DNA of 64,000 nt, taken from positions 996,277 to 1,060,276 of the forward strand of contig NZ_LR881183.1 of NCBI RefSeq assembly GCF_904067545.1. The letters run 5' to 3'. Both the position numbers and the translations under genes were made by a program. Below are positions 1 through 64,000 of the stretch, in pieces. The DNA is from Thermococcus camini. Lineage in GTDB: Archaea; Methanobacteriota_B; Thermococci; Thermococcales; Thermococcaceae. The notes below the pieces were generated by a model that had not been told where the DNA came from, made no database searches, and saw only the letters and a program-made list of their open reading frames with translations. How positions within the stretch are numbered: the first letter of the stretch is position 1; each line of letters opens with the position of its first letter.

Positions 1-32
1 TGAAGTTTGAGACTGCTGAGGTGGAGGGTTAA
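1..32 (+). CDS. 3' end of an upstream gene, probably tldD
   Basis: The first bases read in frame as KFETAEVEG followed by TAA, two bases before the start of the TldE/PmbA gene. Archaeal tldD genes normally sit directly upstream of pmbA/tldE and the two proteins form one protease, so this is inferred to be the C-terminus of TldD. Only nine residues are visible, so the identity rests on the neighbour. Confidence 0.5.
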   Translation, partial: KFETAEVEG

Positions 33-34
33 CT

Positions 35-1360
35 ATGGAGGAACTCATAAGGTACGGTGAGAAGTTTTTCGACGAGCTGGAGATTGCCCTTTACCGCTCC
101 CGTGACGTTAGCGCAAGTGTAGAGCTGAATGAGATTTCAATGGCCTCAACGAGGAGCGGGGCTTTGACGATAATCCGAGGAATCAAGGACAAGCGCCTCG
201 GCCTGGCTATAGTGGACAGCGACGAGCCAACCAAGATAAGGGAAGCCATTGAGCATGCCTCTAAAATGGCAAGGCTCAACAGCAGGGACGAGAAGTGGGT
301 TTCGCTTCCAGAGCCAGGAAAATACCTTGAGAAACCGAAGCCGAACTACGAGCTGAAAGATGCTTCCCCAGACGGGCTCGTCGAGATGCTCGTCAAGGCA
401 ATAAAGCTCGCCCGCGAGAAGGATGAGCACGTTGTGGTTGCAGGAGGAGAGGGCGGCGTTTCGTGGGAGGAGAGGCACATCGTCAACTCCCACGGGGTAG
501 ACGTTTCCCAGGAGGGCGGTGCGGCGTTTCTGTTCCTAGAGCTGGTCGGCAGGAAAGGTGACGTCGTAACGCCCGGCATCTTTGACTTCGACGCGAAGCG
601 CAGCTTAGAGCTCGATGTTGAGGGAGTCGTAGAAAGGGCCGTCCAGAAGGTCAAGTGGGCCTACAACGTCAAGGCCAGCAAAAACGAGGAGGTTCCAATA
701 ATCCTCGGCCCATGGGCGATTGCTGGACTTTTCAGCTATGCTCTCTTCCCAGCCTTCAGCGGTGAGCGCCTGGTTAAGGAAACGACACCGCTGGCAGGGA
801 AGGTAGGAGAGAAGATAGCCAGCGACGTGCTCACGATATACGACGACCCGTTCCACGAGCTGGCCATCGAGCCAGTTATAGCGGACGGTGAAGGTGTTCC
901 AACGAGGAAAAACGTCCTCATCGAGAACGGAACCTTCAGGGGCTTTGTCTGGGACAACTATTGGGCCAAAGTCCACGGCACCGAGAGCACCGGAAACGGC
1001 AAGAGGGACATAAGGAGCGGTGGCATAAACATAGGCTTCCACAGCGTGGTCATCGAGAAGGGGAAGCGCCCGCTGGAGGAGGTCATAGCGGAAATCGAGC
1101 ACGGCTACTTCGTGGACGGCTTCCAGGGCGCGCACTCGAGCAACCCGGACAACGGAAACTTCGCGGTGACCGCAAACCCTGCCTTCCTCATCGAGGACGG
1201 AGAAGTAAAGGGCGCCAGCGTCTTCCTCGTTGCGGGCAACGTCTACGAACTGCTGAAGAGCGCCACGGAGGTAACGAAGGAGCAGACCGTAATGCCTTTC
1301 ATGACCACCATCATAACACCATTCGTGAAGTTCGAGAACGTAAAGATAGCTGGGAAGTGA
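35..1360 (+). CDS. pmbA: TldE/PmbA-type protease subunit
   Basis: A 441-residue member of the TldD/PmbA family, of usual length. The C-terminal part has the family's conserved tract (GFQGAHSSNPDNGNFAV near residue 365) and ends with a beta-rich domain. I find no HExxxH zinc site, which is carried by the TldD partner, so this is the TldE-like half. Together the pair forms a cytoplasmic metalloprotease that trims peptides and, in bacteria, matures microcin B17 and degrades CcdA. The start follows GGAGGGTTAACT and lies two bases after the stop of the gene upstream, so the two are co-transcribed. The Thermococcales substrate is unknown. Confidence 0.9.
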   Translation: MEELIRYGEKFFDELEIALYRSRDVSASVELNEISMASTRSGALTIIRGIKDKRLGLAIVDSDEPTKIREAIEHASKMARLNSRDEKWVSLPEPGKYLEKPKPNYELKDASPDGLVEMLVKAIKLAREKDEHVVVAGGEGGVSWEERHIVNSHGVDVSQEGGAAFLFLELVGRKGDVVTPGIFDFDAKRSLELDVEGVVERAVQKVKWAYNVKASKNEEVPIILGPWAIAGLFSYALFPAFSGERLVKETTPLAGKVGEKIASDVLTIYDDPFHELAIEPVIADGEGVPTRKNVLIENGTFRGFVWDNYWAKVHGTESTGNGKRDIRSGGINIGFHSVVIEKGKRPLEEVIAEIEHGYFVDGFQGAHSSNPDNGNFAVTANPAFLIEDGEVKGASVFLVAGNVYELLKSATEVTKEQTVMPFMTTIITPFVKFENVKIAGK

Positions 1361-2626
1361 CTACTTTTCCCTATCTTTCACCCATTCTTCGAGGGTAACG
1401 ACGCGAACCGTTTTTCCTCTGATTTTGATCGTTTTTCCTCTCTCCCAGGTGACCATCGTTAGCCGTTCGATTCCCGTCTCGAACGATGCCTCGATTAGGG
1501 GTGAAAGCTCCCTCGTCTCATTATCTGGGGAAAGCTTCCACGTTACCTGAATCAGCTCCTCTTCGGGGAGTATGAAGTCAATCTCGTGTCCCGATTTTGT
1601 GACGTAGAAGAACAGGTCCTCGTTTGGTTCGAGGCCTTCCTTTAAGAGCTCCGTGAAAACGAGGTTCTCCAGGAGTTTTCCCCTGTCCTTAACCCCCAGA
1701 ACGCCGAGCAGGCCATTGTCCACGAAGTACGGCTTGAAACCAAGCAGTTCCTTCTTCTTTTCAGATTTAACGTAGGCCCTGAGCGGGAAGAGAACTAAGG
1801 CATCGTTGAGGTATTCAACGTAGTTCGCCAGGGTTGGCTTTCCCACAGCGAGTCCAAGGCTCTTCATTGTGGAGTGGAGCTTTGTCACAGAGGTGTGGCT
1901 CGACTTCGCGAGGAGCTTGAAGAGGAAGCGGAGAGCTTTAAGGTTGTCAACGCGCCAGCGCTCCACGATGTCCCGGTAAATTGTAACGTCGAGAATCTCG
2001 CGGAGGATTTCCCTTCTCAATTCGGGCTGTAAAACCACCTCCGGGTAAGCTCCCCACTCAAGGCACTCCCTTAAAACGCCAAGAGTTTTCCCCCGAACTT
2101 CGAGGGTTGGGAGCTCCCTACCAATGTTGAGTCCTGTGAGCTCTCCCAGGGAGAATGGGTAAAGATGGAGCGTTATTGCCCTGCCCCTCAGAACGGTCGC
2201 TATCTCCTTTGAGAGGAGCTTTGAGGAAGAGCCCGTCAGGATAACTCCATGTCCCCTGTCGAGGAGGTAACGAACGAAGCGTTCCCATCCATCAACGGCC
2301 TGAATCTCATCGAGCAGAAAAATGAGCTTTTCCCCCTTTGGAAGGCTGGCGAGGGAGTAGTAAACCCTCAGCATCTCCATGAGGTCGTTTGCAGTTGCCC
2401 CGACGAGCCTTGGGTCCTCGAAGTTGATATAGAGACTTCTCCTCCTCTCCCCGTCAAGCTCATCCCATAGCTGGAACAGGAAGTACGTCTTTCCAGCTCT
2501 TCGGGGCCCAACGATGGCGAGAGCTCTAGTTTTAGGGAGTTTAACTTCGATTTGCCTGGGAACGTACTTAACCCTGAGCTCAAGGTAGTCCGATATGATC
2601 TCTTCCCACGTTTCACGCTCAATCAT
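1361..2626 (-). CDS. AAA ATPase with DUF4143-type C-terminus
   Basis: A 421-residue P-loop ATPase common in many paralogous copies in Thermococcales. Walker A is GPRRAGKT at residues 40-47, Walker B is LIFLLDEIQ at about 101-109, followed by a sensor-like LTGSSSK. The C-terminal half (from about residue 200) has a winged-helix region and an endonuclease-like segment with GHEIDFILP, as in DUF4143 proteins. It is tail-to-tail with pmbA, the two stop codons being adjacent. A strong TATA (TTTTTAAAA) and a 20-bp palindrome lie at its start, so it may control itself. The cellular role of this family is not established. The start is well placed by the promoter. Confidence 0.85.
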   Translation of the reverse strand: MIERETWEEIISDYLELRVKYVPRQIEVKLPKTRALAIVGPRRAGKTYFLFQLWDELDGERRRSLYINFEDPRLVGATANDLMEMLRVYYSLASLPKGEKLIFLLDEIQAVDGWERFVRYLLDRGHGVILTGSSSKLLSKEIATVLRGRAITLHLYPFSLGELTGLNIGRELPTLEVRGKTLGVLRECLEWGAYPEVVLQPELRREILREILDVTIYRDIVERWRVDNLKALRFLFKLLAKSSHTSVTKLHSTMKSLGLAVGKPTLANYVEYLNDALVLFPLRAYVKSEKKKELLGFKPYFVDNGLLGVLGVKDRGKLLENLVFTELLKEGLEPNEDLFFYVTKSGHEIDFILPEEELIQVTWKLSPDNETRELSPLIEASFETGIERLTMVTWERGKTIKIRGKTVRVVTLEEWVKDREK

Positions 2627-2644
2627 GTTTTATGTATAAAACAT
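2625..2644. promoter_or_regulatory. 20-bp palindrome over the ATPase start codon
   Basis: ATGTTTTAT-GT-ATAAAACAT is a near-perfect palindrome with only the two central bases unpaired. On the minus strand it lies between the TATA element (about 2648-2656) and the coding region and includes part of the start codon. A protein bound here would block transcription start, so autorepression of the ATPase is a reasonable inference. Confidence 0.55.
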
Positions 2645-2677
2645 TCCTTTTAAAAATCTTGTTCTTCCCACAAAACA

Positions 2678-3673
2678 CTACTTCATGACTTTAAAGTCAA
2701 TCGCGATGTTGAACTGCCTCGGCGCGTAGGGGCGGACTTTCCTCTTCTCCAGGAACTTGACGGTGAAGCCGAGCTCTTTTGCGGCCGCCTTTATCTTCGC
2801 CTCGTGCTCCGAGAACAGGTCTTCCTCTGGAGCAAAGCCGTAGTAGTGGACAATTCCACCAGGCTTAACGCTCAGCATTGCCTCCCTCAGAAAACGGTCG
2901 GCGAACTTGGGGAGGTTCATTATCACCCTGTCAGCTTCGAGCTTTCCGGCTATTTTCCTCACGTCTCCGAGGATCGGCACGACGTTGTTGGCTTTGTTCA
3001 GTCTGATGTTCTCCTCAAGGTAGCGAATTGCCCAGGGGTTGATGTCGCAGGCGAAGACGAGCTTTGCCTTCTTGGCCAGAAGCACCGCGTACGGGCCGAC
3101 CCCGGCGAACATATCAAATATAATCTCCCCCGGCCGGGTCTTCTCGAAAATCCTCATCCGCTCCGTGGCCAGGCGGGGGGAGAAGTAAACCCTGGCAACG
3201 TCGAGCTTGAGCCTTATCCCGTTCTCGCGGTGGAGGGTTTCAGTCCTCCTCCTGCCGGCGAGGTGAACCAGCTCCCTCACGCGGTATTCCCCGGAAACCT
3301 TGCTCCCTTTGGCAAAGACGGCCTTTATGTGCCGGTGAACCTTGAGGATGGCCTCTCCAATAACTTTTCCATAGGACATCAGCTCTTCAGGTAGCTCGAT
3401 TATCGCTACGTCACCGATTATGTCGAAGGAGCTCGGGAGGAGCGGTCTAACATTCTCGGGAACCTCAACGACCTCGCGGTAGCTGTGGGGTCTTCTCTCA
3501 AGCCTTTCAAAGTCAGCCTCAATGAGCTCGAAGCCCTCAACCGGCTCTGTGACGGGGAAGAGTACGAACTCGCCCTCTCTTCTGACGGCGTATCCTTTAG
3601 CCAAGAGGCCGAGTTCGATCAGTTTTCTTCTGACTTTCTCAGCTTCCCGCTTGGGGACTTTAACCGCGAGCAT
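2678..3673 (-). CDS. trm5: tRNA (guanine37-N1)-methyltransferase Trm5
   Basis: A 331-residue class I SAM methyltransferase that makes m1G37 in tRNA, preventing +1 frameshifts. It has the Trm5 order: an N-terminal D1-like domain, the GRRRTETLHRENG region at 140-152, motif I DMFAGVGPYA at 187-196, and the catalytic NLPKFA at 253-258 (equivalent to NPPY). It resembles Trm5b of Pyrococcus. The open frame runs on to 3811, but that extension covers the tRNA-Glu gene on the other strand. The ATG at 3673 with a TATA (TTTTTTAAA) about 25 nt upstream gives the correct length, so I chose it. Transcripts are probably leaderless. Confidence 0.93.
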   Translation of the reverse strand: MLAVKVPKREAEKVRRKLIELGLLAKGYAVRREGEFVLFPVTEPVEGFELIEADFERLERRPHSYREVVEVPENVRPLLPSSFDIIGDVAIIELPEELMSYGKVIGEAILKVHRHIKAVFAKGSKVSGEYRVRELVHLAGRRRTETLHRENGIRLKLDVARVYFSPRLATERMRIFEKTRPGEIIFDMFAGVGPYAVLLAKKAKLVFACDINPWAIRYLEENIRLNKANNVVPILGDVRKIAGKLEADRVIMNLPKFADRFLREAMLSVKPGGIVHYYGFAPEEDLFSEHEAKIKAAAKELGFTVKFLEKRKVRPYAPRQFNIAIDFKVMK

Positions 3674-3751
3674 CAGGAGGGGATTTGGGAAGGAATTTAA
3701 AAAACTACCCCAACGAAAGATTTTTAAACGCTCTCCCTTCCCTAATATCGA

Positions 3752-3829
3752 GCCCCGGTGGTGTAGCCCGGTCAAACATGCGGGCCTTTCGAGCCCGCGC
3801 CCCGGGTTCAAATCCCGGCCGGGGCACCA
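3752..3829 (+). tRNA. tRNA-Glu (UUC)
   Basis: Acceptor GCCCCGG (3752-3758) pairs with CCGGGGC (3819-3825). The discriminator is A and CCA is encoded at 3827-3829. The T-arm is CCGGG-TTCAAAT-CCCGG. The anticodon arm is CGGGC-CTTTCGA-GCCCG, giving anticodon TTC, which reads Glu codons. A TATA element (ATTTTTAAA, 3720-3728) lies about 26 nt upstream. No intron is seen. Confidence 0.96.
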
Positions 3830-3883
3830 GAATTCTGCAGTTCTTTAGGCAAACTTTTTAAACCTCCGCCCGACCCTCAATCG

Positions 3884-5002
3884 ATGGCCATGAAAACGCT
3901 CGCCGAGGTTTTCAGGGAAGCCTTGAAGGAGAAGGGGATCGAGAGCTTCGGGGTGCTCTCAAAGCGCTTTAGAAAGTCAAAGAACAAGCTCCAGGACGTG
4001 GCAGTGGAGATAATCAACGGGAAGGGGGCAGTATTCCGCGTTCCTGAGAAGACTGCAGTGGCCTGGGACCTGAACGGCAACCGCGTTGAGGGCTCTCATT
4101 ACGCCTACGCCCCGCTGTGCATGACGGAGAAGTTCGAGATGGTTCTCTCGCCGGAGGAGCTCCGCTCAAAGCTCCCCGAGTGGCCGTACTTCATAATTGA
4201 CCTCTACCACTGGGACAAGCACACCCAGAAGGAGAAGGGCAAGGTCTGCCTGCAAGTGAGTCAGAGCTACGGCCTTCTGAGGGACTACTACACCGGAAGG
4301 GAGCTCGCCGTAACGTGGGCGAACGACGAGTTCAAAAGGATGTTCAAGGGTCCCATCGACAGGATAACCCCCTATGCCGGACCGACGGCAGAATTTTTGA
4401 AGGAAAAGGACATCGACGAGGTTGTTCTCCTTGACCCCTGGGCGGAGGAGGTTCTGAGCGAGAAGGATTTTGACGTGGGGGCCTTCATAATCGGCGGCAT
4501 CGTCGACACCGGTGGGAACAAGAAGAAGACCACGCCCAAGATAGGAGAAGAGCTTGAGAGGGCTGGTATTAAGGTCCGCAGAAGGAAGATCGTTCTCAAA
4601 GGCGACATCGTCGGCGTCCCCGACAGGATAAACCGGATTCTGGGGATAATCCTCAAGATGATGGTGGAAGGGAAGTCGATGGACGAGGCAGTTTACGAGT
4701 TTCAAGAACCCCTCCACGCCCGCTGGCGCCTGAGGAAGGAGCTACCCAAGAGGGCGATCAGATACAAAGTGAACGGCAAGACCTACAGGGTCATCGAGAA
4801 GGAGCTTTTCGATGAATACTCCAGATGGCTCAAGATCCGCTGGGAGGACTTCGTGAAGGTGCTGAGGGAGCTGGACTTAATAGCGCTTGAGAAGAAGAGG
4901 ATACACCACCTCAACAAGATTTCCAACGCAAGGATAATAAACGGAAAGCTTTACAGGGTGATTCTGCTCAAAAAGGCCGCGATGCTGTGCTATAACTGCT
5001 GA
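3884..5002 (+). CDS. trm10: archaeal Trm10, tRNA position-9 N1-methyltransferase
   Basis: A 372-residue protein matching my memory of the Thermococcales Trm10 family, a SPOUT-type SAM enzyme that in T. kodakarensis methylates N1 of A9 or G9 in tRNA. The middle (about 175-275) carries the SPOUT-like segment with VVLLDPWAEE, AFIIGGIVDTGG and GDIVGVPDRINRILGIIL, which would form the trefoil knot and cofactor site. An N-terminal basic region and a C-terminal KNGK-rich region flank it. TATA TTTTTAAA lies about 25 nt before the ATG. ATG at 3890 is an alternative start. It is convergent with valS and follows the tRNA-Glu gene, in a translation-related neighbourhood. Confidence 0.82.
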   Translation: MAMKTLAEVFREALKEKGIESFGVLSKRFRKSKNKLQDVAVEIINGKGAVFRVPEKTAVAWDLNGNRVEGSHYAYAPLCMTEKFEMVLSPEELRSKLPEWPYFIIDLYHWDKHTQKEKGKVCLQVSQSYGLLRDYYTGRELAVTWANDEFKRMFKGPIDRITPYAGPTAEFLKEKDIDEVVLLDPWAEEVLSEKDFDVGAFIIGGIVDTGGNKKKTTPKIGEELERAGIKVRRRKIVLKGDIVGVPDRINRILGIILKMMVEGKSMDEAVYEFQEPLHARWRLRKELPKRAIRYKVNGKTYRVIEKELFDEYSRWLKIRWEDFVKVLRELDLIALEKKRIHHLNKISNARIINGKLYRVILLKKAAMLCYNC

Positions 5003-5049
5003 GGCTTTCTTTTATCCTGTGTAGAAATCGGAGAATGAAAAGAAAGGGG

Positions 5050-7722
5050 TCAGAAGAACACTACCACCGCATCCCCAACAACTGCCGTCTCGACCTCTTC
5101 GCCCTCGCTGAACACTGCCTTTCTGATGACAACGTCGTCCTTGTTTAGTTCGACCTTTTCTCCGCCAACCTCGAACTTGACCTTTCCGGCCTCCTTGAGG
5201 GCCCTTGCAACCTCTTCCGCGTTCTCCTTGAGGTAGGCGGTGATCTTCGGCACGAGCTTGCCGTAGCGCGGCCCAACCGTCCTGAAGTTGGGCTTTATCT
5301 CAATGATGCGCTCCTCGAGTTCCGGCTCGCCCTGGATTATCTCCAGCCTCTCGATGTTCATGGTTCCGGCGATGTCCTTTTCGATGGCCTTCAGGGCCTC
5401 ATAGGAGTCGGTGGCGTAGATGGCCACGTGTCTGAGCTTGGCGTTCAGAGCGAGGCCGTGACTGTTCTTGTAGCGCCTCATGACACCGACTATCTCCCTG
5501 GCCAGCTCTCCGAGCTTCTCAGCCTCCTCGCTTATCCTGCCCTCGTCATACTTCGGCCACTCAAGGAGGTGCACGCTCTTGGCACCGATGTGCCTCTTGA
5601 ACATCTCCTGGTAGAGTTCCTCGGTTATGTGCGGGGCTAACGGAGCGAGGAGGAGCATCACGTTGTAGAGCAGCTCGTAGAGTGCCGCTTTCGCCTTCAG
5701 CTTGCTCTCCTCGTTGTCGCCGTAGAGGCGGTACTTGATCATCTCGATGTAATCGTCGGCCACCTCATGCCAGACGAAGGTCATCAGCTCTCTGGTGAGC
5801 AGGTTGAAGCGGTAGCGCTCCATCTCCTCGGTGGCGAACTTTATCAGCCTGTGGAGCCTGCTGAGTATCCAGCGGTCGATCGGCTCAAGCTCTTCCGGAG
5901 CTTTGGCGGGGTCAAAGCCTTCAAGGTGCCTCTCGGCGAAGCGGTAGATGTTCCAGACCTTCTGGAGGAAGCGGTAGTTGTAATCCACCGTCTCCCACTT
6001 GAACGGGTGGTCTTCGCCGGGCGGTGCCAGGGCCGTCCAGAGGCGGAGCGCATCGGCGCCGTACTTCGGTATGACCTCGTCCGGTGCAACCACGTTGCCG
6101 TAGCTCTTGCTCATCTTTCTGCCGTCCGGGCCGGCGACCATTCCGTTGATGAGGACATCATTCCAAGGTTTCTCGCCGGTTAGCTTATAGGTTCTGAATA
6201 TCGTGTAGAATGCCCACGTCCTTATGATGTCCGTTCCCTGCGGCCTGAGCGCGGTCGGGAAGTTGTGCTCGAACCAGCGCTTGGCCTCTTCGTCGCCCTT
6301 CATGGCCTCGTGCCACCGGGTTATGATGAGCGGGGTTATGCTTGAGTCTATCCAGCAGTCGAGGACGTCAGTTACGGGCTCAAGCTCTGCACCGCAGACC
6401 GGGCACTTCTCAACTGGAGGTTTGTCGAAGCGCGGATCAACCGGAAGGTCTTCTTCCCTCGCCGGAACCACGTGGCCGTTCTTGCAGACCCAGAACGGGA
6501 GCGTCGTTCCAAAGACCCTCTGTCTGCTGATGACCCAGTCCCAGTCCATACTCTCGGCCCAGTCCTTCAGGCGGAGGAACATATCGCTTGGATACCAGTT
6601 TATCTCCTCGGCGACCTTCACTATCTCGTCCGTGAAGTCCTTCACCTTGATGAACCACTGGGTCTTGGGGAGCAGCTCGATGGGTGCCATGCAGGAGCTC
6701 CTCTCGGTGTGCCTCAGCACGCGGTGGTGGACCTTCTTCTTGTCGTAGAGCAGACCCATCTTTTCGAGGTCTTCGGCGATTTTCTTTCTGACCTCTTCCG
6801 TCTTAAGGCCGGCATAGGGGCCGGCGTTTTCGTTCATCGTGCCGTCCTCGTTGATTGCTATGATAACCGGCAGGTTGTAGCGCTTCTGCCAGACGACGTC
6901 CTGCTCGTCGCCGTAGGTACAGTTGTAGACCGCACCGGTTCCAAATTCGGGGTCAACGTCCCCATCGGCTATAACAGGCACTTCCCTCTCGAATATCGGG
7001 AGCTTTACCTTCTTGCCGACTACATCTTTATAGCGCTCGTCCTCCGGGTGGACGAAGACAGCAACACAGGCCGGCATCAGCTCGGGCCTCGTGGTTGCTA
7101 TTGGCACATAGCCGCTTCCATCCGCCAGCGGGAGCTTGATGTAGTAGAGGTAACCGTCCTCCTCAACATAGCCGACTTCAGCCTTAGCCAGACTCGTCCT
7201 GCAGCGCGGACACCAGTAGACCGGGTGCTTGTCGCGGTAGAGCATGCCCTTCTCGTAGAACTCAAGGAGGGACTTCTGAACGGCAGCCTTGTACCAGTCA
7301 TCCATCGTGTGGTACTCCAGATCCCAGTCAGCGGAATAGCCTATCCTGATGAACTGGTTTCTCATCGCCTCGATGGCCTGCCAGGTCCACTCGACGCACT
7401 TCTGGAGGAACTTCTCTGGCTGATCTTTGCTGATTCCGAACTCCTTTTCAACCTTCAGCTCGGTCGGGAGGCCGTGGTTGTCAAAGCCCTGGGGGAAGAG
7501 CACGTTGTAGCCGGTCATTCTCTTGTAGCGCGCTATGATATCAATCCAGGTGTGGCTGAGCACGTGACCAAGGTGGAGCGTTCCGCTTGTGAACGGGGGC
7601 GGAGTGTCTATCGCATAGCTCGGCCTCTTCTCGTCGAGCTCGTACTTGTAGATTTTCTCATCAAGCCAGAACTTCTGCCACTTCGGCTCAATCTCGTTCG
7701 GGTCGTAGGTCTTGGGAAGCAT
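5050..7722 (-). CDS. valS: valyl-tRNA synthetase
   Basis: An 890-residue class Ia aminoacyl-tRNA synthetase that charges tRNA-Val with valine. HIGH appears as HLGH at residues 50-53 and KMSKSYGN near 536. The CP1 editing domain and a zinc-type CxxC pair (CPRC, CPVC) lie between them, and an anticodon-binding helical domain and a short C-terminal domain follow. I start at ATG 7722, since GGGTGAT lies six bases upstream as a ribosome site. GTG 7731 and ATG 7728 are possible but poorly spaced. A TATA (GATTTTTAAG, about 7773-7782) leaves a leader of about 30 nt. A candidate small RNA lies directly upstream. Confidence 0.97.
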   Translation of the reverse strand: MLPKTYDPNEIEPKWQKFWLDEKIYKYELDEKRPSYAIDTPPPFTSGTLHLGHVLSHTWIDIIARYKRMTGYNVLFPQGFDNHGLPTELKVEKEFGISKDQPEKFLQKCVEWTWQAIEAMRNQFIRIGYSADWDLEYHTMDDWYKAAVQKSLLEFYEKGMLYRDKHPVYWCPRCRTSLAKAEVGYVEEDGYLYYIKLPLADGSGYVPIATTRPELMPACVAVFVHPEDERYKDVVGKKVKLPIFEREVPVIADGDVDPEFGTGAVYNCTYGDEQDVVWQKRYNLPVIIAINEDGTMNENAGPYAGLKTEEVRKKIAEDLEKMGLLYDKKKVHHRVLRHTERSSCMAPIELLPKTQWFIKVKDFTDEIVKVAEEINWYPSDMFLRLKDWAESMDWDWVISRQRVFGTTLPFWVCKNGHVVPAREEDLPVDPRFDKPPVEKCPVCGAELEPVTDVLDCWIDSSITPLIITRWHEAMKGDEEAKRWFEHNFPTALRPQGTDIIRTWAFYTIFRTYKLTGEKPWNDVLINGMVAGPDGRKMSKSYGNVVAPDEVIPKYGADALRLWTALAPPGEDHPFKWETVDYNYRFLQKVWNIYRFAERHLEGFDPAKAPEELEPIDRWILSRLHRLIKFATEEMERYRFNLLTRELMTFVWHEVADDYIEMIKYRLYGDNEESKLKAKAALYELLYNVMLLLAPLAPHITEELYQEMFKRHIGAKSVHLLEWPKYDEGRISEEAEKLGELAREIVGVMRRYKNSHGLALNAKLRHVAIYATDSYEALKAIEKDIAGTMNIERLEIIQGEPELEERIIEIKPNFRTVGPRYGKLVPKITAYLKENAEEVARALKEAGKVKFEVGGEKVELNKDDVVIRKAVFSEGEEVETAVVGDAVVVFF

Positions 7723-7793
7723 AGGCATCACCCTTTCTGTTTTTTGAAGATGGGTTACCCTCAGAAGGGCGGCTTAAAAATCTTAGCAACGCC

Positions 7794-7884
7794 GGTGGTG
7801 CCGGAGTAAGGACTAACCAAGAAGCGCGGAACGCATGAAATTCATGGGTCGAAATCGGCGTTACGGTGGACGATAGGCACCACC
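7794..7884 (-). ncRNA. candidate structured small RNA
   Basis: A perfect 9-bp closing stem (GGTGGTGCC at 7876-7884 with GGCACCACC at 7794-7802, minus strand) encloses 73 nt that form an inner AACG/CGTT helix and a CATGA/TCATG hairpin. A TATA on the minus strand (ACTTTTTAAACC, about 7906-7916) sits 26 nt before the first base of the stem, the distance expected for an archaeal start site. TTTTT follows at 7776-7780. No ACA follows the stem and no C/D boxes are present, so it is not an obvious guide RNA. It lies between the methyltransferase stop and the valS promoter. I do not recognise the family. Confidence 0.6.
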
Positions 7885-7922
7885 AGGGTATAGAAATGAG
7901 CCAGGGGTTTAAAAAGTTTTGG

Positions 7923-8666
7923 CTACTTAACCGCCACCAGCCAGTACCTTCTGTCGTTGGGCCTCAGCTCGTGTCCATCTCCGTAGATTTTGACCTTTCT
8001 GAAGTGCTTCCCCGCCAAAAGCCTCATCTCCCTCGGAGTGTAGATGTTGAGCTCATCGTCCACCATGAAGGCCCTAACGCTCCCGTCGGGCTTAACTATT
8101 TGAACCAGCCTCTTGAAGCGGAGCTTTTGAAAAGCAGGCTCGACCTCGCGCCAGTCGGTTATGATTAACCGCTCATCGCCCTTCCGCTCGTCCCATACTA
8201 CCGGAGAGCTTCCGCCATAGTGCCAGCACGGGAAGTCGGCGATGAAAAGCCCGCCCGGTTTCAGGCCTCGTTTTACAGAATTGAATAATTCATGAATTGT
8301 GGAATCATCGAAGTAGGTAATTGAGGAGAAAAACATCGTTATCGCGTCGAACTCTTCCTCAAAATCACTCTCAAGCGCGTCCCCCTGAATGAACTCGACG
8401 CTAAGCCCTTCCCTTTCGGCCTTTCTTCTCGCGACGGTCAGCATCTCTTCGTGGAGGTCGAGACCGACCACGTTATAACCGCGCCTCGCCAGTTCGAGCG
8501 TCGGGATTCCGGTTCCGCAGGCGAGGTCGAGGATTTTCTTTACCTCCCGTTCAGCCTCTTTCCTGAAGAGCTCCTCCATAAAGTCAATCTCATCTCTAAC
8601 CCGCTCGGCCCTTCGACGGTAGATGGTATCGTAATACTCCGCCAGAACTGTGTAGAGCTCGTGCAT
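7923..8666 (-). CDS. SAM-dependent methyltransferase
   Basis: A 247-residue class I methyltransferase. Motif I is ILDLACGTGIPTLELA at about 44-59, the acidic motif II is VVGLDLHEE and motif IV is DAITMFFSSITYF. The C-terminal beta-rich part probably shapes the substrate pocket. It resembles small-molecule or protein methyltransferases of the PH1305 type, with no known substrate. GGTGCGATG precedes the start. It ends just before the promoter of the candidate small RNA and lies downstream of the cobD-like gene on the same strand, 31 bp away. Confidence 0.82.
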   Translation of the reverse strand: MHELYTVLAEYYDTIYRRRAERVRDEIDFMEELFRKEAEREVKKILDLACGTGIPTLELARRGYNVVGLDLHEEMLTVARRKAEREGLSVEFIQGDALESDFEEEFDAITMFFSSITYFDDSTIHELFNSVKRGLKPGGLFIADFPCWHYGGSSPVVWDERKGDERLIITDWREVEPAFQKLRFKRLVQIVKPDGSVRAFMVDDELNIYTPREMRLLAGKHFRKVKIYGDGHELRPNDRRYWLVAVK

Positions 8667-8697
8667 CGCACCACCAAAAATGAATGTAGGTTCAGGT

Positions 8698-9666
8698 TTA
8701 AAATTCTACCTCCAACTCTCGGAAGGCCTCAATCAGTTTATCGTTCTCTTCTGACCTTCTGACCGAAAAGCGAACGAACTCTGGTAAGCCAAAGCTCTCA
8801 CAGTTCCTTACGAGGATCCCCCTCTCTTTCAGCCGTTCGACGGTTACCCCTGCATTGCCGACGTTTTTTATGAAGAAGTTGGCGTCACTCTTAACGCCCA
8901 GCTCCCGCTCAATCCTCTCCTTCTCCCGCCAGATTAGGGGCATGGTCTTTCTTAAGTGTTCGAAGCCGTCTTTGAGGAGAAACTCAAGGAAGGCAACCCC
9001 CGTCGAGCCTATGCCCCAGGGCATTCTGACGCTCCCGAAGGCCTCTTTAAAACCAAGGACGTAGCCCACCCTTATTCCGGGCAGACCGTAGCTCTTGGTG
9101 AAGGTTCTGAGTTTTACAACGTTCTCTCCTTCGGGACTTTCCGGCTTTTCAACGAAGTCTATGAAGGCCTCGTCGAGAACGAGGAGGGCTTTTCTATCCT
9201 CCACAGCGTCGAGAAGGGGTCTAAGCTCTCTGACGCGGTAGAATCTTCCGTCGGGATTGTTGGGGTTGCAGAAAAATACAACGGAGTTTCTCTCGACGAG
9301 TTCCGCGAGTTTCTCAGGCTCGTTCGGGCCTTTGATGACCTCTGCTCCAAAAATTCTCGCCACTCTCTCGTACTCGCCGTAGGTGTGACGCGGGATTACG
9401 ACCTTTCTCCCGCGGAGCGTGAGGATGCCGAGGAGGTAGAGCGCCTCGGTGATTCCAGCCGTTACGGTAAGGGGTTCACCGAGGAGCTCTCCTAATCCCT
9501 CCTCAAGCCCCGCGTAGTAGGGATAGCGGTTGCTTATCCCCCTGGCACGCTCGAACATCTCGTCGAGCCACTCCGGTGGATAATGGTTTAGTGATGCCGA
9601 GAAGTCCAGCAAACCTTCTTCCCTGGCACCGCCGTGGTATGTCGAGAACCTCACGGGCTCAAGCAT
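8698..9666 (-). CDS. cobD: CobD-like PLP enzyme (threonine-phosphate decarboxylase or aminotransferase)
   Basis: A 322-residue fold-type I PLP enzyme of the HisC/CobD group. The [10 protein letters not shown] motif near 148 and the Schiff-base lysine in [11 protein letters not shown] near 213 are visible, with an RVGY motif after it. It overlaps cbiB by 16 bp, which favours CobD: L-threonine phosphate to (R)-1-aminopropan-2-ol phosphate, the arm that CbiB attaches to cobyric acid. The long frame begins at 9711, but ATG 9666 follows GGGGGTGGTTCC and matches family length. A histidinol-phosphate aminotransferase role cannot be excluded from sequence alone. Confidence 0.85.
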
Positions 9667-10535
9667 GGAACCACCCCCGTTGCAAGGAGTAGGGCTATGG
9701 TAATTACCCATTCCGAAACGACCAACCAGTAAACCCTCAAAGCACGCACTATGTCTTCGTTCCCCGGTTCCCTCCCCGGGAACCGGTAAACGCCCGGCTT
9801 CTCAAGCCAGACACCGAGAACTGCACTCATGGCAGCCATCGGCTTGTCGGAGTTGAGTTTAAAGCGCGCAAGGCGGTAATACTTCAAAACCCTCCTTCCA
9901 CCAAGGAGGATGTAGAGGAGAACCGTCAAGCGGGCCGGGATGAAGTTGAGGAGGTCATCCAACCTGGCGGAAAACTTTCCAAAATATTCATAGCGCTCGT
10001 TCCGATAACCTAGCATCGCATCGAGCGTGTTCACCGCACGGTAGAGCAGAGCTCCCGGAAGGCCAAAGAGGAGGAAGTAGAGCAGCGGGGCGATTACTGA
10101 GTCGTTGAGGTTCTCGGCGAGGCTTTCTATCGCTGCAGAGTTGAGGTGGGCCTCGTTGAGGGCTCTGGTGTCTCTGCTCACTATCATCGAGACGGCCTTC
10201 CGCTTCTCCCCGATGTCCCCAGTTATCGTCCTCACGACGTGCTCATGAAGGCTTCTTATCGCAAAGGAGCTCTTGAGGAGGTAAACCGCAAGGGCGTAGC
10301 CCAGCGGGGAGGGGAGGTAAGGAGGAATAAGCGAGAGAGCTAAGGCGAAGATGACAACGATGAGGGCAACCAGTGTTCCGGCGATAAAATCGGGGAGAGG
10401 GCTTTTTCTTTTCCACCTTTTGTCAAGAAAGCCCGCCATCTTTCCGAACCACACCACGGGATGAGCTAGTGCTGGCGGTTCCCCAAGGAGTAGGTCCCAT
10501 AGCAAAGCCAGAAGAAAAACCGTCAGAACCTCCAT
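9651..10535 (-). CDS. cbiB: adenosylcobinamide-phosphate synthase CbiB
   Basis: A 294-residue membrane enzyme that joins aminopropanol phosphate to adenosylcobyric acid. The N-terminus [20 protein letters not shown] is the family signature, and the protein has about five membrane segments, with conserved [15 protein letters not shown] (near 165) and [18 protein letters not shown] 10535 is chosen by homology. It overlaps the glycosylase gene upstream by 13 bp and cobD downstream by 16 bp, so the three form one operon. This step follows CbiZ or CbiP in the pathway encoded across this island. Confidence 0.95.
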
Positions 10536-11269
10536 TCTCCGAAAACCTCCCCTATGGCAGAATACTCCTCCAGCATCTCCTCGTTCGGCTCTCTGATCCC
10601 CCTCCTCACGTACCATGCCGGATGTTTGAGGTACCTGAACTCAAAGCCGAGCCGTTTCAGGGCCTTCTCTGCGGTTCTGCCGATGGCGAAAATTGATTTA
10701 GGCCTCAAAATTTCAAGCTCCTTCTCCAAGAGTTCGAGCTCCCCTTTGCCAAAACCCTTCAGCTTATTGCCCGGAGGGTTGCACTTCACGACGTTGGTTA
10801 TGTAGACAAAGTCCGGGTTGATACCCAGAGTGAAGAGCGTCTTCCTCAGCAGCATTCCCGATGCGTCGCGGTAGAAGCATATCCCGGTCTTTCCACAGCC
10901 CTTCCTTCCCGGTGCCTCTCCAACGAGGGCAACCCCCGAGCCGGGCCAGCCGTTGGCGAAGGGAAGGCCTTCAAACTCGCCCACCCTGAGCTGATAGCGG
11001 TGGTATTCCTCGCGGCAGAACCTCAGGGGGTCTTTGAGAAGCTCCTGGTAGAGGCCTCCCAGCTCCCGGGCTGTTCTTTCGTCTTCCCTGTTCACGACGA
11101 GGAAACGCTCACCGGGGTTGTATATCGTTCTCGCGTAGACCCCGTAGGTCTTCTCGTCCAAGCTCAGGAAATCCCTCCAGTCGCGGAGGGCTAACGGAAT
11201 TACTTTAAGATTGGCGGGGTTTGTGTAGACCCCACCGACCTTTTTGAGGTTCTCAAACGGCAGGAGCAT
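10523..11269 (-). CDS. uracil-DNA glycosylase superfamily protein
   Basis: A 248-residue protein of the UDG superfamily. Motif 1 appears as [16 protein letters not shown], then [14 protein letters not shown] and [12 protein letters not shown], and the second motif begins KHPAWYV where classical enzymes have HPS. It is longer than type-4 UDGs and I do not see their full iron-sulphur cysteine spacing, so its exact subfamily and activity are open. It would excise uracil from DNA if active. It is the first gene of an operon with cbiB and cobD, an unexplained link. ATG 11269 is chosen because TATA (CCTATAAACC, about 11288-11297) sits 25 nt before it. Confidence 0.75.
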
Positions 11270-11271
11270 AA

Positions 11272-11287
11272 TGGATAAAAAGTCCAG
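11272..11287. promoter_or_regulatory. 16-nt shared B12-island element, copy 1
   Basis: TGGATAAAAAGTCCAG contains the inverted halves TGGA and TCCA around an A-rich centre. The identical 16-mer occurs at 16471-16486. Here it lies in the divergent region between the UDG-cbiB-cobD operon and the DUF71-cobZ-cobS operon, between TATA and start on the minus strand and just upstream of TATA on the plus strand. It is a likely operator for a cobamide-responsive repressor. Confidence 0.6.
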
Positions 11288-11311
11288 AGGGTTTATAGGT
11301 TTGGTGGTTCG

Positions 11312-11962
11312 ATGTCTCACGAAGAGGGAATTGCATTCTTTTCCGGTGGAAAGGACGGGCTTTACGCAGTCCATCTTGCGGAGAGAAAAGGGATTAAAAT
11401 CCCCTATCTGCTCACGCTGAAAACCACAATAGGCCTCTCACCCCACAGGGAAAATCTCGGAGCTTTAGAAACACTCGCCGGAGCAATAGGGAAAAAACTG
11501 CTCACTTTTGACATGGCAAAGGGAAGCGATGCTTTGGCGGAGTTTATAGGCTCTCTCGGCGTGGATTACATCATAGCGGGAGACGTTCTGCTTGAGGATC
11601 ACCTGAGATGGGTTGAGCGTCTCGCCCGTAAGGCCGGTGTGACTCCATTTGAACCCCTCTGGGAACGGGACACGGAGGAGCTCGCCGTTGAAATGCTTGA
11701 GGCTGGCTTTGAATACGCGATGATCGCGGTCAACAAGGAGAAGCTCGACAGAGCGTGGCTTGGCTACACCTTCCGCTCGGTTAGGGATTTAGAGCTTTTC
11801 CTCGATTCAAATCCCAGTGTTGACCCGATCGGAGAGATGGGAGAGTTCCACACGGTCGTTTTGAGAGCTCCTCTCTTCCAGGAACGCTTCGTCCTTGAGG
11901 TGTTCTCAACTGAGGAAAGCGAGAGGTATTACTGGTTAAAGTTTAGGCTGGTGGGAGAATGA
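11312..11962 (+). CDS. DUF71/COG2102 PP-loop ATPase, B12-associated branch
   Basis: A 216-residue adenine-nucleotide alpha hydrolase-like protein. The PP-loop SGGKDG is at residues 10-15, and the conserved middle GVDYIIAGDVLLEDHLRWVE and PLWERDTEELA near 115 fit DUF71. Published comparative genomics splits this family into diphthine-ammonia ligase (Dph6) and a branch found next to B12 salvage genes. The ATGA overlap with cobZ and the cobS gene that follows put this copy in the B12 branch. An amide- or amine-forming step in cobinamide salvage is inferred. GGTGGTTCG precedes the ATG. Confidence 0.82.
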   Translation: MSHEEGIAFFSGGKDGLYAVHLAERKGIKIPYLLTLKTTIGLSPHRENLGALETLAGAIGKKLLTFDMAKGSDALAEFIGSLGVDYIIAGDVLLEDHLRWVERLARKAGVTPFEPLWERDTEELAVEMLEAGFEYAMIAVNKEKLDRAWLGYTFRSVRDLELFLDSNPSVDPIGEMGEFHTVVLRAPLFQERFVLEVFSTEESERYYWLKFRLVGE

Positions 11963-12381
11963 GGGCTGAAGAAATCCTCAAAAAAATCGAATCAAAAGGC
12001 ATAACCCTCGACTCCCTGCTCGACACGGCTCTGGAGCTCTACATAGGTGAGGAGCGGGAAAAGATTCAAGAAGAACTTCATGAGCTGATGCTGAAGTATT
12101 TGAGCGACATCAACGTTCAGGCATTAATTCTTTCAGCTCTCCTGCTTGAGGAGAACTTCACGGTCGAAGGCGACCCCGTGAATTTAGTGGCGGACGAGCT
12201 GATTGGAATAAACATCGCCGAATACATAGGCGGAAAGATGGCGCTCTTCAACTTCTTCTACTACGACACAAGGAAGCCCGGGATTCTGGCGGAGCTACCA
12301 CCCTTTTTGGACGATGCCATCGGAGGCTTTATAGCGGGCTGCATGACGAGGCTCTTCGAATCGGAGGCGGACTGGCCATGA
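11959..12381 (+). CDS. cobZ: CobZ-type alpha-ribazole phosphatase
   Basis: A 140-residue protein of the PgpA fold seen in archaeal CobZ (Methanosarcina MM2058 type). Conserved features are the [16 protein letters not shown] helix and the [18 protein letters not shown] segment with [10 protein letters not shown], typical of PgpA/CobZ. The enzyme removes the 5'-phosphate from alpha-ribazole phosphate or from adenosylcobalamin phosphate, the last step of nucleotide-loop assembly. It starts inside the stop of the DUF71 gene (ATGA) and overlaps cobS by four bases, so co-translation is likely. Placement in this operon makes CobZ more likely than lipid phosphatase PgpA. Confidence 0.88.
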
Positions 12382-13079
12382 GGAACCTCCTGCCGTTCTT
12401 GACACGGGTGCCAATCAAGGGCGACTTCGAAAAAGCCCGCGAGGAGTTCTGGGCCTTTCCACTCGTTGCATTGGTTAGTTCAGCGCTCCCAACGCTCGTC
12501 CTCTACTTAGGGCTTCCCCTCTCGAACGTCCTAGCGGTTATCGCGCTTTACTTCACCATTGGCCTCCTTCACCTCGACGGCTTGGCGGACTTTGCCGACG
12601 GAGTGATGGTCAAGGGCGAGCGGGAGAGGAAGATAAAGGCCATGAAGGACGTAAACACAGGTATAGCCGGCCTCTTTGCCGTGGTAATGGTTCTGCTCCT
12701 GCAGGTTTACTCGCTCGGGCTCGTTCATTTCTACGCGCTCTTGTTAGCCGAGCTGAACTCAAAGCTCGCCATGCTCCTCGCTCTGGCAACAAAGAAACCG
12801 CTCGGCCAAGGGCTTGGGGCCTACTTCATGGAGAAGATGAACAGCGGCCAGCTCCTCGGCGGGCTCATCTTCTACGCCATCCTCCTCGCCCCTGTAGTTG
12901 TCTACGAGCAAAATGCCCTGGTCTCGCTCCTCGGTCTGGCCTTCGGGGGCTACGCCATCAAAGTTGCCCTCGGCAACTTCGGCGGGATAAACGGCGACTG
13001 CCTTGGAGCGGTTGCGGAGATAACGAGGGCCGGAACGCTTTTGGTCATGGCTTTTGCTTGGGCTTACGTGGGAGGCTGA
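12378..13079 (+). CDS. cobS: adenosylcobinamide-GDP ribazoletransferase CobS
   Basis: A 233-residue integral membrane protein with about six hydrophobic segments. The hallmark [15 protein letters not shown] at about 63-77 binds metal, and [10 protein letters not shown] and NSKLAMLLA follow as in CobS. It joins alpha-ribazole (or its phosphate) to adenosylcobinamide-GDP, releasing GMP. It is translationally coupled to cobZ by ATGA and overlaps the 3' end of the convergent lipoprotein gene by 16 bp. The substrate partners are made by CobY and CobT, encoded nearby. Confidence 0.95.
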
Positions 13080-14182
13080 ATCCCCGGAATCACATCGAGT
13101 CTATCGAGCTCCCTGTCCTCGAGGGCCGCATAAGGCAGGTATCCCCTATCCTGGGCCTTTTCTATAAAGTCGAGGATTCTCGCCATGTCCTCCTGACTCT
13201 TCGTCCCGTCGTCAGCGTAGTCCACAGCTAAGACAACTTTTCCGGCCTTAACAACCCTGTCGAGGAGTGAAACCTTTTCGTCCGTCCAGGGGCTCGGCTC
13301 AAGACCGTTGTAAAAAACGTCCTCGCTCGCCCAGCCCGAAACCGTCTCAAGGAGCGTTCCATTGTCGTATTCGAGCAGATACTCCCCATTCTGGGGAATT
13401 ATTATGAAGCTCGGTCCTGCCTTGGAGCGTGTGTAGTTCGCTATTTCCAGGATAAACTCAATCATCTGCCTGGCCGTCCAGCTCTCCCCATATTTCTTGG
13501 CCCAGAACCAGTACTCATCGACCTTGTCGAGATAAACGCCCGAAAAACCCTGCGCGATGATTTTGTCTAGGTACTTAAAGATGATTTGCTTCCAGCCCTC
13601 CTCCCAGTACTTGACGGCGTAGTTGCCCTCCCAGTCCGGATTCTCCGGCCCGAGCCACGCGGGAGGGTTCTCTTTCCACCCCTCTTTCCAGTAGAAGCGG
13701 TAATTCTCGGCCTCGCCGATGCTGATGTAGGCTATGGGGATTACCCCAGTCCTCTTAATCATCTCGATTTCTTCCCGCGTGTAGGCCCTCTCATCGCTCC
13801 CGTCCCTTGAGTAGTCCATGACGACTAAGTCGAAGCCGCTCTTCGCTATAACCTCCGGACTCGCGTTCTGGAGCCAGTACGCCCAGCTCCTAATTGAGGA
13901 AATGTTCAGCCTTCCCTTAACCTGGATTTGGCTTGAGTTTTCGCCTTTTGGAGTGGTCTGGATCGTTGATGTCACGTTTTGCTGGGCCATTTTGGGAGAG
14001 GTTACATTAGACAAAACCGGGGAGGAGGTGTGCGATGTCTGAAAAGGAGAAGACCTCGTCTCAGGTATGGGGCGAGAAGAAGACGGGAATAAAGTCGTGC
14101 TGGTTTTCTCTGTTGGGGCGTTTGAGAGACAGGCAGAGGCCAAAACTATGAGGAGCGAGAGGAGTATGCCGAGGAGCCGCAT
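13064..14182 (-). CDS. lipoprotein with GH114-like (TM1410/MJ1477-type) domain
   Basis: A 372-residue secreted lipoprotein. The signal ends in a lipobox (LASAC, about 14-18), then a Ser/Thr-rich linker to about 95, then a TIM-barrel domain of the endo-alpha-1,4-polygalactosaminidase family with [21 protein letters not shown] and [11 protein letters not shown]. These carry acidic residues that could be catalytic. It probably sits on the outer face of the membrane and cuts a surface or environmental polysaccharide; the substrate is not known. It interrupts the B12 island on the opposite strand, convergent with cobS and divergent from cobY. Confidence 0.8.
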
Positions 14183-14232
14183 AGAGATAGTTGGGCGGAA
14201 GGCCTTTTAACCGTTGCCCGCTATCAACTCCC

Positions 14233-14772
14233 ATGATAATCATCATGGCCGGCGGAAAGTCGAGCAGAATGGGCCGGGAGAAGCCCGTCCTGGAAGTCGG
14301 AAATAGACCGATGCTCCTGCGCGTTTACGAGGAGACCGAAAAAGTTGGAGAAGTTCTCGTTGCCGTCTCCAGGAATACTCCCAGAACGAAGGAGCTCTGC
14401 CTCCGCGAGGGGATTTCCTTTGTTGAGACGCCGGGGAACGGCTACGTTGAGGACCTGATTTACCTCCTTCGCGAATTCGGGCCTTTCGTCAGCGTTTCCG
14501 CCGATCTGCCCTTCCTGAAGGCGAGTGATGTAGTGGCCATCGAGAAGGCCTTTGACGGGAGGAAGAGCCTGACGGGGGTCCTTCCCCCAAAGCTCGTTCC
14601 GAAGGACTTAAGACCTGTTGTTTATCGGGGCTACGCGATAGTCGGCCTCAACGCCGTCGGAACTGAGGGAGAGCGATTTTTCGAGCTGAGCAACCCGCTG
14701 TTGGCTCTCAACGTGAACACACCGGAAGAGTTAAAGCTCGCCGAGGGGATAGCGAGGCTGGTGGGAAGATGA
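14233..14772 (+). CDS. cobY: adenosylcobinamide-phosphate guanylyltransferase CobY
   Basis: A 179-residue archaeal nucleotidyltransferase that transfers GMP from GTP to adenosylcobinamide phosphate, replacing bacterial CobU. The N-terminus MIIIMAGGKSSRMGREKP is the sugar-nucleotidyltransferase signature, and VSVSADLPFL supplies a metal-binding aspartate. TATA CCTTTTAACC (about 14203-14212) is 25 nt from ATG 14233, so the longer frame from 14191 is rejected and the mRNA should be nearly leaderless. It overlaps the small membrane gene downstream by four bases. Confidence 0.93.
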   Translation: MIIIMAGGKSSRMGREKPVLEVGNRPMLLRVYEETEKVGEVLVAVSRNTPRTKELCLREGISFVETPGNGYVEDLIYLLREFGPFVSVSADLPFLKASDVVAIEKAFDGRKSLTGVLPPKLVPKDLRPVVYRGYAIVGLNAVGTEGERFFELSNPLLALNVNTPEELKLAEGIARLVGR

Positions 14773-14981
14773 GGGGCAAGGAACTTAAGGGTGCAATAGC
14801 CTTCGTTCTCTTCATGATCATCGCTGGACTGTTCGTCTTCGGCTTCCTGCTCTTTGCAGTGGTTCTAACCCTCACCGGTCTGCTCCTTTTCCTCGGCTTC
14901 TACCTCTACGTCCGCCTGAGGCTCTGGTGGGCGAAGAGACACCCACCCAAGGAGCTTGAGGGGCCGGAAGACTACTTTTAG
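14769..14981 (+). CDS. small two-helix membrane protein
   Basis: A 70-residue protein with two hydrophobic segments (about 10-30 and 32-50), a basic cytoplasmic stretch ([11 protein letters not shown]) and an acidic C-terminus. It starts in the cobY stop (ATGA), so it is co-translated with it. I do not recognise a family. A role in holding the membrane-bound late B12 enzymes together is possible but unproven. Its last four bases overlap the 3' end of convergent cbiP. Confidence 0.75.
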
Positions 14982-16429
14982 AGCCCCAGCTCCCCCAAAA
15001 TCCTTTCCACGTCGAGGTTCCTCTCAACAATCCCCGCGAACCTCTCAATTTCCTCCTCTATGCTCCACCGCTCAATCGAAACCGGCTCAAGGCCCTTCTC
15101 AGACCTCAGAAAGTTAAGGAAGCGCTCTGTGAAGATAAAGTTGTGGAAGATGCCGTGGAGGTAAGTCCCAAAGGCTCTCTTGCCAATCGCACCTTCAGGC
15201 TCGAAAGTTTTCGCCCCGTTGATGGCGGTTATAACTGAGAAAGGCCTCTCAGAGGTGCTCCTGCCGAAGCGTATCTCGTAGCCCTCAACCGCCGTTCCCT
15301 TTGCCGGCCCCCACAGAACTTTAGCGGTTAAGTGGTTCGTCCTCTTGGTTTTCTCGAAGACTGTCTTGGCAGGCAGGAGGCCGATGCCCTTTACCTCACC
15401 GCGCTTCGACTCAACAGTATCTATTATCTTCTCACCCAGCATCTGAAAGCCGCCGCAGATCCCGACGACGAAAGAACCCTCGCGGTGGGCCTCCAAGACG
15501 GCCTCCTCAATTCCGTTCTCCCTCATCCAGAGCAAATCCTCAACGGTGTTTTTGCTCCCGGGGACTATGATAACATCACCTTTGATTTCCTCCGCTTTGG
15601 TGACGTAATCAACGCCGTTGGCCCAGTGGAGGGGCTCAAAGTCGGTGAAGTTGCTTATGTGGGGCAGCTTGATTACCTGTATGTGGAGCTCGCCTCTGAC
15701 TTTTGGAAACTCTGCTAAGGAGTCCTCCTCCGGTAAGCGGTGCTCGACGTACGGGATAACGCCCAAGGTGGGCTTCCCGTAGCGCTTTTCAAGGTACTCG
15801 AAGCCGGGCTTTAGGAGCGATGCATCCCCCCGGAACCTGTTGAAGACGAAGCCGATTATCGCTTCCCTCTCGCGTTCATTCAAAAGCTCCATCGTGCCCA
15901 CTATCGAGGCAAAGCTCCCGCCCCGGTCTATGTCTGTAACGAGGATTCCCTTTGCCTTTGCGTGGAGCATCACCCTCGTGTTCGCTATGTCGTAGTCCTT
16001 GAGGTTGATTTCGACCGGACTGCCGGCGCCTTCAATTATAACGAGGTCGTGCTTCTCCTTCAGCTCGTTGAGAACGGTCATCGCTTTCCTGAAGAGCTCC
16101 TCCTTCTTGGACAGCATGTAGTCTCTGGCCGAAACGCTTCCCACTGGCTTCCCCATGAAGACGACCTGGCTTCTCATGTTGCCCTCAGGCTTGAGCAGAA
16201 TCGGGTTGAACTTAACGCTGGGCTTTTTTCTGCACGCTATCGCCTGCAAATACTGCGCCCTGCTTATCTCGCCCCCTTCGATGCTCGGCGCTGCGTTCAG
16301 GCTCATGTTCTGGCTCTTGAATGGAACGACGTCGTAGCCGAGGTTCGAGAAAATCTGGCATAGTGCCGTGACGAGGAGCGACTTGCCAGCTCCGGACGAG
16401 GTTCCTAAGACCATCAAGGCATCTCCCAT
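14978..16429 (-). CDS. cbiP: cobyric acid synthase CbiP/CobQ
   Basis: A 483-residue glutamine-dependent amidotransferase of normal length. The N-terminal synthetase domain has the dethiobiotin-synthetase-like P-loop GTSSGAGKS at about 9-17 and [10 protein letters not shown] near 38. The C-terminal class I glutaminase domain has the nucleophile in [12 protein letters not shown] and GTYLHGIF. It amidates side chains b, d, e and g of adenosylcobyrinic diamide. No other ring-synthesis gene is here, so it may repair incompletely amidated scavenged corrinoids. ATG 16429 follows GGTGGGAGA. It shares a divergent promoter region with cobT. Confidence 0.95.
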
Positions 16430-16470
16430 TCTCCCACCGTTCGGAGTTGGCCGAAGGACATATAAACCCT

Positions 16471-16486
16471 TGGATAAAAAGTCCAG
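16471..16486. promoter_or_regulatory. 16-nt shared B12-island element, copy 2
   Basis: TGGATAAAAAGTCCAG, identical to 11272-11287. It lies between the cobT TATA (CATATAAAC, about 16459-16467) and the cobT start, over the expected start site, and upstream of the cbiP TATA on the other strand. Position and repetition at both divergent promoters of the island suggest a common operator. Confidence 0.6.
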
Positions 16487-16497
16487 CGGTGGTTGAA

Positions 16498-17508
16498 ATG
16501 GAGAGCCTCTTCCTGCTGGTTTTGGGTAACACGGAGATAAGCACAGTCCCGGGAATAAGTGTGGCCGGGGCTACACCCGAACTTACCAGACTCACCCCAG
16601 TAGCCGATGCGGAGTACCTCTTCCACGAGAAGCCCCTGACTATTGACGTAATCCCCGTAACCCCTGAAGGCCACCCGACGCCGGCTATAATCACCAAAGC
16701 GGCGAAGGAGCTTGCGAACTTCCCGGTTCTAGTTGTCAGGGGTGGAACATATCTCGCTCCGCTCGTCCCCCATATCCACATCAGCAACGCCGTCGGGAGG
16801 GACTTTAGGAAAGAACCTGCACTGCCGGAGTTTGGGGAGATAATCAGGCGTGCCAAGCTCCTCGGCGAGGAGCTGAACAAGATGCCAATCAAGGAACTCG
16901 TCATCGGCGAATCCACTCCCGGCGGAACTACAACTGCCCAGACCGTTCTGTGGGCGCTCGGGTATGAAGCTAAGACGAGTTCGGCCTCGCCCAATAACCC
17001 TCAAAGCCTGAAGGAGAAGGTAATCAGCGAGGCCTTCAAGAGGGCCGGAATTGAGAAGGGCCAGCTCAGAGACAATCCGCTCGAAGCTCTAAGGCAGTTC
17101 GGCGACCCTATGCTGGCAACGGTGATAGGTATTTCCCTCGGCTTCAGGAAGAACGTCGTCCTGGCTGGAGGAACGCAGATGCTGGCCATCTCAGCGCTCC
17201 TAAAGGCCCTCGGCGAGGATTTAAACAGGTTCATGATTGCAACGACGAAGTGGGTGGTCAATGATAAGAGCGCAACCTTCCTCGAAACGGCGAGGGAAAT
17301 CGGAATAATAACTTATTCGGCCGACCTTGACTTCTCAAAGAGCGAGTTTAAAGGACTGAGAGACTACGAGCGCGGCTACGTCAAGGAAGGAGTTGGAGCG
17401 GGAGGGGCGACGTGGCTGGCCGTTAAAGCCGGCTTCTCGCCAGAAGAAGTCAGCAAAAAGGTCGAGGAGCTTTACGGAAGGCTTATGGAGATGAAGTCGT
17501 CCCCCTGA
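16498..17508 (+). CDS. cobT: archaeal CobT-family phosphoribosyltransferase
   Basis: A 336-residue protein of the archaeal CobT family (TIGR00303-like), which makes alpha-ribazole phosphate or a related alpha-nucleotide from nicotinate mononucleotide and a lower-ligand base. Conserved stretches are [34 protein letters not shown] and [11 protein letters not shown] near 225. ATG 16498 after GGTGGTTGAA is chosen over a frame opening at 16447, which would run into the promoter. The last 26 bp overlap the convergent VapC gene. Confidence 0.92.
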
Positions 17509-17947
17509 GCAGTTCAGCCTCTATCCCGGCTTTTACCGCTTTTTCGTACATCTTTTTGTCGTCGGTTATCAGCTTGGCACCGGCTCTTTTTGCACATGCT
17601 AGGAAAAGGACGTCAAAACCGCTTGCCTTTGTAGTAATTCCAAGGTCAATGGCGATTTCAAGGAGATAAACGTCCGAGTACAGTAAGGAATGTTCGGTAA
17701 TAAAACTAACCGCAAGCCTGGAAAGGGCAGGATTGTTGGAGAGGCGTGAGACAACGGAAGCCGTCTCCACAAGCATAGCAACCGGCTCGTGTAGCAGTAT
17801 CCTACCCATGGTCACTTCATCAAGAATGGACTTCGCTTTTCTGTGAAGCGCGAGCCGGGAGTAGTAAACTTCGTCCCTTTTCTTCCGCTTTGGTGGAACA
17901 AAGCCCTTCACGAAGACGCTCGTGTCGAGGACGAGGTCAGTAGTCAT
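17483..17947 (-). CDS. vapC: PIN-domain ribonuclease toxin (VapC-like)
   Basis: A 154-residue PIN protein. The first acidic residue is in [11 protein letters not shown] near residue 8, a central glutamate lies in [12 protein letters not shown], and the C-terminal acidic pair is in [25 protein letters not shown]. These would hold magnesium for RNA cleavage. It overlaps the small gene upstream by 11 bp, the usual toxin-antitoxin arrangement. Its 3' end runs 26 bp into cobT on the other strand. The target RNA is unknown. Confidence 0.87.
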
Positions 17948-18143
17948 AGTTCCTCTCCCTCATCTCCCGTACCATCTCGGTTATGTCCTCTACGTCTTCC
18001 GTGTACTCAGTCTCCTCTTCCGCAAGTTGAATGAGCTCTTCAAGGGTAACCCTGCTCTTCCGAAGTTCCTTTAACCGTATTTTCAACAGGAGATTCTGTG
18101 CATCAAGGAAGAGCCTTTCAACCTGGCTCTCAACGTCCTCCAT
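17937..18143 (-). CDS. antitoxin of the VapC pair
   Basis: A 68-residue charged, helical protein (ESQVERLFLDAQNLLLKIRL, then TLEELIQLAEEETEYTEDVED) with no clear DNA-binding fold. Its stop lies inside the PIN gene. By position and size it is the antitoxin that would wrap the toxin active site with its acidic C-terminal tail. GGTGAGAGA precedes the ATG. Confidence 0.75.
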   Translation of the reverse strand: MEDVESQVERLFLDAQNLLLKIRLKELRKSRVTLEELIQLAEEETEYTEDVEDITEMVREMRERNYDY

Positions 18144-18172
18144 TCTCTCACCAGCGTTAATAGGGGCTGAAG

Positions 18173-18763
18173 CTATTTAACCTTTGTCGCTTCCCACTTC
18201 CTCAAACTCTCCTCAAGTGCCTCCCTAACGGCTTTCCCGATGTTTATCCCCAGCTCCGTTGCCGTTCCCGCCCACTCGATTTCGCCTTCGAAAGCGAAGA
18301 CGCCGATGCCGTCGCTCGTCGTTCCGGTGGCGTTGTAACCGAGCTTTAGAAGGGTGTATGTTTTCGCCTCCGTTGCCGTCATTATCGCGTTGGCCATAGC
18401 ACCGACGGTCAGGCCGTCCTCGATGACAAGGGCAAGGTTTATAGTTCCCAGTTTCCAGGGAGGAGGGACTTCGCCCGCTATTGCAGGGTTCGTTATCCCA
18501 GCCGTGATGTAGGCCCTAACGCTCCCGTTCTTCGCCACCGATAAAACCTTCCCCACGTCAGCGGCCGTCATGAAGCCGACGAAGTTTTTGAGCCCATGTT
18601 CCATCTCAAAGGCATGGCAGTCAGCTTTGTAATCCCCCGCATAATCCTTGTGCACCATCATGAAGAAGAAGCCGTTGGCTTTGGTTAATCCTCCCCTGTA
18701 GGGCGCGTTGCTTAGAGCCAGCATCGGCTCGTTGAAGGGACGTATAAGGTGCTCAAACTCCAT
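18173..18763 (-). CDS. cbiZ: adenosylcobinamide amidohydrolase CbiZ
   Basis: A 196-residue enzyme of the CbiZ family, which removes the aminopropanol arm from adenosylcobinamide to give adenosylcobyric acid, the archaeal salvage entry point. Family segments are ALSNAPYRGGLTKANGFFFM, VGFMTAADVG, AYITAGITNPA and TATEAKTYTLLKLGYNATGTT. CbiB, encoded 8 kb away, rebuilds the arm. It has its own promoter (GGGTTATATTC, about 18785-18795), divergent from moaB, and no copy of the shared 16-nt element. Confidence 0.93.
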   Translation of the reverse strand: MEFEHLIRPFNEPMLALSNAPYRGGLTKANGFFFMMVHKDYAGDYKADCHAFEMEHGLKNFVGFMTAADVGKVLSVAKNGSVRAYITAGITNPAIAGEVPPPWKLGTINLALVIEDGLTVGAMANAIMTATEAKTYTLLKLGYNATGTTSDGIGVFAFEGEIEWAGTATELGINIGKAVREALEESLRKWEATKVK

Positions 18764-18863
18764 GACTCCCTCATCGGCTTCTCAGAATATAACCCTTCCC
18801 GTTAAACGCTTCTGTTTGCTGAAAGGTTATTAAGTTCAGAAACAAGCTTAATCGGGTGGTAAT

Positions 18864-19379
18864 ATGGGAGCGGAGGAACACAAGAGAAGGGCTCCAAAGA
18901 AGTTCAAGTTCGCGGTCATAACTGTGAGCGACACCGCGAGCAGGGGCGAGAAGGAGGATAAGAGCGGGAAGTTCCTCGTTGAGGAGCTTAAAAAGGCCGG
19001 GCATGAGAGGGTGCTCTACAAAATCGTCCCCGACGAGAAGATAGAGATAATTGGCGCCGTTGTCGAGGCCTTTGAGAGGGGAGCTGAAGTTGTCGTTACC
19101 TCCGGCGGAACCGGAATAGCGAGCAGGGACGTTACGATAGAGAGCATTAGGCCATTGTTTGATAAGGAGCTGACGGGATTCGGTGAGATTTTCAGGCTTC
19201 TCAGCTACGAGGAGATTGGAACTGCTGCGGTCATGACGAGGGCAACCGCCGGCATAATCAGGAGCTCGGGAAGGGCGATGGCAATCTTCTGCCTGCCGGG
19301 AAGCCTCGGCGCGGCGAAGACGGGAGTAAAGATCATCCTCAAGGAGGCCGGCCACGTCCTCAAGCACGGGAGGGAGTAA
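18864..19379 (+). CDS. moaB: MoaB/MogA-type molybdopterin protein
   Basis: A 171-residue MoaB/MogA-fold protein that adenylates molybdopterin before metal insertion by MoeA; in Thermococcales the cofactor normally carries tungsten. Motifs are VITVSDTASRGEKEDKSG near 20, VVTSGGTGIASRDVTIE near 77 (molybdopterin site) and the TRATAG and IFCLPGS stretches. GGGTGGTAAT precedes the ATG. moeA lies downstream, separated by a toxin-antitoxin pair on the same strand. Confidence 0.92.
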   Translation: MGAEEHKRRAPKKFKFAVITVSDTASRGEKEDKSGKFLVEELKKAGHERVLYKIVPDEKIEIIGAVVEAFERGAEVVVTSGGTGIASRDVTIESIRPLFDKELTGFGEIFRLLSYEEIGTAAVMTRATAGIIRSSGRAMAIFCLPGSLGAAKTGVKIILKEAGHVLKHGRE

Positions 19380-19424
19380 ACTTAAATCCTCTTAGGGTCT
19401 AAAAAAGGTTGAGAGGTGACGAGT

Positions 19425-19568
19425 GTGGAGAACCTCAATAAGACGAAAGGTGCCTTGGCGGAGCAGGGAGAGGGAAAGCTCAAAGGCATCCGTAAGTTCA
19501 GGGGAATCCTCGGGACGTTTGATGAAAAGACGATACAGTGGGCCATTGAGGAGGCTGAGGAGATTTGA
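19425..19568 (+). CDS. short antitoxin-like protein upstream of VapC
   Basis: A 47-residue frame from GTG 19425 after GAGGTGACGA. It begins VENLNKTKGALAEQ and contains KLKGIRKFRGILGTFDEKT, then an acidic C-terminus ending EEAEEI. Its TGA overlaps the TTG start of the PIN gene (19565-19568). Size, charge pattern and coupling mark it as the antitoxin. The alternative GTG at 19423 is in another frame. Confidence 0.72.
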   Translation: MENLNKTKGALAEQGEGKLKGIRKFRGILGTFDEKTIQWAIEEAEEI

Positions 19569-20023
19569 AAGACGTCGTTTTTATCGATACCTCTATTATA
19601 GTCGAGTACCTTCTGAACGGGCCAAAGGCAGATTTTGCAGAAATCGTTCTAAGTGCTTCTTCGACCAACGTGACCTCGACAATAGTCTATCGCGAATCAC
19701 TCGGGGCACTTGCAATGGCGTTCGGGCGTGAAAAGTTTGGAATAAAAGGCAAGCACAGTCTGCGAAAGTTCATAAGGAAAAATGGGTGGGCCAAATTTGA
19801 GCCAGTTGTGGAAGCATTAGATGGCCTAATCAGAGAGGGCGACATTGTCGTGCTTCAGGATTTCCAGGGCACAAGTGAACTCAGGAGTATCATGAAAAAG
19901 TATCGCTTGATGCCTTCCGACGCTCAAATAGCTCTAACCTGCAAGAACTATGGCATCGAAAAAATAGCCACGTTTGATTCCGACTTCAAGAGGGTCGATT
20001 TTCTAAAAACAATGGGGGTTTGA
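19565..20023 (+). CDS. vapC: PIN-domain toxin (VapC-like) between moaB and moeA
   Basis: A 152-residue PIN protein with FIDTSIIVEYLL at 6-17, YRESLGALAMAF (central glutamate), and the C-terminal MPSDAQIALTCKNYGIEKIATFDSDFKR acidic cluster. TTG is the start, fixed by the four-base overlap with the antitoxin. The C-terminal third resembles the PIN protein at 31029-31481. Its last bases overlap the frame leading into moeA, so the module is transcribed with the molybdopterin genes. Confidence 0.88.
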   Translation: MKDVVFIDTSIIVEYLLNGPKADFAEIVLSASSTNVTSTIVYRESLGALAMAFGREKFGIKGKHSLRKFIRKNGWAKFEPVVEALDGLIREGDIVVLQDFQGTSELRSIMKKYRLMPSDAQIALTCKNYGIEKIATFDSDFKRVDFLKTMGV

Positions 20024-20025
20024 AA

Positions 20026-21216
20026 ATGATGGAGTTCAAGCGCTTAATACCCTACCGCGAAGCTCTAAGGTTACTCCTCGATGACCTGAGTGAGCTTAAC
20101 GAAATTGAAGAGCTTCCCCTGAGCGAGGCTCTCGGAAGGGTTTTAGCTGAGGATATCGTTTCCCCAATTGACAGCCCACCCTTTGACCGCTCCGCCGTTG
20201 ATGGCTACGCTTTAAGGGCAGAGGACACATTCCATGCGAGGGAATACAGCCCGGTCGAGCTTAAGGTGGTTGATGAAATAGTTGCCGGCGAGGAGAGCAA
20301 GGCAAGAGTTGAACCCGGAACGGTGGTAAAGCTTATGACCGGCTCAAAGATGCCAGTAGGAGCAAACGCCGTCCTGATGCAGGAGATGGCCGAGCGTGAG
20401 GGGGACATTATAAGGGTCCTTCGCCCCGTTGCTCCCGGACAAAACGTGGCCTTCGCCGGCGAGGACGTAAAGAAGGGGGAAATAATCCTGCGGAAGGGGC
20501 AGGTTCTAAGGCCGCAGGACCTGGCCCTGCTTAAGAGCATCGGTTTTAGAACCGTTAAGGTCAAGAGAAAGCCCCGCGTCGGGATAATAGTTACCGGCGA
20601 CGAGCTGATTGAGGAGTTTGATGAGGACGCGCTGAAGGCAGGCAAAATCCTCGAAAGCAACTCGGTGATGCTAAAGGGACTTGTAAGGCAGTATTTCGGT
20701 GAGCCAGTCTTCTACGGCGTCCTTCCCGATGACGAGGAAGCCATAAGAGACGCAATAGATAGGGCCAAGAATGAGAACGATCTCGTCCTCGTCACCGGCG
20801 GCTCTGCCTTCGGCGATAAGGACTTCGCCCACCGCTTTGTCAGGCTCATGTTTCACGGCACGACGATAAAGCCCGGAAGGCCAATAGGCTACGGCGAGAG
20901 GGTCTTCATAATGAGCGGTTATCCTGTGGCTGTCTTTGCCCAGTTCCACCTCTACGTCAAGCACGCCCTGGCAAAGCTCGTCGGTGCTAAGAACTACGAG
21001 GTTCGCGTTAAAGCAACGCTCACTGAGAGAATTTCCAGTCAGCTCGGAAGGCGCGAGTTCGTGAAGGTGTGGTACGAGAACGGCAGGGCAAGGCCGATTA
21101 AGAAGAAGGGCAGCGGGATAATAAGCTCGCTCGTGGAGAGCAACGGGTACATAGAAATTCCAGAGGACAGCGAGGGGTACCTAGAAGGGGAGACGGTTGA
21201 GGTTGTGCTGTACTAA
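20026..21216 (+). CDS. moeA: molybdopterin molybdenumtransferase MoeA
   Basis: A protein of 396 residues, full length for MoeA, which inserts molybdate or tungstate into adenylated molybdopterin. Visible are PFDRSAVDGYALRAEDT near 50, GTVVKLMTGSKMPVGANAV near 103, VGIIVTGDELIE and VLVTGGSAFGDKDF (cofactor site), and the C-terminal domain IV. Start is ATG 20026 or 20029, two bases after the VapC stop. Thermococcales use tungsten cofactors in ferredoxin oxidoreductases, so tungstate is the likely metal. Confidence 0.94.
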   Translation: MMEFKRLIPYREALRLLLDDLSELNEIEELPLSEALGRVLAEDIVSPIDSPPFDRSAVDGYALRAEDTFHAREYSPVELKVVDEIVAGEESKARVEPGTVVKLMTGSKMPVGANAVLMQEMAEREGDIIRVLRPVAPGQNVAFAGEDVKKGEIILRKGQVLRPQDLALLKSIGFRTVKVKRKPRVGIIVTGDELIEEFDEDALKAGKILESNSVMLKGLVRQYFGEPVFYGVLPDDEEAIRDAIDRAKNENDLVLVTGGSAFGDKDFAHRFVRLMFHGTTIKPGRPIGYGERVFIMSGYPVAVFAQFHLYVKHALAKLVGAKNYEVRVKATLTERISSQLGRREFVKVWYENGRARPIKKKGSGIISSLVESNGYIEIPEDSEGYLEGETVEVVLY

Positions 21217-21222
21217 ACACCA

Positions 21223-21447
21223 CTACTCCCCGATCAGCTCATTTTTATCCGGCTTTTTTATTATGAGCTTAACATCATCCGGGAAGTCGTCTGGATCAAC
21301 GAGGTTCTCCACTATCTCAAGGGCTTCACTGCGCTCCTTTCTTCTTTCCTCGATAACATCACTGAGAAAATCTGACTTTCCCCATGGGAGAACGGCCCTG
21401 ATTTTTTCTTCTTCATCGTCCCAAGGATCCTTTTTCTGTCTTACCAC
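21223..21447 (-). CDS. small acidic protein of unknown function
   Basis: A frame of 74 codons, probably started at a GTG (21447) after TTAG; TATA AGGTTTATTAGG near 21480 supports a transcript. The protein is highly charged, with a helical IEERRKERSEALEIVENL segment and PDDFPDDVKLIIKKPDK. It resembles antitoxin-like or regulatory small proteins but I recognise no family. It lies downstream of the H/ACA RNA on the same strand and is convergent with moeA. Confidence 0.6.
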   Translation of the reverse strand: MVRQKKDPWDDEEEKIRAVLPWGKSDFLSDVIEERRKERSEALEIVENLVDPDDFPDDVKLIIKKPDKNELIGE

Positions 21448-21508
21448 CTAAATCCCCGGTAGAACTACCACACGAACCTAATAAACCTTACTCCACGGGA
21501 TGTTACGA

Positions 21509-21725
21509 TGCTATGGCCCGCCCGTAACTCCCACCCTCATCGATGCCAGACGGCGGGCTCGGGCGGGCTAACCCAGGCGGGCCGTCTGTGCCCGGTCTGG
21601 GTTTCCCGCGGCCATCGTGCTCCGTAACGCGGAAGGCCCTCCCGCGGGGACCTCGCTGTAAGACCGGGCTGTGGCCCCCGCATCGCACTCCGGTTCATTC
21701 GTCCCCGGAGTCCTCGCGCGGGGGC
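21509..21725 (-). ncRNA. three-hairpin H/ACA guide RNA
   Basis: On the minus strand three hairpins each end in an ANA box. Hairpin 1 (21674-21725) closes with GCCCCCGC/GCGGGGGC and is followed by C-ACA (21670-21672). Hairpin 2 (21590-21669) closes with GCCCGGTCT/AGACCGGGC and ACA (21587-21589). Hairpin 3 (21515-21583) closes with GGCCCGCC/GGCGGGCC and ATA (21512-21514). Each has an internal loop, and hairpins 1 and 3 have an upper ATGA-containing loop suited to a K-turn or K-loop for L7Ae. TATA lies 26 nt before the first base. Pyrococcus has a three-hairpin guide of this type (Pab35). It would direct rRNA pseudouridylation with Cbf5, Nop10 and Gar1. Confidence 0.88.
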
Positions 21726-21746
21726 ATTAACACGTTGAAAAAGAGG

Positions 21747-21757
21747 GTATATAAAGC
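21747..21757 (-). promoter_or_regulatory. TATA element of the H/ACA RNA gene
   Basis: On the minus strand CTTTATATACC, centred about 26 nt before the predicted 5' end at 21725. It lies right after the stop codon of the DUF835 gene, so the RNA has its own promoter. Confidence 0.75.
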
Positions 21758-21761
21758 TGCC

Positions 21762-22865
21762 TCACTCTGTCAGCTTCCTTAGCTGGAAGTAAAGCCTCGG
21801 CTCCAGACTCTCCTTTTCCAGGACAACCACCAAAGTGCCGTTGTTCACGATGGTGAAGTCCCTCAGTTTTGAAATGAACTTCATGAGACTATCCCATGAG
21901 TTGTACACCGTGAGGTACTCAAAACAGTCAATCACTATGATACCATGCTTTCCCGACTTGGCAAACGTCTCGAGGTACTGGTAGGCTATCTCGGTCATCC
22001 TAGCGAGGTTGGTGGGGTTTATTGTGTTCTTGAAAGTGCCCTGGAAGGGTATGGTGGTCACGAAGTAGCACTCCCATCCCTCGGGTATATCCGAGACGTC
22101 CCTGACGAAGGCCAGCACGGGCATGTCGCGGAGTTTCTCCTTGAGCTTCTTGTATTCGTTTATCCCGACAAGGAGTGTACCCGGTTTGAGGTCCGGCTGC
22201 TGGGGGGCCGTTTCTTTTGAGGGCATGAATGTCTTGGATGACGTCAGCTTGACCATCGCCCACACCATGAAGACAATGAGTATCGATGAGAACGTGAAGC
22301 CTATCGCTTCGTACCAGGAGTAGAGGCCAAAGAGGGCTGCTGGGACGAGGTGAACCCCGAACAGAAGTATGCTGATGGAGAGGTATCTGATAGCACTCTT
22401 ATAAATCTCCTCAACTCCCATCAGGAGCAGTCCACCCGCCACCACAAAGACCCCGCTTATCCCAAGTGCCGCCGCGCTCGTGGCCGTCCAGGAGGCATCC
22501 CCCGTGTAGAAGTACACGCCCAGCATGTACACCATGAACGCAACGGGCATAACGGAAAGGATGGTAAGGGTTCTGTGCCTGGCGTTTATGGACTCCTCCT
22601 CAAGGAACTTCACAGAGCCATAGAAAATGAAGCCTGCGAACGTCGAGAGGCACAGGAGTCCCGCCAGCTGGATGGTAACGCTCTGCTGCATCGTAAAGAG
22701 GATCGTTAGGAAATCGAATACCCACGCTATCGAGAACGCCAGGGCAGATTTCCTTCTGTTGCGTAGGTATATTCTGAATATCCACGTCGCGGCCACCGCA
22801 TCCGCGATCAGCACCAGTGCGGCCTCTACTAGCAGGAGTGCCTGGATGCCGTCCAACAACCTCAC
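21762..22865 (-). CDS. seven-helix membrane protein with DUF835 domain
   Basis: A 367-residue protein. About seven hydrophobic helices span residues 5-225, and a soluble DUF835 domain follows, with LKPGTLLVGIN near 240, GIIVIDCFEYLTVYNSW near 318 and a C-terminal LVVVLEKESLEP. DUF835 resembles a RecA/KaiC-like fold without clear Walker residues and is expanded in Thermococcales; its role is unknown, perhaps membrane sensing. It starts 5 bp after the stop of the adenylating enzyme gene upstream and is surely in its operon. Confidence 0.82.
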   Translation of the reverse strand: MRLLDGIQALLLVEAALVLIADAVAATWIFRIYLRNRRKSALAFSIAWVFDFLTILFTMQQSVTIQLAGLLCLSTFAGFIFYGSVKFLEEESINARHRTLTILSVMPVAFMVYMLGVYFYTGDASWTATSAAALGISGVFVVAGGLLLMGVEEIYKSAIRYLSISILLFGVHLVPAALFGLYSWYEAIGFTFSSILIVFMVWAMVKLTSSKTFMPSKETAPQQPDLKPGTLLVGINEYKKLKEKLRDMPVLAFVRDVSDIPEGWECYFVTTIPFQGTFKNTINPTNLARMTEIAYQYLETFAKSGKHGIIVIDCFEYLTVYNSWDSLMKFISKLRDFTIVNNGTLVVVLEKESLEPRLYFQLRKLTE

Positions 22866-22870
22866 CTCAT

Positions 22871-23920
22871 CTATCTGCTGGGCTCACCGAACCCATCCCA
22901 TTTAAACGGTCCCTCCGGTGGAACTCGAAGTGCTGTCTCATCCTCGAATTTGACAACTAAAACTTCAGGTCTGGCGATTATAAATGCTACTCTTCCCCTC
23001 TCCCCATACCGGACTATCCTGTGCACCCCATCCACCAGTTTCATGGGGAACATGAGGGTTGTGGGGTAGTTGGGGTAGTACCAGAACTCCCCGTGGCGGG
23101 AGATTCCAACCAGGTCTCCAAAGAGATAGTATCCATAGAGGGGAATGAGTTTTGTGCCATCGAAGGTGTTAGAGACGTACTCCAGGAAATCCCTGTTTAT
23201 CCCGACTCCACTTATTATCGCAGTCTCAATGGACTCGCTATATGGTTCAAAGAGGGACATCAACGGGGGAGCTGAGCGGACTGTGTTTATCCTGTCTGTC
23301 TCCATGACGCGCTTTGTGTACCTCACCAGTGGATCCAGGATCTTCAGCACAGCCTCGGGGCCTTTCTCGCGGAGGACTTTTTTCAGGCCATCGGTTTCCA
23401 TGCCTATGAAGTAAAGAATCCCCCCGTAGCTCCAGACGAGCTGACTTATCTCGTCCTGGTACCAGCCGTAGGGGCCGTGGGAGATGGCACGCATCTGGTG
23501 GTCATCGTGATAAACGTCCGCCAGCCCGTAGATCTCATCCAGGGCTGCACGCAGGTACGCGTGAAGGGCATCCATGTAGCGGGCGTCCCAGTGCCCGATG
23601 GCCCTCTCACGTGTAGTTCCGGAGGACTGGTAGAAGCGTATTCTACCGCGGTACCCTTCGGGAACAAATTCAAGCCAGTTGGCACGGAGGTAATCCTCGT
23701 CCACCGTAAGGCCCAGGTTGAATATCTCCTCAAAGACCTCAGTGATAGTTCCCTGAAAGATTTCATCGAGGTCTGGCTTCAGCCTCTCAGTGACGTTCCT
23801 CCAGTAGGGAGTTCTCTCAAAATGAAATTCAAATATCTCCCTCAGGTATTCCCGTATCCAGGTTTCCTTAACACCCAGTGGGTGTTCCTGCAGGTTCTCC
23901 AACAGGATTTCATAGTTCAT
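22871..23920 (-). CDS. PaaK/LuxE-like adenylating enzyme, short form
   Basis: A 349-residue protein of the acyl-adenylating group. The ATP loop is YQSSGTTRERA near 104, and LYGYYLFGD near 265 corresponds to the A5 motif. It ends soon after KFEDETALRVPP, so it lacks the mobile C-terminal lid domain and the usual catalytic lysine, as in LuxE-type acyl-protein synthetases. It may activate a fatty or aryl acid for transfer to a protein, but the substrate is unknown. ATG 23920 is chosen because TATA (GCTTTTATACT, about 23942-23952) lies 25 nt upstream. It is divergent from a longer relative at 24041. Confidence 0.75.
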   Translation of the reverse strand: MNYEILLENLQEHPLGVKETWIREYLREIFEFHFERTPYWRNVTERLKPDLDEIFQGTITEVFEEIFNLGLTVDEDYLRANWLEFVPEGYRGRIRFYQSSGTTRERAIGHWDARYMDALHAYLRAALDEIYGLADVYHDDHQMRAISHGPYGWYQDEISQLVWSYGGILYFIGMETDGLKKVLREKGPEAVLKILDPLVRYTKRVMETDRINTVRSAPPLMSLFEPYSESIETAIISGVGINRDFLEYVSNTFDGTKLIPLYGYYLFGDLVGISRHGEFWYYPNYPTTLMFPMKLVDGVHRIVRYGERGRVAFIIARPEVLVVKFEDETALRVPPEGPFKWDGFGEPSR

Positions 23921-24040
23921 ACTGAATGTTTTAACCAAACAGTATAAAAGCTTTTTCAAATCCAATACCGTTTCAATGTAATTAAATAAATGCCAAACAT
24001 TAAATAGGAAAAAGTGCATGTGTAATTGGGTGGATGTTCA

Positions 24041-25324
24041 ATGGGATTAATAGTTGGCAGGGTTGACAGGAGCGGGGTAGAAGATTTCAGGTACACACTG
24101 GAAAAGGCCCTGGAAACGACGGAATTCTGGAAAGAAAGGTTCTCGGGGGTGAACGCAGAGGAAATAACGCCCAAAGACCTGGCAGAATTGACCGACCGGG
24201 TGACCATCGAACCCCACGACCTGTACCGAACCTCCGAGATATGGCCCGACTACATCCGGGATCCCAAGATTTTCTATACCGTGATGAGGACCAGCGGGAC
24301 CACTGGCCGTCCCAAGAGGGTGCCTTACACCCGGGACGACCGCATGAGGAGCGGGCGCCAGCTCGAGCCGTGGATACGGGAGTACATGGATAGAGGCGAC
24401 AGAATCGCGTCGTTCTTCCCTCCGCTTCCCTCGTCATCCGGCATGTTTGCTTTTGGCGGGTTTGAGGCCATCAATGCAAAAACCGCCTACTATCAGGTGC
24501 CCATTCAGTACCTCCTGGACAGAGAGATGCTCCTGCGGGAGCTTCAGGACATAAAGCCAACCTCCATCTTCTGCCTCACAGCGACGGCGTACAACCTCGG
24601 CCTTACTCTGCCCGAGTCCATAAAGAAGGACATACAGACCATAGTCGTCGGCGGCGAAACCCTGACTCCCGAGCTCGCAAGGGCAACTCTGGAGCTGTTT
24701 GAGAACGCAGTGATAATAGATAACTTCGGTTCAACGGAGGATGCGGTAACCGGCTACCGCGTCATCACAAGGAAGAAGGCCACGAAGTTTAACTTTGGGG
24801 AATCCATAGTGGTCCTCAAGGACAGCGGGGACGGCTACGACGACTACAAGCGCATCTACATAACCAAGGTGATGAGGAACGGTGAACTCACCGGACTGCC
24901 GCTCTTCAACTACGACATTGGGGACCTGGCGAGGATCGAGAACGGTGAGGTCAGGAACATCATCCGCATCAAGGACGTCGTGACCCTCGCTGGAGCGAAG
25001 CTCCACATCGATCAGGTGATGGAGATAGTGTACGACCATCCGGACCTCCTTGATTTCGTGATAATATACCACCCGCTCTCGCCCGAAAACCCGAAACCAA
25101 AGGCAACGATACGCATCGCATACGGGGAGAAGAAGCCCGCGGGGATAGAGGAAGAAGTCAGGGAACTGCTCTATGAGGCCAACAATCCCGTCCGGTACGA
25201 GGTGGAAGAGTCCCAGCAGGCGGAACTGGAGATAGTGGCGGTTCCGCTGGAGAAGCTCAGGGCGGACCTCCCGAAGAGGCTCGGAAAAACCAAGAGGATA
25301 TATATAGTGGGAAAAGACCTCTGA
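24041..25324 (+). CDS. PaaK-family adenylate-forming ligase
   Basis: A 427-residue phenylacetate-CoA ligase/coenzyme F390 synthetase-like protein. The ATP loop is RTSGTTGRPKRVPYT near 86-100, then VVGGETLTPELARA, DNFGSTEDAV (A5), YDIGDLARIENGE (A7) and a complete C-terminal lid domain ending GKTKRIYIVG. It should adenylate a carboxylic acid and pass it to CoA or another acceptor. ATG 24041 follows GGGTGGATGTTCA. It is divergent from the shorter adenylating enzyme, so the two may share regulation. Confidence 0.82.
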   Translation: MGLIVGRVDRSGVEDFRYTLEKALETTEFWKERFSGVNAEEITPKDLAELTDRVTIEPHDLYRTSEIWPDYIRDPKIFYTVMRTSGTTGRPKRVPYTRDDRMRSGRQLEPWIREYMDRGDRIASFFPPLPSSSGMFAFGGFEAINAKTAYYQVPIQYLLDREMLLRELQDIKPTSIFCLTATAYNLGLTLPESIKKDIQTIVVGGETLTPELARATLELFENAVIIDNFGSTEDAVTGYRVITRKKATKFNFGESIVVLKDSGDGYDDYKRIYITKVMRNGELTGLPLFNYDIGDLARIENGEVRNIIRIKDVVTLAGAKLHIDQVMEIVYDHPDLLDFVIIYHPLSPENPKPKATIRIAYGEKKPAGIEEEVRELLYEANNPVRYEVEESQQAELEIVAVPLEKLRADLPKRLGKTKRIYIVGKDL

Positions 25325-25411
25325 GCCTCCCCTCCCACTATTTTATTCCGTCGTTGTCACAATGCCGAAAATTTATTTAAGCCTGTTCTCAAATTTTCAG
25401 CGGTGATAGCG

Positions 25412-26662
25412 ATGAATGGGAAAATTATTCACGACGGTATCCACGGCAGCATGAAGCTCACGGGACTCATCCTTGACCTCGTCAAAACCCCCGAGTTCCA
25501 GCGCCTCAGGAATATAAGACAGCTCGGCCTCGCGTACCTCGTTTACCCCGGTGCCAACCACAGCAGGTTCGAGCACTCCCTCGGCGCGTGGAGCATAGCC
25601 CGAAGACTCGCCGCGGAAGTTGGGCTGAGCAAGGATGAAAGCATGCTCCTCCAGGTTGGGGCCCTGCTCCATGACATCGGACACGGGCCTTTCAGCCACA
25701 CGTTCGAGACCATATACAAGCACTACGTTAAAGAGCACGACCACATGCGGCTCGGACAGGATATAGTTCTCGGCAGGGTCAACATAACCGAGAGCGAGAA
25801 CGGCGGCAGGATTCCCGAGATAATTGGAGATTACGGCTATGACTTCGAACCGGCGGACGTGGCCAACCTCATCCTCGGCAAACACGAAAAGCGTTATCTC
25901 GGCCAGATGCTGCACGGCGATGTTGACGTTGATCAGTTAGACTACCTCATCAGGGACGCGCACTACACCGGCGTCGCCCACGGCATAATCGACCTGGAGA
26001 GGCTCATGAAGGTTCTCAGGATTCACGACGGCGAGCTCGTTGTCGATGAGAAGGGCATCGAGGCAGTTGAGGGCATGATGGTCGCCCGCTCCCTCATGTA
26101 CTCCCGCGTTTACTTCCACCACACCGTGAAGATAGCGGAGGGTATGCTTACTAGGGCCCTGGAGTTCGCCCTTGAGGAGGGCCACCTCTGGGACTTCTGG
26201 AAGATGACCGACTGCCGCGTTCTTGTGGAGCTTGAGGATCTCGAGGGCTTCCCCGCAGAGATGGTGCGGCGCGTGAAGTACAGGGAGCTTTACAAGGCCG
26301 CGGTTCTGGCAAACGCCGACGAACTGAGTACCGAGGAAAAGAGGGAGCTGCTGACGGCGTACAGGAACGTCAAAAGGAGGCAGGAGATAGAAAGGGCACT
26401 CGCCGATGCGGTTGGTGCCAGGGAAGGGGAAGTAATCCTGGAGTTCAGCATAGCGGACCTCATGCTCAGCGAGCCGAGGCTTAAGGCAACGGAGATAAAC
26501 GTTCTCCTTGACAATGGCGACCTTCAACCACTGACAAAGGTTACTCCGCTCGCCAACGCCCTGAAAAGGCGCCAGACGCCGCGCTGGGCCGTCCTAATAG
26601 CGTCACCGGGAGAGTACGTACCCAAGCTGCGGGAGACCTGGAGAAAGGTGCTGTTCAGCTGA
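25412..26662 (+). CDS. HD-domain phosphohydrolase (dGTPase/SAMHD1-like)
   Basis: A 416-residue HD-superfamily enzyme. Metal ligands appear as HSRFEHSLGAW near 50, ALLHDIGHGPFSH near 85 and the later aspartate in HGDVDVDQLDYLIRDAHYTG near 170. Order and length match archaeal and bacterial dNTP triphosphohydrolase-like proteins. It may hydrolyse dNTPs or other nucleotides. I start at ATG 25412, since GGTGATAGC precedes it, rather than the GTG nine bases earlier. TATA ATTTATTTAAGC lies about 40 nt upstream. It is convergent with the HTH regulator. Confidence 0.87.
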   Translation: MNGKIIHDGIHGSMKLTGLILDLVKTPEFQRLRNIRQLGLAYLVYPGANHSRFEHSLGAWSIARRLAAEVGLSKDESMLLQVGALLHDIGHGPFSHTFETIYKHYVKEHDHMRLGQDIVLGRVNITESENGGRIPEIIGDYGYDFEPADVANLILGKHEKRYLGQMLHGDVDVDQLDYLIRDAHYTGVAHGIIDLERLMKVLRIHDGELVVDEKGIEAVEGMMVARSLMYSRVYFHHTVKIAEGMLTRALEFALEEGHLWDFWKMTDCRVLVELEDLEGFPAEMVRRVKYRELYKAAVLANADELSTEEKRELLTAYRNVKRRQEIERALADAVGAREGEVILEFSIADLMLSEPRLKATEINVLLDNGDLQPLTKVTPLANALKRRQTPRWAVLIASPGEYVPKLRETWRKVLFS

Positions 26663-26680
26663 AGGGGCGCCGGAACGCGA

Positions 26681-27637
26681 TCAGCCGAAGAGCTGCTTCT
26701 TTATTTCCTTCTTCAGCTCCTCTATGAGGTCTATGAGTTCGTCGGCGTCCCTCACCTCGTCGAGGCTGTCCTTCGGTATAAGGGGAACCTCTCCAACGAC
26801 CTCGGTCCTGGTCTTCTCGAGTATGAAGACACCGTCGCTGTTTATTATCCTGCCGACCTCCGCCACCATCTCGGCGCGCTTGACTGTGGAGCGGGTCTTG
26901 CGCTCGTCTATGCCCGTCAGGATCCTGAACTCGTCCTCCCTAGAGACGGCGTTGAAGGGAGCCTTCTTGACCTTGACAACGCCGAGGCCAAGTTCCTTGA
27001 GGCGGTCGAATATCTCCCTCTCAAGCGGTGTCTCAGGAGTAACGTCGAGGTTGGCCTCAACGGTCGAGTGGAGAACGTCGATAGGCTCTGCAAGGGGCTC
27101 GTCGAAGAGCTCCTCAAGGCGGATGGCGACCTCAAGCGAGACCGCCTGCTCACCGCGCTCATAGTTGGTGAGGCTCTTCCTGGAGATGCCGAGGAGCTGC
27201 GCCAGCTCGTTTATTGAGTACCCGTACCTCTCCCTCAGCTTCCTCAACAGACCGCCGTTTATCCTCACATAAAAGCCGCCGCGCTCGGCGAATATTGCCG
27301 GCATCTCGTTCTCGACAAGAACATCGTAGAGGGTCTCGGGTCTGAGGGCGTAGATTCCAAACCTCTCGTAAACGACGCCCTCCTCAAGCTCGGCGTTTTT
27401 CGTCTTTAGGCCGACGATCAGGGGCGAAGCCTTGAAGAAGCGGGCCAGCCTCTTTAGATCCTCCGCCTGCTCCCCGGTGACGGTGTCTATGTTGGTGGCC
27501 ACCTTTATGAAGAGCAGGAGGAATAACCTGCTCGCCACTATGTCAAAGCACGAGCCCTTAAACTCCATACGCGCCGTTTTATACCCCGTGCCCCTTAGTA
27601 TCGCCTCAACCGTCCGTATGAGCCTTTCCCTGTCCAT
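26681..27637 (-). CDS. HTH-type transcriptional regulator (PH1808/TK0539-like)
   Basis: A 318-residue archaeal regulator. An N-terminal nuclease-like domain (GTGYKTARMEFKGSCFDIVA) is followed by a Cro/CI helix-turn-helix near 145-180 (INELAQLLGISRKSLTNYERG) and a C-terminal domain, the layout of a conserved euryarchaeal regulator family. Targets are unknown. The open frame extends to 28225 but that part is antisense to the acetyltransferase gene. ATG 27637 is 26 nt after a TATA (CTTTATATAAG), so the mRNA is leaderless. Confidence 0.85.
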   Translation of the reverse strand: MDRERLIRTVEAILRGTGYKTARMEFKGSCFDIVASRLFLLLFIKVATNIDTVTGEQAEDLKRLARFFKASPLIVGLKTKNAELEEGVVYERFGIYALRPETLYDVLVENEMPAIFAERGGFYVRINGGLLRKLRERYGYSINELAQLLGISRKSLTNYERGEQAVSLEVAIRLEELFDEPLAEPIDVLHSTVEANLDVTPETPLEREIFDRLKELGLGVVKVKKAPFNAVSREDEFRILTGIDERKTRSTVKRAEMVAEVGRIINSDGVFILEKTRTEVVGEVPLIPKDSLDEVRDADELIDLIEELKKEIKKQLFG

Positions 27638-27640
27638 CAC

Positions 27641-27671
27641 CCTTAAATACGCAAACAACTTATATAAAGTT
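27641..27671. promoter_or_regulatory. interlocked divergent promoters
   Basis: CCTTAAATACG (about 27640-27650) fits as TATA for the plus-strand acetyltransferase. The near-palindrome AACTTATATAAAGTT (27657-27671) fits as TATA for the minus-strand HTH gene. Each TATA lies near the other gene's start site, so use of one should hinder the other. Confidence 0.5.
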
Positions 27672-27682
27672 AAGGTGTCGCT

Positions 27683-28234
27683 ATGAGGCCGATCATACTC
27701 AGGGGAAGTCTCGTGTCGATAGGCATGCTTCTGAAGGACGACCTGCGGCAGGTCTGGCTCTGGTACAACGACCGCGACGTCAGGAAGTACCTCTCGTTCC
27801 CGGAGGAGATATTTTTCTACGAGGATGAGCTGGAGTGGTATGAGGCTCTGAGGCGGGAGAAGAAGCACGAAAAGGTATTTGCGATCATGGAGAACTCCTC
27901 GCGCTCCCTCGTTGGACTTGTGGGACTGCACAGGATAGACCACCACAACGGACGCGCCGAGCTGGGATACTTCCTGGCCAAAAGGCACTGGGGCCATGGC
28001 TATGCCAGCGAGGCCGTAAAGCTTGCCCTTGAATACGCCTTCGAGTGGCTCAACCTGCGGAAGGTCTATGCCCACGTCTTCGAGACAAACATCGCATCGA
28101 TAAGGGTTCTTGAGAAGAACGGCTTCACCCTCGCCGGCCGCTGGAAGAAACACCAGTACGTCCCAGGGGAAGGCTTCGTTGATGTGCTCTGCTACGAGCG
28201 GTTCCGGGAGAACACCGAAAACCACTCCAAGTAG
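27683..28234 (+). CDS. RimJ/RimL-type GNAT acetyltransferase
   Basis: A 183-residue GNAT enzyme. The acetyl-CoA loop is YFLAKRHWGHGYASEAVKLAL near 92-112, preceded by VGLVGLHRID and followed by VFETNIASIRVLEKNGFTLAGRW, typical of ribosomal-protein or aminoglycoside-type N-acetyltransferases. The substrate is not known. GGTGTCGCT precedes the ATG. The gene is divergent from the HTH regulator, which may control it. Confidence 0.87.
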   Translation: MRPIILRGSLVSIGMLLKDDLRQVWLWYNDRDVRKYLSFPEEIFFYEDELEWYEALRREKKHEKVFAIMENSSRSLVGLVGLHRIDHHNGRAELGYFLAKRHWGHGYASEAVKLALEYAFEWLNLRKVYAHVFETNIASIRVLEKNGFTLAGRWKKHQYVPGEGFVDVLCYERFRENTENHSK

Positions 28235-28264
28235 GGGACATGAAAGCCGCCCGGAGGTGGAATA

Positions 28265-29620
28265 ATGGCTGGAAACGGTCGAATCCGACTCCTCGTTGTG
28301 CTGCTCGCGGGAATGCTCATCCTCTCCGCGGGATGTCTCAACAGCGGTGGAGCCACACAGACGGCCTCAGGACAGTCCAACGAGAGTACCGCTTTCCAGA
28401 CCAGTGAGACGATCGGTTCTTCACAGACCACCCCAGTGCCAACGAACTCCGCTTCAACAACAGAAACACCAAGCACTGAAGTGCCCAAGAGGGACAATGA
28501 AACGACCTCCACCGCTGCGGAAACCTATGGGGTGGTCAAGGTCACGTTCATCGTCTCAGTCCCCGATTACACACCGGGAAATGACGCGGTTTATATCGCA
28601 GGTGACTTCAACGGCTGGAATCCGGGTGATGAAAACTACAGGCTCAGGAAGCGCGACGACGGGAAGTGGGAGATAACGCTGGAGTTCAAGAAAGGGACCA
28701 GGATCGAGTTCAAGTTCACCCGCGGCTCGTGGGAGACCGTTGAGAAGGGCAGAAACGGTGAGGAGATTCCGAACAGGGCCCTGGTGCTGGAGGAAAGCGG
28801 GAGGTACGAGTTCACGGTTTATCACTGGCGCGATTACGTGGAGGAAGTAGGGGTCGGCATGCACACGATAGTCGGGAACGTGACGACTTTCAAGATGTTC
28901 ATGCCTCAGCTCAAGGAGACGAGGAGAATCTGGATATACTTGCCGCCAGATTACGGGAAGAGCGACAGAAGATACCCCGTCCTCTACATGCACGACGGCC
29001 AGAATCTCTTTGACCGGGCAACCTCCTTCGCCGGCGAATGGGGGGTGGACGAGGCCCTGGAGAAACTCTTCCGGGAGAGAAACTTCTCGATCATAGTTGT
29101 CGGCATAGACAACGGCGGCGAGAGGAGGATAGACGAGTACTCGCCGTGGAGGAACGAGGACTACGGAAGGGGCGGGGAGGGAGACGCCTACGTCCGCTTC
29201 ATCGTCGAAACGCTTAAGCCCTACATCGACTCCCATTACAGAACCATCCCGAACGAGACGGGGATAATGGGCTCCTCCCTTGGAGGACTCATCTCGATCT
29301 ACGCTGGCTTCGCATACCCGGAGACCTTCCGCTACGTTGGGGCCATGAGTTCAGCCTTCTGGTTCAACCCGGAGATCTACGACTTCGTGAGGAACGCCCC
29401 GGAGGGCCCGGAGAAAATCTACATCGACTGGGGGACCCTTGAGGGCAGTGACCCGGCCGGAATGATAGAGACCAACAGAAAGATGGTGAATGTACTGACG
29501 GAAAAGGGCTACGTGGAGGGCGAAAACCTTCTCGTCATCGAGGACGAAGGAGCCACACACAACGAGTACTACTGGTCGAGGCGCTTTCCGGACGCGGTGC
29601 TCTGGCTCTTCGGCGGTTGA
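28265..29620 (+). CDS. secreted lipoprotein: carbohydrate-binding module plus esterase
   Basis: A 451-residue lipoprotein. The signal ends in a lipobox (LSAGC, about 20-24) and is followed by a Ser/Thr linker to about 85. A starch-binding-like module follows ([17 protein letters not shown] near 110, [14 protein letters not shown]). The rest is an esterase D/enterochelin-esterase-type alpha/beta hydrolase with [13 protein letters not shown], the nucleophile in [12 protein letters not shown] near 338, and the late histidine in ATHNEYYW. It probably deacylates polysaccharide or another ester outside the cell. GGAGGTGGAATA precedes the ATG. Confidence 0.87.
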
Positions 29621-29649
29621 TTTTTAAACCCCTTCCCATTTCTTCAACC

Positions 29650-30924
29650 ATGCTCCTCCACATCGGAATCGACGACACCGACTCACCCAACGGCATGTGC
29701 ACCACATACCTCGGTGCCCTCCTTTACAGGGAGCTTTCCAGTCTAGCGGAGCCCATAGACCTGCCGAGGCTTATCAGACTCAACCCGAACATCCCCTACA
29801 AAACGAGGGGAAACGGAGCGGTCGCGATGACCTTCGAGGTCGAGGAGGAGTTGATCCCAGAAATCAAAGATACCGTCCTTTTCTACGTAAACCAGCTGGC
29901 AGATTTCACCCACGAGAACACCAACCCGGGAGTTGTCTTCTTGGAGGGGGATATTCCAGAAGAGCTCCGCGAGTTTTCGCTTAAAGCTCTGAGGGAGCAC
30001 GTTAAGATCGAAGATGCCGAAAGGGTCGCGAAAGATGTCGGGGCGGAGGTCTTCAAGTTCAAGCTCGGCAGGGGAATAATTGGCGCCTTAGCTTCAATCG
30101 GCTACCCGCTCGAACGCTTCACCTACGAGCTGTTGGCCTACCGCGAGCCCGAGAACTGGGGGACGCCGAGAAAGGTCGATGCGAAGAGTGTTTTCGCCGC
30201 CGACCGCTGGAGCTACCCCTTCACCTACGACAACGTTGACCCATACAAGAGGAGCGTCCTCATAACGCCACACGGCAAAGACCCCGTTCTCGTTGGAATC
30301 CGCGGGATTGATGCCGGGAAAGTCCTCCAGACCTTCGAGAGGGTTGAGTTCGAGGAGCCTGTCGCCTTTTACCAGCTCTACAAGACGAACCAGAACACCG
30401 ACGACCACCTTACCCCAAAGAAAATCGGCGAGCTGAAGCTCTACGACAGCGCGGTAGTTAGGGGCAGGATTGCAAGCCCTTACTGGGAGCGCGGGAGGCA
30501 CGTCTTCTTCGAGCTTAAAGATGAAACCGGTAGAATCCGTGTCGCGGCCTTCGAGCCGACGAAGAAGTTCCGGAACTGGGTCAGGAAGCTTTTGCCAGGA
30601 GATGAAATTATCGCAGCCGGCGGTGTTAAGGAGCACGAGGGCGTTCTGACGCTCAACCTCGAAAAGTTCTATCCGGTGAAGCTCGTCTCCAAAATCGAAT
30701 ATCAGAAGCCCAAGTGTCCAAAGTGCGGGGGAACGATGAAGAGCAAGGGCGACTATTTGAAGTGCAAGCGCTGCGGCTATAAGATGCCGAAGAAGCTCAT
30801 TCCGGTTGAAGTCCCGCGCGAGCTGGAGATGAAAATCTACGAAGTGCCGCCAGACGCGAGGAAGCACCTGTCGAGGCCGCTGGTGCTGCCGGGTGGGGAG
30901 GAGAGGATTTTGAGACTTTTGTGA
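29650..30924 (+). CDS. tiaS: tRNA(Ile2) 2-agmatinylcytidine synthetase TiaS
   Basis: A 424-residue archaeal enzyme that attaches agmatine to C34 of tRNA-Ile so it reads AUA only. The N-terminal [18 protein letters not shown] is the signature of the kinase-like domain. An OB-fold region ([21 protein letters not shown], about 277-297) and a C-terminal zinc ribbon (CPKC...CKRC near 357-378) follow, in TiaS order. TATA GATTTTTAAACC (about 29620-29631) and ATG 29650 fit a short leader; the frame opening at 29617 is rejected. Confidence 0.95.
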
Positions 30925-30934
30925 AGTAAGATAT

Positions 30935-31028
30935 TGATAATCACAATTATCATGACGGTGATTATCATTGATTGATTTGCATTCACCCTGCAAAGGGATT
31001 TAAAAAGAGCTTGCAGTGAGGATGCAAT
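30935..31028. repeat. two successive inverted repeats in a convergent gap
   Basis: First, GATAATCAC (30936-30944) pairs exactly with GTGATTATC (30958-30966), and TGATAAT (30935-30941) also pairs with ATTATCA (30946-30952). Second, GATTTGCATTCACCCTGCAA (about 30973-30992) is imperfectly mirrored by TTGCAGTGAGGATGCAATC (31010-31028) around a TATA-like GATTTAAAAAG. Both flanking genes end here, so these are not ordinary promoter operators. Confidence 0.6.
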
Positions 31029-31481
31029 CTATCTAATGACCTCAATCGCGTTAATGCCCTCAAAGTCAGAATCAAAAGTCGCTATCCTTGGAATGCCGTG
31101 CTTTATGCAGGTCGCGAGAATCGTTGCATCGCTTGGCAGGAGGCCGTACATGGCGGCAACCTCTTTTATTATTTCGGCTCTATCTTCATCGGGGAGGATA
31201 TAAATCCCAGCATCCCCGATGAGACCTAAGACCATGGAAAACGCCGTTTCAATCAGTTTTAAACCATCTGTAGTCTTGACGAATCGCTTTACATCGTAGA
31301 TGTTAGAAATTCCGTGTTTCTCTTTGGCGAGCTTCCTAAAAGAGACGTAAACTGCTTCGTTGATTGAAATCGGAGAAATGACCAGCTCGTCTTCTGAAGT
31401 CAGTATGTCCCTCGCTCTTGGAGTTAAGGACGTCGTGAAAAGAAAGTTGTAGATGATGTTGGCGTCAATGTATGTCCTCAA
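31029..31481 (-). CDS. vapC: PIN-domain toxin (VapC-like)
   Basis: A PIN protein of about 150 residues with TYIDANIIYNFLF at the N-terminus, the central glutamate in SINEAVYVSFRKL, and LLPSDATILATCIKHGIPRIATFDSDFEG near the end, giving the acidic metal site. I choose TTG at 31481, inside the antitoxin's 3' end (17 bp overlap), as the long frame would add residues without PIN homology. The C-terminal part is like that of the toxin at 19565. Confidence 0.85.
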   Translation of the reverse strand: MRTYIDANIIYNFLFTTSLTPRARDILTSEDELVISPISINEAVYVSFRKLAKEKHGISNIYDVKRFVKTTDGLKLIETAFSMVLGLIGDAGIYILPDEDRAEIIKEVAAMYGLLPSDATILATCIKHGIPRIATFDSDFEGINAIEVIR

Positions 31482-31698
31482 AGCCCTCAGCCTCCAGAGC
31501 GTAGGTGTCAAGCTCCTCAACGGAAGCCTTTCCGAGTATTCCCATGTAGCTCTCAACGGGAAGTTTCTTACGTTTTTTCTTTAATTTTAATTCAAGGTAG
31601 ATTCGAAGGGCTTCAAGCTCAAGCTCTCTTTCAATGGTCCGTTTGGTCTCCTCACTAACCTTACCGGGTAGTTTCACGCGAAGGGTTACCTCTTCCAT
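31465..31698 (-). CDS. antitoxin of the VapC pair
   Basis: A 77-residue protein with a beta-strand start (EEVTLRVKLPGKV), a helix (SEETKRTIERELELEALRIYLELKLKKKRKK) and an acidic C-terminus (EELDTYALEAEGFEDIH). The first part resembles a ribbon-type DNA-binding fold; the tail would block the toxin. GGTGGGAGT precedes the ATG. Its 3' end overlaps the toxin start. Confidence 0.8.
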   Translation of the reverse strand: MEEVTLRVKLPGKVSEETKRTIERELELEALRIYLELKLKKKRKKLPVESYMGILGKASVEELDTYALEAEGFEDIH

Positions 31699-31738
31699 AC
31701 TCCCACCGCTCTTAATTTGGGGTTCATTAGATATAACC

Positions 31739-32794
<1,056 letters not shown>

Positions 32795-32820
32795 TTATTT
32801 CCATTCCCCAACTCTCCCAC

Positions 32821-33627
32821 ATGCCGGTGAAGATAGATCTGAACGGCCTCGGGGTCATAGTCACGGCATCATCGCGAGGCATAGGCTTCAACATTGCAAA
32901 GGAGCTGCTGAAGAGGAACGCAAGGGTCGTCATAAGCTCGCGGAGCGAGGGGAACCTAAAGAAAGCCCTGGATGAGCTTTCGAGCTACGGTGAGGTTTAT
33001 TCCGTCAGGACAAACCTCTTCGACCAGAAAGACCTTGAGAACCTCGTCAAAAAAAGCTGGGAGCTTTTGGGTGAGGTTGATGCCCTCGTATGGAACGCGG
33101 GAAACGTCCGCTGTGAGCCGTGCCTCCTTCACGAGGCGAGCTACACAGACTGGATAGAAGCTTCTGCCCTCCACACGGTAGCCCCTGGTTATCTAACGAC
33201 CCTCCTCGTTCAGGCGTGGCTCGAGAGAAAAAGGAAGGGCATTCTCGTTTACCTCAACTCAGTCTCGATAAAGGAGCCAATGCCGCCACTGGTTCTGGCG
33301 GATGTTACGAGAGCCGGCCTTGTTCAGTTAGCTAAGAGCGTTTCGAGAACCTACGGAAAGCACGGAATAAGGGCCTACTCCATCCTCCTTGGTAGCTTTG
33401 ACACGCCGGGAGCGAGGGAGAACCTTAAGGCCGTTGCCGAGTCTAGGGGAGAACCCTTTGAGGAAACCTGGGAGCGGGAGGTTCTGGCCAGAACGCCCCT
33501 CCACAGGACTGGGAGGTGGGAAGAACTCGGCTCGCTCGTGGCTTTTCTCCTGAGCGAGGGAGCGGAATACATGCTCGGCTCGACGGTGGTCATAGACGGC
33601 GCGATGACGAGGGGGATAGACATTTAA
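32821..33627 (+). CDS. SDR-family protein lacking the YxxxK motif
   Basis: A 268-residue Rossmann-fold protein of the short-chain dehydrogenase family. The NAD(P) loop TASSRGIGF is at about 15-23, VWNAGNV replaces NNAG near 88, and YLNSVS holds the serine. Where YxxxK is expected the sequence is ADVTRAGLVQL, with no tyrosine and arginine for lysine. It may use another mechanism, or bind a cofactor without normal turnover. It is first in a tight cluster with a hydrolase, a flavoprotein and a radical SAM protein. The ATG at 32821 follows a TATA (GTTTTATTTCC). Confidence 0.83.
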   Translation: MPVKIDLNGLGVIVTASSRGIGFNIAKELLKRNARVVISSRSEGNLKKALDELSSYGEVYSVRTNLFDQKDLENLVKKSWELLGEVDALVWNAGNVRCEPCLLHEASYTDWIEASALHTVAPGYLTTLLVQAWLERKRKGILVYLNSVSIKEPMPPLVLADVTRAGLVQLAKSVSRTYGKHGIRAYSILLGSFDTPGARENLKAVAESRGEPFEETWEREVLARTPLHRTGRWEELGSLVAFLLSEGAEYMLGSTVVIDGAMTRGIDI

Positions 33628-33650
33628 GGCCGCCCTCCCTTCCCACACCC

Positions 33651-34283
33651 ATGAAGGAGGACTACCTAACCGGGGAATTCATAGCGGAGATGGGGGAGAG
33701 GTACTTCAGGCCGAGCAAATGGAGAAAGATTAGGCCGTTCCGGAAGGCGGCGGTTCTGGCGATAGACCTTCAGGCGTATTTCCTCAGGCCAGAGAGCAGG
33801 GCGTTCCTGCCCTCGGCGCCGCGCTTCATTCCGAAGCTGGTGGAGTTCTACGTGGAAGCGGAGAGGCTCGGCGTTCCGCTAATCTTCACCCGTCATTTCC
33901 ACCAGAACGACATCATGACCCGCTGGTGGGGCGGAGACATGCCGAATAACGACCCGTTGAACGAACTTCTCGAAGAGTTCAAGCCCTTCGCCGGAACCGT
34001 CATTGAGAAGAAGACCTACGACGCCTTTCACGGCACTAACCTCGAGGGCCTGCTGAGGGGGCTTGGAGTCGAGACGGTCATCGTAACCGGCGTCATGACC
34101 CACCTCTGCTGTGAAACCACTGCCAGAGAGGCCTTCGTCAGGGGCTTCAACGTCGTCTTCCCCGTCGATGGGACGCTGACCCAGAACAGGCTCTTCCATG
34201 AGGCAACGCTCAGAAACCTCTCCCACGGCTTCGCGGTTACGCCCCTGTTAAAGGAGGTGCTTGAATGGCTCTCGTCGGAATAA
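33651..34283 (+). CDS. isochorismatase-fold cysteine hydrolase
   Basis: A 210-residue cysteine hydrolase of the nicotinamidase/isochorismatase superfamily. The catalytic aspartate is in VLAIDLQAYFL near 36, lysine in IEKKTYDAFHGT near 114, and the cysteine in VIVTGVMTHLCCETTAREAF near 150, a full triad. Amidase substrates such as nicotinamide are possible, but the pocket residues do not tell. It lies 23 bp after the SDR gene and overlaps the flavoprotein gene by 19 bp. Confidence 0.87.
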   Translation: MKEDYLTGEFIAEMGERYFRPSKWRKIRPFRKAAVLAIDLQAYFLRPESRAFLPSAPRFIPKLVEFYVEAERLGVPLIFTRHFHQNDIMTRWWGGDMPNNDPLNELLEEFKPFAGTVIEKKTYDAFHGTNLEGLLRGLGVETVIVTGVMTHLCCETTAREAFVRGFNVVFPVDGTLTQNRLFHEATLRNLSHGFAVTPLLKEVLEWLSSE

Positions 34284-35089
34284 TCGGGGCGGGAATAGGG
34301 GGCATTGCAGCGGCCGTCCAGCTCAAGCGCTACGGGATAGGGAGCGTGATATTTGAGCGCGGCCGGATAGGTGGGCTCATAAGGAACGCCTACTCCGTGG
34401 AGAACACGATGTTCTTCCCAGACGGAATCAAGGGCGAGAAAGTCGTCGAAATCCTTGAGGAGTACGTGAGGAGGTATGGCCTGAAAATCCTCTACGAGGA
34501 AGTCAAGGCCGTGAGAAAGACCGGCGAGCTGTTTGAAGTCGAAACAGAGGAAGGAACTTACCGCTTCAAGTACCTCGTGGTTGCGACGGGGACGAGGCCG
34601 AGAAAGCTTCCCTTCGAGGGGATAGTCTACCACGTCTCTGAAGTCCCGAGGCGGCACTACGGAAGGGTTCTCATAATCGGCGGCGGCGATGTGGCCTTTG
34701 ACTACGCGCTGACGATGAGCGAGACCAGCGACGAGGTAATAATCCTAATGAGGAGCGAGCCGAAGGCCTTGCCCTATCTCCAGGGGCTTGTGAAAAAGCG
34801 CTCAAACATCAGGACGCTGATGGGACAAGTTCGGGAAATAAGGCCCATAAACGGGAAGGGAAAGCTTTTAGCCAGAACGAGCGCTGGCGACTTTGAGGTA
34901 GAGTTAGTGCTCGGGGCCATCGGCAGGGTTCCAAACATCGAGCTGGTTCAGGACATCGAGGACGATAACCTTTTCCTGGTCGGGGACGTTAAGAACGGAA
35001 TCTACAGGCAAACGGCCCTGGCCATAGCCGATGGAATCAAAACCGCGATGGTGATATGGAGGAGGGAGAGGTATGGAGATACTGAGTGA
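34265..35089 (+). CDS. thioredoxin-reductase-like flavoprotein without CxxC
   Basis: A 274-residue two-dinucleotide-domain flavoprotein. FAD binding is by VGIIGAGIGGIAAAVQL (4-20) and GAIGRVPN, and NAD(P)H binding by VLIIGGGDVAFDYAL near 137-151. The ATG at 34265 overlaps the hydrolase gene. The redox CxxC that precedes the second loop in thioredoxin reductases is absent, so it probably passes electrons to another protein or small molecule. The radical SAM protein encoded next, overlapping by 17 bp, is a natural partner because such enzymes need a reductant. Confidence 0.82.
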   Translation: MALVGIIGAGIGGIAAAVQLKRYGIGSVIFERGRIGGLIRNAYSVENTMFFPDGIKGEKVVEILEEYVRRYGLKILYEEVKAVRKTGELFEVETEEGTYRFKYLVVATGTRPRKLPFEGIVYHVSEVPRRHYGRVLIIGGGDVAFDYALTMSETSDEVIILMRSEPKALPYLQGLVKKRSNIRTLMGQVREIRPINGKGKLLARTSAGDFEVELVLGAIGRVPNIELVQDIEDDNLFLVGDVKNGIYRQTALAIADGIKTAMVIWRRERYGDTE

Positions 35090-36020
35090 GGTTGGCGACC
35101 CCAACGTTGCGGTGGTTTATATAGGAAAGACTTCCAAGGGGAACATCGTCGAGTTCGTCGAATCGATTCCGACCTACAATCCGCAAGAAAAGTGGGTTCT
35201 CATAGTTTCATCGCTCAACGGCTGTCCGGTCGGCTGCAAGATGTGTGACGCGGGCTTCTTCTACAAGGGAAGGCTGGACCTCGATGAACTGATGGAGCAG
35301 ATAGAGTATCCAATCCAGAAGCGCTGGAACGGGAAGCCAAAAACCAGGAAATTCAAGGTGCAATTCGCAAGAATGGGCGAGCCGAGCTTCAACATGGCAG
35401 TGATAGAGGCGATGCGGCTTTTGGGCGAGCGTTACGAGAACTTCCACCCGTCGCTCTCCACCGTTGCCCCGATAGGAACCGATAAGTTCTTCGAGGCACT
35501 GCTGGAGCTGAAGAAGGAGGCCTTCCCGACCAACTTCCAGCTGCAGTTCTCGATACACTCCACCAGTCCTGAGCAGAGGGACGAGATAATCCCCGTTAGA
35601 AAGTGGGACTTCGAGAGGATAGCCGAGTACGGTAAAGCTTTCTACGACGAGGGCGGTAAGAAGATTACGCTCAACTTCGCCCTTGCGAGGGAGAACGAGG
35701 CCGATGCTGAAGTCATAGCCGAGTACTTCCCAAGGGAATACTTCCTCATCAAAATAACGCCGCTCAACCCGACGGTGAGTGCCCTAAAGAACAAGCTCAC
35801 CAACGACGTTGACCTTGAGACAGGCCTTCCGATGAAGCACAGGAAGTTTGTTGATGACCTCAGAAGGCTCGGCTACGAAGTCATCATCTCCGTCGGCGAC
35901 ACCAGAGAGAATCTCATCGGCTCGAACTGCGGCCAGTACATCCTCCGCTTCCTCAAAGAGAGACCGGAGCTTAGGGAAGCCTATACCTTCGCGAGGGGGT
36001 TTGAGTTTAAGGTGAGCTGA
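35073..36020 (+). CDS. RlmN-like radical SAM protein lacking the first catalytic cysteine
   Basis: A 315-residue radical SAM enzyme. The cluster motif is CPVGCKMC (C51, C55, C58). The surrounding VSSLNGC and the late GSNCGQY (C286) match RlmN/Cfr, where the last cysteine carries the methyl group. The other RlmN catalytic cysteine (C118 in E. coli, seven residues before the cluster) is isoleucine 44 here. So the fold is RlmN-like but normal adenosine C2 methylation by the two-cysteine route looks impossible. It overlaps the flavoprotein gene, its likely electron donor. Substrate unknown; RNA or a small molecule are options. Confidence 0.83.
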   Translation: MEILSEVGDPNVAVVYIGKTSKGNIVEFVESIPTYNPQEKWVLIVSSLNGCPVGCKMCDAGFFYKGRLDLDELMEQIEYPIQKRWNGKPKTRKFKVQFARMGEPSFNMAVIEAMRLLGERYENFHPSLSTVAPIGTDKFFEALLELKKEAFPTNFQLQFSIHSTSPEQRDEIIPVRKWDFERIAEYGKAFYDEGGKKITLNFALARENEADAEVIAEYFPREYFLIKITPLNPTVSALKNKLTNDVDLETGLPMKHRKFVDDLRRLGYEVIISVGDTRENLIGSNCGQYILRFLKERPELREAYTFARGFEFKVS

Positions 36021-36064
36021 CGAAAGGCTTATCTTTTCCTCATCCCAACCTCTCTGGTGGTTCA

Positions 36065-36478
36065 ATGAAACTCATGGCAGGGCTCCGCAGGGACTTCCGA
36101 GAGTTCAAAGACTCATGCATGGGGATTCTCCTCTACGGATCTCACGCTAAGGGAGAGGCTACAAGCAGAAGCGACATCGATGTATGCCTCGTTAAGCCAA
36201 AGCCCGGCGTATATGGGGAAGTTCTCCAAAAACTCGGTGGAAAGTACGATATCAAAGTCTTCGAGGAGCTTCCCCTCTACATCCAGATTGAGGTTATCGG
36301 GAACCACAAAGTAATTTACGGCGACGAGGTTGAACTGTCAGAGTACTTCTACCGCTTCCGAAAGCTGTGGAGGGACATGGAGCACAGGATAAAGGAGAAC
36401 CGGTTTGAGAGCGTGAGGGAGAAGATAAGACTCAGGAGGCGTGCCCGTGAGAAGGCACAGGTACTTAGAGAAGCTTGA
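36065..36478 (+). CDS. mntA: MNT-type nucleotidyltransferase antitoxin MntA
   Basis: A 137-residue minimal nucleotidyltransferase. It has GS-x10-DxD exactly (G25, S26, D37, D39), the motif of MntA. In the known HepT/MntA system this enzyme inactivates the toxin by adding AMP to a tyrosine. Its C-terminal helix is strongly basic. GGTGGTTCA precedes the ATG, and the gene overlaps the HEPN gene by 38 bp. Confidence 0.88.
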   Translation: MKLMAGLRRDFREFKDSCMGILLYGSHAKGEATSRSDIDVCLVKPKPGVYGEVLQKLGGKYDIKVFEELPLYIQIEVIGNHKVIYGDEVELSEYFYRFRKLWRDMEHRIKENRFESVREKIRLRRRAREKAQVLREA

Positions 36479-36845
36479 GCGGTTTGAGGAGGAATACGAG
36501 TTCATAAAGAGCCATGAAATGAAGGACGATGTTACCCAGAGGGCCCTCTTCTACTCCCTTCAGCTCTGTGTCGATATAACTATGGATCTTGCAGCAATGC
36601 TTGTTAAGGACTTGGGCATGACCGTTGAAGATGATTATACAAACATCGATCGGCTTAGAAAAGCAAAAGTTATCTCCGAAGATGAAGCCGGACTTTTGAG
36701 GGCGTACAACGGACTTAGAAATGCCATTGTTCACAAGTACGACAGACTTAACCTCGATGCTGTGAGGGAGGGCCTCAGCAGAATTGATGAGCTGTATGAG
36801 ATTGTTATAAAGCTCGTGGAAAAGTATGAAAAGCTGGAAGACTAA
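36441..36845 (+). CDS. hepT: HEPN-domain RNase toxin HepT
   Basis: A 134-residue all-helical HEPN/DUF86 protein. The RNase motif RNAIVHKY (R93, H98, Y100) fits Rx4HxY; Y100 would be the site AMPylated by MntA. The start is GTG 36441 or 36447, inside the mntA 3' end. Its last four bases overlap the end of the convergent amidohydrolase gene. The natural target RNA is probably tRNA, as for known HepT. Confidence 0.88.
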   Translation: MPVRRHRYLEKLERFEEEYEFIKSHEMKDDVTQRALFYSLQLCVDITMDLAAMLVKDLGMTVEDDYTNIDRLRKAKVISEDEAGLLRAYNGLRNAIVHKYDRLNLDAVREGLSRIDELYEIVIKLVEKYEKLED

Positions 36846-37984
36846 AGCTCCGCCTCGTGAATCAGCTCGCCCTCCGCGAAGACGTGCGTCGGATAGTTCT
36901 CAAGGCTGAAGGGGTCGCCGTTCCAGACGACAAGGGAAGCCCACTTGCCCTTCTCTATGCTTCCGAGCCTGTCGTCAACGCCGAGGATTTTCGCGTTGTT
37001 GTGGGTGATGACCCTTATAGCCTCCCCCTTGCTCATGCCGAGCCTTATGAAGTGCCTGAGCTGGAGGTAGAGGTTGGCCTGGAGCGTGACGGGGTGGTCG
37101 CTCATGAGGCCAAAGAGGGGCTTGACCTCGAGCAGGTAGCGGGCGTTCTTCCAGTCCTCGTGCTTGAGTTCGACTTTGTAAGGCAGGCTGTCAAAGGGGC
37201 CGTAAACGATTGGAACGCCTTCCCTCTTTATCTTCTCGAAAGTCTCCCTGCTGTGGACGTCGCCGGCATGCTCGATTGTAATCCGCAGTCCGAACTTCCT
37301 CTTTATCATGAGGAGCGCCGCGATGTCGTCCTCCTTGTGGACGTGGACGCGGAGCGGGACTTCGCCCTTGAGGACTGGTATGAGGGCCTCAACCGTAGGC
37401 TCGACCTCCTCCGGCTCCTTCTTGCCCTTCTCAAGGAGCGCTATGGTGTTCCTGGTCTTTATGAGCCAGCTGAGGAGTATCCCTATTGCACCCATCCTCG
37501 TGCTTGGCCTCGTCCCCTTCCACTCCTTGGTGGAACGCGGGTTGTAGCCGAAAGCCGCTTTGACGCCGGCGTACTGGATGAAAGCCTCCTCGATGTCGCG
37601 TCCGTAGTTCCTTATGAAGACCGCCTTTCCGCCGATTATGTTTCCGCTTCCCGGCAGAACTGACGAGTAGAGAACACCGAACTCTATCGAGTGTTTGAAG
37701 GCCTTGTCGTCCATGTAGATCGAGTAGAGGGCATCAACGAGCGGAAGAACCACGTCCATCTGCTCGTTGGCTTCGCCCTCCTGGTAGGGCTCTCCGTAGC
37801 GCTCCATTCCTATGTGGCTATGGCCGTCTATGAACGCGGGTGTAACAACGCCCTCGGCTATAACTTCGGCTTCCTTCGGCTTTTCCTTCGTTACATCAAC
37901 TATGTTCCTATCAAAAACGACGTACACATCCCTGAGAACGTTCCCCAGACCGTCGTAGAGAATGGTGGCTTTAACGGCCTTCAT
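36842..37984 (-). CDS. imidazolonepropionase-like amidohydrolase
   Basis: A 380-residue metal-dependent amidohydrolase with the usual composite beta/TIM-barrel fold. Metal ligands appear as VTPAFIDGHSHIGM near 50-63, LRVHVHKEDD near 212, ITIEHAGD near 235 and LMSDHPV near 295. The ending IRVITHNNAKILGVDDRLGSIEKGKWASLVVW is family-typical. Substrate could be a cyclic amide, dipeptide or nucleoside base. ATG 37984 follows GGTGACGACC and is preferred over GTG 37993. Confidence 0.86.
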   Translation of the reverse strand: MKAVKATILYDGLGNVLRDVYVVFDRNIVDVTKEKPKEAEVIAEGVVTPAFIDGHSHIGMERYGEPYQEGEANEQMDVVLPLVDALYSIYMDDKAFKHSIEFGVLYSSVLPGSGNIIGGKAVFIRNYGRDIEEAFIQYAGVKAAFGYNPRSTKEWKGTRPSTRMGAIGILLSWLIKTRNTIALLEKGKKEPEEVEPTVEALIPVLKGEVPLRVHVHKEDDIAALLMIKRKFGLRITIEHAGDVHSRETFEKIKREGVPIVYGPFDSLPYKVELKHEDWKNARYLLEVKPLFGLMSDHPVTLQANLYLQLRHFIRLGMSKGEAIRVITHNNAKILGVDDRLGSIEKGKWASLVVWNGDPFSLENYPTHVFAEGELIHEAEL

Positions 37985-38122
37985 GGTCGTCACCGCTTAA
38001 GAGTCCGCCCGAACGCTTAAATGCCTGTCGATGATTTAATTGCAGAATTAGATAATTATGGGATTCCAGAACTCCGCAATATCCACCTATCGGCAAAGGC
38101 AAGATAGAAACAGAAAAGAACC

Positions 38123-38995
38123 TCAGAAGTAGATTCCCATCTCCTCGGCGATCTTCCTGAGCCTTTCGATTCTCTTCTCCGTTGGCGGGTGTGTCGAGAA
38201 GAGCTCCGCGACGCTGACACCTCTGAACGGGTTCACGATGAACATGTGGGCCGTTGCTGGGTTCCCTTCCCTCATCGGTCTGTAGCGAACCGCCCCCTCT
38301 ATCTTCATCAGCGCGCTGGCCAGCGCGTGGGGCTTGCCGCTTATCTTTGCTCCACCTTCATCGGCTAAGAACTCCCGTGAACGGCTCACCGCGGCCTGTA
38401 TCAGCATCGCCGCTATTGGGGCCAGGACCGCTATCAGTATAGCAACAAGCACGTTGCCGGCGTCGTCCTCGTCCCTGCCGAAGCCGCCGAAGATGGCTAT
38501 CCACCTTGCCCAGTAGGCGAGCTGGATTATGGCCCCGGCCATTGCGGCAGCTATCGTCCCTATGAGGATGTCCCTGTTCTTTACGTGGGTCAGCTCATGG
38601 CCTATGACACCTTCAAGTTCATCCCTGTCGAGAAGCCTGAGAAGTCCGGTCGTGACTGCCACGACGGCGTGCTTCGGATCCCTCCCCGTGGCGAAGGCGT
38701 TAGGCGTCTCGCTCGGGATTATTGCAACTTTAGGCATCGGCAAGCCGGCGTTCTCGGCAAGCTTTCTGACTATCGCGTAGAGCTCAGGGGCCTCAAACTC
38801 ATCCACGATCCTCGCGCGGTACCAGCTCAGGACGATTCTATCGCTGTACCAGTAGGTTATGAAGTTGAAGGCCAGCGAGAACAGGAACATTAGGAAGGCT
38901 ACGTTCGGCCCGCCGAAGACGTAGCCGATGGCCATTAGCAATCCCGTCAGTATGGCCATGAGCAGGCCGGTTCTCAGCCACATCAGCAGTCCCAT
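38123..38995 (-). CDS. htpX: membrane zinc protease HtpX
   Basis: A 290-residue M48 membrane protease. Two N-terminal membrane helices, the zinc motif GHELTHVKN (H133, E134, H137), two further hydrophobic segments, and the third ligand in [14 protein letters not shown] match HtpX. The end has the family [17 protein letters not shown]. It degrades damaged or misfolded membrane proteins. GGGGGGTGAAAAG precedes the ATG. The gene stands alone here. Confidence 0.95.
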
Positions 38996-39034
38996 CTTTT
39001 CACCCCCCAGAGAAGTTAAAATAACCGATTGGTA

Positions 39035-39553
39035 CTAAAAGCTTTCGGTGCATTCCCTCAGCCTAGACAAGAACTCCTCCCTGCCAAGGCAGTTTTTACC
39101 TTTTCTCAGGTTAACGGCCGCAACTTTGTAGTTGCCTTTCCCAACAAACCTGCAGGCATTTGAAGGGTCATCTACAAGCCTTGCCACCGCAAAGGTCTTG
39201 CCACCGCACTCCATGTAGTCTATGACGGTATCCTGGAAGCCGGTGAAGGCCACGACGCACTTCCTGTCTGGGTTGAAGGGCATGAGGTCCTCATCTACGG
39301 GCGGGAGCTCCTTAACGACGCAGGACTCCGGAAAGCGGCCGGACTTTATCTCTCTGATAAGCGCCGGAAGCTCGCTCGTTCTCTCGAAGTTCTCAACTTC
39401 CTCGATGGTTACGGGCAGGGGCTCAAGGGAATAGCAGAGAACCCTCTCGTCGTGGTACATGATGTAGGTTCCGTCATCTTTGAATAGAAAGGCTATCCTC
39501 TCGCGAGGAAGGTCAAAGATGTAACCAGCTCTGCTCTTCTTCACAGCGTACAT
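39035..39553 (-). CDS. uncharacterised cysteine-containing protein
   Basis: A 172-residue soluble protein I do not recognise. It begins MYAVKKSRAGYIFDLPRERI and contains two similar-looking halves, with cysteines in RVLCYSLE, ESCVVKEL, RKCVVAF, MECGGK, NACRFVG and NCLGRE. ATG 39553 after GGTGGTGGC is chosen, since the frame upstream runs into the thermosome gene. It is downstream of the thermosome on the same strand, 70 bp away. Confidence 0.7.
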   Translation of the reverse strand: MYAVKKSRAGYIFDLPRERIAFLFKDDGTYIMYHDERVLCYSLEPLPVTIEEVENFERTSELPALIREIKSGRFPESCVVKELPPVDEDLMPFNPDRKCVVAFTGFQDTVIDYMECGGKTFAVARLVDDPSNACRFVGKGNYKVAAVNLRKGKNCLGREEFLSRLRECTESF

Positions 39554-39623
39554 GCCACCACCCGCCGAGAATCTGGCAGTCAGTTGGATATCGTCTTCTG
39601 GAAAGTAGAATAAAAAAGGGGCA

Positions 39624-41279
39624 TCACATGCCCATGTCCATGCCGCCCATTCCGCCCATACCGCCGGGCATTCCACCGCCCTGGCCGCCCTCGGGCTTGC
39701 TTATCTTGGCGGCGATGACGTCGTCAATGCGAAGTATCATTATCGCGGCCTCGCTGGCGCTCTTGATGGCCTGCTTCTTAACCCTCAACGGCTCGATGAT
39801 GCCCTTGGCGAGCATGTCAGCCGGCTCGCCGGCGAAGACGTCGATGCCTATGGCCCTGCCCCTGTTCTTGTGCTCGCTGATGGCCTTGACAAGCATTTCA
39901 ACGGTGTCAAGACCGGCGTTCTCGGCGAGGGTCTTCGGGATTATCTTGAGGGCCTCGGCGAAGTTCTCTATAGCGAGGGCCTCCTTGCCGCCAACCTGCT
40001 TGGCGTACTCGTCGAGCCTTATAGCCAGCTCGATCTCCGGAGCACCGCCGGCCGGGAGGATGTAGCCGTCCTCCATGACGTCCTTGACGACCTTGATGGC
40101 GTCCTCAAGGGCGCGCTCAACCTCGTCGATGACGTGCTCGGTGCCGCCCCTGATGAGTATGGTGACGGCCTTCGGGTTCTTGCAGCCCTCAACGAAGATC
40201 ATGCTCTCGCCGGCGATCTTGCGCTCCTCGACGAGGTCGGCGTGGCCGAGGTCCTCGGCAGTGAGGTCCTTAACGTTGGTAACGACCTTAGCGCCAGTAG
40301 CTTTCGCGAGCTTCTCCATGTCGCTCTTCTTGACACGCCTGACGGCGAGGATTCCGTACTTGGCGAGGTAGTGCTGGGCGAGGTCATCGATGGCCTTCTG
40401 GACAAAGAGGACGTTCGCACCGGTGGCGGCGATCTGGTCGACCATCTCCTTGAGCATCTTCTCCTCCTGCTCAAGGAAGCTCATGAGCTGGTCCGGGCTG
40501 GTGATGTTTATCTTCGCGTCGGTCTCGGTCTTCTTGACCTCAAGGGCCTCGTTGATGAGCGCTATCTTGGCGTTCTCGACCCTCTTCGGCATCCTGGGGT
40601 GGACGCGCTCCTTGTCGATGACGACGCCGCGAACGAGCTCGCTCTCCTCGACGCTCTCGCCAGCCTTCTTCTCGATCTTGATGTTGTCGATGTCAACAAC
40701 GTACTTCCCGTCCTTCTTCTCGGCGACCTGCCTGACGGCGTCAACGGCGAGCCTGGCAAAGAGCTCCTTGTGGCTCTCGGCGTTCTTGCCAGTTATGGAC
40801 GTCATGGCTATCTTCATGAGGGTCTCCTCGTCGTCCGGGGTGACCTCTATGGCGATATCCTCGAGTATTTCCTGGGCCTTCTCGGCGGCCATGGTGTAGC
40901 CCTTAACGATGATGCTCGGGTGAATGTTCTGGTCGAGCAGTTCTTCGGCCTTCCTGAGAAGCTCACCGGCGATGACGACGGCGGTGGTGGTACCGTCACC
41001 GGCTTCTTTGTCCTGGGTCTTGGCAACCTCAACCATCATCTTGGCAGCGGGGTGCTGGAGGTCGATCCTGTCGAGTATAGTGGCTCCATCGTTGGTGACA
41101 ACGACGTCACCGAGGCTGTCCACAAGCATCTTGTCCATTCCCTTGGGTCCAAGGGTCGTTCTAACAGTCTCCGCGATTATCCTCGCGGCGAGAATGTTGA
41201 GCCTCTGGGCGTCCCTTCCAACGTACCTCTGGGTTCCCTCGGGCAGAATAACAACCGGCTGTCCGCTGAGCTGTGCCAT
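39624..41279 (-). CDS. thermosome (group II chaperonin) subunit
   Basis: A 551-residue chaperonin subunit with [12 protein letters not shown] and [12 protein letters not shown] near 42-70, [16 protein letters not shown] (ATPase site near 92-107), and GGAPEIELA near 405. The C-terminus is a Gly-Met tail ([17 protein letters not shown]), which hangs in the folding chamber. T. kodakarensis has two subunits, CpkA and CpkB; the Gly-Met tail suggests the CpkB type, but that is inferred. GGTAGGAGGAATGTTAA precedes the ATG and TATA is ACTTTTTATAG. Confidence 0.97.
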
Positions 41280-41456
41280 TTAACATTCCTCCTACCAAAT
41301 TGCTTTTTGCAGAAACGCTTCGTCAGCGCTCTATAAAAAGTTTTTGTTCAAAAATTTCAAAAAATCCGGATAAATTTGAACAATAGACAGGAACCGACCG
41401 AAGATGCGGAGGAAAGGGCTAAAACCTTTAGAACCAAGGCACCGCTGGTGGGAGTG

Positions 41457-41768
41457 ATGGAACCTGTGATATACCCGTTGACCCCAGAGAAAGTCCTGAG
41501 CATTCTTGACGTCATAGAGGACTACGGCGTTATAAGTGTGGACGTTGACAACGCCGCCTCTATTCTGGATGATATGCTATACTCCAATGCCGAAAAGCTC
41601 CAATACGCGCGCAGAATTCTAGACAATGGAAACGTTGATAAGGCCGTTTTAGTTGTACGGGATAGAGGGGGAGTGATTGTTATCAAAATGGAGAACGTCG
41701 TTGAGATAAGGGTTGCAATAAAGGACTACTCAATGCTGATTGAGGATTTCGCGCTTAACCAGGGGTGA
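41457..41768 (+). CDS. uncharacterised protein upstream of bud32
   Basis: A protein of about 103 residues starting MEPVIYPLTPEKVLSILDVI, with an alternating helix-strand pattern and GGVIVIKMENVVEIRVAI near the end. I do not recognise it. GGTGGGAG lies a few bases before ATG 41457. A longer version from TTG 41376 would add 27 polar residues; that start has no ribosome site. The stop is five bases before the bud32 ATG, so the two are likely co-transcribed. Confidence 0.68.
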   Translation: MEPVIYPLTPEKVLSILDVIEDYGVISVDVDNAASILDDMLYSNAEKLQYARRILDNGNVDKAVLVVRDRGGVIVIKMENVVEIRVAIKDYSMLIEDFALNQG

Positions 41769-41772
41769 TTTC

Positions 41773-42441
41773 ATGGAGCTGATAAAGCAGGGTGCGGAGG
41801 CCAAGATATACCTCGTAGAATTCGGCGAGTACTTCGGCGCGGACCTGCTCCCCAAGGAAAGAGTCATCATCAAGCACAGAATTCCGAAGCGCTACCGCAT
41901 AAGGGAGATAGATGAGAAGCTGAGGAAGGAGAGGACGGTGAGAGAAGCCCGGGTCCTCCACCGTGCCAAAGAGTTCGGCGTGAACTGTCCTCACGTTTAC
42001 GAGGTCAATCTGAGGGACATGGTAATCGCAATGGAGTTCATCGACGGAAAGAGGCTGAAGGAGCACCTCGAGGAGGTTCCAGTGGAGGAAAGGCTTTCCC
42101 TCTGCCGCGAGATAGGCAGGCAGGTTGGAAAACTTCACGAGGCGGGGATAGTTCACGGTGACTTAACGACCTCCAACATGATACTCCGCGGAGGAAGGAT
42201 TTACCTGATAGACTTCGGTTTGGCGGACTTTGACCCCACCCTGGAGGCCCAGGGCGTCGATCTGCATCTCCTAAAGCGGGCCATGGAGAGCACGCACTAC
42301 ACGTGGTTCGAGGAGGGGTTTGAGGCGGTTCTGGAGGGCTACGCAGAGGTTCGCGGTGAAGAGAGGGCTGGAGAAATCAGAGAAAAGATAGAAGAAATCG
42401 AGAGCAGGGGAAGGTACAGGGAGAGGAGCTGGGTCGGGTAA
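41773..42441 (+). CDS. bud32: KEOPS subunit Bud32, atypical protein kinase
   Basis: A 222-residue small kinase/ATPase of KEOPS, the complex that completes the t6A37 modification of tRNA. It has IKQGAEAKIYLV (glycine-loop equivalent), VIIKHRIPKRYR (lysine), GIVHGDLTTSNMIL (catalytic loop, about 133-146) and IYLIDFGLADFD (metal aspartate), then a basic C-terminus. It is a free-standing Bud32, not fused to Kae1. GGGGTGATTTC precedes the ATG. The preceding small gene is probably in the same transcript. Confidence 0.94.
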   Translation: MELIKQGAEAKIYLVEFGEYFGADLLPKERVIIKHRIPKRYRIREIDEKLRKERTVREARVLHRAKEFGVNCPHVYEVNLRDMVIAMEFIDGKRLKEHLEEVPVEERLSLCREIGRQVGKLHEAGIVHGDLTTSNMILRGGRIYLIDFGLADFDPTLEAQGVDLHLLKRAMESTHYTWFEEGFEAVLEGYAEVRGEERAGEIREKIEEIESRGRYRERSWVG

Positions 42442-42443
42442 GT

Positions 42444-43619
42444 TCAATATATCAAGCCAAAAAGGAAGAGCGGAATCCTGCCGTTTCCGGTCAGCAGTCC
42501 GTCCACGGCTATGTAATCCGGCCTCTGATATCTCCTCTTCTTCTCACCACTAACTTCTATTATCCAGTCTCCAACTTTAAAGTCCGCGGTTTTTTCACCC
42601 CGCTTTCCCTTTAGGTAGCACGGCTGGGAGATCCACCTCACGTGGTTCACGAAGAACTCCTCCCTCAAGGCACCCCGGTGAATGCTGAAGCCCTTTTTGG
42701 CAAAGAACATTCTGAGTGGAACTGTAAGGTAGAGCTTTGGCTCCTTTCTTACGCTACCGCAGGGCTGGAGGGTGTATAGCAAACCTGCCTTGGAGAGGTC
42801 CTCAACGAGCCTTATGGCCATGTTCTTTGAGACGCCCAGCTCCTTGGCTATTGAGGAATAATTCACCTCAAAGGGAGCAGATTTAGCCACGAGATAGAGC
42901 AGGTGGTATGCATCTGTCTCGTACTTCACGCTGATTTCCCTCAGCGCGGATAGGTCCTCGAGTATAACCTTTCTGATGGAGTTTTCGAGGGCATCGTAGA
43001 ACCCGCTCTCCGGGTAGAGGGCACCACCCCGCTCCATGTACTCCGTCCAGAGGGCGTGAAGTTCCATGTACATCTCTGTCATGTCAAACGGTCTGGAAAT
43101 CACTTCTTCCATTGAGTGGACGGGGATATCCATACCCTTTCGAATGTTCAGCCACTCCCTAAACGATGCCGGCGGCAGTTCCTTCAGCACGACCCTACGG
43201 GACAGGTCCGCTCCGGAGTGAAGGATATCAACGGCAGATGACCCTGAAAAGAATATCCTGACTTCATGCTCGTCGTACAGAGTTTTTACGTCTTCCGCCC
43301 AGTCGGGTTTTCTATGGATTTCGTCGATGAAGACGTTCCTGTATCCGAGGCTGGAGAGAGCCTTGACAACCTCGTAGAGGGAAAAGGGCTTTATAAGCGT
43401 GGAATCCGCAGAGAAATATATGCTCTTCTTCGTTTCCATGGCAAGCTGGAGCATTAGAACCGTTTTGCCAACGCCCCGAAGTCCCTTGATGCCGACGTAG
43501 TATTCCTCGTCTATCCTTTTTAGTTCCGGGTAAAGAAAGCGCTTCTTTGGAAATTTTTTCGCCCACGCCATCAACCGCCGGCTCGTTGCTACCAGGGAAG
43601 TTAATATTCTGTCCTCCAT
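42444..43619 (-). CDS. AAA ATPase with winged helix and DUF4143-like end
   Basis: A 391-residue paralogue-type ATPase. Walker A is GLRGVGKT at about 46-53, Walker B is NVFIDEIHRKPDW near 95, and FFSGSSA follows as a sensor. A winged helix (SIAKELGVSKNMAIRLVEDL, about 265) and a C-terminal segment with TADFKVGDWIIEVSG come next. Its role is unknown. It is convergent with bud32, two bases apart, and has TATA GGTTTATAAA with a palindrome just upstream. Confidence 0.85.
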   Translation of the reverse strand: MEDRILTSLVATSRRLMAWAKKFPKKRFLYPELKRIDEEYYVGIKGLRGVGKTVLMLQLAMETKKSIYFSADSTLIKPFSLYEVVKALSSLGYRNVFIDEIHRKPDWAEDVKTLYDEHEVRIFFSGSSAVDILHSGADLSRRVVLKELPPASFREWLNIRKGMDIPVHSMEEVISRPFDMTEMYMELHALWTEYMERGGALYPESGFYDALENSIRKVILEDLSALREISVKYETDAYHLLYLVAKSAPFEVNYSSIAKELGVSKNMAIRLVEDLSKAGLLYTLQPCGSVRKEPKLYLTVPLRMFFAKKGFSIHRGALREEFFVNHVRWISQPCYLKGKRGEKTADFKVGDWIIEVSGEKKRRYQRPDYIAVDGLLTGNGRIPLFLFGLIY

Positions 43620-43652
43620 GATACCCCTGCGCGTCGTTTCTTTATAAACCTT

Positions 43653-43668
43653 GTCCCCACGTGAGGAC
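43653..43668. promoter_or_regulatory. 16-bp palindrome upstream of the ATPase TATA
   Basis: GTCCCCACGTGAGGAC is a palindrome with a single mismatched pair. It lies three bases upstream of the TATA element of the ATPase gene that starts at 43619, a position typical of activator sites or of a repressor that blocks TFB. Confidence 0.45.
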
Positions 43669-43711
43669 GATATGCATGCATTCCGTCACCGCTCAGGGAC
43701 GAGTGCAGAAC

Positions 43712-45442
43712 TCACTCCTGCCTGAAGGCTCTGAGGATCCTCTCGAATATCTCCCTCTCCTTCCCGCGCTTCCTCCTCGCGAGGCTCTCCACTATTAGCT
43801 CGGGGGTGCTACGCCCGAGCTTTCCGAAGACCGGCTGCCTGTCCACGATGAGGTTGAGGTTCTCATCAAGGCCTTTGGCTTCTATTCCATCGACTCTGGC
43901 AAAGGGGAGTTCTTTCTTCAAATCCTCTCCCAGGTGGGAGACTATGACAACGTAAAAGCCCTTCTCGTGGGCAATTTTGAGGAGCTCACCGATTATCTTC
44001 ACCGCCGCGCCCGGCTCGGTTATGGCCTCGAACTCGTCTATGAGGATGAGCTTTCTGCCCGAACCCTTCAACGCACGGACGAATGAGCGGAGGGCGGTCT
44101 CAAAGGCCCCAGCACCGTAGGCGCTCCTCTTCCTCCTGAAGAAGAACAGCTCATCGAGGGGCTCAACCCAGGCCTTCTCGGCCGGCACGGGAAGGCCCAT
44201 ATGGAAGAGGATCGTTATCTGGGTCATCAGCTCCAGGAGGCTCGTCTTTCCGCCGCTGTTGGCACCGGTGAGGATAACCACCCTCTCGCCGCCTATATCT
44301 CCGGCTCCCGGGACTGAGAACTCATCGGGCGTTTTTCCGACTGCATAGCTGACCGGCTGGGGGTTTTCTATGAAGAGGTGCCTCCCGTTGATAAACGCTA
44401 TTCCACCCTTCCAGAGCTCCGGAAAGGAAAAGCCCTCGGTGAAGTCTTTCACCGCCAGCAGGAAGTCAAGCTCATAAACCCTGCCGAGTTCCTCCTTGAG
44501 CTTGGGGAGAAGTGGCATTATCCTCTCAAGCACCTCCCTGCTCCTGATGTACAGTTCGACCTTAAGCTCCCTATCGAGCTCCTCGCGGAGCATCTCCACC
44601 CTCTCCGGAGGCACGGCCACAGGATACAGCTCCTCGCGGGAGAAGAGCTCAACGGTTATGCCGAGCATTTCGCTCAGCTCGTTCTCGGTTTCGTTGATTA
44701 AGTCAATAATTTCACCCTCAACCTCTCCAAAGTGCCTGAATATGGCCTCGTAGTTCCCGGCCTTGAGCTCTCCGAGGAAGTCGAGCAATTCCTTCCCGCT
44801 CAGCGTCAGGCTGAACTTCTCAAGTTTCTCTGCTATTTCCTCGTTGAGCTCGCGCTCTTTCTCGGCTATTAGCTCCTCCAGGCCATCGAGGAGCTTCCGC
44901 TTTCCCATGACCTCCCCAAGTTCGTTCAGCTCCCGGAGGATTTCTGAGGCGACGCTGCCTTCGCCGGTTAGCTCGCCGATTTTGGCTAGGGCCTCAAGGG
45001 TTTCCTTATTCTCCCATAGGGGCATGATGTAGAGTTCCGGTGCTATCTGGGACGGCGTTAGCTCGACGTCAATCCCGTAGCCAACGGTGCTGAGCACCAG
45101 CTGATAGCCCTCCGCCTCCTCTAAACCCGTCGAGACCTCGCAGAGTCCCAGGCTCTGGGCCCTTTCGAGTTCGCTTTCGTCAACTATAAGGATCCTGTCG
45201 TGGAGGTAATCGCGGCGGAATTTTATCGGCTTGACTTTGGCTATCTGCTCCCTCAGCTCGGCCCGGATTTTGGGGAGGTTTTTCCGGAAATAGTCCCGCC
45301 TGCGAAGAATTTCATCCCGCTCGGAGGTGGGTTCAAACCTATCGAGAAAGACCGAACTCCCAGGGAGGACTAGCCACCTCTTTATCTCCTCCCTGATTGC
45401 GCGGTATATCGCTTTAGCCTCGGGGTTCAGCTTGAGCGTCAT
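43712..45442 (-). CDS. archaeal MutS-family ATPase (MutS2/MutS5-like)
   Basis: A 576-residue protein with the C-terminal MutS ATPase domain: Walker A TGANSGGKTSLLELM near 405, FFFRRKRSAYGAGAFETAL, Walker B LILIDEFEAITEPG near 480 and VVIVSHLGEDL. The N-terminal part has the lever and clamp helices but lacks the mismatch-reading domain I of MutS1, and no Smr domain is present. Archaeal proteins of this type lack a MutL partner here; a role in recombination or DNA-structure handling is inferred. ATG 45442 is chosen by conserved length. Confidence 0.87.
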   Translation of the reverse strand: MTLKLNPEAKAIYRAIREEIKRWLVLPGSSVFLDRFEPTSERDEILRRRDYFRKNLPKIRAELREQIAKVKPIKFRRDYLHDRILIVDESELERAQSLGLCEVSTGLEEAEGYQLVLSTVGYGIDVELTPSQIAPELYIMPLWENKETLEALAKIGELTGEGSVASEILRELNELGEVMGKRKLLDGLEELIAEKERELNEEIAEKLEKFSLTLSGKELLDFLGELKAGNYEAIFRHFGEVEGEIIDLINETENELSEMLGITVELFSREELYPVAVPPERVEMLREELDRELKVELYIRSREVLERIMPLLPKLKEELGRVYELDFLLAVKDFTEGFSFPELWKGGIAFINGRHLFIENPQPVSYAVGKTPDEFSVPGAGDIGGERVVILTGANSGGKTSLLELMTQITILFHMGLPVPAEKAWVEPLDELFFFRRKRSAYGAGAFETALRSFVRALKGSGRKLILIDEFEAITEPGAAVKIIGELLKIAHEKGFYVVIVSHLGEDLKKELPFARVDGIEAKGLDENLNLIVDRQPVFGKLGRSTPELIVESLARRKRGKEREIFERILRAFRQE

Positions 45443-45549
45443 CGCTAAGGAAATGGGCAAAGGACTAAAAAAAGTTACCTGAAGCCCGAGAACGGCAAAT
45501 TTTATAAGCTTATGGAGTAACATCTGGACAATGTCATCGGGTGAGGTAG

Positions 45550-46056
45550 ATGGTGATCGGGAGAATACTTCATCCCAGTTACCACGTCGCGGTTCTTGAA
45601 CTCCAGAAGTTTGAACCCGACAAGATAGTCGAGGCATTTAAACGGAGAGGGGCTCACATCACTCTGCTGTCTAACGAACTCGACCCGGAACTTGAGATTG
45701 AATCCTTCATGTCTTCAAGCTACGGTGAGTACGTCTACCTCATGAAGTTCAAGGGAAAAACGTTCATCGCAAGGCATGGGAAACCCCTTGAAGGAAAGGA
45801 CTGGAAAAGCCCAAAGAAGTTTATAGCCCGTGATGAAAACGGGCTGAAACGGTTAATCCTCAGCAGAATCTCATGGAAGGAGAGGCTGCTCCTTGAGCTT
45901 CCTCCCTTTGTCATATGGGCCTTCGTGATCTTTGAAATAATGAAAATGGTCGGGGACAACCCCATCATCAGCTTTGCCTGGATATTCGTGGGTTTCGTTC
46001 TCAACGAGGTAGCTAAGCTTTTCGAATATCTTCTGCTTGGCTACTGCGAGGGGTGA
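45550..46056 (+). CDS. uncharacterised membrane-anchored protein
   Basis: A 168-residue protein with a soluble N-terminal domain (to about 115; [34 protein letters not shown]) and two membrane helices (about 118-135 and 140-160). I do not recognise a family. TATA ATTTTATAAGC near 45492 and GGTGAGGTAG before the ATG support it. Its last 16 bp overlap the convergent moaC gene. Confidence 0.72.
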
Positions 46057-46517
46057 GCTTTGACCTTCTCCACGACTCTAATCTCTTCAATCCTCGTGGA
46101 CGGATACTGACCGTTTTCGTCCTTCTCAACGGCCTTGACCATGTCCCATATCGTCAGAAGTGCAACTGTGACGCCGGTTAAAGCTTCCATTTCAACGCCG
46201 GTCTTGTAATATGCCCTGACCTCGCAGGTCGCCTCTATGTAGTCCTCGCCGAACTCGAAGGAGATGTCAACGCCTGTGAGCGGTATCGGGTGGCAGAGCG
46301 GAACCAGCTCGGGCGTTTTCTTAACGGCCAGGATTCCCGCTATCTGGGCGGTGGCTATAACGTTGCCCTTCTTCGTCTTCCCGGACTTTATCAGCTCAAT
46401 GGTTTCGGGCTTCAGCTTTATCCTGCCCCTGGCGGTGGCCTTCCTAAAAACTTCCGTCTTATGGCCAACCTCTACCATCTTAACACCCTTTTCATCAACG
46501 TGCGTCAGCTCACCCAT
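46041..46517 (-). CDS. moaC: cyclic pyranopterin monophosphate synthase MoaC
   Basis: A 158-residue enzyme of normal length that converts the MoaA product to cyclic pyranopterin monophosphate in molybdenum/tungsten cofactor synthesis. It has [31 protein letters not shown] near 88 and [23 protein letters not shown] near 125. TATA GTTTTAAAC (about 46547-46555) and GGGGAG before ATG 46517 favour that start over earlier in-frame ATGs. moaB and moeA are 27 kb away. Confidence 0.95.
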
Positions 46518-46615
46518 GTGGCTCCCCATTCTAATGGGGACGGTAAAGTTTAAAACCATGACTCCCACTTACACCTGAGATTATCAGGATCTTACTTCAT
46601 AGAGGGGTGCATGAT

Positions 46616-47545
46616 ATGCCCACTCAGGCAATACTGGTTGAAAACCTTACCAAATCGTATGGAAAGTTCCGGGCAGTTAACGGCCTAAGTTTTGAGGTTC
46701 AGAGGGGAGAGGTGTTCGGCTTTTTAGGGCCAAACGGTGCCGGAAAAACGACCACAATACTCAGCATGCTGGGCATCATAATCCCCGATACGGGAAGGGT
46801 GGAAATACTGGGAATGGACATGTCCAGGAACCCTATCGGGGTAAAAGAGCGCATAGGGTACCTCCCGGAAAATGCTACGATATACGGCGAGCTGACAGCA
46901 TGGAAAAACCTGGAGTTCTTCGCAAACTTTTACAGGATGTCGAACGCTGAGAAGGAGAAGCGAATAACCGAACTCCTGAAGATGGTCGGCCTCTGGGAGG
47001 TTCGCTATAGAAAGGCGAAGACCTTCTCCAAGGGTATGAAGCAGAGACTTCTGATAGCCCAGACGTTTATAAACGACCCCGAACTGCTCATCCTCGACGA
47101 GCCGACGAGCGGCCTCGACCCCGAGGGAGCTCACCTCGTCAAGAGGCTCATCAGGGAGGCAAAGGCCGAGGGCAGAACCGTCTTCTTTTCATCCCACGTG
47201 CTCAGCGAGGTCGAGGAGCTCAGCGACAGGGTCGGTATAATAGTGAAAGGGAAGCTGAAGGCCGTCGGAACCCTCGGGGAGATAAAGAGGCAGTTCATGG
47301 AGCTTGAGGGCTACGAGATAAAGGTTGAGACCAAGGAGCCGCTGCCGGAGATAGAGCATTCCGAGATAACGAGGGTCGAGCCGGTCGGACCGAACAGGGC
47401 CATAATATTTGCCAGAACCGACATAAGGGAAGACCTCTCCAAGTACCTCTCCGAAAAAGGCCTCACGATCCTGAAGCTCGATGTTGAAGAACCCAGCCTG
47501 GAGGACGTTTTCCTCCGGACTATCTACGGGAGGGATGGGGAATGA
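46616..47545 (+). CDS. ABC transporter ATP-binding protein
   Basis: A 309-residue ABC-2-type ATPase. Walker A GPNGAGKT is at about 40-47, the signature is FSKGMKQRLL near 140, Walker B LLILDEPTSGLDPEG near 158, and H-loop SSHVLSE near 193; a C-terminal regulatory tail of about 80 residues follows. GGTGCATGAT precedes ATG 46616. The ATGA overlap with the next gene and the permease after it define one operon. It should power export or surface assembly. Confidence 0.93.
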   Translation: MPTQAILVENLTKSYGKFRAVNGLSFEVQRGEVFGFLGPNGAGKTTTILSMLGIIIPDTGRVEILGMDMSRNPIGVKERIGYLPENATIYGELTAWKNLEFFANFYRMSNAEKEKRITELLKMVGLWEVRYRKAKTFSKGMKQRLLIAQTFINDPELLILDEPTSGLDPEGAHLVKRLIREAKAEGRTVFFSSHVLSEVEELSDRVGIIVKGKLKAVGTLGEIKRQFMELEGYEIKVETKEPLPEIEHSEITRVEPVGPNRAIIFARTDIREDLSKYLSEKGLTILKLDVEEPSLEDVFLRTIYGRDGE

Positions 47546-49671
47546 GAAAACTCCTGGTGGTTCTGCTTTCCTTCGTTCTTCTGTCCTCACTCGTTGCGGC
47601 TCAGCCTTACGTGACGGTGTTCGAGGACAGGATCTCCGTGGGGCAGACGATCGCGGTTGGGAACTACACGATAACGGTGGTCCAGGCCGCCGACGGGAGC
47701 TACTACCTGATGCTGAGGAACGGAAGCAGGATACTGGAACTGAAGCCCTTCGCCTTTGGAACCGAAATAGAGCGTGACGGCCTCAGGATACTCATGGGGA
47801 GCTACACCGCGCAGGGAGGCTTCATAGTCGTGTCCGTGAAGCCAGAGTTCGTTACGTCCCTAAAACCCGAAGTCGGTGCCAAGGCAGTTTTCAATGGGAA
47901 CGTTGTCCGCGTTATCGCAGCGGGCAACAGGACCGTAGACGTCTCCGTGAACGGTGTTGCGAGGACTCTGGAGGTTAACGGAAGTGCCATCGTTGACCTC
48001 ATAGCCCTGGAGTACGATGGAAAGGAGATAAAAGTATACGCCGCGGAACCCGCCTCGGAAACGGTCAGCATGGAATACTCGGTGTTCTACCCTTACGGGA
48101 AGATAAGGGTCTCCGGGCCCGTTGATGTGCCGATAACGATAACCAGCGCCTCGAACTCGGAGCTCAGACTGCCCCTCAGGGTCACCTCGATGCCGGAAGG
48201 GTGGAGGGCAAGCTTCCTGTACGGTGGTATCGAGGTCGAGGAGATAACGCTTCCCCCCAAGGGTTCGGTAACGGTCAGCCTTCACATTGAGCCTGCCGGT
48301 AGCGGAACCCTCAGATTCTCCATTGGAGACCTTCCGGGAAGCGTTCAGATAGAGGCCGCTGCCATCGGTGTCTCAATTCCGTATCTGGGCCTAGACGCAG
48401 AGGCGGGGCAGAAACTCGCGGTTCCAATAACCTTCACGGGAAGCGGCGCCGTGGAGTTCCAGGCAACTGACGTCCCGGCAGGATGGACGATGTACCTGAC
48501 GGACGGCCAGTACAGGCTCAGGAGCTTTACCGTTTCGGGAACCTTCAGCGCCACCCTGTTCATCGAGATACCCAGGAACGCGACCCTTGGCGACCACAGG
48601 CTGAGCTTCACCATAAACGGGAAGGAATACGGCCTGACGGTTCACGTATACAAGACGTACCTCGGCCAGCCCGCGAAGCTGACGGTGATCCTGACCGACG
48701 GGAGCGGGAATCCATTGAAGGGATGGGTCAGCATCGGCGGAAAGAACGTTACGACGTCGGCAGTTGGCAGCGTTACCGTTGAGCTCCCAGCGGGAGAGTA
48801 TAGAATCGCCGCCGGCGCTCCTGGGGCGGTCCCAATAGAGGAAGCTGTAAAACTGGGGGACGGCGAGGAGAAGACCCTCAATATAGCCCTAACAAAGGCG
48901 CCCTACTACTTCGAGGCCAGGCTCAAGAACGACGTTCTTACAGTGACAGCGGGGGCGAGTGCCAGCACGGAGATAACGATAACCAACCTCGGCTCCAAAG
49001 AGGACGAGTACCATGTCACGCTGGAGGGTCTCGAACCCGAGTGGAGCTACGTGATCAGCCGGGATCCCACCGGCGCAACGCCTATCGGCACAATGAAAGC
49101 AGGCCCCGGAGAGAGTGCCAGCGCGTACCTCGTTGTTATAGCCCCGTTCAACGCAGTGTCCGGAGATATAAATGCCAGGCTCATCATCACCGGGAAGAGC
49201 ACCAAGGTTGAAATCCCAGTCATAATCAAAGTCGAGAACCCTGCCGCACTCTCCCTCAACGCTGATTATCCGGCGCTCACGGTCAAGGCAGGGGGCTCAA
49301 CGGCCACCACGGTGTGGATTGACAGCATGGGGACCACGGTCACCAACATCAAGATAACCGCCCAGGCCCCCAGCGGATGGGAAGTTGAGGCGGTTCCCAG
49401 CAGCATACCGCGCGTAGGACCGACCAGAAAGGGAAACGTTGTGGTCAGCGAGGGTCCCAGCCAGTTTGAGTTGAGGATCAAGGTTCCCAAGTCAGCCCCC
49501 GCGGGGACCTACACCATCACCGTAACCGCCACCGGTGACCAGGCAAAGGCAGAAACCGTGATAACGGTCAGGGTTACGCAGGGCTCAAGCAGCGCTTATC
49601 TCGGAATCATCCTGCTCGTGGTCGTCTTCGGCATCGTGATATGGCTGATGAGGAGGGTCGGTAGGAGATGA
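47542..49671 (+). CDS. large secreted protein with NEW3-like domains, membrane anchored
   Basis: A 709-residue protein: signal peptide (1-20), several immunoglobulin-like beta domains, a carboxypeptidase-regulatory-like segment with GKNVTTSAVGSVTVELPAG near 395, and two NEW3-type repeats (ASASTEITITNLGSKEDEY near 472 and GGSTATTVWIDSMGTTVTNIK near 585). A C-terminal helix (LGIILLVVVFGIVIWLM) and a basic tail anchor it. It sits between the ATPase and permease genes with four-base overlaps at both ends, so it is a dedicated extracellular part of the transporter. Confidence 0.85.
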   Translation: MRKLLVVLLSFVLLSSLVAAQPYVTVFEDRISVGQTIAVGNYTITVVQAADGSYYLMLRNGSRILELKPFAFGTEIERDGLRILMGSYTAQGGFIVVSVKPEFVTSLKPEVGAKAVFNGNVVRVIAAGNRTVDVSVNGVARTLEVNGSAIVDLIALEYDGKEIKVYAAEPASETVSMEYSVFYPYGKIRVSGPVDVPITITSASNSELRLPLRVTSMPEGWRASFLYGGIEVEEITLPPKGSVTVSLHIEPAGSGTLRFSIGDLPGSVQIEAAAIGVSIPYLGLDAEAGQKLAVPITFTGSGAVEFQATDVPAGWTMYLTDGQYRLRSFTVSGTFSATLFIEIPRNATLGDHRLSFTINGKEYGLTVHVYKTYLGQPAKLTVILTDGSGNPLKGWVSIGGKNVTTSAVGSVTVELPAGEYRIAAGAPGAVPIEEAVKLGDGEEKTLNIALTKAPYYFEARLKNDVLTVTAGASASTEITITNLGSKEDEYHVTLEGLEPEWSYVISRDPTGATPIGTMKAGPGESASAYLVVIAPFNAVSGDINARLIITGKSTKVEIPVIIKVENPAALSLNADYPALTVKAGGSTATTVWIDSMGTTVTNIKITAQAPSGWEVEAVPSSIPRVGPTRKGNVVVSEGPSQFELRIKVPKSAPAGTYTITVTATGDQAKAETVITVRVTQGSSSAYLGIILLVVVFGIVIWLMRRVGRR

Positions 49672-50594
49672 ACCCCGCCTGGAACATAGCTCTCAAGGAG
49701 CTATACACCTCGGTGAAGAGCAAGAGGTTCATCGTCATCATGGGCCTCTATCTCCTTATTTTTGGCCTCGCGGTCTACGGCATCAAGGACTACCTGATTC
49801 AGATGGGCGTTCCAGGCGTCGAATCCAACGAGTTCGGCCTGTGGGGAACCACGGGTGAGGTTTACATGACCCCCCTTGCGATGCTCTTCATGATAAACAT
49901 GATGATAATCACCGTCATTGGGGCGGTCCTCGGAGCCGCCCTCGGATCGGACGCAATAAACCGGGAGGTTGAAACCGGAACGGCCAAGGTTCTCCTGGGC
50001 CACCCAGTTTACAGGGACGAGGTCATCAACGGCAAGTTCCTTGGAATGGGGGCCCTGATAGTACTGACGAACCTGGTGGTATACGTTGCCATCATCGCCG
50101 TGATGCTCATACTGGGAATACCCGTTGATGGGGACTCGCTCCTTAGAGGGTTCCTGGCGATCCTGGCGACGATGCTTTACACGCTGGTATTCCTCTCAAT
50201 TGGAGTGCTGTTCTCAACGCTCTTCAAAAAGCCTGAGACCTCGATGCTCGCCACAGTTGGTCTGGCGATTTTCCTCACGGTCTTCTACGGCATTGTGGTG
50301 GAGATCGTGGCACCAAAGCTTGCAGGACCAGAGCCGCCTTGGGGGACGAGCGCCCATGAGGTCTGGCGGGAAACCGTGAACACATGGATGGCGAGGCTCC
50401 ACTTCCTGAACCCCGCACACCACTACGCCCAGCTCGTTCAGTACATCTTCGGAGGCGACAGATTCCTCAACTACTACCTCCCCCTTGGAGACTCCTTCAC
50501 CTACGGCTTCAACAACCTGGCGATACTGCTGGTCATGCTATTCCTGCCCTTTGCCTTCGCCTACGTCAGGTTCATGACCAGCGACATCAACTGA
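49668..50594 (+). CDS. ABC-2-type permease
   Basis: A 308-residue integral membrane protein with about six helices. It begins MNPAWNIALKELYTSVKSKRF, typical of ABC-2 and NosY-like permeases, and has a conserved NREVETGTAKVLLGHPVYRDEVINGKFLG stretch near 105 that would contact the ATPase. A long external loop lies near residues 215-270. It overlaps the NEW3 gene by ATGA and ends the operon. Confidence 0.9.
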   Translation: MNPAWNIALKELYTSVKSKRFIVIMGLYLLIFGLAVYGIKDYLIQMGVPGVESNEFGLWGTTGEVYMTPLAMLFMINMMIITVIGAVLGAALGSDAINREVETGTAKVLLGHPVYRDEVINGKFLGMGALIVLTNLVVYVAIIAVMLILGIPVDGDSLLRGFLAILATMLYTLVFLSIGVLFSTLFKKPETSMLATVGLAIFLTVFYGIVVEIVAPKLAGPEPPWGTSAHEVWRETVNTWMARLHFLNPAHHYAQLVQYIFGGDRFLNYYLPLGDSFTYGFNNLAILLVMLFLPFAFAYVRFMTSDIN

Positions 50595-50643
50595 CTTTCC
50601 GCTTTTCTATTTGAAGATTTGTAAAGAACAGGAAAAACCGAAA

Positions 50644-52083
50644 TCAGCCCTTGGCGACGCCCATCGGGCGCATTCTCGCCACGAGGTTCGCTATACCTGC
50701 CTGGTGGACGACGTTGACGACGTTGTCAACGCTCTTGTAAGCTCCAGGTGCCTCCTCGGCAACGACCCTCAGCGAAGCCGCGCGGACGTAGATTCCCCTC
50801 TGGAGGAGCTCATTCCTCAGCCTGTCCCCGCGGTACTGTCTGGTCGCGGCGTGCCTGCTCATCAGCCTTCCGGCACCGTGGCAGGAGCTACCGAATGTTT
50901 CTCTCATCGAGCCCTCGGCTCCGGCCAGGACGTAGCTCGCGGTTCCCATCGAACCTGGAATGAGTACGGGCTGGCCAACATCGCGGTAGGCCCTCGGCAC
51001 GTCGGGGTGGCCGGCAGGGAAGGCCCTCGTGGCACCTTTCCTGTGGACGACCACCTTGACTTTCTTCCCATCGACCTCGTGCTCCTCGACCTTCGCTATG
51101 TTGTGAGCCACGTCGTAGACTATATGCATCTCCATGTCTTCTGCTTTTCTCTTGAAGACCTCCTCGAAGCTCTCCCTGACCCAGTGGGTTATCATCTGCC
51201 GGTTGGCCCAGGCGAAGTTTGCAGCTGCCTTCATCGCGCTGAAATACCTCTGCCCCTCCTCCGTCTGGAAGGGGACGCTGACGAGCTCACGGTCAGGCCA
51301 CGGCACGCCGTACTTTCTGTTGGCCTTCTCCATTATCCTGAGGTAGTCGCTCGCCACCTGGTGGCCCAAACCGCGCGAACCTGTGTGAACCATCACAACG
51401 ACCTGTCCCTCAAAGAGGCCGTAAGCTTCCGCTATCTTCTCGTCAAAGACCCTATCAACCACCTGAACCTCGAGGAAGTGGTTTCCTGAGCCGAGGGAAC
51501 CGAGCTGTGGAGCGCCTCTCTGCTTCGCCTTCTGACTGACGGCATCTGGATCGGCCCCTTCCATCCTTCCGCCTTCCTCCAGGTGCTCTAAATCTTCTTT
51601 CCAGCCGTAGCCGTTGTCAACTGCCCACTTGGCACCGTCAGCGAGAACATCGTCCAGCTGGCTCCAGTGGAGCCTTACACGGCCCTTGCTTCCAAGACCG
51701 CTCGGAACGTTCTTGAAGAGCGTGTCCACGAGCTCCTTGATGCGGGGTCTTACTTCTTCTTCTCGTAAATTTGTTCTAACTAACCTGACGCCGCAATTAA
51801 TATCGTATCCGACGCCCCCGGGGCTTATCACGCCCTCTTTGACGTCAAAGGCCGCGACACCGCCAATCGGGAAGCCGTAGCCCTGATGGCCGTCGGGCAT
51901 GACTATGGAATACTTGTATATTCCCGGGAGCATCGCAACGTTGGCGGCCTGCTCAAGGGTTCTATCTCCGCGCATCTTCTCTATCAGCTGGTCGTCAGCG
52001 TAAACCCTGCCCGGAACTCTCATGCGCTTGTCGTACTTCGGTATCTCCCAGCGAATCTTATCTACCCTTTTCAGCGGCACCAT
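50644..52083 (-). CDS. rtcB: RNA-splicing ligase RtcB
   Basis: A 479-residue GTP- and manganese-dependent RNA ligase that joins 2',3'-cyclic-phosphate and 5'-OH ends, as in tRNA exon joining. Conserved are [32 protein letters not shown] (metal cysteine near 98), [22 protein letters not shown] and the guanylylated histidine in [12 protein letters not shown]. No intein interrupts it. GGAGGTGGGAGG precedes the ATG. Its activator archease is encoded 1.5 kb away on the same strand. Confidence 0.97.
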
Positions 52084-52143
52084 CCTCCCACCTCCGTTTT
52101 AGATTACCCTAACGTTATTTTAAGCTTTCGAGGGACGGAAATG

Positions 52144-52605
52144 TTACTCCAGCTTCAGCCTCCTCTCCCTCGGCACGTAGTTTATGAGCCTTCCTTCTTT
52201 CGCTTTAGCGGAGCCGAGGAAATAGCTCCGCCACTTGACGATGACCCAGCCGTGGAGTTCTTTGTCTTCAATCTCGACGCTCTCACCGGCCAGATACCGC
52301 TTGGCCCTCTCGTCGTCCAGCACGACAACGTTCTTCGTGGCCTTTGGCCCAACGAGGAATGACCCCTCGATGCTCAGCCTTATCCCATCGCTCTCTATTC
52401 TCCCGAAGTACACCCCGTTTCTGTCGGGGCCCCTGATTTCAAGGGAGCAGGGCTTCCATGCGTAGACCTTGTGATACCTCCCGCGTATCTCGTAGAGGAG
52501 ATCAGGTGCATAGCCGTAGTTCTCGATGAGAAGTCTCCTTACGAGTTCAATATCGCCCGTCTTTCCGACTTCTTCTCTGGGGTTGGTGGCGTTTCCCCCG
52601 CTCAT
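52144..52605 (-). CDS. PUA-domain RNA-binding protein
   Basis: A 153-residue protein that starts within the stop of the m5C methyltransferase gene (four-base overlap). The N-terminal part (IELVRRLLIENYGYAPDLLYEI) and the C-terminal part (GSFLVGPKATKNVVVLDDERAKRYL, then GWVIVKWRSYFLGSAKA) look like the NOL1/NOP2-associated and PUA domains found on some m5C enzymes. It probably helps the methyltransferase recognise RNA. Confidence 0.8.
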   Translation of the reverse strand: MSGGNATNPREEVGKTGDIELVRRLLIENYGYAPDLLYEIRGRYHKVYAWKPCSLEIRGPDRNGVYFGRIESDGIRLSIEGSFLVGPKATKNVVVLDDERAKRYLAGESVEIEDKELHGWVIVKWRSYFLGSAKAKEGRLINYVPRERRLKLE

Positions 52606-53537
52606 TCCGCTCCCCCCGCCTTGACTATCTTGGCTATGAAGAACGCCTCAGTATCGTTGTCGTTTGGATGAATTCTGAGGGCTTTTTTCAGCTCCTCAGA
52701 GTAGGTTCTCCCCTCCCACTCAAGGACCGGCTCGCTGGTCTTCACCGGCAGATCTATCGGCTCAAGCCTCGCGTCGGTCTTCCGGAGCAGGTAATCGACA
52801 ACCTCTTCGTTCTCTATGGGATCTATGGTGCAGGTGGAATAAACCAGCGTTCCGCCGGGCTTGAGCGCCCTATAAGCTGCCATAATGAGCCTCTTCTGGA
52901 TGTTCATGTACCGGACAACCTCTTTCATGCGCCACTCCGTCAGGAACCTCCATTTCTTCCGTATCATGCCAACCGAAGAGCACGGGGCGTCGAGGAGAAT
53001 TCTGTCAAAGGCCTTCTCAAAACGGCCAAAGTAAGCCCCGTCTTTTGTGGTTACGCGGGTATTTAAGACGCCCATCCTGTTGAGGTTCGCTATGAGGACG
53101 TTGGCCCTGCTGAGCTTCGGGTCGTTTGCTATTATACAGCCCTCGTTCTCCATGTATTGCGCTATTTGCCCGGTTTTCGAGCCAGGTGCTGCCGCCATGT
53201 CGAGAACCAGCTCACCTGGCTTCGGATCGAGTACCACCGGGGGAATCATGGAGCTCGCTTCCTGGCCGAAGATCAGGCCAAGGCTGTGTTCCGGCACCTT
53301 CGCGAGGTTGTCAACGTTGATGAAAAAGCCCTCGCGAACCCAGGGGATGGGTTCGAGCTCGAACTCCTCCTTAAGCCTCTCAACGACCACCTCAAGCGGA
53401 GCCTTGAGGGTGTTCACCCTTATGCTCTGCCTGAGCGGTTTAACTAAAAACTCCCAGAACTCGTCCGTGTCTTCGAGCATCGAATAGCGCTCGTAAAAGA
53501 CGGGATTGGTTTCTTTAATCCTGTCCCTCGCGCTCAT
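52602..53537 (-). CDS. tRNA/rRNA cytosine-C5 methyltransferase (aTrm4-like)
   Basis: A 311-residue NOP2/NSUN-family enzyme. The SAM loop is LDMAAAPGSKTGQIAQYM near 109, motif IV is LLDAPCSSVG near 180 and motif VI holds the catalytic cysteine in VYSTCTIDPIENEE near 232. It resembles P. abyssi PAB1947, a tRNA m5C methyltransferase whose specificity is sharpened by archease (PAB1946). Archease is encoded 9 bp upstream here, supporting the same function. Confidence 0.9.
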   Translation of the reverse strand: MSARDRIKETNPVFYERYSMLEDTDEFWEFLVKPLRQSIRVNTLKAPLEVVVERLKEEFELEPIPWVREGFFINVDNLAKVPEHSLGLIFGQEASSMIPPVVLDPKPGELVLDMAAAPGSKTGQIAQYMENEGCIIANDPKLSRANVLIANLNRMGVLNTRVTTKDGAYFGRFEKAFDRILLDAPCSSVGMIRKKWRFLTEWRMKEVVRYMNIQKRLIMAAYRALKPGGTLVYSTCTIDPIENEEVVDYLLRKTDARLEPIDLPVKTSEPVLEWEGRTYSEELKKALRIHPNDNDTEAFFIAKIVKAGGAE

Positions 53538-53546
53538 GGAACCACC

Positions 53547-53975
53547 TCAGATGTCCGGAACCAGCTGCGCCATCCATCTCCCGTCCGGTAGCCGCTCTAT
53601 CTTCATCTCGTGGTAGGTTATCGCCTTCACCTCTTCCTTCGGCTCGTGCTTCTCATAATCCAAGGGCTCACCGCAGGCTTTGGCTTTAAGTCGGTAGCCC
53701 TCCGTGGTCTTCTCAATCTCAACGTCAACGTCTCCAAAGACCAGCCCTTCCATGTCGTGGAGCACGAGAAGCTCCTCAAGGAAGTTGTAGAGGAGCGCCA
53801 TCATGTCTCCGCCCTCGGCCTCGACCTGGCGGCATTCTTTGCTCTCGACCTTCCTCACATCAACCATCACGTCAAAGAGCGCCAGCGCAACGGCCTCGAA
53901 GGCTTCCTCAAGGCTCTCGCCGTAGCCCCTGATTCCAACGTCAGCCGTGTGCTCGTAGTGCTCCCACTTCCTCAT
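53547..53975 (-). CDS. archease
   Basis: A 142-residue archease. The start has [20 protein letters not shown] and later [18 protein letters not shown] with [14 protein letters not shown], all family hallmarks including the acidic metal-binding residues. Known archaeal archease speeds RtcB guanylylation and turnover, and also guides the neighbouring m5C enzyme. Both partners are in this cluster (52602 and 50644). GGAGGTGAGAAG precedes the ATG. Confidence 0.96.
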
Positions 53976-53987
53976 CTTCTCACCTCC

Positions 53988-54443
53988 TCATTCCAGTAAG
54001 ACTGTCCTGAGTCCCTCCTTCCGGGCAATCTCACCGAGCCTCTTATCAGCGGTGTAAAACTCATGAGCGGACTCGTATTTGGCCGAGACTATCTGAAGTG
54101 CATCGGCCTGATAAATATGGTGTCGCTCTATAATTTCCCATGAATCCGCCAGAAGCATGGAGTGGACGGGAACTATCTCCAGGACTCCGATGGTTGACAT
54201 CCTCTTGACGTCTGTCAGGAAGGCCCTCCTTACGAAGTCGTGGGTCTTCTCGTCGAGTTCTCCCCGTCTTCTCTTCCTATCAAAGACTCCCAAAGCCTCC
54301 CCGACGTTCCAGAGACTCGTTATGAGTTTGATTTCCCCGCTGTAGGCCTTTTTGTAGAGTTCTTGGATAACCTCGCTTCCGCTCTCCTCTATGTAGCGTT
54401 TAATGAGTGCGCTACTGTCCAAGTAGACTCTTCTCGCGTTCAT
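53988..54443 (-). CDS. vapC: PIN-domain toxin (VapC-like)
   Basis: A 151-residue PIN ribonuclease. [15 protein letters not shown] (about 6-20) gives the first aspartate, LWNVGEALGVF the glutamate, and YQADALQIVSAKYESAHEFYTADKRLGEIA the later aspartates. It overlaps the antitoxin by 32 bp. It lies upstream of archease by 12 bp on the same strand and could contribute to reading into that operon. Confidence 0.9.
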   Translation of the reverse strand: MNARRVYLDSSALIKRYIEESGSEVIQELYKKAYSGEIKLITSLWNVGEALGVFDRKRRRGELDEKTHDFVRRAFLTDVKRMSTIGVLEIVPVHSMLLADSWEIIERHHIYQADALQIVSAKYESAHEFYTADKRLGEIARKEGLRTVLLE

Positions 54444-54669
54444 CCCTCATCTCCCTCACTAGTTCGGATGCCGGCTTTCCCTTGGCCTTGACAGGCTCGA
54501 ACCATATCGGAATGTCTGAATCGTCTACATTTATCAGCTCCCTGACTATGTAGTTCCTCATTGCTTCTTCCAGTAGCTTGCTGACCTCGCTTCCCTCCCT
54601 GATTGCCAGTTCCTTGAACTCCTTCCACAGCTCCTCATCCACGTAGATGCTCGTCTTGACCCTACCCAT
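54412..54669 (-). CDS. vapB: ribbon-helix-helix antitoxin (VapB-like)
   Basis: An 85-residue antitoxin. The ribbon-helix-helix start [34 protein letters not shown] binds DNA, and the C-terminal half ([25 protein letters not shown]) would bind the toxin. GGTGGTTCG precedes the ATG. It likely represses its own promoter, which faces panB. Confidence 0.9.
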
Positions 54670-54760
54670 CGAACCACCTGTAATGAATTACCGACATAAG
54701 TATATAAACCCATCGAAACCGTTAATTAGACCGCCCTCCAACCCTCCAGAGGTGGAGAAC

Positions 54761-55618
54761 ATGAGGGAGATAACGGCGCGAAGGATTATCGAGATGAAGG
54801 GGAAGGAAAGGATCGCGATGATAACCGCCTACGACTACCCGTCCGCACTGATAGCCGACAGGGCAGGGATGGACATCATCTTCATCGGCGATTCCCTGGG
54901 AATGGTTGTTTACGGCGAGGAAAACACGCTCAACGTCACGATGGAGCAGATGGTCTTCCACACCAGGGCGGTCTCGAAGGCCGTCAAAAGGGCACTCGTT
55001 TTGGCCGATATGCCATTTGGAAGCTATGAGATCAATATCGACGAAGGCGTTAGAAACGCCGTAAGACTCATTCAGGCCGGAGCGGATGCTGTGAAGATAG
55101 AAGGGGGCTACGACCACAGGAAACTCGTTAAAAAGCTCGTCCGCATGGGCATACCGGTTATGGGGCACACCGGGCTTACACCGCAGCGCTACCTCCGCCT
55201 TGGAGGCTATCGGCTGATGGGAGAGACTGAAGAGGAAATTGAAGAGATCCTCCGCGACGCTAAGGCACTTGAGAAGGCCGGTGCCTTCGCCGTAGTCTTG
55301 GAATTTACACTGGCAGATGTTGCGAAGCTTGTAACCGAAGAAGTCTCAATTCCCACCATAGGCATCGGTGCCGGGCCCTACGTTGATGGACAGGTTCTCG
55401 TCTGGCACGACCTCCTGGGAATCTACGAAGAGACCCCACCCTTCGTCAAGAAGTACGCCGACATCGGTGGGATGATGCGCCTGGCGATTGAGAGCTACCG
55501 GGAGGAGGTTAAGGGCGGCGTGTTTCCGGGCAGGGAGCACTACTGGGAGTTCCTCGATAAGGAGGACTTCAGGAAAAAGGCCGCGCGTGCCCTGGAGAAA
55601 CTGAGAGAGGAGGATTAA
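54761..55618 (+). CDS. panB: ketopantoate hydroxymethyltransferase
   Basis: A 285-residue PanB that makes ketopantoate from 2-oxoisovalerate for coenzyme A synthesis. Conserved are [68 protein letters not shown] and [22 protein letters not shown] 54761 follows GAGGTGGAGAAC; the longer frame from 54647 crosses the promoter. The stop abuts the glycosyltransferase start. Confidence 0.96.
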
Positions 55619-56287
55619 ATGCTGGATGGAAAACGGGTAAGCGTTGTGATTCCAGCGTACAACGAAGAAAAGCGCCTTCCCAGCGTTCTGGAGGGGATAC
55701 CTGACTTTATCGACGAGGTAATAGTAGTTGACGACGGCTCCGGCGATGGGACTTATGAGGTGGCACGGGCGTTCTCCGAGAAGGACCCCAGGGTAAAGGC
55801 GATCAGACTAGAGAGGAACTGCGGCAAGGGCTGCGCAATGAGGAGGGGCGTTGAAGAAGCCTCTGGGGACGTGATAGTTTTCATCGACGCCGACGGACAG
55901 CACAAACCTGAGGAGATAAGGAACCTCGTGGAGCCTATAGTCCGCGGTGAGGCCGATCTGGTGATAGGGGCAAGGAAAGTTGAAGAAGCCGGAAAGAGAC
56001 CCCTCCACAGAAGGCTCAGCAACATAATAACGACTCGCCTCATACGCCTCAAGCTGCGGCAGTACGTCTACGACACCCAGAGCGGCTTCAGGGCGTTCAG
56101 CCGGAAGTTCCTCCCGGAGATAGAGAGCAACCGCTACGAGGTCGAAACCGAGATGCTGATTAAAGCTGCAAAGATGGGAGCACGAATACAGGAAGTGCCG
56201 GTGAGTATGATATACGATCCCTCCCGGGAGGGACGTTTCGGGGTCAGGGACGTGTTCCGCTTCATCAGGGCGTACCTTCGGTTTTGA
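55619..56287 (+). CDS. GT2 glycosyltransferase (dolichyl-phosphate sugar synthase-like)
   Basis: A 222-residue family 2 glycosyltransferase without membrane helices. It has VSVVIPAYNEEKRLPSVL near 8, VIVVDDGSGDGTYEVAR, VIVFIDADGQHKPEE (metal DxD, about 83-97) and DTQSGFRAFSRKFLPEI, as in dolichol-phosphate mannose or glucose synthases. It could charge dolichol phosphate for N-glycosylation or lipid synthesis. It starts at the base after the panB stop. The last 23 bp overlap the convergent transporter gene. Confidence 0.87.
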   Translation: MLDGKRVSVVIPAYNEEKRLPSVLEGIPDFIDEVIVVDDGSGDGTYEVARAFSEKDPRVKAIRLERNCGKGCAMRRGVEEASGDVIVFIDADGQHKPEEIRNLVEPIVRGEADLVIGARKVEEAGKRPLHRRLSNIITTRLIRLKLRQYVYDTQSGFRAFSRKFLPEIESNRYEVETEMLIKAAKMGARIQEVPVSMIYDPSREGRFGVRDVFRFIRAYLRF

Positions 56288-57119
56288 TTGCACTTTTAAC
56301 CTTTATCGCCCCCAGGGTTCCAGCAGTTATGAGAGCGAAACCAGCGGCGTGACGGAGGGTCAGCGTCTCCCCCAGCAGTACACTGACGCCTATTGCAACT
56401 GCCGGGGCCGGGGTTATTATGGCCGTTGCCTTGGAGAGGTTGATGCGCTTTATCGATCCGTACCACACGAGCTGGCCAGCCGCTATCACCAGACCCTCGG
56501 CGATTACAAAGCCCGAGAACTCAAGTCCAGACGCAGCCGCCAGAGGCAGGAGAAGGAGGAAGCCGAAGGTGTTCCGCAGGGCCGCTATCGTCTGAGGGCT
56601 GTAGGGAAGCCTTTTAGCTATAACGTGGCCCAGCTGCCAGAAGAGGGGCACGAGGAAGAGCAGAAGATCACCCCGCCTGAGCTCAACCGAATGTCCGGGA
56701 ACCATAATAAGAACCAGGCCCGTCAGGATAACGAGGGAATACGCCACAAGGCGCTTCGTTATCCTCTCCCCCAGAAGGAGCCACGCGAGAAGGAACGACC
56801 ACAGCACCTCGCTCCTCGTTATGAGGGCGGCGTTTATTGCGGTGCTCATCCGGGCCCCAAAGGAGTACGCAAGATAAGCGAGCGCAGTTCCGAGGAAACC
56901 GACCAGAAACGCCGGTTTTATTCCGGTAGGATTTTCACGGATCTCATCCAGCCCCCCACCCCAGCCGACCGCTGTCCAGAGAATGAGCGATGCAACTAGG
57001 GCAGAGAGAGCAGCAAAACTGATGGGGCTGGTTGGGTTGGATTTTATAACAACTGGCTCAAGTCCGTATATCACCATCCCCAAGAGCGCCAGGGCGGTTC
57101 CCATGGCTTCGCGCCGCAT
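56265..57119 (-). CDS. DMT/EamA-family transporter
   Basis: A 284-residue integral membrane protein with about ten helices in two similar halves, as in EamA drug/metabolite transporters. SFGARMSTAINAALITRSEVLWSFLLAWLLLGERIT and the second-half ATAIITPAPAVAIGVSVLLGETLTLRHAAG are the repeated signature. The solute is unknown. TATA GGTTTATAAAC (about 57140-57150) makes ATG 57119 a leaderless start; upstream frame to 57266 is rejected. Confidence 0.9.
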   Translation of the reverse strand: MRREAMGTALALLGMVIYGLEPVVIKSNPTSPISFAALSALVASLILWTAVGWGGGLDEIRENPTGIKPAFLVGFLGTALAYLAYSFGARMSTAINAALITRSEVLWSFLLAWLLLGERITKRLVAYSLVILTGLVLIMVPGHSVELRRGDLLLFLVPLFWQLGHVIAKRLPYSPQTIAALRNTFGFLLLLPLAAASGLEFSGFVIAEGLVIAAGQLVWYGSIKRINLSKATAIITPAPAVAIGVSVLLGETLTLRHAAGFALITAGTLGAIKVKSAIKTEGTP

Positions 57120-57343
57120 ACCCAGGTTTTGGTTCTCAGGGTTTATAAACCTCCCATTGGTGCACCTGAAGCCGACGGCGGGTGGACAGTACATACGATG
57201 TCCCAACATCCTGGATTTTGTCCAAGTACGTGATAAAATAGCAAAAGTTGGGGATATTAGTAACAAAATCAGTCAAAATTAAGACTTTGGGTCACAATGT
57301 TTAAATAGGGCAGTAGCTATTTATAAATTTGGGGGGGATGAGG

Positions 57344-57775
57344 ATGGCCGCGATAACCGTGAGGCCCCTGACCCTGAAAAAAATGGAAGCTCTCGGTTTC
57401 TCCCTAATGATAGTGGCAGTTGTGCTTATGGCCACCGCGGTGTGGGGGGGCTCTCACAGATTCCAAGAGGACGTCGTGCTGAACTCCGGGGAGTACTATC
57501 TTTACACGCTCAACGGCCATCAGTGGAGCACCGTGTACTTTTCGATAAAATCCACAGGGCCGGTGACGGTCTGCATCACCGATGGAACCGGCGTGGAAAT
57601 GCTCAAATCTGGAGAAGGGCCCCTGTGCTTCTTCAAGGCGGAGGACACGACCAGCATTGAGAAGATCTGGAGGTTCCCGGAGAAGGGTCACCTCTACTTG
57701 GTGCTGGTCCCGGCCCCGGGTACCCGGCAGGCCAGGGTCTCAATTACTGTAAAGAGCGGACTGATTCTGTGGTGA
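57344..57775 (+). CDS. uncharacterised membrane-anchored protein
   Basis: A protein of about 143 residues with a basic N-terminus, one membrane helix (ALGFSLMIVAVVLMATAVWGG, about 16-36) and an extracytoplasmic beta-rich domain with two cysteines (VTVCITDG and PLCFFKA) that could form a disulfide. It ends VSITVKSGLILW. I do not recognise it. GGGGGG lies before the paired ATGs at 57338 and 57344; either could start. TATA TTTAAATAGG is near 57300. Confidence 0.68.
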   Translation: MAAITVRPLTLKKMEALGFSLMIVAVVLMATAVWGGSHRFQEDVVLNSGEYYLYTLNGHQWSTVYFSIKSTGPVTVCITDGTGVEMLKSGEGPLCFFKAEDTTSIEKIWRFPEKGHLYLVLVPAPGTRQARVSITVKSGLILW

Positions 57776-57792
57776 CATTTTTCTTTTGCAAG

Positions 57793-57812
57793 CCTCGCCC
57801 ATTAGGGCGGGG
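57793..57812. mobile_element. possible IS200/IS605 end relic (hairpin)
   Basis: CCTCGCCC-ATTA-GGGCGGGG forms a stable 8-bp hairpin with one G-T pair, followed by AGGAGGTCAG. This resembles the 3' end of tnpB and the right end of IS200/IS605 elements in Archaea. No tnpA or tnpB frame is present. It follows the stop of a protein gene by about 20 bp, so it could also be a terminator. The 150 bp up to the tRNA hold nothing else I can name. Confidence 0.4.
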
Positions 57813-57964
57813 AGGAGGTCAGCATCTGGATGATCTGACTCGGTCAAGGCTTGAATGTTAGGATCTCCACGGTTGCAACGTATAACAGGAGCTGTTTTAT
57901 TGAGGATGCGATTTTACAACGGCTTTCGACTAAAGGAGTAGCTTTCGGAGAAGGAGGACGATTG

Positions 57965-58041
57965 TGGAGCCGGGAGCGGGATTTGAACCCGCGACCTGCG
58001 GATTACGAGTCCGCCGCCCTGCCGAGCTAGGCTACCCCGGC
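57965..58041 (-). tRNA. tRNA-Thr (CGU)
   Basis: On the minus strand acceptor GCCGGGG pairs with TCCCGGC (one G-T). The discriminator is T and CCA is encoded (57965-57967). The T-arm is GCGGG-TTCAAAT-CCCGC. The anticodon arm is GCGGA-CTCGTAA-TCCGC, giving anticodon CGT for Thr ACG codons. TATA AGCTTATAAACT (about 58067-58078) lies about 30 nt upstream. No intron. Confidence 0.96.
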
Positions 58042-58081
58042 ACCCGATGTTAAAGACCAGCGGGGAGTTTATAAGCTTTTC

Positions 58082-58897
58082 TCAGGGGCCACCAAGGAGC
58101 CCCCCGAAGATGGCCAGGGCCCTGGCGGGATCGGCCGCCACTATCAGAACTATGACCGCGAGGAGAAAGTTTAAGACTGTGACCCTCTGGAGCGAGGAAA
58201 CCTCCCACCGGTATATGCCAGTGGATATCCTTGCGCTCCATTCCCAGGGGGCCTTCGACACAGCCATGCCCAGGAGGAAGCCTGTAAGGACATCGTAGAT
58301 CCAGTGGTGCCCAAGGAACACCGTTGCGAACGGTATAAGGCTGTTCGTGAGTATCAGGACCTTTCCGCCGAGGCGCTTCCGGTATTTCCACAGGGTGAGT
58401 ATGTTTATCATTATGAACGTGTTGTGAAGGGAGGGGAGGACGAATTCCTGCCTCGTCAGGAGAGTATTGCTGGAAGTGTAGCCGGGCAGGTTGTAGACTA
58501 TATGCGGGGCGTAGATGTGAGCTATTAGATATATTACGCCCGCGACGGCGTATGCCATCAGGTACCGGGCAAGCAGTCGGTCGGACGCCTCCAGATCCCT
58601 CAGATACAGCAGGAGGTAAGCAACGATAAGGGCTATGGAACCGGCAAAGCCGAGATAGTACACGACGGTAAAGAGTGCGTGGAGGGGCGGCACACCCTTG
58701 GTGAACTCCACCAGGCCAACGACCAGATCCCTCGACGTGAGGGGGAGTCTGAGAAACTGTGGCGTTAAGTCCAGGCTCCAGCGCCCGATGACGCCGTACA
58801 GAACGCCGAAGGCAACCCACCCAAAGTAGCTGAGGAAGAACGCGTTCAGCCTTACTAGCACCTCCGGATCTTCAAGGCGCCGCTGGAGCATGTTCAT
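58082..58897 (-). CDS. PAP2-superfamily membrane phosphatase or transferase
   Basis: A 271-residue protein with about six membrane helices. The active-site parts are FVLPSLHNTFIMINIL near 152-167 and GHHWIYDVLTGFLLGMAVS near 198-216, the PAP2/inositol-phosphorylceramide-synthase-type histidines. The classical KxxxxxxRP part is not clear, so it belongs to the divergent transferase-like branch. It may act on a polyprenol or archaeal lipid phosphate. TGGAGGTAGAAGTT precedes the ATG. Confidence 0.85.
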   Translation of the reverse strand: MNMLQRRLEDPEVLVRLNAFFLSYFGWVAFGVLYGVIGRWSLDLTPQFLRLPLTSRDLVVGLVEFTKGVPPLHALFTVVYYLGFAGSIALIVAYLLLYLRDLEASDRLLARYLMAYAVAGVIYLIAHIYAPHIVYNLPGYTSSNTLLTRQEFVLPSLHNTFIMINILTLWKYRKRLGGKVLILTNSLIPFATVFLGHHWIYDVLTGFLLGMAVSKAPWEWSARISTGIYRWEVSSLQRVTVLNFLLAVIVLIVAADPARALAIFGGLLGGP

Positions 58898-59005
58898 AAC
58901 TTCTACCTCCAGGTAGTCAAGCCTTTAACTTCACCTTCTTGAACACTGCAGGTTTGACTCCAAGCCTTAAAAACCTTACACTCCAACCTGTGATGGTGAA
59001 CGGGC

Positions 59006-59452
59006 ATGGAGATTCCGAACTACGGGAACCTTGAGATAAATGCGGTACTTTTTGACCTGAACGGCACCCTGGCGGAGGGCGGAAGGATCGATAACGAAGT
59101 TAAACACCTCATAGAGAGGCTCGCGGATAAATACACGGTCGTCGTTCTGAGCGCGGACACCTTCGGGACGCTGGAGGAGGAGTTTAAAGGTCTTCCCCTG
59201 AGGATCGAGAGAGTTTCGAGCGGTGCCGAGAAGGCGGAAATCGCGAGGGGCTACGGACCCTATATAGCAGTTGGAAACGGCAACAACGACGTGGCAATGC
59301 TCGAAGGTGCAGAGCTTGCCTTCTGCGTGATTGGACCGGAGGGAGCAACGATTGATGCCCTCCTCGCCAGCGACGTAGTGGTGAGGGACGTTAAGGACGC
59401 CATAGGCATGCTCCTCGACGAGAAAAAGCTCATAGCAACTCTCAGAGGGTGA
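59006..59452 (+). CDS. soluble P-type-ATPase-like HAD protein
   Basis: A 148-residue HAD protein like the stand-alone phosphorylation domain of P-type ATPases (COG4087, MJ0968 type). Motif I is VLFDLNGTLAEGG near 14-26 with the nucleophilic aspartate but Asn two residues on instead of the usual Asp. Motif II is VVLSADTFGT and motif IV GNGNNDVAMLEGA. Without Asp at +2 fast phosphatase turnover is less likely. GGTGAACGGGC precedes the ATG. It lies 7 bp before the next gene. Confidence 0.8.
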   Translation: MEIPNYGNLEINAVLFDLNGTLAEGGRIDNEVKHLIERLADKYTVVVLSADTFGTLEEEFKGLPLRIERVSSGAEKAEIARGYGPYIAVGNGNNDVAMLEGAELAFCVIGPEGATIDALLASDVVVRDVKDAIGMLLDEKKLIATLRG

Positions 59453-59459
59453 GATAAAG

Positions 59460-60083
59460 GTGAAAACGCTGAAGGGTGTCGGAACAGCGGAGCTGGTGAT
59501 CAAGAAGTCCGTCTTCATAGGCTACGCATCACCCGCGGAGAAGGAAGAAGAGGCCAAAGCATTCATCGCAAAAATCAAGGCCCACCACAGTGACGCAACT
59601 CATAACGTTTCCGCATACCTCATCAACGACGGGAAGAACTTTGCAGTTCGCTACGATGACGACGGCGAGCCCAAAGGCTCTGCCGGGAAACCGGTTCTCA
59701 AGGTAATCCAGAATAAAGGCCTGAGCAATGTTGTAGTCGTCGTTACCCGCTACTTCGGCGGCATAAAACTCGGCTACGGTGGTCTGGTTAAGGCGTACAG
59801 CGATACTGCAAGTTTGGCCATCGAGAACGCGGGTATAGTCGAGGTTCACGAAACGGAACGCTTCCAGGTGACTTTTCCCTACAGTCTCTTTCACCATGTC
59901 AGGGAGACCATTGAGAATTCCGACGGGAGGGTCGTTGGAGAAGACTACGGCGAGCTGGTAACCTTCACCGTCGAGACGAGAAAGGGCGAGGCGGAAAAGC
60001 TGATGGAGCTTTTGACGGAGAGGACGAGGGGGAGGGTAAGGCTGAGGAGGCTCTTCATGAGTTCGTTTGAGGGGAGCCTCTAA
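59460..60083 (+). CDS. YigZ/IMPACT-family protein
   Basis: A 207-residue two-domain protein. The first domain has HHSDATHNVSAYLI, YDDDGEPKGSAGKPVL, VVVVTRYFGGIKLGYGGLVKAYSD, which is the IMPACT signature. The second resembles EF-G domain IV-like DUF1949. Relatives regulate translation kinase signalling in eukaryotes; in prokaryotes the function is unclear. Start is GTG 59460 after GAGATAAAG. Its last four bases overlap the convergent gene. Confidence 0.9.
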   Translation: MKTLKGVGTAELVIKKSVFIGYASPAEKEEEAKAFIAKIKAHHSDATHNVSAYLINDGKNFAVRYDDDGEPKGSAGKPVLKVIQNKGLSNVVVVVTRYFGGIKLGYGGLVKAYSDTASLAIENAGIVEVHETERFQVTFPYSLFHHVRETIENSDGRVVGEDYGELVTFTVETRKGEAEKLMELLTERTRGRVRLRRLFMSSFEGSL

Positions 60084-60904
60084 GTTCTCTTTTTCATCCC
60101 CCTCAAGAAACCCTGTATCCTCCAGAGGAGGAGAAGCAGGGGATAAAGCGGCACCGGGACGGCATAGAAGGTAACCCCCTCCTCGGTTCTTCTGGGAACG
60201 AGTTTATACACCCTCGGGTTCAGCCCTCTGGAGCGCAGCAGCTCTTTTTCGTTCTCTTTGTGGGCCTGTATGACTACATCGATGACATCAGCGTCTTCAG
60301 AACGCCTCCTCAGAATGTCAATCAGTTCTTCGCAGGTTTTTGCGCTCTCGTTCTCGAAGAGAAAATCCTCGAACACGGACCTTCTCTCTCCCCCCTTTAT
60401 CCTGCGGCATAGCTCAAGCATTAAATCGTAATCCTCAACATCATGCACCCTGTTGAGAACCCTTGAGATCATGTAAGTCCTCATGGAGCGCCCCTCAACA
60501 TGTAAAGCCCAAGCAAACGCCTCACGGAGAACTTTTATTCCCTCCGGAGTGTTTTCCAGGCACTCATACACATCCAGTAGAACGTCCACCTTCTCCTCTG
60601 GTTCGGGGATGAGATAGATCATATCACGAACCTTCCGAACCCGTTCTGGGGTGCATTCCTTGAGATACTCCTTGAAAATTCTTCCAATTCCCCATGAGAT
60701 GTCCTCCAACTCATCCAGGAGTGATAGCACCGTGCTGGTAGCTTTTTCAAGCCCATCCCGTTTGAGGAACCCAAGTCCAAGGGCCACAACGTCGTGGGAG
60801 TAGTCCAGAAGTTCTATGTCGTTGAGTTCATGACGATTAACGCTCCTGAGTGCCCTCTCCGCGTCATCAAGCTTTCCAGCTCGTATTAGCTCATCCACTT
60901 CCAT
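60080..60904 (-). CDS. unrecognised helical protein, second of a pair
   Basis: A 274-residue, almost all-helical protein. Residues 1-210 look like helical hairpin repeats (AGKLDDAERALRS; KVDVLLDVYECLENTPEGIKVLREAF; DYDLMLELCRRIKGGERRS), then a proline-rich hydrophobic stretch near the end (YAVPVPLYPLLLLLWRIQGFL) and a basic tail, perhaps a membrane anchor. No enzyme motif seen. I start at ATG 60904, with AGGTGAAGGAG upstream. It follows the gene at 60910 by five bases. Confidence 0.7.
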   Translation of the reverse strand: MEVDELIRAGKLDDAERALRSVNRHELNDIELLDYSHDVVALGLGFLKRDGLEKATSTVLSLLDELEDISWGIGRIFKEYLKECTPERVRKVRDMIYLIPEPEEKVDVLLDVYECLENTPEGIKVLREAFAWALHVEGRSMRTYMISRVLNRVHDVEDYDLMLELCRRIKGGERRSVFEDFLFENESAKTCEELIDILRRRSEDADVIDVVIQAHKENEKELLRSRGLNPRVYKLVPRRTEEGVTFYAVPVPLYPLLLLLWRIQGFLRGMKKRT

Positions 60905-60909
60905 CTCCT

Positions 60910-61758
60910 TCACCTGTAAACGAGGTAAATAGGTTCAAGTTTGAGTTCCCGCCTCACAAAGGCCCCGAGGAAACACCTGAGACCCCGCTTGAATTCCCCC
61001 ATTTTAAGGCCCTCAAGGAGCTCGCGGGGATTCTTAATAAAACCCGAGAGGAAGTAATCCTTAATTATCTCAGCGAGCAGTCTTTCGGAATTCCCTGCCA
61101 GTGAGAGGGCCTTGGTGAGTTCTCCCCTCAGTGCCAGCTCAACGCAATCGTTCCAGTAAAGGGACTCACGGTTAGTCTCAACCAGTTCTTCAATGGCCTC
61201 TTCGCAGTTTTCGATGTCCCTTCCGATACTTCGAAACAGCTTTGCCCTCGTAGGCCTGAGAAGTTCATGACAGACCTCAAGTGCCTCCCCTGGGTTTTTG
61301 GTTAGAATTGCCATTCTGAGAAGGGCCAACCTGCAGAGTTCCCTGTGATAGTTCCCCCTGGGGAGGTTGCAGATGAAAAGAACCCCTGGAAGGTTTATTT
61401 TTCGCAGTGCCTCTGTGGTTATCCTGAACACCTTGCGGACGTTCTCCCCGGCCAGGTGGAGGTTTTCAATGACGGTCACACTGTCCCAAGTTTTCCTTAA
61501 ATATTCCACGAGCAGATCGGGTTCCGTTTCGTTGCATGCCTCAAGCAGGTAAAATGCCGTCCTGTCTCCTCTGAGGGCGAGAAGCCGTGCCTCCCAAAGG
61601 ATTAACATCTTAACATTGTCTGAACAGCCATAGCGCTTTATGAGTGGAACCAGCTCACTGTACCGTCCCTTTTTTCTAAGTCTGCGGGCAACCTTGTAAG
61701 CTATCTCCTCAGGGTTGTCGCCATGCCGGACGGAGACCTGGAGGGATAAAATATCCAT
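60910..61758 (-). CDS. unrecognised helical protein, first of a pair
   Basis: A 282-residue helix-rich protein with repeat-like segments (IAYKVARRLRKKGRYSELVPLI; LIKRYGCSDNVKMLI; RELCRLALLRMAILTKNPGEALEVC; ESLYWNDCVELALRGELTKALSLAG). Pattern is TPR- or HEAT-like and the protein may be a scaffold. It is the head of a two-gene operon; TATA AAATTTTTAATAGG (about 61785-61796) lies 25 nt upstream. Divergent from the ATPase, with the tandem palindromes between. Confidence 0.7.
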   Translation of the reverse strand: MDILSLQVSVRHGDNPEEIAYKVARRLRKKGRYSELVPLIKRYGCSDNVKMLILWEARLLALRGDRTAFYLLEACNETEPDLLVEYLRKTWDSVTVIENLHLAGENVRKVFRITTEALRKINLPGVLFICNLPRGNYHRELCRLALLRMAILTKNPGEALEVCHELLRPTRAKLFRSIGRDIENCEEAIEELVETNRESLYWNDCVELALRGELTKALSLAGNSERLLAEIIKDYFLSGFIKNPRELLEGLKMGEFKRGLRCFLGAFVRRELKLEPIYLVYR

Positions 61759-61820
61759 GTAGTAGGGTGCACTGGATGCCTATTAAAAATTTATCCTGAC
61801 CTCCAGAGAAACACTTAAAT

Positions 61821-61867
61821 TTACACGGCATGTAATTTACATGGGGTGTAAATTACATGGGGTGTAA
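61821..61867. repeat. three tandem TTACA-N5-TGTAA palindromes
   Basis: TTACACGGCATGTAA (61821-61835), TTACATGGGGTGTAA (61837-61851) and TTACATGGGGTGTAA (61853-61867) are spaced exactly 16 bp centre to centre. They lie in the divergent region between a helical-protein operon and an AAA ATPase, next to or over the ATPase promoter. Regular spacing suggests cooperative binding of a dimeric regulator. Confidence 0.8.
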
Positions 61868-61892
61868 AAACTTCTTCCGAACCAGACCGGTG

Positions 61893-62987
61893 ATGGAGGA
61901 GGAATGTCTCTGGGGAGAGGGCCACAGAAAGACCGTTGAGAGCCTTCTCAGGGCAGTTCTCCGGGGCAATGCTGCGGTTCTTCTCGGTCCGAGAAGGGTG
62001 GGAAAAACGAGTGTGGTTAGTGTGATGGCAGAAAAGCTGCGGAGAAAAAGGGGACACCACTATGTCTATTTCAACTTCTCCCGATTCCTCGGGTCGAAGG
62101 CGATTTCAATATCCGATATAGAACCCAAGAGAACATCGCTGAAGATGATAACGACGAGCAAGAGCTATACACTATCTTTCAGGGGCCTCAGCGTGGAGGT
62201 GAGAAAAACGAGCATCGAGGAGTTCAGCAGGGACTTTTCAAGGCTGGTCAGGGTATTGTCTGAGAACGCCAGGCTGGGTGTTTTGATATTCGACGAAGCC
62301 CAGGTCTTAGCGAGACTGAAGAACCTCGACTTTAGAGGCCTTTTGCAGGAGATAACGGACAGCTATCCGAACATCTCCCTCGTTTTCACGGGTTCAATGC
62401 CGGGTATGCTGGTTGAATATCTGAATCCAAGCGCCGAAAGGCCCAACTTCATGCGCTCGGCGGAAATCTTCACCCTTCCAAGGTGGAGCACCAGTGAGGG
62501 GAAGGGCTACCTCATGGAGGGGTTCAGAAGTTACGGGATAAGCCTGGCGAACGAGCTGGAGCTCTCAAGAGCCGTTGAAGAGCTGGGAGGAGTTCCGGGA
62601 TTCGTCTCCCATTATGGCATCACGGTCGTCAACTTCGTGAGGGATGGAAAAAGCCCGGAAGAAGCGCTTCCAATGGCCCTTATGGAAAGCAGGAGGTATG
62701 CGCTTGAGGAATGGCGGAAGGATATAGAGGCCTTTCTGAACGTCTACAACAGTGCGGTTTACATTGGAATTCTAAGAGTCCTGGCCAAAACTTATCCAAG
62801 TGCCCTCAGGGGGGCCGAAATCTACAGGAGGCTTCAATCCATAGGTCTTGCTCCTACCAGGGTACAGCACGTCTACAAATACCTCGAAACGCTGGAAAAG
62901 GCGGGCTTCGTTCGTTCATCGGAAAAAAGGTACTGGGTTGAGGATCCACTCCTCCGGGAGGCTGTTAGAACGTTTACCACCCCATAA
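61893..62987 (+). CDS. archaeal AAA ATPase (Arch_ATPase/STAND-like)
   Basis: A 364-residue ATPase of the MJ/PH family. Walker A is LLGPRRVGKTSVV at about 33-45, Walker B LGVLIFDEAQVLARL near 130 and VFTGSMPG sensor near 165. The C-terminal winged helix (GAEIYRRLQSIGLAPTRVQHVYKYLETLEKAGFV) could bind DNA. ATG 61893 is chosen, as the earlier ATG at 61857 lies in the palindrome array; the latter would add 12 residues. Many relatives lie next to a nuclease; none is fused here. Confidence 0.83.
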   Translation: MEEECLWGEGHRKTVESLLRAVLRGNAAVLLGPRRVGKTSVVSVMAEKLRRKRGHHYVYFNFSRFLGSKAISISDIEPKRTSLKMITTSKSYTLSFRGLSVEVRKTSIEEFSRDFSRLVRVLSENARLGVLIFDEAQVLARLKNLDFRGLLQEITDSYPNISLVFTGSMPGMLVEYLNPSAERPNFMRSAEIFTLPRWSTSEGKGYLMEGFRSYGISLANELELSRAVEELGGVPGFVSHYGITVVNFVRDGKSPEEALPMALMESRRYALEEWRKDIEAFLNVYNSAVYIGILRVLAKTYPSALRGAEIYRRLQSIGLAPTRVQHVYKYLETLEKAGFVRSSEKRYWVEDPLLREAVRTFTTP

Positions 62988-63086
62988 TACCATATGGCTT
63001 TTTACTTTTTCAGGCAAATGGGGGAAAATACTCAATCGAATTTCTGTGTGGGAGACTGTCGGAACTAATTGTCTTCACTGGAGGCA

Positions 63087-63479
63087 TCAGGACCGCTCTG
63101 GCTCCACCAGCCAGTACGTCAGCAGGGCTATGGAAACAGTGTAGAGTATCGCTCCAACGGTTTCGAGGGGCCTGCCATCTGATACGCTGTCGGGGAGCCA
63201 CGCCGTCAGAACAGCAGCTAGCAGTATGAACAGCAAAACCCCCAGGAGGCTCTCAACCTGGCCAAGCACCAGTCCTACGAACTGCACCGACAGGAAGGCC
63301 TCCAGCCCCACTTCTGACTTCTTCCGGGCCCTGTGGTACATTAACAGCGAGACAACAAAGACCACCACAGACGCTATCAAAAACGGGGAATATTTCACTA
63401 TGTTTGAGGGCACATAGAACGCAGCGGGAGGAATCAACAGGAGCACCATCCAGAGGATGTCTCTTCCGTTGAGCCGCAT
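63087..63479 (-). CDS. four-helix membrane protein of unknown function
   Basis: A 130-residue protein with about four membrane helices (ILWMVLLLIPPAAFYV; FLIASVVVFVVSLLM; VLGVLLFILLAAVLTAWL; AILYTVSIALLTYWLV) and a basic loop (YHRARKK). I do not recognise it. TATA CTTTTAAAGG (about 63498-63508) places ATG 63479 about 25 nt downstream. It is divergent from abce1. Confidence 0.72.
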   Translation of the reverse strand: MRLNGRDILWMVLLLIPPAAFYVPSNIVKYSPFLIASVVVFVVSLLMYHRARKKSEVGLEAFLSVQFVGLVLGQVESLLGVLLFILLAAVLTAWLPDSVSDGRPLETVGAILYTVSIALLTYWLVEPERS

Positions 63480-63540
63480 GGATTGAGATATCCCGCAACC
63501 CTTTAAAAGGGCTTTCGGTAGGCTAACCCGGTGGTGAGTG

Positions 63541-64000
63541 ATGAGGATAGCGGTCATCGATTACGATAGGTGCAACCCTGATAAGTGCGGCCACTTCCTG
63601 TGTGAGCGCGTTTGTCCAGTCAATCGAATGGGCGGAGAGGCGATAATCATAGACGAAGAAAACTACCGCCCGGTGATCCAGGAGGCGAGCTGTACGGGCT
63701 GTGGAATCTGCGTCCACAAGTGTCCGTTCAACGCGATAACAATCGTGAACCTCCCCGAGGAGCTTGAAGAAGGCTGCGTCCACCGCTATGGAGTCAATTC
63801 CTTCGTTCTCTATCGCCTTCCGGTCGTTAAGGACGGAATGGTGGTCGGTATCCTCGGACCGAACGGAACCGGTAAAACAACGGCAGTCAAAGTACTCTCG
63901 GGTCAGATAGTCCCGAACCTCTGCGGCTATAACGATAGCTGGGACGCCGTCATAAAGGCCTTCCGCGGCAACGAGCTCCAGAACTACTTCGAGAAGCTCA
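63541..64000 (+). CDS. abce1: ABCE1 ribosome-recycling ATPase, 5' part
   Basis: The first 153 codons of ABCE1 (Rli1), cut by the window end. The N-terminal double iron-sulphur domain has the cysteine spacing C-x4-C-x3-C-x3-C (CNPDKCGHFLCERVC) and C-x2-C-x2-C-x3-C in CTGCGICVHKC, followed by the first P-loop GPNGTGKTT near 110. It splits ribosomal subunits after termination with aPelota. GGTGAGTG precedes the ATG. The rest lies beyond position 64000. Confidence 0.95.
   Translation, partial: MRIAVIDYDRCNPDKCGHFLCERVCPVNRMGGEAIIIDEENYRPVIQEASCTGCGICVHKCPFNAITIVNLPEELEEGCVHRYGVNSFVLYRLPVVKDGMVVGILGPNGTGKTTAVKVLSGQIVPNLCGYNDSWDAVIKAFRGNELQNYFEKL

Follow-up and report, generated by a model that had tools for sequence, protein, structure and literature searches.

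A conserved 15-bp dyad as the probable operator of a cobalamin regulon in Thermococcaceae

A CBL-box, the binding signal of a hypothetical B12 regulator in some archaea, was reportedly described by Rodionov et al. in 2003 (J Biol Chem); our literature searches for the CBL-box gave no result, and we know of no identified B12 regulator for these archaea. A sequence-only reading of the DNA analysed here had called the B12 regulons of Thermococcales little described, which stands in part: the accessible text of one paper already lists a predicted cobalamin regulon of Pyrococcus furiosus, with the regulator given as 'CblrR (unknown)', so that the regulon is not wholly undescribed (PMC10746257). The same text names RbkR and ThiR as vitamin regulators of archaea. 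As in the predicted archaeal cobalamin regulon, the locus described below has a palindromic site at Thermococcales B12 uptake and salvage genes. We read this element as the probable operator (probability about 0.87) of the Thermococcaceae cobalamin (B12) regulon, a 15-bp dyad bound by a putative dimeric protein.

The window, the whole 64-kb stretch of DNA that was analysed, comprises bases 996277-1060276 of a single contig of 2,022,529 bp. The features of its B12 island are as follows (window coordinates, strand in brackets):

8698..9666 (-): cobD-like aminotransferase-fold gene, matching Pfam Aminotran_1_2 only; start codon chosen by us
9651..10538 (-): cbiB (cobinamide-phosphate synthesis), Pfam CobD_Cbib; start codon chosen by us
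10523..11269 (-): uracil-DNA glycosylase (UDG) superfamily gene, first in the leftward operon, Pfam UDG
11272..11286 (no strand): dyad 1 (TGGATAAAAAGTCCA), putative operator between UDG-cbiB-cobD and DUF71-cobZ-cobS, from sequence
11292..11299 (-): TATA box (CCTATAAA) of the UDG-cbiB-cobD promoter, by TATA score, kept in relatives
11312..11962 (+): DUF71 / PAB0415-family ATP pyrophosphatase, Pfam Diphthami_syn_2 and NCBIfam PAB0415_fam
11959..12381 (+): cobZ-like gene, weak match to Pfam PgpA
12378..13079 (+): cobS (cobalamin-5-phosphate synthase), Pfam CobS
14978..16429 (-): cbiP (cobyric acid synthase), Pfam CbiA and GATase_3
16459..16466 (+): TATA box (CATATAAA) of cobT, by TATA score, kept in relatives
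16471..16485 (no strand): dyad 2 (TGGATAAAAAGTCCA), putative cobT operator, common to the divergent cbiP, from sequence and footprint
16498..17508 (+): cobT, nicotinate mononucleotide-dependent phosphoribosyltransferase, NCBIfam TIGR00303 above cut-off

The cobD-like gene takes its name from its gene neighbourhood, and the DUF71 neighbour fits a subgroup tied to B12 salvage (PMC3541065).

Two exact copies of the 16-nt element TGGATAAAAAGTCCAG lie at 11272-11287 and 16471-16486, and an exact search of the whole 2,022,529-bp genome (single contig) returned these two only. Their coordinates, their placement between UDG-cbiB-cobD and DUF71-cobZ-cobS and between cbiP and cobT, and their inverted TGGA/TCCA halves had all been claimed from the letters; sequence and Pfam matches bear these claims out, the halves being symmetric with T/C and A/G at the inner position. 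The core of the element is the 15-bp dyad TGGAY-AAWTT-RTCCA; TGGAT-N5-GTCCA is itself a near-palindrome, whose halves form an inverted repeat when T/C and A/G count as equivalent at that position. The half-sites are spaced by roughly one turn of the helix, which would suit a dimeric DNA-binding protein. Dyad 1 lies 5 nt downstream of the UDG TATA box and ends 2 nt before the UDG start codon, and dyad 2 lies 4 nt downstream of the cobT TATA box and ends 12 nt before the cobT start codon. The earlier placement of the element in TATA-to-start space was thus right for UDG and cobT; on the DUF71 and cbiP sides the dyad, judged by eye, overlaps a TATA-like stretch or sits just upstream of it.

Site lists for the genomes were derived from pattern searches. 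In the window's own genome, the pattern TGGAYW5RTCCA, whose A/T-only centre (W5) was picked after the first matches had been viewed, gave six matches vs 0 for a reversed-pattern control; the six perfect dyads are at the two cob sites, btuF, nrdD (B12-independent ribonucleotide reductase), mcmS (methylmalonyl-CoA mutase small subunit) and acdA (acyl-CoA synthetase alpha subunit). With any centre allowed, the dyad pattern had 8 genome sites vs 3 for the control, and 2 among the matches listed fall in tRNA-like genes. When one mismatch was allowed in the A/T-centred pattern, 15 matches were obtained (control: 0), 11 of them at B12-linked genes; this search added mcmL (methylmalonyl-CoA mutase), meaB, btuC and nrdJ, along with a weaker case, a PduO-like adenosyltransferase identified by eye. 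At the last of these (position 958674 of the genome, locus L347) the one-mismatch dyad overlaps the start codon and may be a coincidence. Another one-mismatch dyad, at 61743-61757 of the window, lies at the 5' end of a 282-aa frame (60910-61758, - strand), with a tandem repeat coming after it near 61837; this dyad showed no link to B12. Methionine synthase was not seen among the dyad targets in the genome scans.

Across the family, the dyad is present in 78 of 78 Thermococcaceae genomes counted, with 453 sites vs about 8 control hits. Nine fully read genomes have 65 sites (63 fetched and the two of the window), of which 55 (53 of the fetched ones and both window sites) are at B12-linked genes if acdA is counted as linked. 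The linked genes are the cob genes, btuF, btuC, nrdD, mcmS, mcmL, meaB and acdA; the remaining ten sites are at other genes or within genes. The consensus over the linked sites is (T)TGGAYAAWTTRTCCA(A), and its A/T centre is symmetric without the search pattern having required it. By eye, TGGAYAAWTTRTCCA bears no resemblance to ACACWATATWTGTGT, the NrdR box at reductase genes. The tie of the dyad to B12 is a putative one drawn from gene identity. The acdA gene and the recurrent small surface proteins with dyads are not obviously B12 genes, and BtuF and BtuC are assigned to a family that includes iron transporters too.

Several targets have features of their own. The btuF gene of the window's genome (L117:6693-8537, - strand) encodes 614 aa with two periplasmic-binding-protein stretches, and several of its relatives in other genera encode about 340 aa. 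Divergent from btuC is a gene for a long secreted-looking protein (L131:1037-2986, - strand; own copy L352:1-1430, - strand) which had no Pfam or NCBIfam match and is a candidate for a corrinoid-binding surface protein. At L133, L138 and L345, genes for small surface proteins that resemble one another at the N-terminus have a dyad or near-dyad near the start. Secreted-looking proteins with a dyad near the start are also encoded at L135, L136, L177 and L193; the two of these that were scanned had no Pfam match, and three of the four adjoin a gene that by eye resembles hydroxylamine reductase/Hcp. At L143 (G046 contig C75), an mcmS-type promoter with its dyad adjoins a transposase-like gene, and the mutase gene is not adjacent.

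Alignment of orthologous cob promoters, the check proposed with the sequence-only reading, showed the element to be kept while the flanks vary. The dyad is retained in ten other cobT promoters (related loci) with varying flanking sequence and with changes at most at the inner position or the centre, e.g. TGGATAAAACCTCCA; at L103 it is kept despite a different upstream sequence, and in some other genera the cobT-proximal copy is imperfect. At UDG, the dyad is at exactly -17 from the start in 8 of 8 loci with the window's arrangement, and no full dyad match was found at UDG in four loci of other lineages. All 30 nrdD promoters checked have the dyad, perfect in 27 and with one mismatch in 3; its usual position is -25, and in many cases another copy lies farther upstream. 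G002, G013, G073, G086 and G093, which have no nrdD dyad, lack nrdD itself. AdoCbl-dependent nrdJ is present in 11 of 11 Thermococcaceae genomes checked. In matches or long frames, nrdD (G032, G033, G011, G012 and G089) and nrdJ (several genomes) appear split, as if intein-bearing. The proposed genome-wide scan placed the element at btuF, btuC, cob, nrdD and mutase genes. Neither the loss in close relatives nor the many copies at unrelated positions that had been raised against the idea occurred; the element persists in close relatives, altered at one or two positions, and its few copies mostly have a B12 link.

Position relative to the TATA box was taken from an 8-nt TATA score. This performed badly at nrdD and miscalled two mcmL promoters, so that the positions in these cases rest on aligned promoters judged by eye. 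The dyad is downstream of TATA by 4-5 nt at UDG, by 2-6 nt at cobT (loci with cbiP next to it, and L103/L104) and by 0-23 nt at btuC, nrdD and meaB, the nrdD TATA calls being poor and the distance of about 10 nt from dyad end to nrdD start codon firm. At btuF, aligned promoters place it downstream of TATA, and a further copy, in many cases imperfect, immediately upstream of TATA. It is upstream of TATA by 31 nt at mcmS (8 of 8) and, by score, at mcmL by 34 nt in five and by 25 in a Pyrococcus; scored mcmL values of 16 and 42 are mis-called TATA boxes, where the spacing is about 34 by eye. For nrdJ, seven genomes have the near-match TGGATAAAWTATCCGAC or a close variant some 170 nt ahead of the start and about 105 nt upstream of TATATTTA, which is kept in four of five aligned; a perfect dyad lies upstream of nrdJ in Pyrococcus G008, and no dyad or near-match was found there in G005. 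Of the acdA loci, ten have the dyad upstream and one has it downstream. The B12-dependent enzymes (mcmS, mcmL and nrdJ) thus have the dyad upstream, and the supply and bypass genes have it downstream or overlapping, a grouping made post hoc, after the data had been viewed, and hence a pattern rather than a test. Exceptions are meaB, if grouped with the mutase, and cbiP, where the dyad is upstream of a TATA-like stretch.

The mcmS and mcmL promoters (L119, L129, L130, L140, L141 and others) have a second conserved block between dyad and TATA, approximately [CT][AC]AAG-N6-CTT[TG][AC]. At mcmL there is a CTTTA-N6-TAAAG-like palindrome, which is common to acdA promoters near TATA. The block or palindrome is possibly another factor's site.

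Outside the family, the dyad also occurs in the sister family f4, which belongs to the same class. By eye, it precedes a TATA-like stretch there by about 8-10 nt, at UROD/B12-binding fusion methyltransferases and near corrinoid-protein genes. Family f3 has few dyads, all within genes, and these were set aside as regulatory sites since they look like chance. The dyad was not found at the mutase genes of families f3 and f5.

Given a dyad that is conserved, concentrated at B12-linked genes and placed as described, we infer protein binding, a corrinoid signal and repression at the two window sites. There the dyads would fill the space between TATA and transcript start of UDG-cbiB-cobD and cobT, so a bound protein should prevent initiation, repressing corrinoid salvage most likely under an ample B12 supply. 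Conservation and the B12-linked sites support the operator proposed by the sequence-only reading; we amend its repressor, as the regulator may be dual. A position-dependent dual regulator, a single corrinoid-responsive factor by which the cell would swap enzymes according to B12 supply, would explain the positional split, and we put it forward tentatively, at not far short of even odds. Bound downstream of TATA, the factor would repress B12 uptake, salvage and nrdD; bound upstream, it would activate the mutase subunits, nrdJ and the f4 corrinoid methyltransferases.

The same operator could instead serve a pure repressor everywhere, the upstream dyads of the mutase, nrdJ and acdA genes acting by looping or controlling divergent neighbours. 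Many mcmS sites are also just upstream of a divergent PHP-domain gene, the mutase accessory gene meaB has a downstream, repressor-like site, and paired dyads flank TATA at btuF and nrdD. However, the spacing from TATA (31 nt at mcmS, about 34 nt at mcmL) is constant although the upstream neighbour differs among genomes, which argues that the dyad belongs to the mutase promoters, and a site 31-34 nt from TATA should leave the initiation complex unoccluded. We regard pure repression as a real contender whose chances are somewhat under one half. That the signal is cobalt or another metal, as with metal-sensing repressors, is improbable: BtuF/BtuC-type transporters carry iron chelates too and corrinoids contain cobalt, but the targets are B12 salvage, the B12-dependent mutase and both kinds of ribonucleotide reductase, and metal transporters and efflux pumps are not among the sites read.

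Cobalamin riboswitches control such genes in bacteria, yet an RNA element of this type is very improbable here and was discarded, with no Rfam match at gathering score in window positions 8000-18000. The dyad serves in both orientations, and at UDG its end is 2 nt short of the start codon and 25-30 nt from TATA, which should place most of it ahead of the transcript. A chance repeat or core-promoter feature draws on the 64-kb window having 5 direct repeats of at least 16 nt, where 20 first-order Markov simulations of the window gave a mean of 0.5 repeated 16-mer pairs and 3 in some runs; an exact 16-mer repeat is therefore not very improbable, and the identity of the two copies is by itself weak evidence for a signal. 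This explanation is contradicted by the excess of dyads over the reversed control and by their preference for B12-linked genes, and we give it a negligible probability.

Within the operator reading, we consider it unlikely that the factor is an HTH-CBS protein encoded near btuF. Among 30 genomes of the window's genus, most have its gene near btuF or the btuF dyad; in L105 and L108 the gene is near cobT-btuF. CBS domains bind adenosyl compounds. Against this, the gene is far from btuF in Pyrococcus and G002, the protein is present class-wide, including families without the dyad, and its recognition helix AGVTQAYIAK is the same in dyad-less families and AGVSQSVIAK in f4, which has the dyad. Distribution and recognition helix thus do not follow the dyad across families, assuming that an orthologue binds the f4 dyads, and the candidate is weakened. 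The HTH is HipB-like, and the half-site resembles the HipB operator; this link was dropped, as the half-sites face the opposite way. An ArsR-type protein beside acdA was also rejected, being in every Thermococcaceae genome searched and not found in f4. Inspection of domain matches alone showed no HTH fused to a B12-binding domain (PF02310) in the genome, where PF02310 matched the mutase small subunit and, weakly, a 434-aa frame.

The dyad could serve as bait in a search for the factor, being short and exact and having a list of targets. The split predicts opposite B12 responses of nrdD vs mcmS, mcmL and nrdJ, and Thermococcus is genetically tractable.

Compared with known systems, the dyad is like the CBL-box reportedly described in 2003 in being a putative archaeal B12-regulator signal, and the two window sites would, judging by sequence, join the already predicted cobalamin regulon (CBL-box / CblR). 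Bacterial cobalamin riboswitch regulons follow the same logic, in that a single B12-linked control governs uptake, salvage and B12-independent isozymes, whereas here the element is a short DNA dyad at the promoter without an Rfam match. The RbkR and ThiR regulons, in the accessible text of PMC10746257, likewise place a vitamin pathway under a DNA-binding protein in the same organisms; they concern other pathways and have assigned regulators, unlike the putative factor of the dyad. Closest is the P. furiosus cobalamin regulon of that paper, which shares the order, the pathway and the lack of an assigned regulator; the accessible text gives neither motif nor targets, and the likeness to the dyad rests on pathway and order. 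Relative to this earlier regulon, new points may be the split in dyad position and the presence of mutase and nrdJ among the targets.

Follow-up and report, generated by a model that had tools for sequence, protein, structure and literature searches.

What does an enzyme built like RlmN and Cfr do when one of its two catalytic cysteines is missing? The question is raised by a reading frame at 35073 to 36020 (+ strand) of the window, the 64,000-nucleotide stretch of Thermococcus camini DNA analysed here. It begins with ATG, with GGAGG immediately 5' of the start codon, and encodes a 315-amino acid radical SAM protein of the RlmN/Cfr fold that lacks the N-terminal RNA-binding domain. To our knowledge, radical methylation by RlmN and Cfr has been described as requiring two cysteines, with RNA as its sole known substrate. 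In the scheme outlined in PMC9692996, PMC13001441 and PMC5130265, a first SAM methylates C355 of RlmN (C338 of Cfr); a second SAM gives rise to a 5'-dA radical that generates S-CH2•, which adds to the adenine carbon; C118 (C105 in Cfr) then deprotonates that carbon, homolysis of the C-S bond follows, and the thiyl radical so formed is reduced. Mutating the second cysteine (C118A in RlmN, C105A in Cfr) is described as trapping the covalent adduct (PMC9692996, PMC13001441). The initial annotation of this locus took C118 to be needed for release of the RNA-protein intermediate, a role that recent work, as presented in the same two sources, recasts mainly as that of the base that deprotonates the adduct.

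The landmarks on which that annotation drew are all in place. The [4Fe-4S] cluster motif CPVGCKMC (C51, C55 and C58; 35223 to 35246, +) is invariant in 103 of 103 homologues; GSNCGQY (35919 to 35939, +) contains Cys286, the counterpart of the methyl-carrying C355 of RlmN and C338 of Cfr; and the site of RlmN C118 and Cfr C105, seven residues ahead of C51, is Ile44 (codon at 35202 to 35204, +). Alignment adds a GEP-type SAM-binding motif, RMGEP (35370 to 35384, +), with a family-specific Arg100. The protein has four cysteines in all, the three cluster ligands and C286, and therefore no other internal cysteine can replace C118.

Is Ile44 a family trait? The 103 homologues that were aligned comprise the 23 copies found in Thermococcales and 80 of 277 confirmed loci in named genomes. 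(A technical note: L025 and L030 come from one contig, which leaves 102 distinct homologues; contig ends truncate L040 and L047; left out were an RlmN match, L012, a weak match, L002, and four fragments of pseudogenes, L026-L029.) Counted without gaps, the residue at -7 from the first cluster cysteine is Ile in 85, Leu in 9, Met in 5, Val in 2 and Thr in 2, and never Cys; an additional 16 loci, three or more of which repeat earlier ones, have Ile (10), Leu (2), Met (2) or Thr (2), and Cys in none. The same count finds Cys at -7 in 8/8 true RlmNs taken from genomes (8 of the 12 genomic RlmN loci above cut-off), and C118 of E. coli RlmN, aligned to the family, falls on the same site. An alignment artefact can be set aside, since gap-free counting gives the identical result. 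C286, for its part, is conserved in all 102 homologues long enough to cover it, in a loop in which I282 and G287 are likewise invariant (102/102) and Q288 is found in 93. A substitute cysteine elsewhere is out of the question for the window protein and for the 54 of 103 homologues that also have four cysteines in total; stray cysteines at -8 in one of the 103 (L101), and at -4 and -2 in L145 and L143 of the 16 extra loci, are not conserved.

The initial annotation had proposed that a conserved residue other than cysteine at the C118 site, combined with a conserved C286, would mark a distinct subfamily, and the alignment bears it out (103/103 and 102/102); another cysteine at the C118 site, which it had named as fatal to its reading, was looked for by gap-free counting in the 103 homologues, and there was none. 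The family is real and distinct, is not RlmN, and shows an unusual natural loss of one catalytic cysteine: it has, by nature, the equivalent of the adduct-trapping mutation while retaining the carrier.

Profile searches and structure place the protein close to RlmN and outside it. Pfam reports Radical_SAM alone (39 bits); the RlmN equivalog model TIGR00048 scores 50.8 bits against a cut-off of 290, and the Cfr models TIGR04432 and NF000424 score 40-43 bits against cut-offs of 530-550. TIGR00048 weakly matches all 82 aligned family members (best E 1.2e-18), the family stays below the cut-off of every curated NCBIfam model, and a PDB sequence search matches RlmN and Cfr. The features of class A are divided: the radical SAM core with CX3CX2C and GEP motif is present, and of the two catalytic cysteines the carrier C355 is kept and the base/resolving C118 is missing. 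An AlphaFold2 model from 82 sequences (mean pLDDT 90, below 50 only at 304-315) has the RlmN/Cfr fold: VIA-align superimposes it on residues 80-371 of E. coli RlmN with Z 25.4 (rmsd ~3 A, 271 residues), on Cfr from residue 66 with Z 18.5, and on other radical SAM enzymes with Z of at most 15.1, and the top Foldseek matches are RlmN-type. In RlmN numbering, E105, S120, the cluster motif, GEP, N184, S233, H235, R242, N312, C355 and G356 are retained in the family. Replaced are C118 (by I/L/M/V/T), M176 (Ala99), G177 (Arg100), V174 (Gln97), A229 and A231 (Gln156 and Gln158) and E278 (Asn201).

Beyond Thermococcales the family is common in Thermotogota (45/103) and rare elsewhere: 5/296 in a Bacteroidota-centred sample, 4/251 in a Chloroflexota-centred one and 1/246 around a methanogen, each count including the central genome. 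The groups that carry it among the named genomes are ones that we take to be largely anaerobic or thermophilic. In a tree the family forms one clade separate from RlmN, on a branch of ~10 changes per column (a saturated estimate), so long that the origin of the family cannot be dated. The Thermococcales copies nest among those of DHVE2 archaea, with Thermotogota next, a placement that fits transfer between vent organisms. A search of a plasmid collection returned one distant match, an ordinary and unannotated RlmN/Cfr-like protein that keeps the C118 equivalent (L165, on plasmid OY725877.1 of Subdoligranulum variabile, typed mobilizable).

The strongest clue to function is one that the initial annotation did not contain: the gene is the last of a conserved three-gene module. 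Directly upstream, and overlapping it by 17 nt, lies a gene (34265 to 35089, +) for a thioredoxin reductase-like FAD/NAD(P) flavoprotein, assigned to the module by conservation, adjacency and co-presence. It matches Pfam Pyr_redox_2/3, scores 101.8 bits with TIGR01292 (cut-off 343) and lacks the CxxC redox pair that is the hallmark of thioredoxin reductase; among 52 such proteins no cysteine is invariant or nearly so. Upstream of that, with a 19-nt overlap, is a gene (33651 to 34283, +) for a 210-amino acid isochorismatase-fold cysteine hydrolase, which scores 127.7 bits with PF00857 (cut-off 27) and has a triad, Asp39/Lys120/Cys153, that is invariant in 43 proteins. It falls far under all NCBIfam equivalog cut-offs, and its profile is nearest to that of the EntB isochorismatase 2FQ1 (126 bits). 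A cysteine nucleophile is typical of the amidase branch of isochorismatase-fold hydrolases.

How tightly do the three genes cohere? The operon occurs across Archaea and many bacterial phyla. Clustering of the neighbours at 81 loci (80 named and the window) yields these two conserved partners, both upstream of the rSAM gene, and no third. The flavoprotein is directly upstream at 63 of the 69 loci where 900 nt or more could be searched by profile, and at 65 by inspection (in L074 and L088, missed by the script, its gene and the rSAM reading frame overlap); the hydrolase lies no more than 1.6 kb upstream at 52 of the 66 loci with room for it. Among the 14 genomes in which the hydrolase is not adjacent, 12 hold one of the same subfamily elsewhere (at least 189 bits); G1029 and G125 have the rSAM gene and no hydrolase match at E 1e-15, in a search with three positive controls. 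The flavoprotein is truly non-adjacent in four genomes, three of which hold one elsewhere (313-380 bits); in G1027 the best match, 157 bits, is inside the range of paralogues. For G1029, G125 and G1027 the explanation may be a gap in the assembly or a true exception. In G1030, the genome of L071, the hydrolase and flavoprotein genes adjoin each other at a distance from the rSAM gene; the module can split. Within the window's phylum, intact rSAM, flavoprotein and hydrolase genes are found together in one set of 23 genomes out of 115, and the other 92 have none intact. Pairwise distances of the three proteins are correlated over 52 loci (r 0.77, 0.80 and 0.83; as high in 0 of 1000 permutations), which would also follow from shared vertical descent.

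Two other neighbours were considered as parts of the module and rejected. An upstream SDR gene stands beside it in the six genomes with loci that reach far enough (L157-L164), and its end is visible in L016 and L017; outside those genomes it is not a conserved neighbour. The SDR gene is also present at both of two deletion scars (G074 and G075, L026-L029), where hydrolase and flavoprotein are lost and a frame-broken C-terminal rSAM remnant is left. Directly 3' of the rSAM gene in the window (36065-36845, +) is a type VII toxin-antitoxin-like pair, an MntA-like nucleotidyltransferase (41.8 bits, below the cut-off of 60) and a HepT-like HEPN ribonuclease (65.4, above 60); such a pair adjoins only some Thermococcales copies. 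Only in L095 and L099 is the module immediately preceded by corrinoid-protein, homocysteine S-methyltransferase-like and MTTB-like genes (profile scans covered four genes of L095 and one of L099, and neighbour clustering assigned the remainder). The genomes of these two loci stand apart in the tree, and the block is a possible hint, toward methylated amines, as to substrate.

The company that the rSAM gene keeps in many anaerobes, a hydrolase and a flavoprotein, points to a so far uncharacterised radical reaction with a small molecule as its substrate. The reading that we prefer, which we put a little short of an even chance, is that the protein belongs to a three-enzyme module that acts on a small polar metabolite rather than on RNA. 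By analogy with RlmN and Cfr, C286 would accept a methyl group from the first SAM, and the 5'-deoxyadenosyl radical would convert it to Cys286-S-CH2•; this would add to an sp2 carbon of a substrate held in a family-specific polar pocket (K95, Q97, R100, Q156, Q158, N201 and K227). No thiol base would face the substrate carbon, and the adduct would therefore have to break in some other way: through another base, through one in the substrate itself, or by fragmentation or rearrangement of the adduct radical without deprotonation. The flavoprotein may provide electrons for SAM cleavage and for reduction of the thiyl radical; the hydrolase may prepare the substrate or cleave the product, in a reaction of the C-N or vinyl-ether type. 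Since the hydrolase is EntB-like in profile yet amidase-like in its cysteine nucleophile, the module likely targets a small polar compound, at a C-N or vinyl-ether bond.

Must C286 be a methyl carrier at all? Radical SAM epimerases and spore photoproduct lyase use a cysteine as hydrogen-atom donor. C286 might likewise cycle from thiol to thiyl in an enzyme that epimerises, cleaves or rearranges its small molecule; this is the rival that survives best, a possibility to be taken seriously and still unlikely. It would account for a single conserved non-cluster cysteine and for the absence of both the C118 base and M176, and the dedicated flavoprotein could serve to re-reduce the thiyl radical. 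M176 of RlmN is described as lying near the thiyl and steadying the cysteinyl radical (PMC9692996); with Ala99 in its place, radical chemistry at C286 may diverge more deeply from that of RlmN. The family nevertheless retains the Ile-x3-Cys-Gly(-Gln) loop of RlmN and Cfr, and Cfr offers a further objection. According to PMC3702613, the methyl group on C338 is required there for radical generation, and C338A protein binds SAM while its cluster is not oxidised, which suggests that methylation of the cysteine gates SAM chemistry. A carrier role for C286 is favoured because the C338 methyl controls radical generation in Cfr, as that source reports it.

Might the substrate be RNA after all? The nearest characterised relatives, RlmN and Cfr, are RNA C-methylases, and a rRNA or tRNA adenosine, or another base, could be methylated with a residue other than cysteine acting as the base. 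The niche is free in the window's genome, which has no RlmN above cut-off; canonical RlmN is, however, above cut-off in 11 of the 19 family-bearing genomes tested (a twentieth, G060, has RlmN and no family member). In the model, the N-terminal HhH-type RNA-binding domain of RlmN and Cfr (RlmN residues 1-79) is absent, and the corresponding domain of Cfr is described as touching RNA in the Cfr complex (PMC13001441). Its absence does not by itself exclude RNA: L122, a 286-amino acid RlmN-like protein of the Methanoculleus genome G130, lacks it and keeps both catalytic cysteines (208 bits to TIGR00048, Cys at -7, an ACGQ-type late motif, a very long tree branch), so that short RlmN-like proteins do exist.

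The replaced contacts weigh more. In the Cfr complex, Ser103, Asn288 and Arg327 are named among the residues that contact the ribose and phosphate of the target nucleotide (PMC13001441). Assigning Cfr numbers to columns by counting on the sequence alignment, the site of RlmN T116/Cfr S103 is Thr in 8/8 RlmNs and Val or Ile in 103/103 family members; that of RlmN R344/Cfr R327, 11 residues before the carrier cysteine, is Arg in 8/8 RlmNs and Gly in 102/102 family members; and that of RlmN N307/Cfr N288 is Asn in the six readable of eight RlmNs by gap-free pattern (9/9 by alignment) and Lys in 102/102 family members. Together these replacements argue against an RNA adenosine substrate. As a gauge of RNA binding, isoelectric points speak for neither side: they have a median of 6.6 in the family and range from 5.7 to 9.3 in the eight RlmNs. 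With conserved partners that are a cysteine hydrolase and a flavoprotein, not RNA enzymes, an RNA C-methylase is improbable. The initial annotation's interpretation fares unevenly: the RlmN reaction as known cannot run unchanged, and that part holds; action on RNA is unlikely in view of the missing N-terminal domain, the replaced ribose and phosphate contacts and the metabolic partners in the operon.

The initial annotation also allowed for a stable RNA-protein adduct, which is a poor bet given how well the enzyme is conserved and that it is retained in an operon with two others. More generally, a stable or long-lived Cys286-CH2-substrate adduct, spent in a single turnover or cleaved by the partner hydrolase, is suggested by the resemblance of the natural Ile or Leu to the adduct-trapping C118A and C105A changes described in PMC9692996 and PMC13001441. 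Inactivation after one cycle is nonetheless hard to credit in a clade-wide enzyme that has changed less than its partners (locus-to-locus identity has a median of 0.53, compared with 0.41 and 0.38 for theirs), and we consider such an adduct very improbable.

A decayed RlmN paralogue without catalytic function, for which the lost cysteine and the gene remnants in G074 and G075 might be cited, is scarcely believable in the face of 48 invariant columns in 82 proteins, with the cluster cysteines and GEP motif all kept, and of partners that are also gone where the rSAM gene decays; for the window gene, conservation disposes of a pseudogene.

In its full form the reading that we prefer, a small-molecule module, is held more tentatively: in a radical SAM family not described before, the carrier chemistry may have passed from RNA to a small-molecule substrate, get by with one carrier cysteine and release its product without a thiol base, as one step in an undescribed hydrolase-flavoprotein-rSAM pathway common to anaerobic archaea and numerous bacterial phyla. 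A full-text literature search that covered few subscription journals found no description of the family or its operon. A large natural family that has the carrier and never the base would test the roles of each cysteine, and would show whether the chemistry of RlmN and Cfr can operate on other substrates. The three co-inherited genes form a module that can be co-expressed and screened for a substrate, and the version from hyperthermophilic archaea should have the stability that structure determination and adduct trapping demand.

How, finally, does the family compare with systems already known? It shares with RlmN (TIGR00048; PDB 3RFA, 5HR6, 5HR7) the radical SAM core with its beta extension, CX3CX2C, GEP and the carrier cysteine in a CGQ loop; RlmN differs in having the C118 base, the domain of residues 1-79, T116, M176, N307 and R344, and the family differs from RlmN in its operon with hydrolase and flavoprotein. 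With Cfr (TIGR04432, NF000424; PDB 9P0P) it has in common the fold and the C338-equivalent carrier, whereas C105 and the contacts of S103, N288 and R327 to the substrate nucleotide are replaced. L122 resembles the window protein in missing the N-terminal domain and differs in keeping its cysteine at -7. The partner hydrolase, like EntB/VibB/PhzD, RutB, biuret hydrolase and N-carbamoylsarcosine amidase, is a PF00857 protein with an Asp-Lys-Cys triad; unlike these isochorismatase-fold enzymes it forms a subfamily of its own, tied to the rSAM gene.
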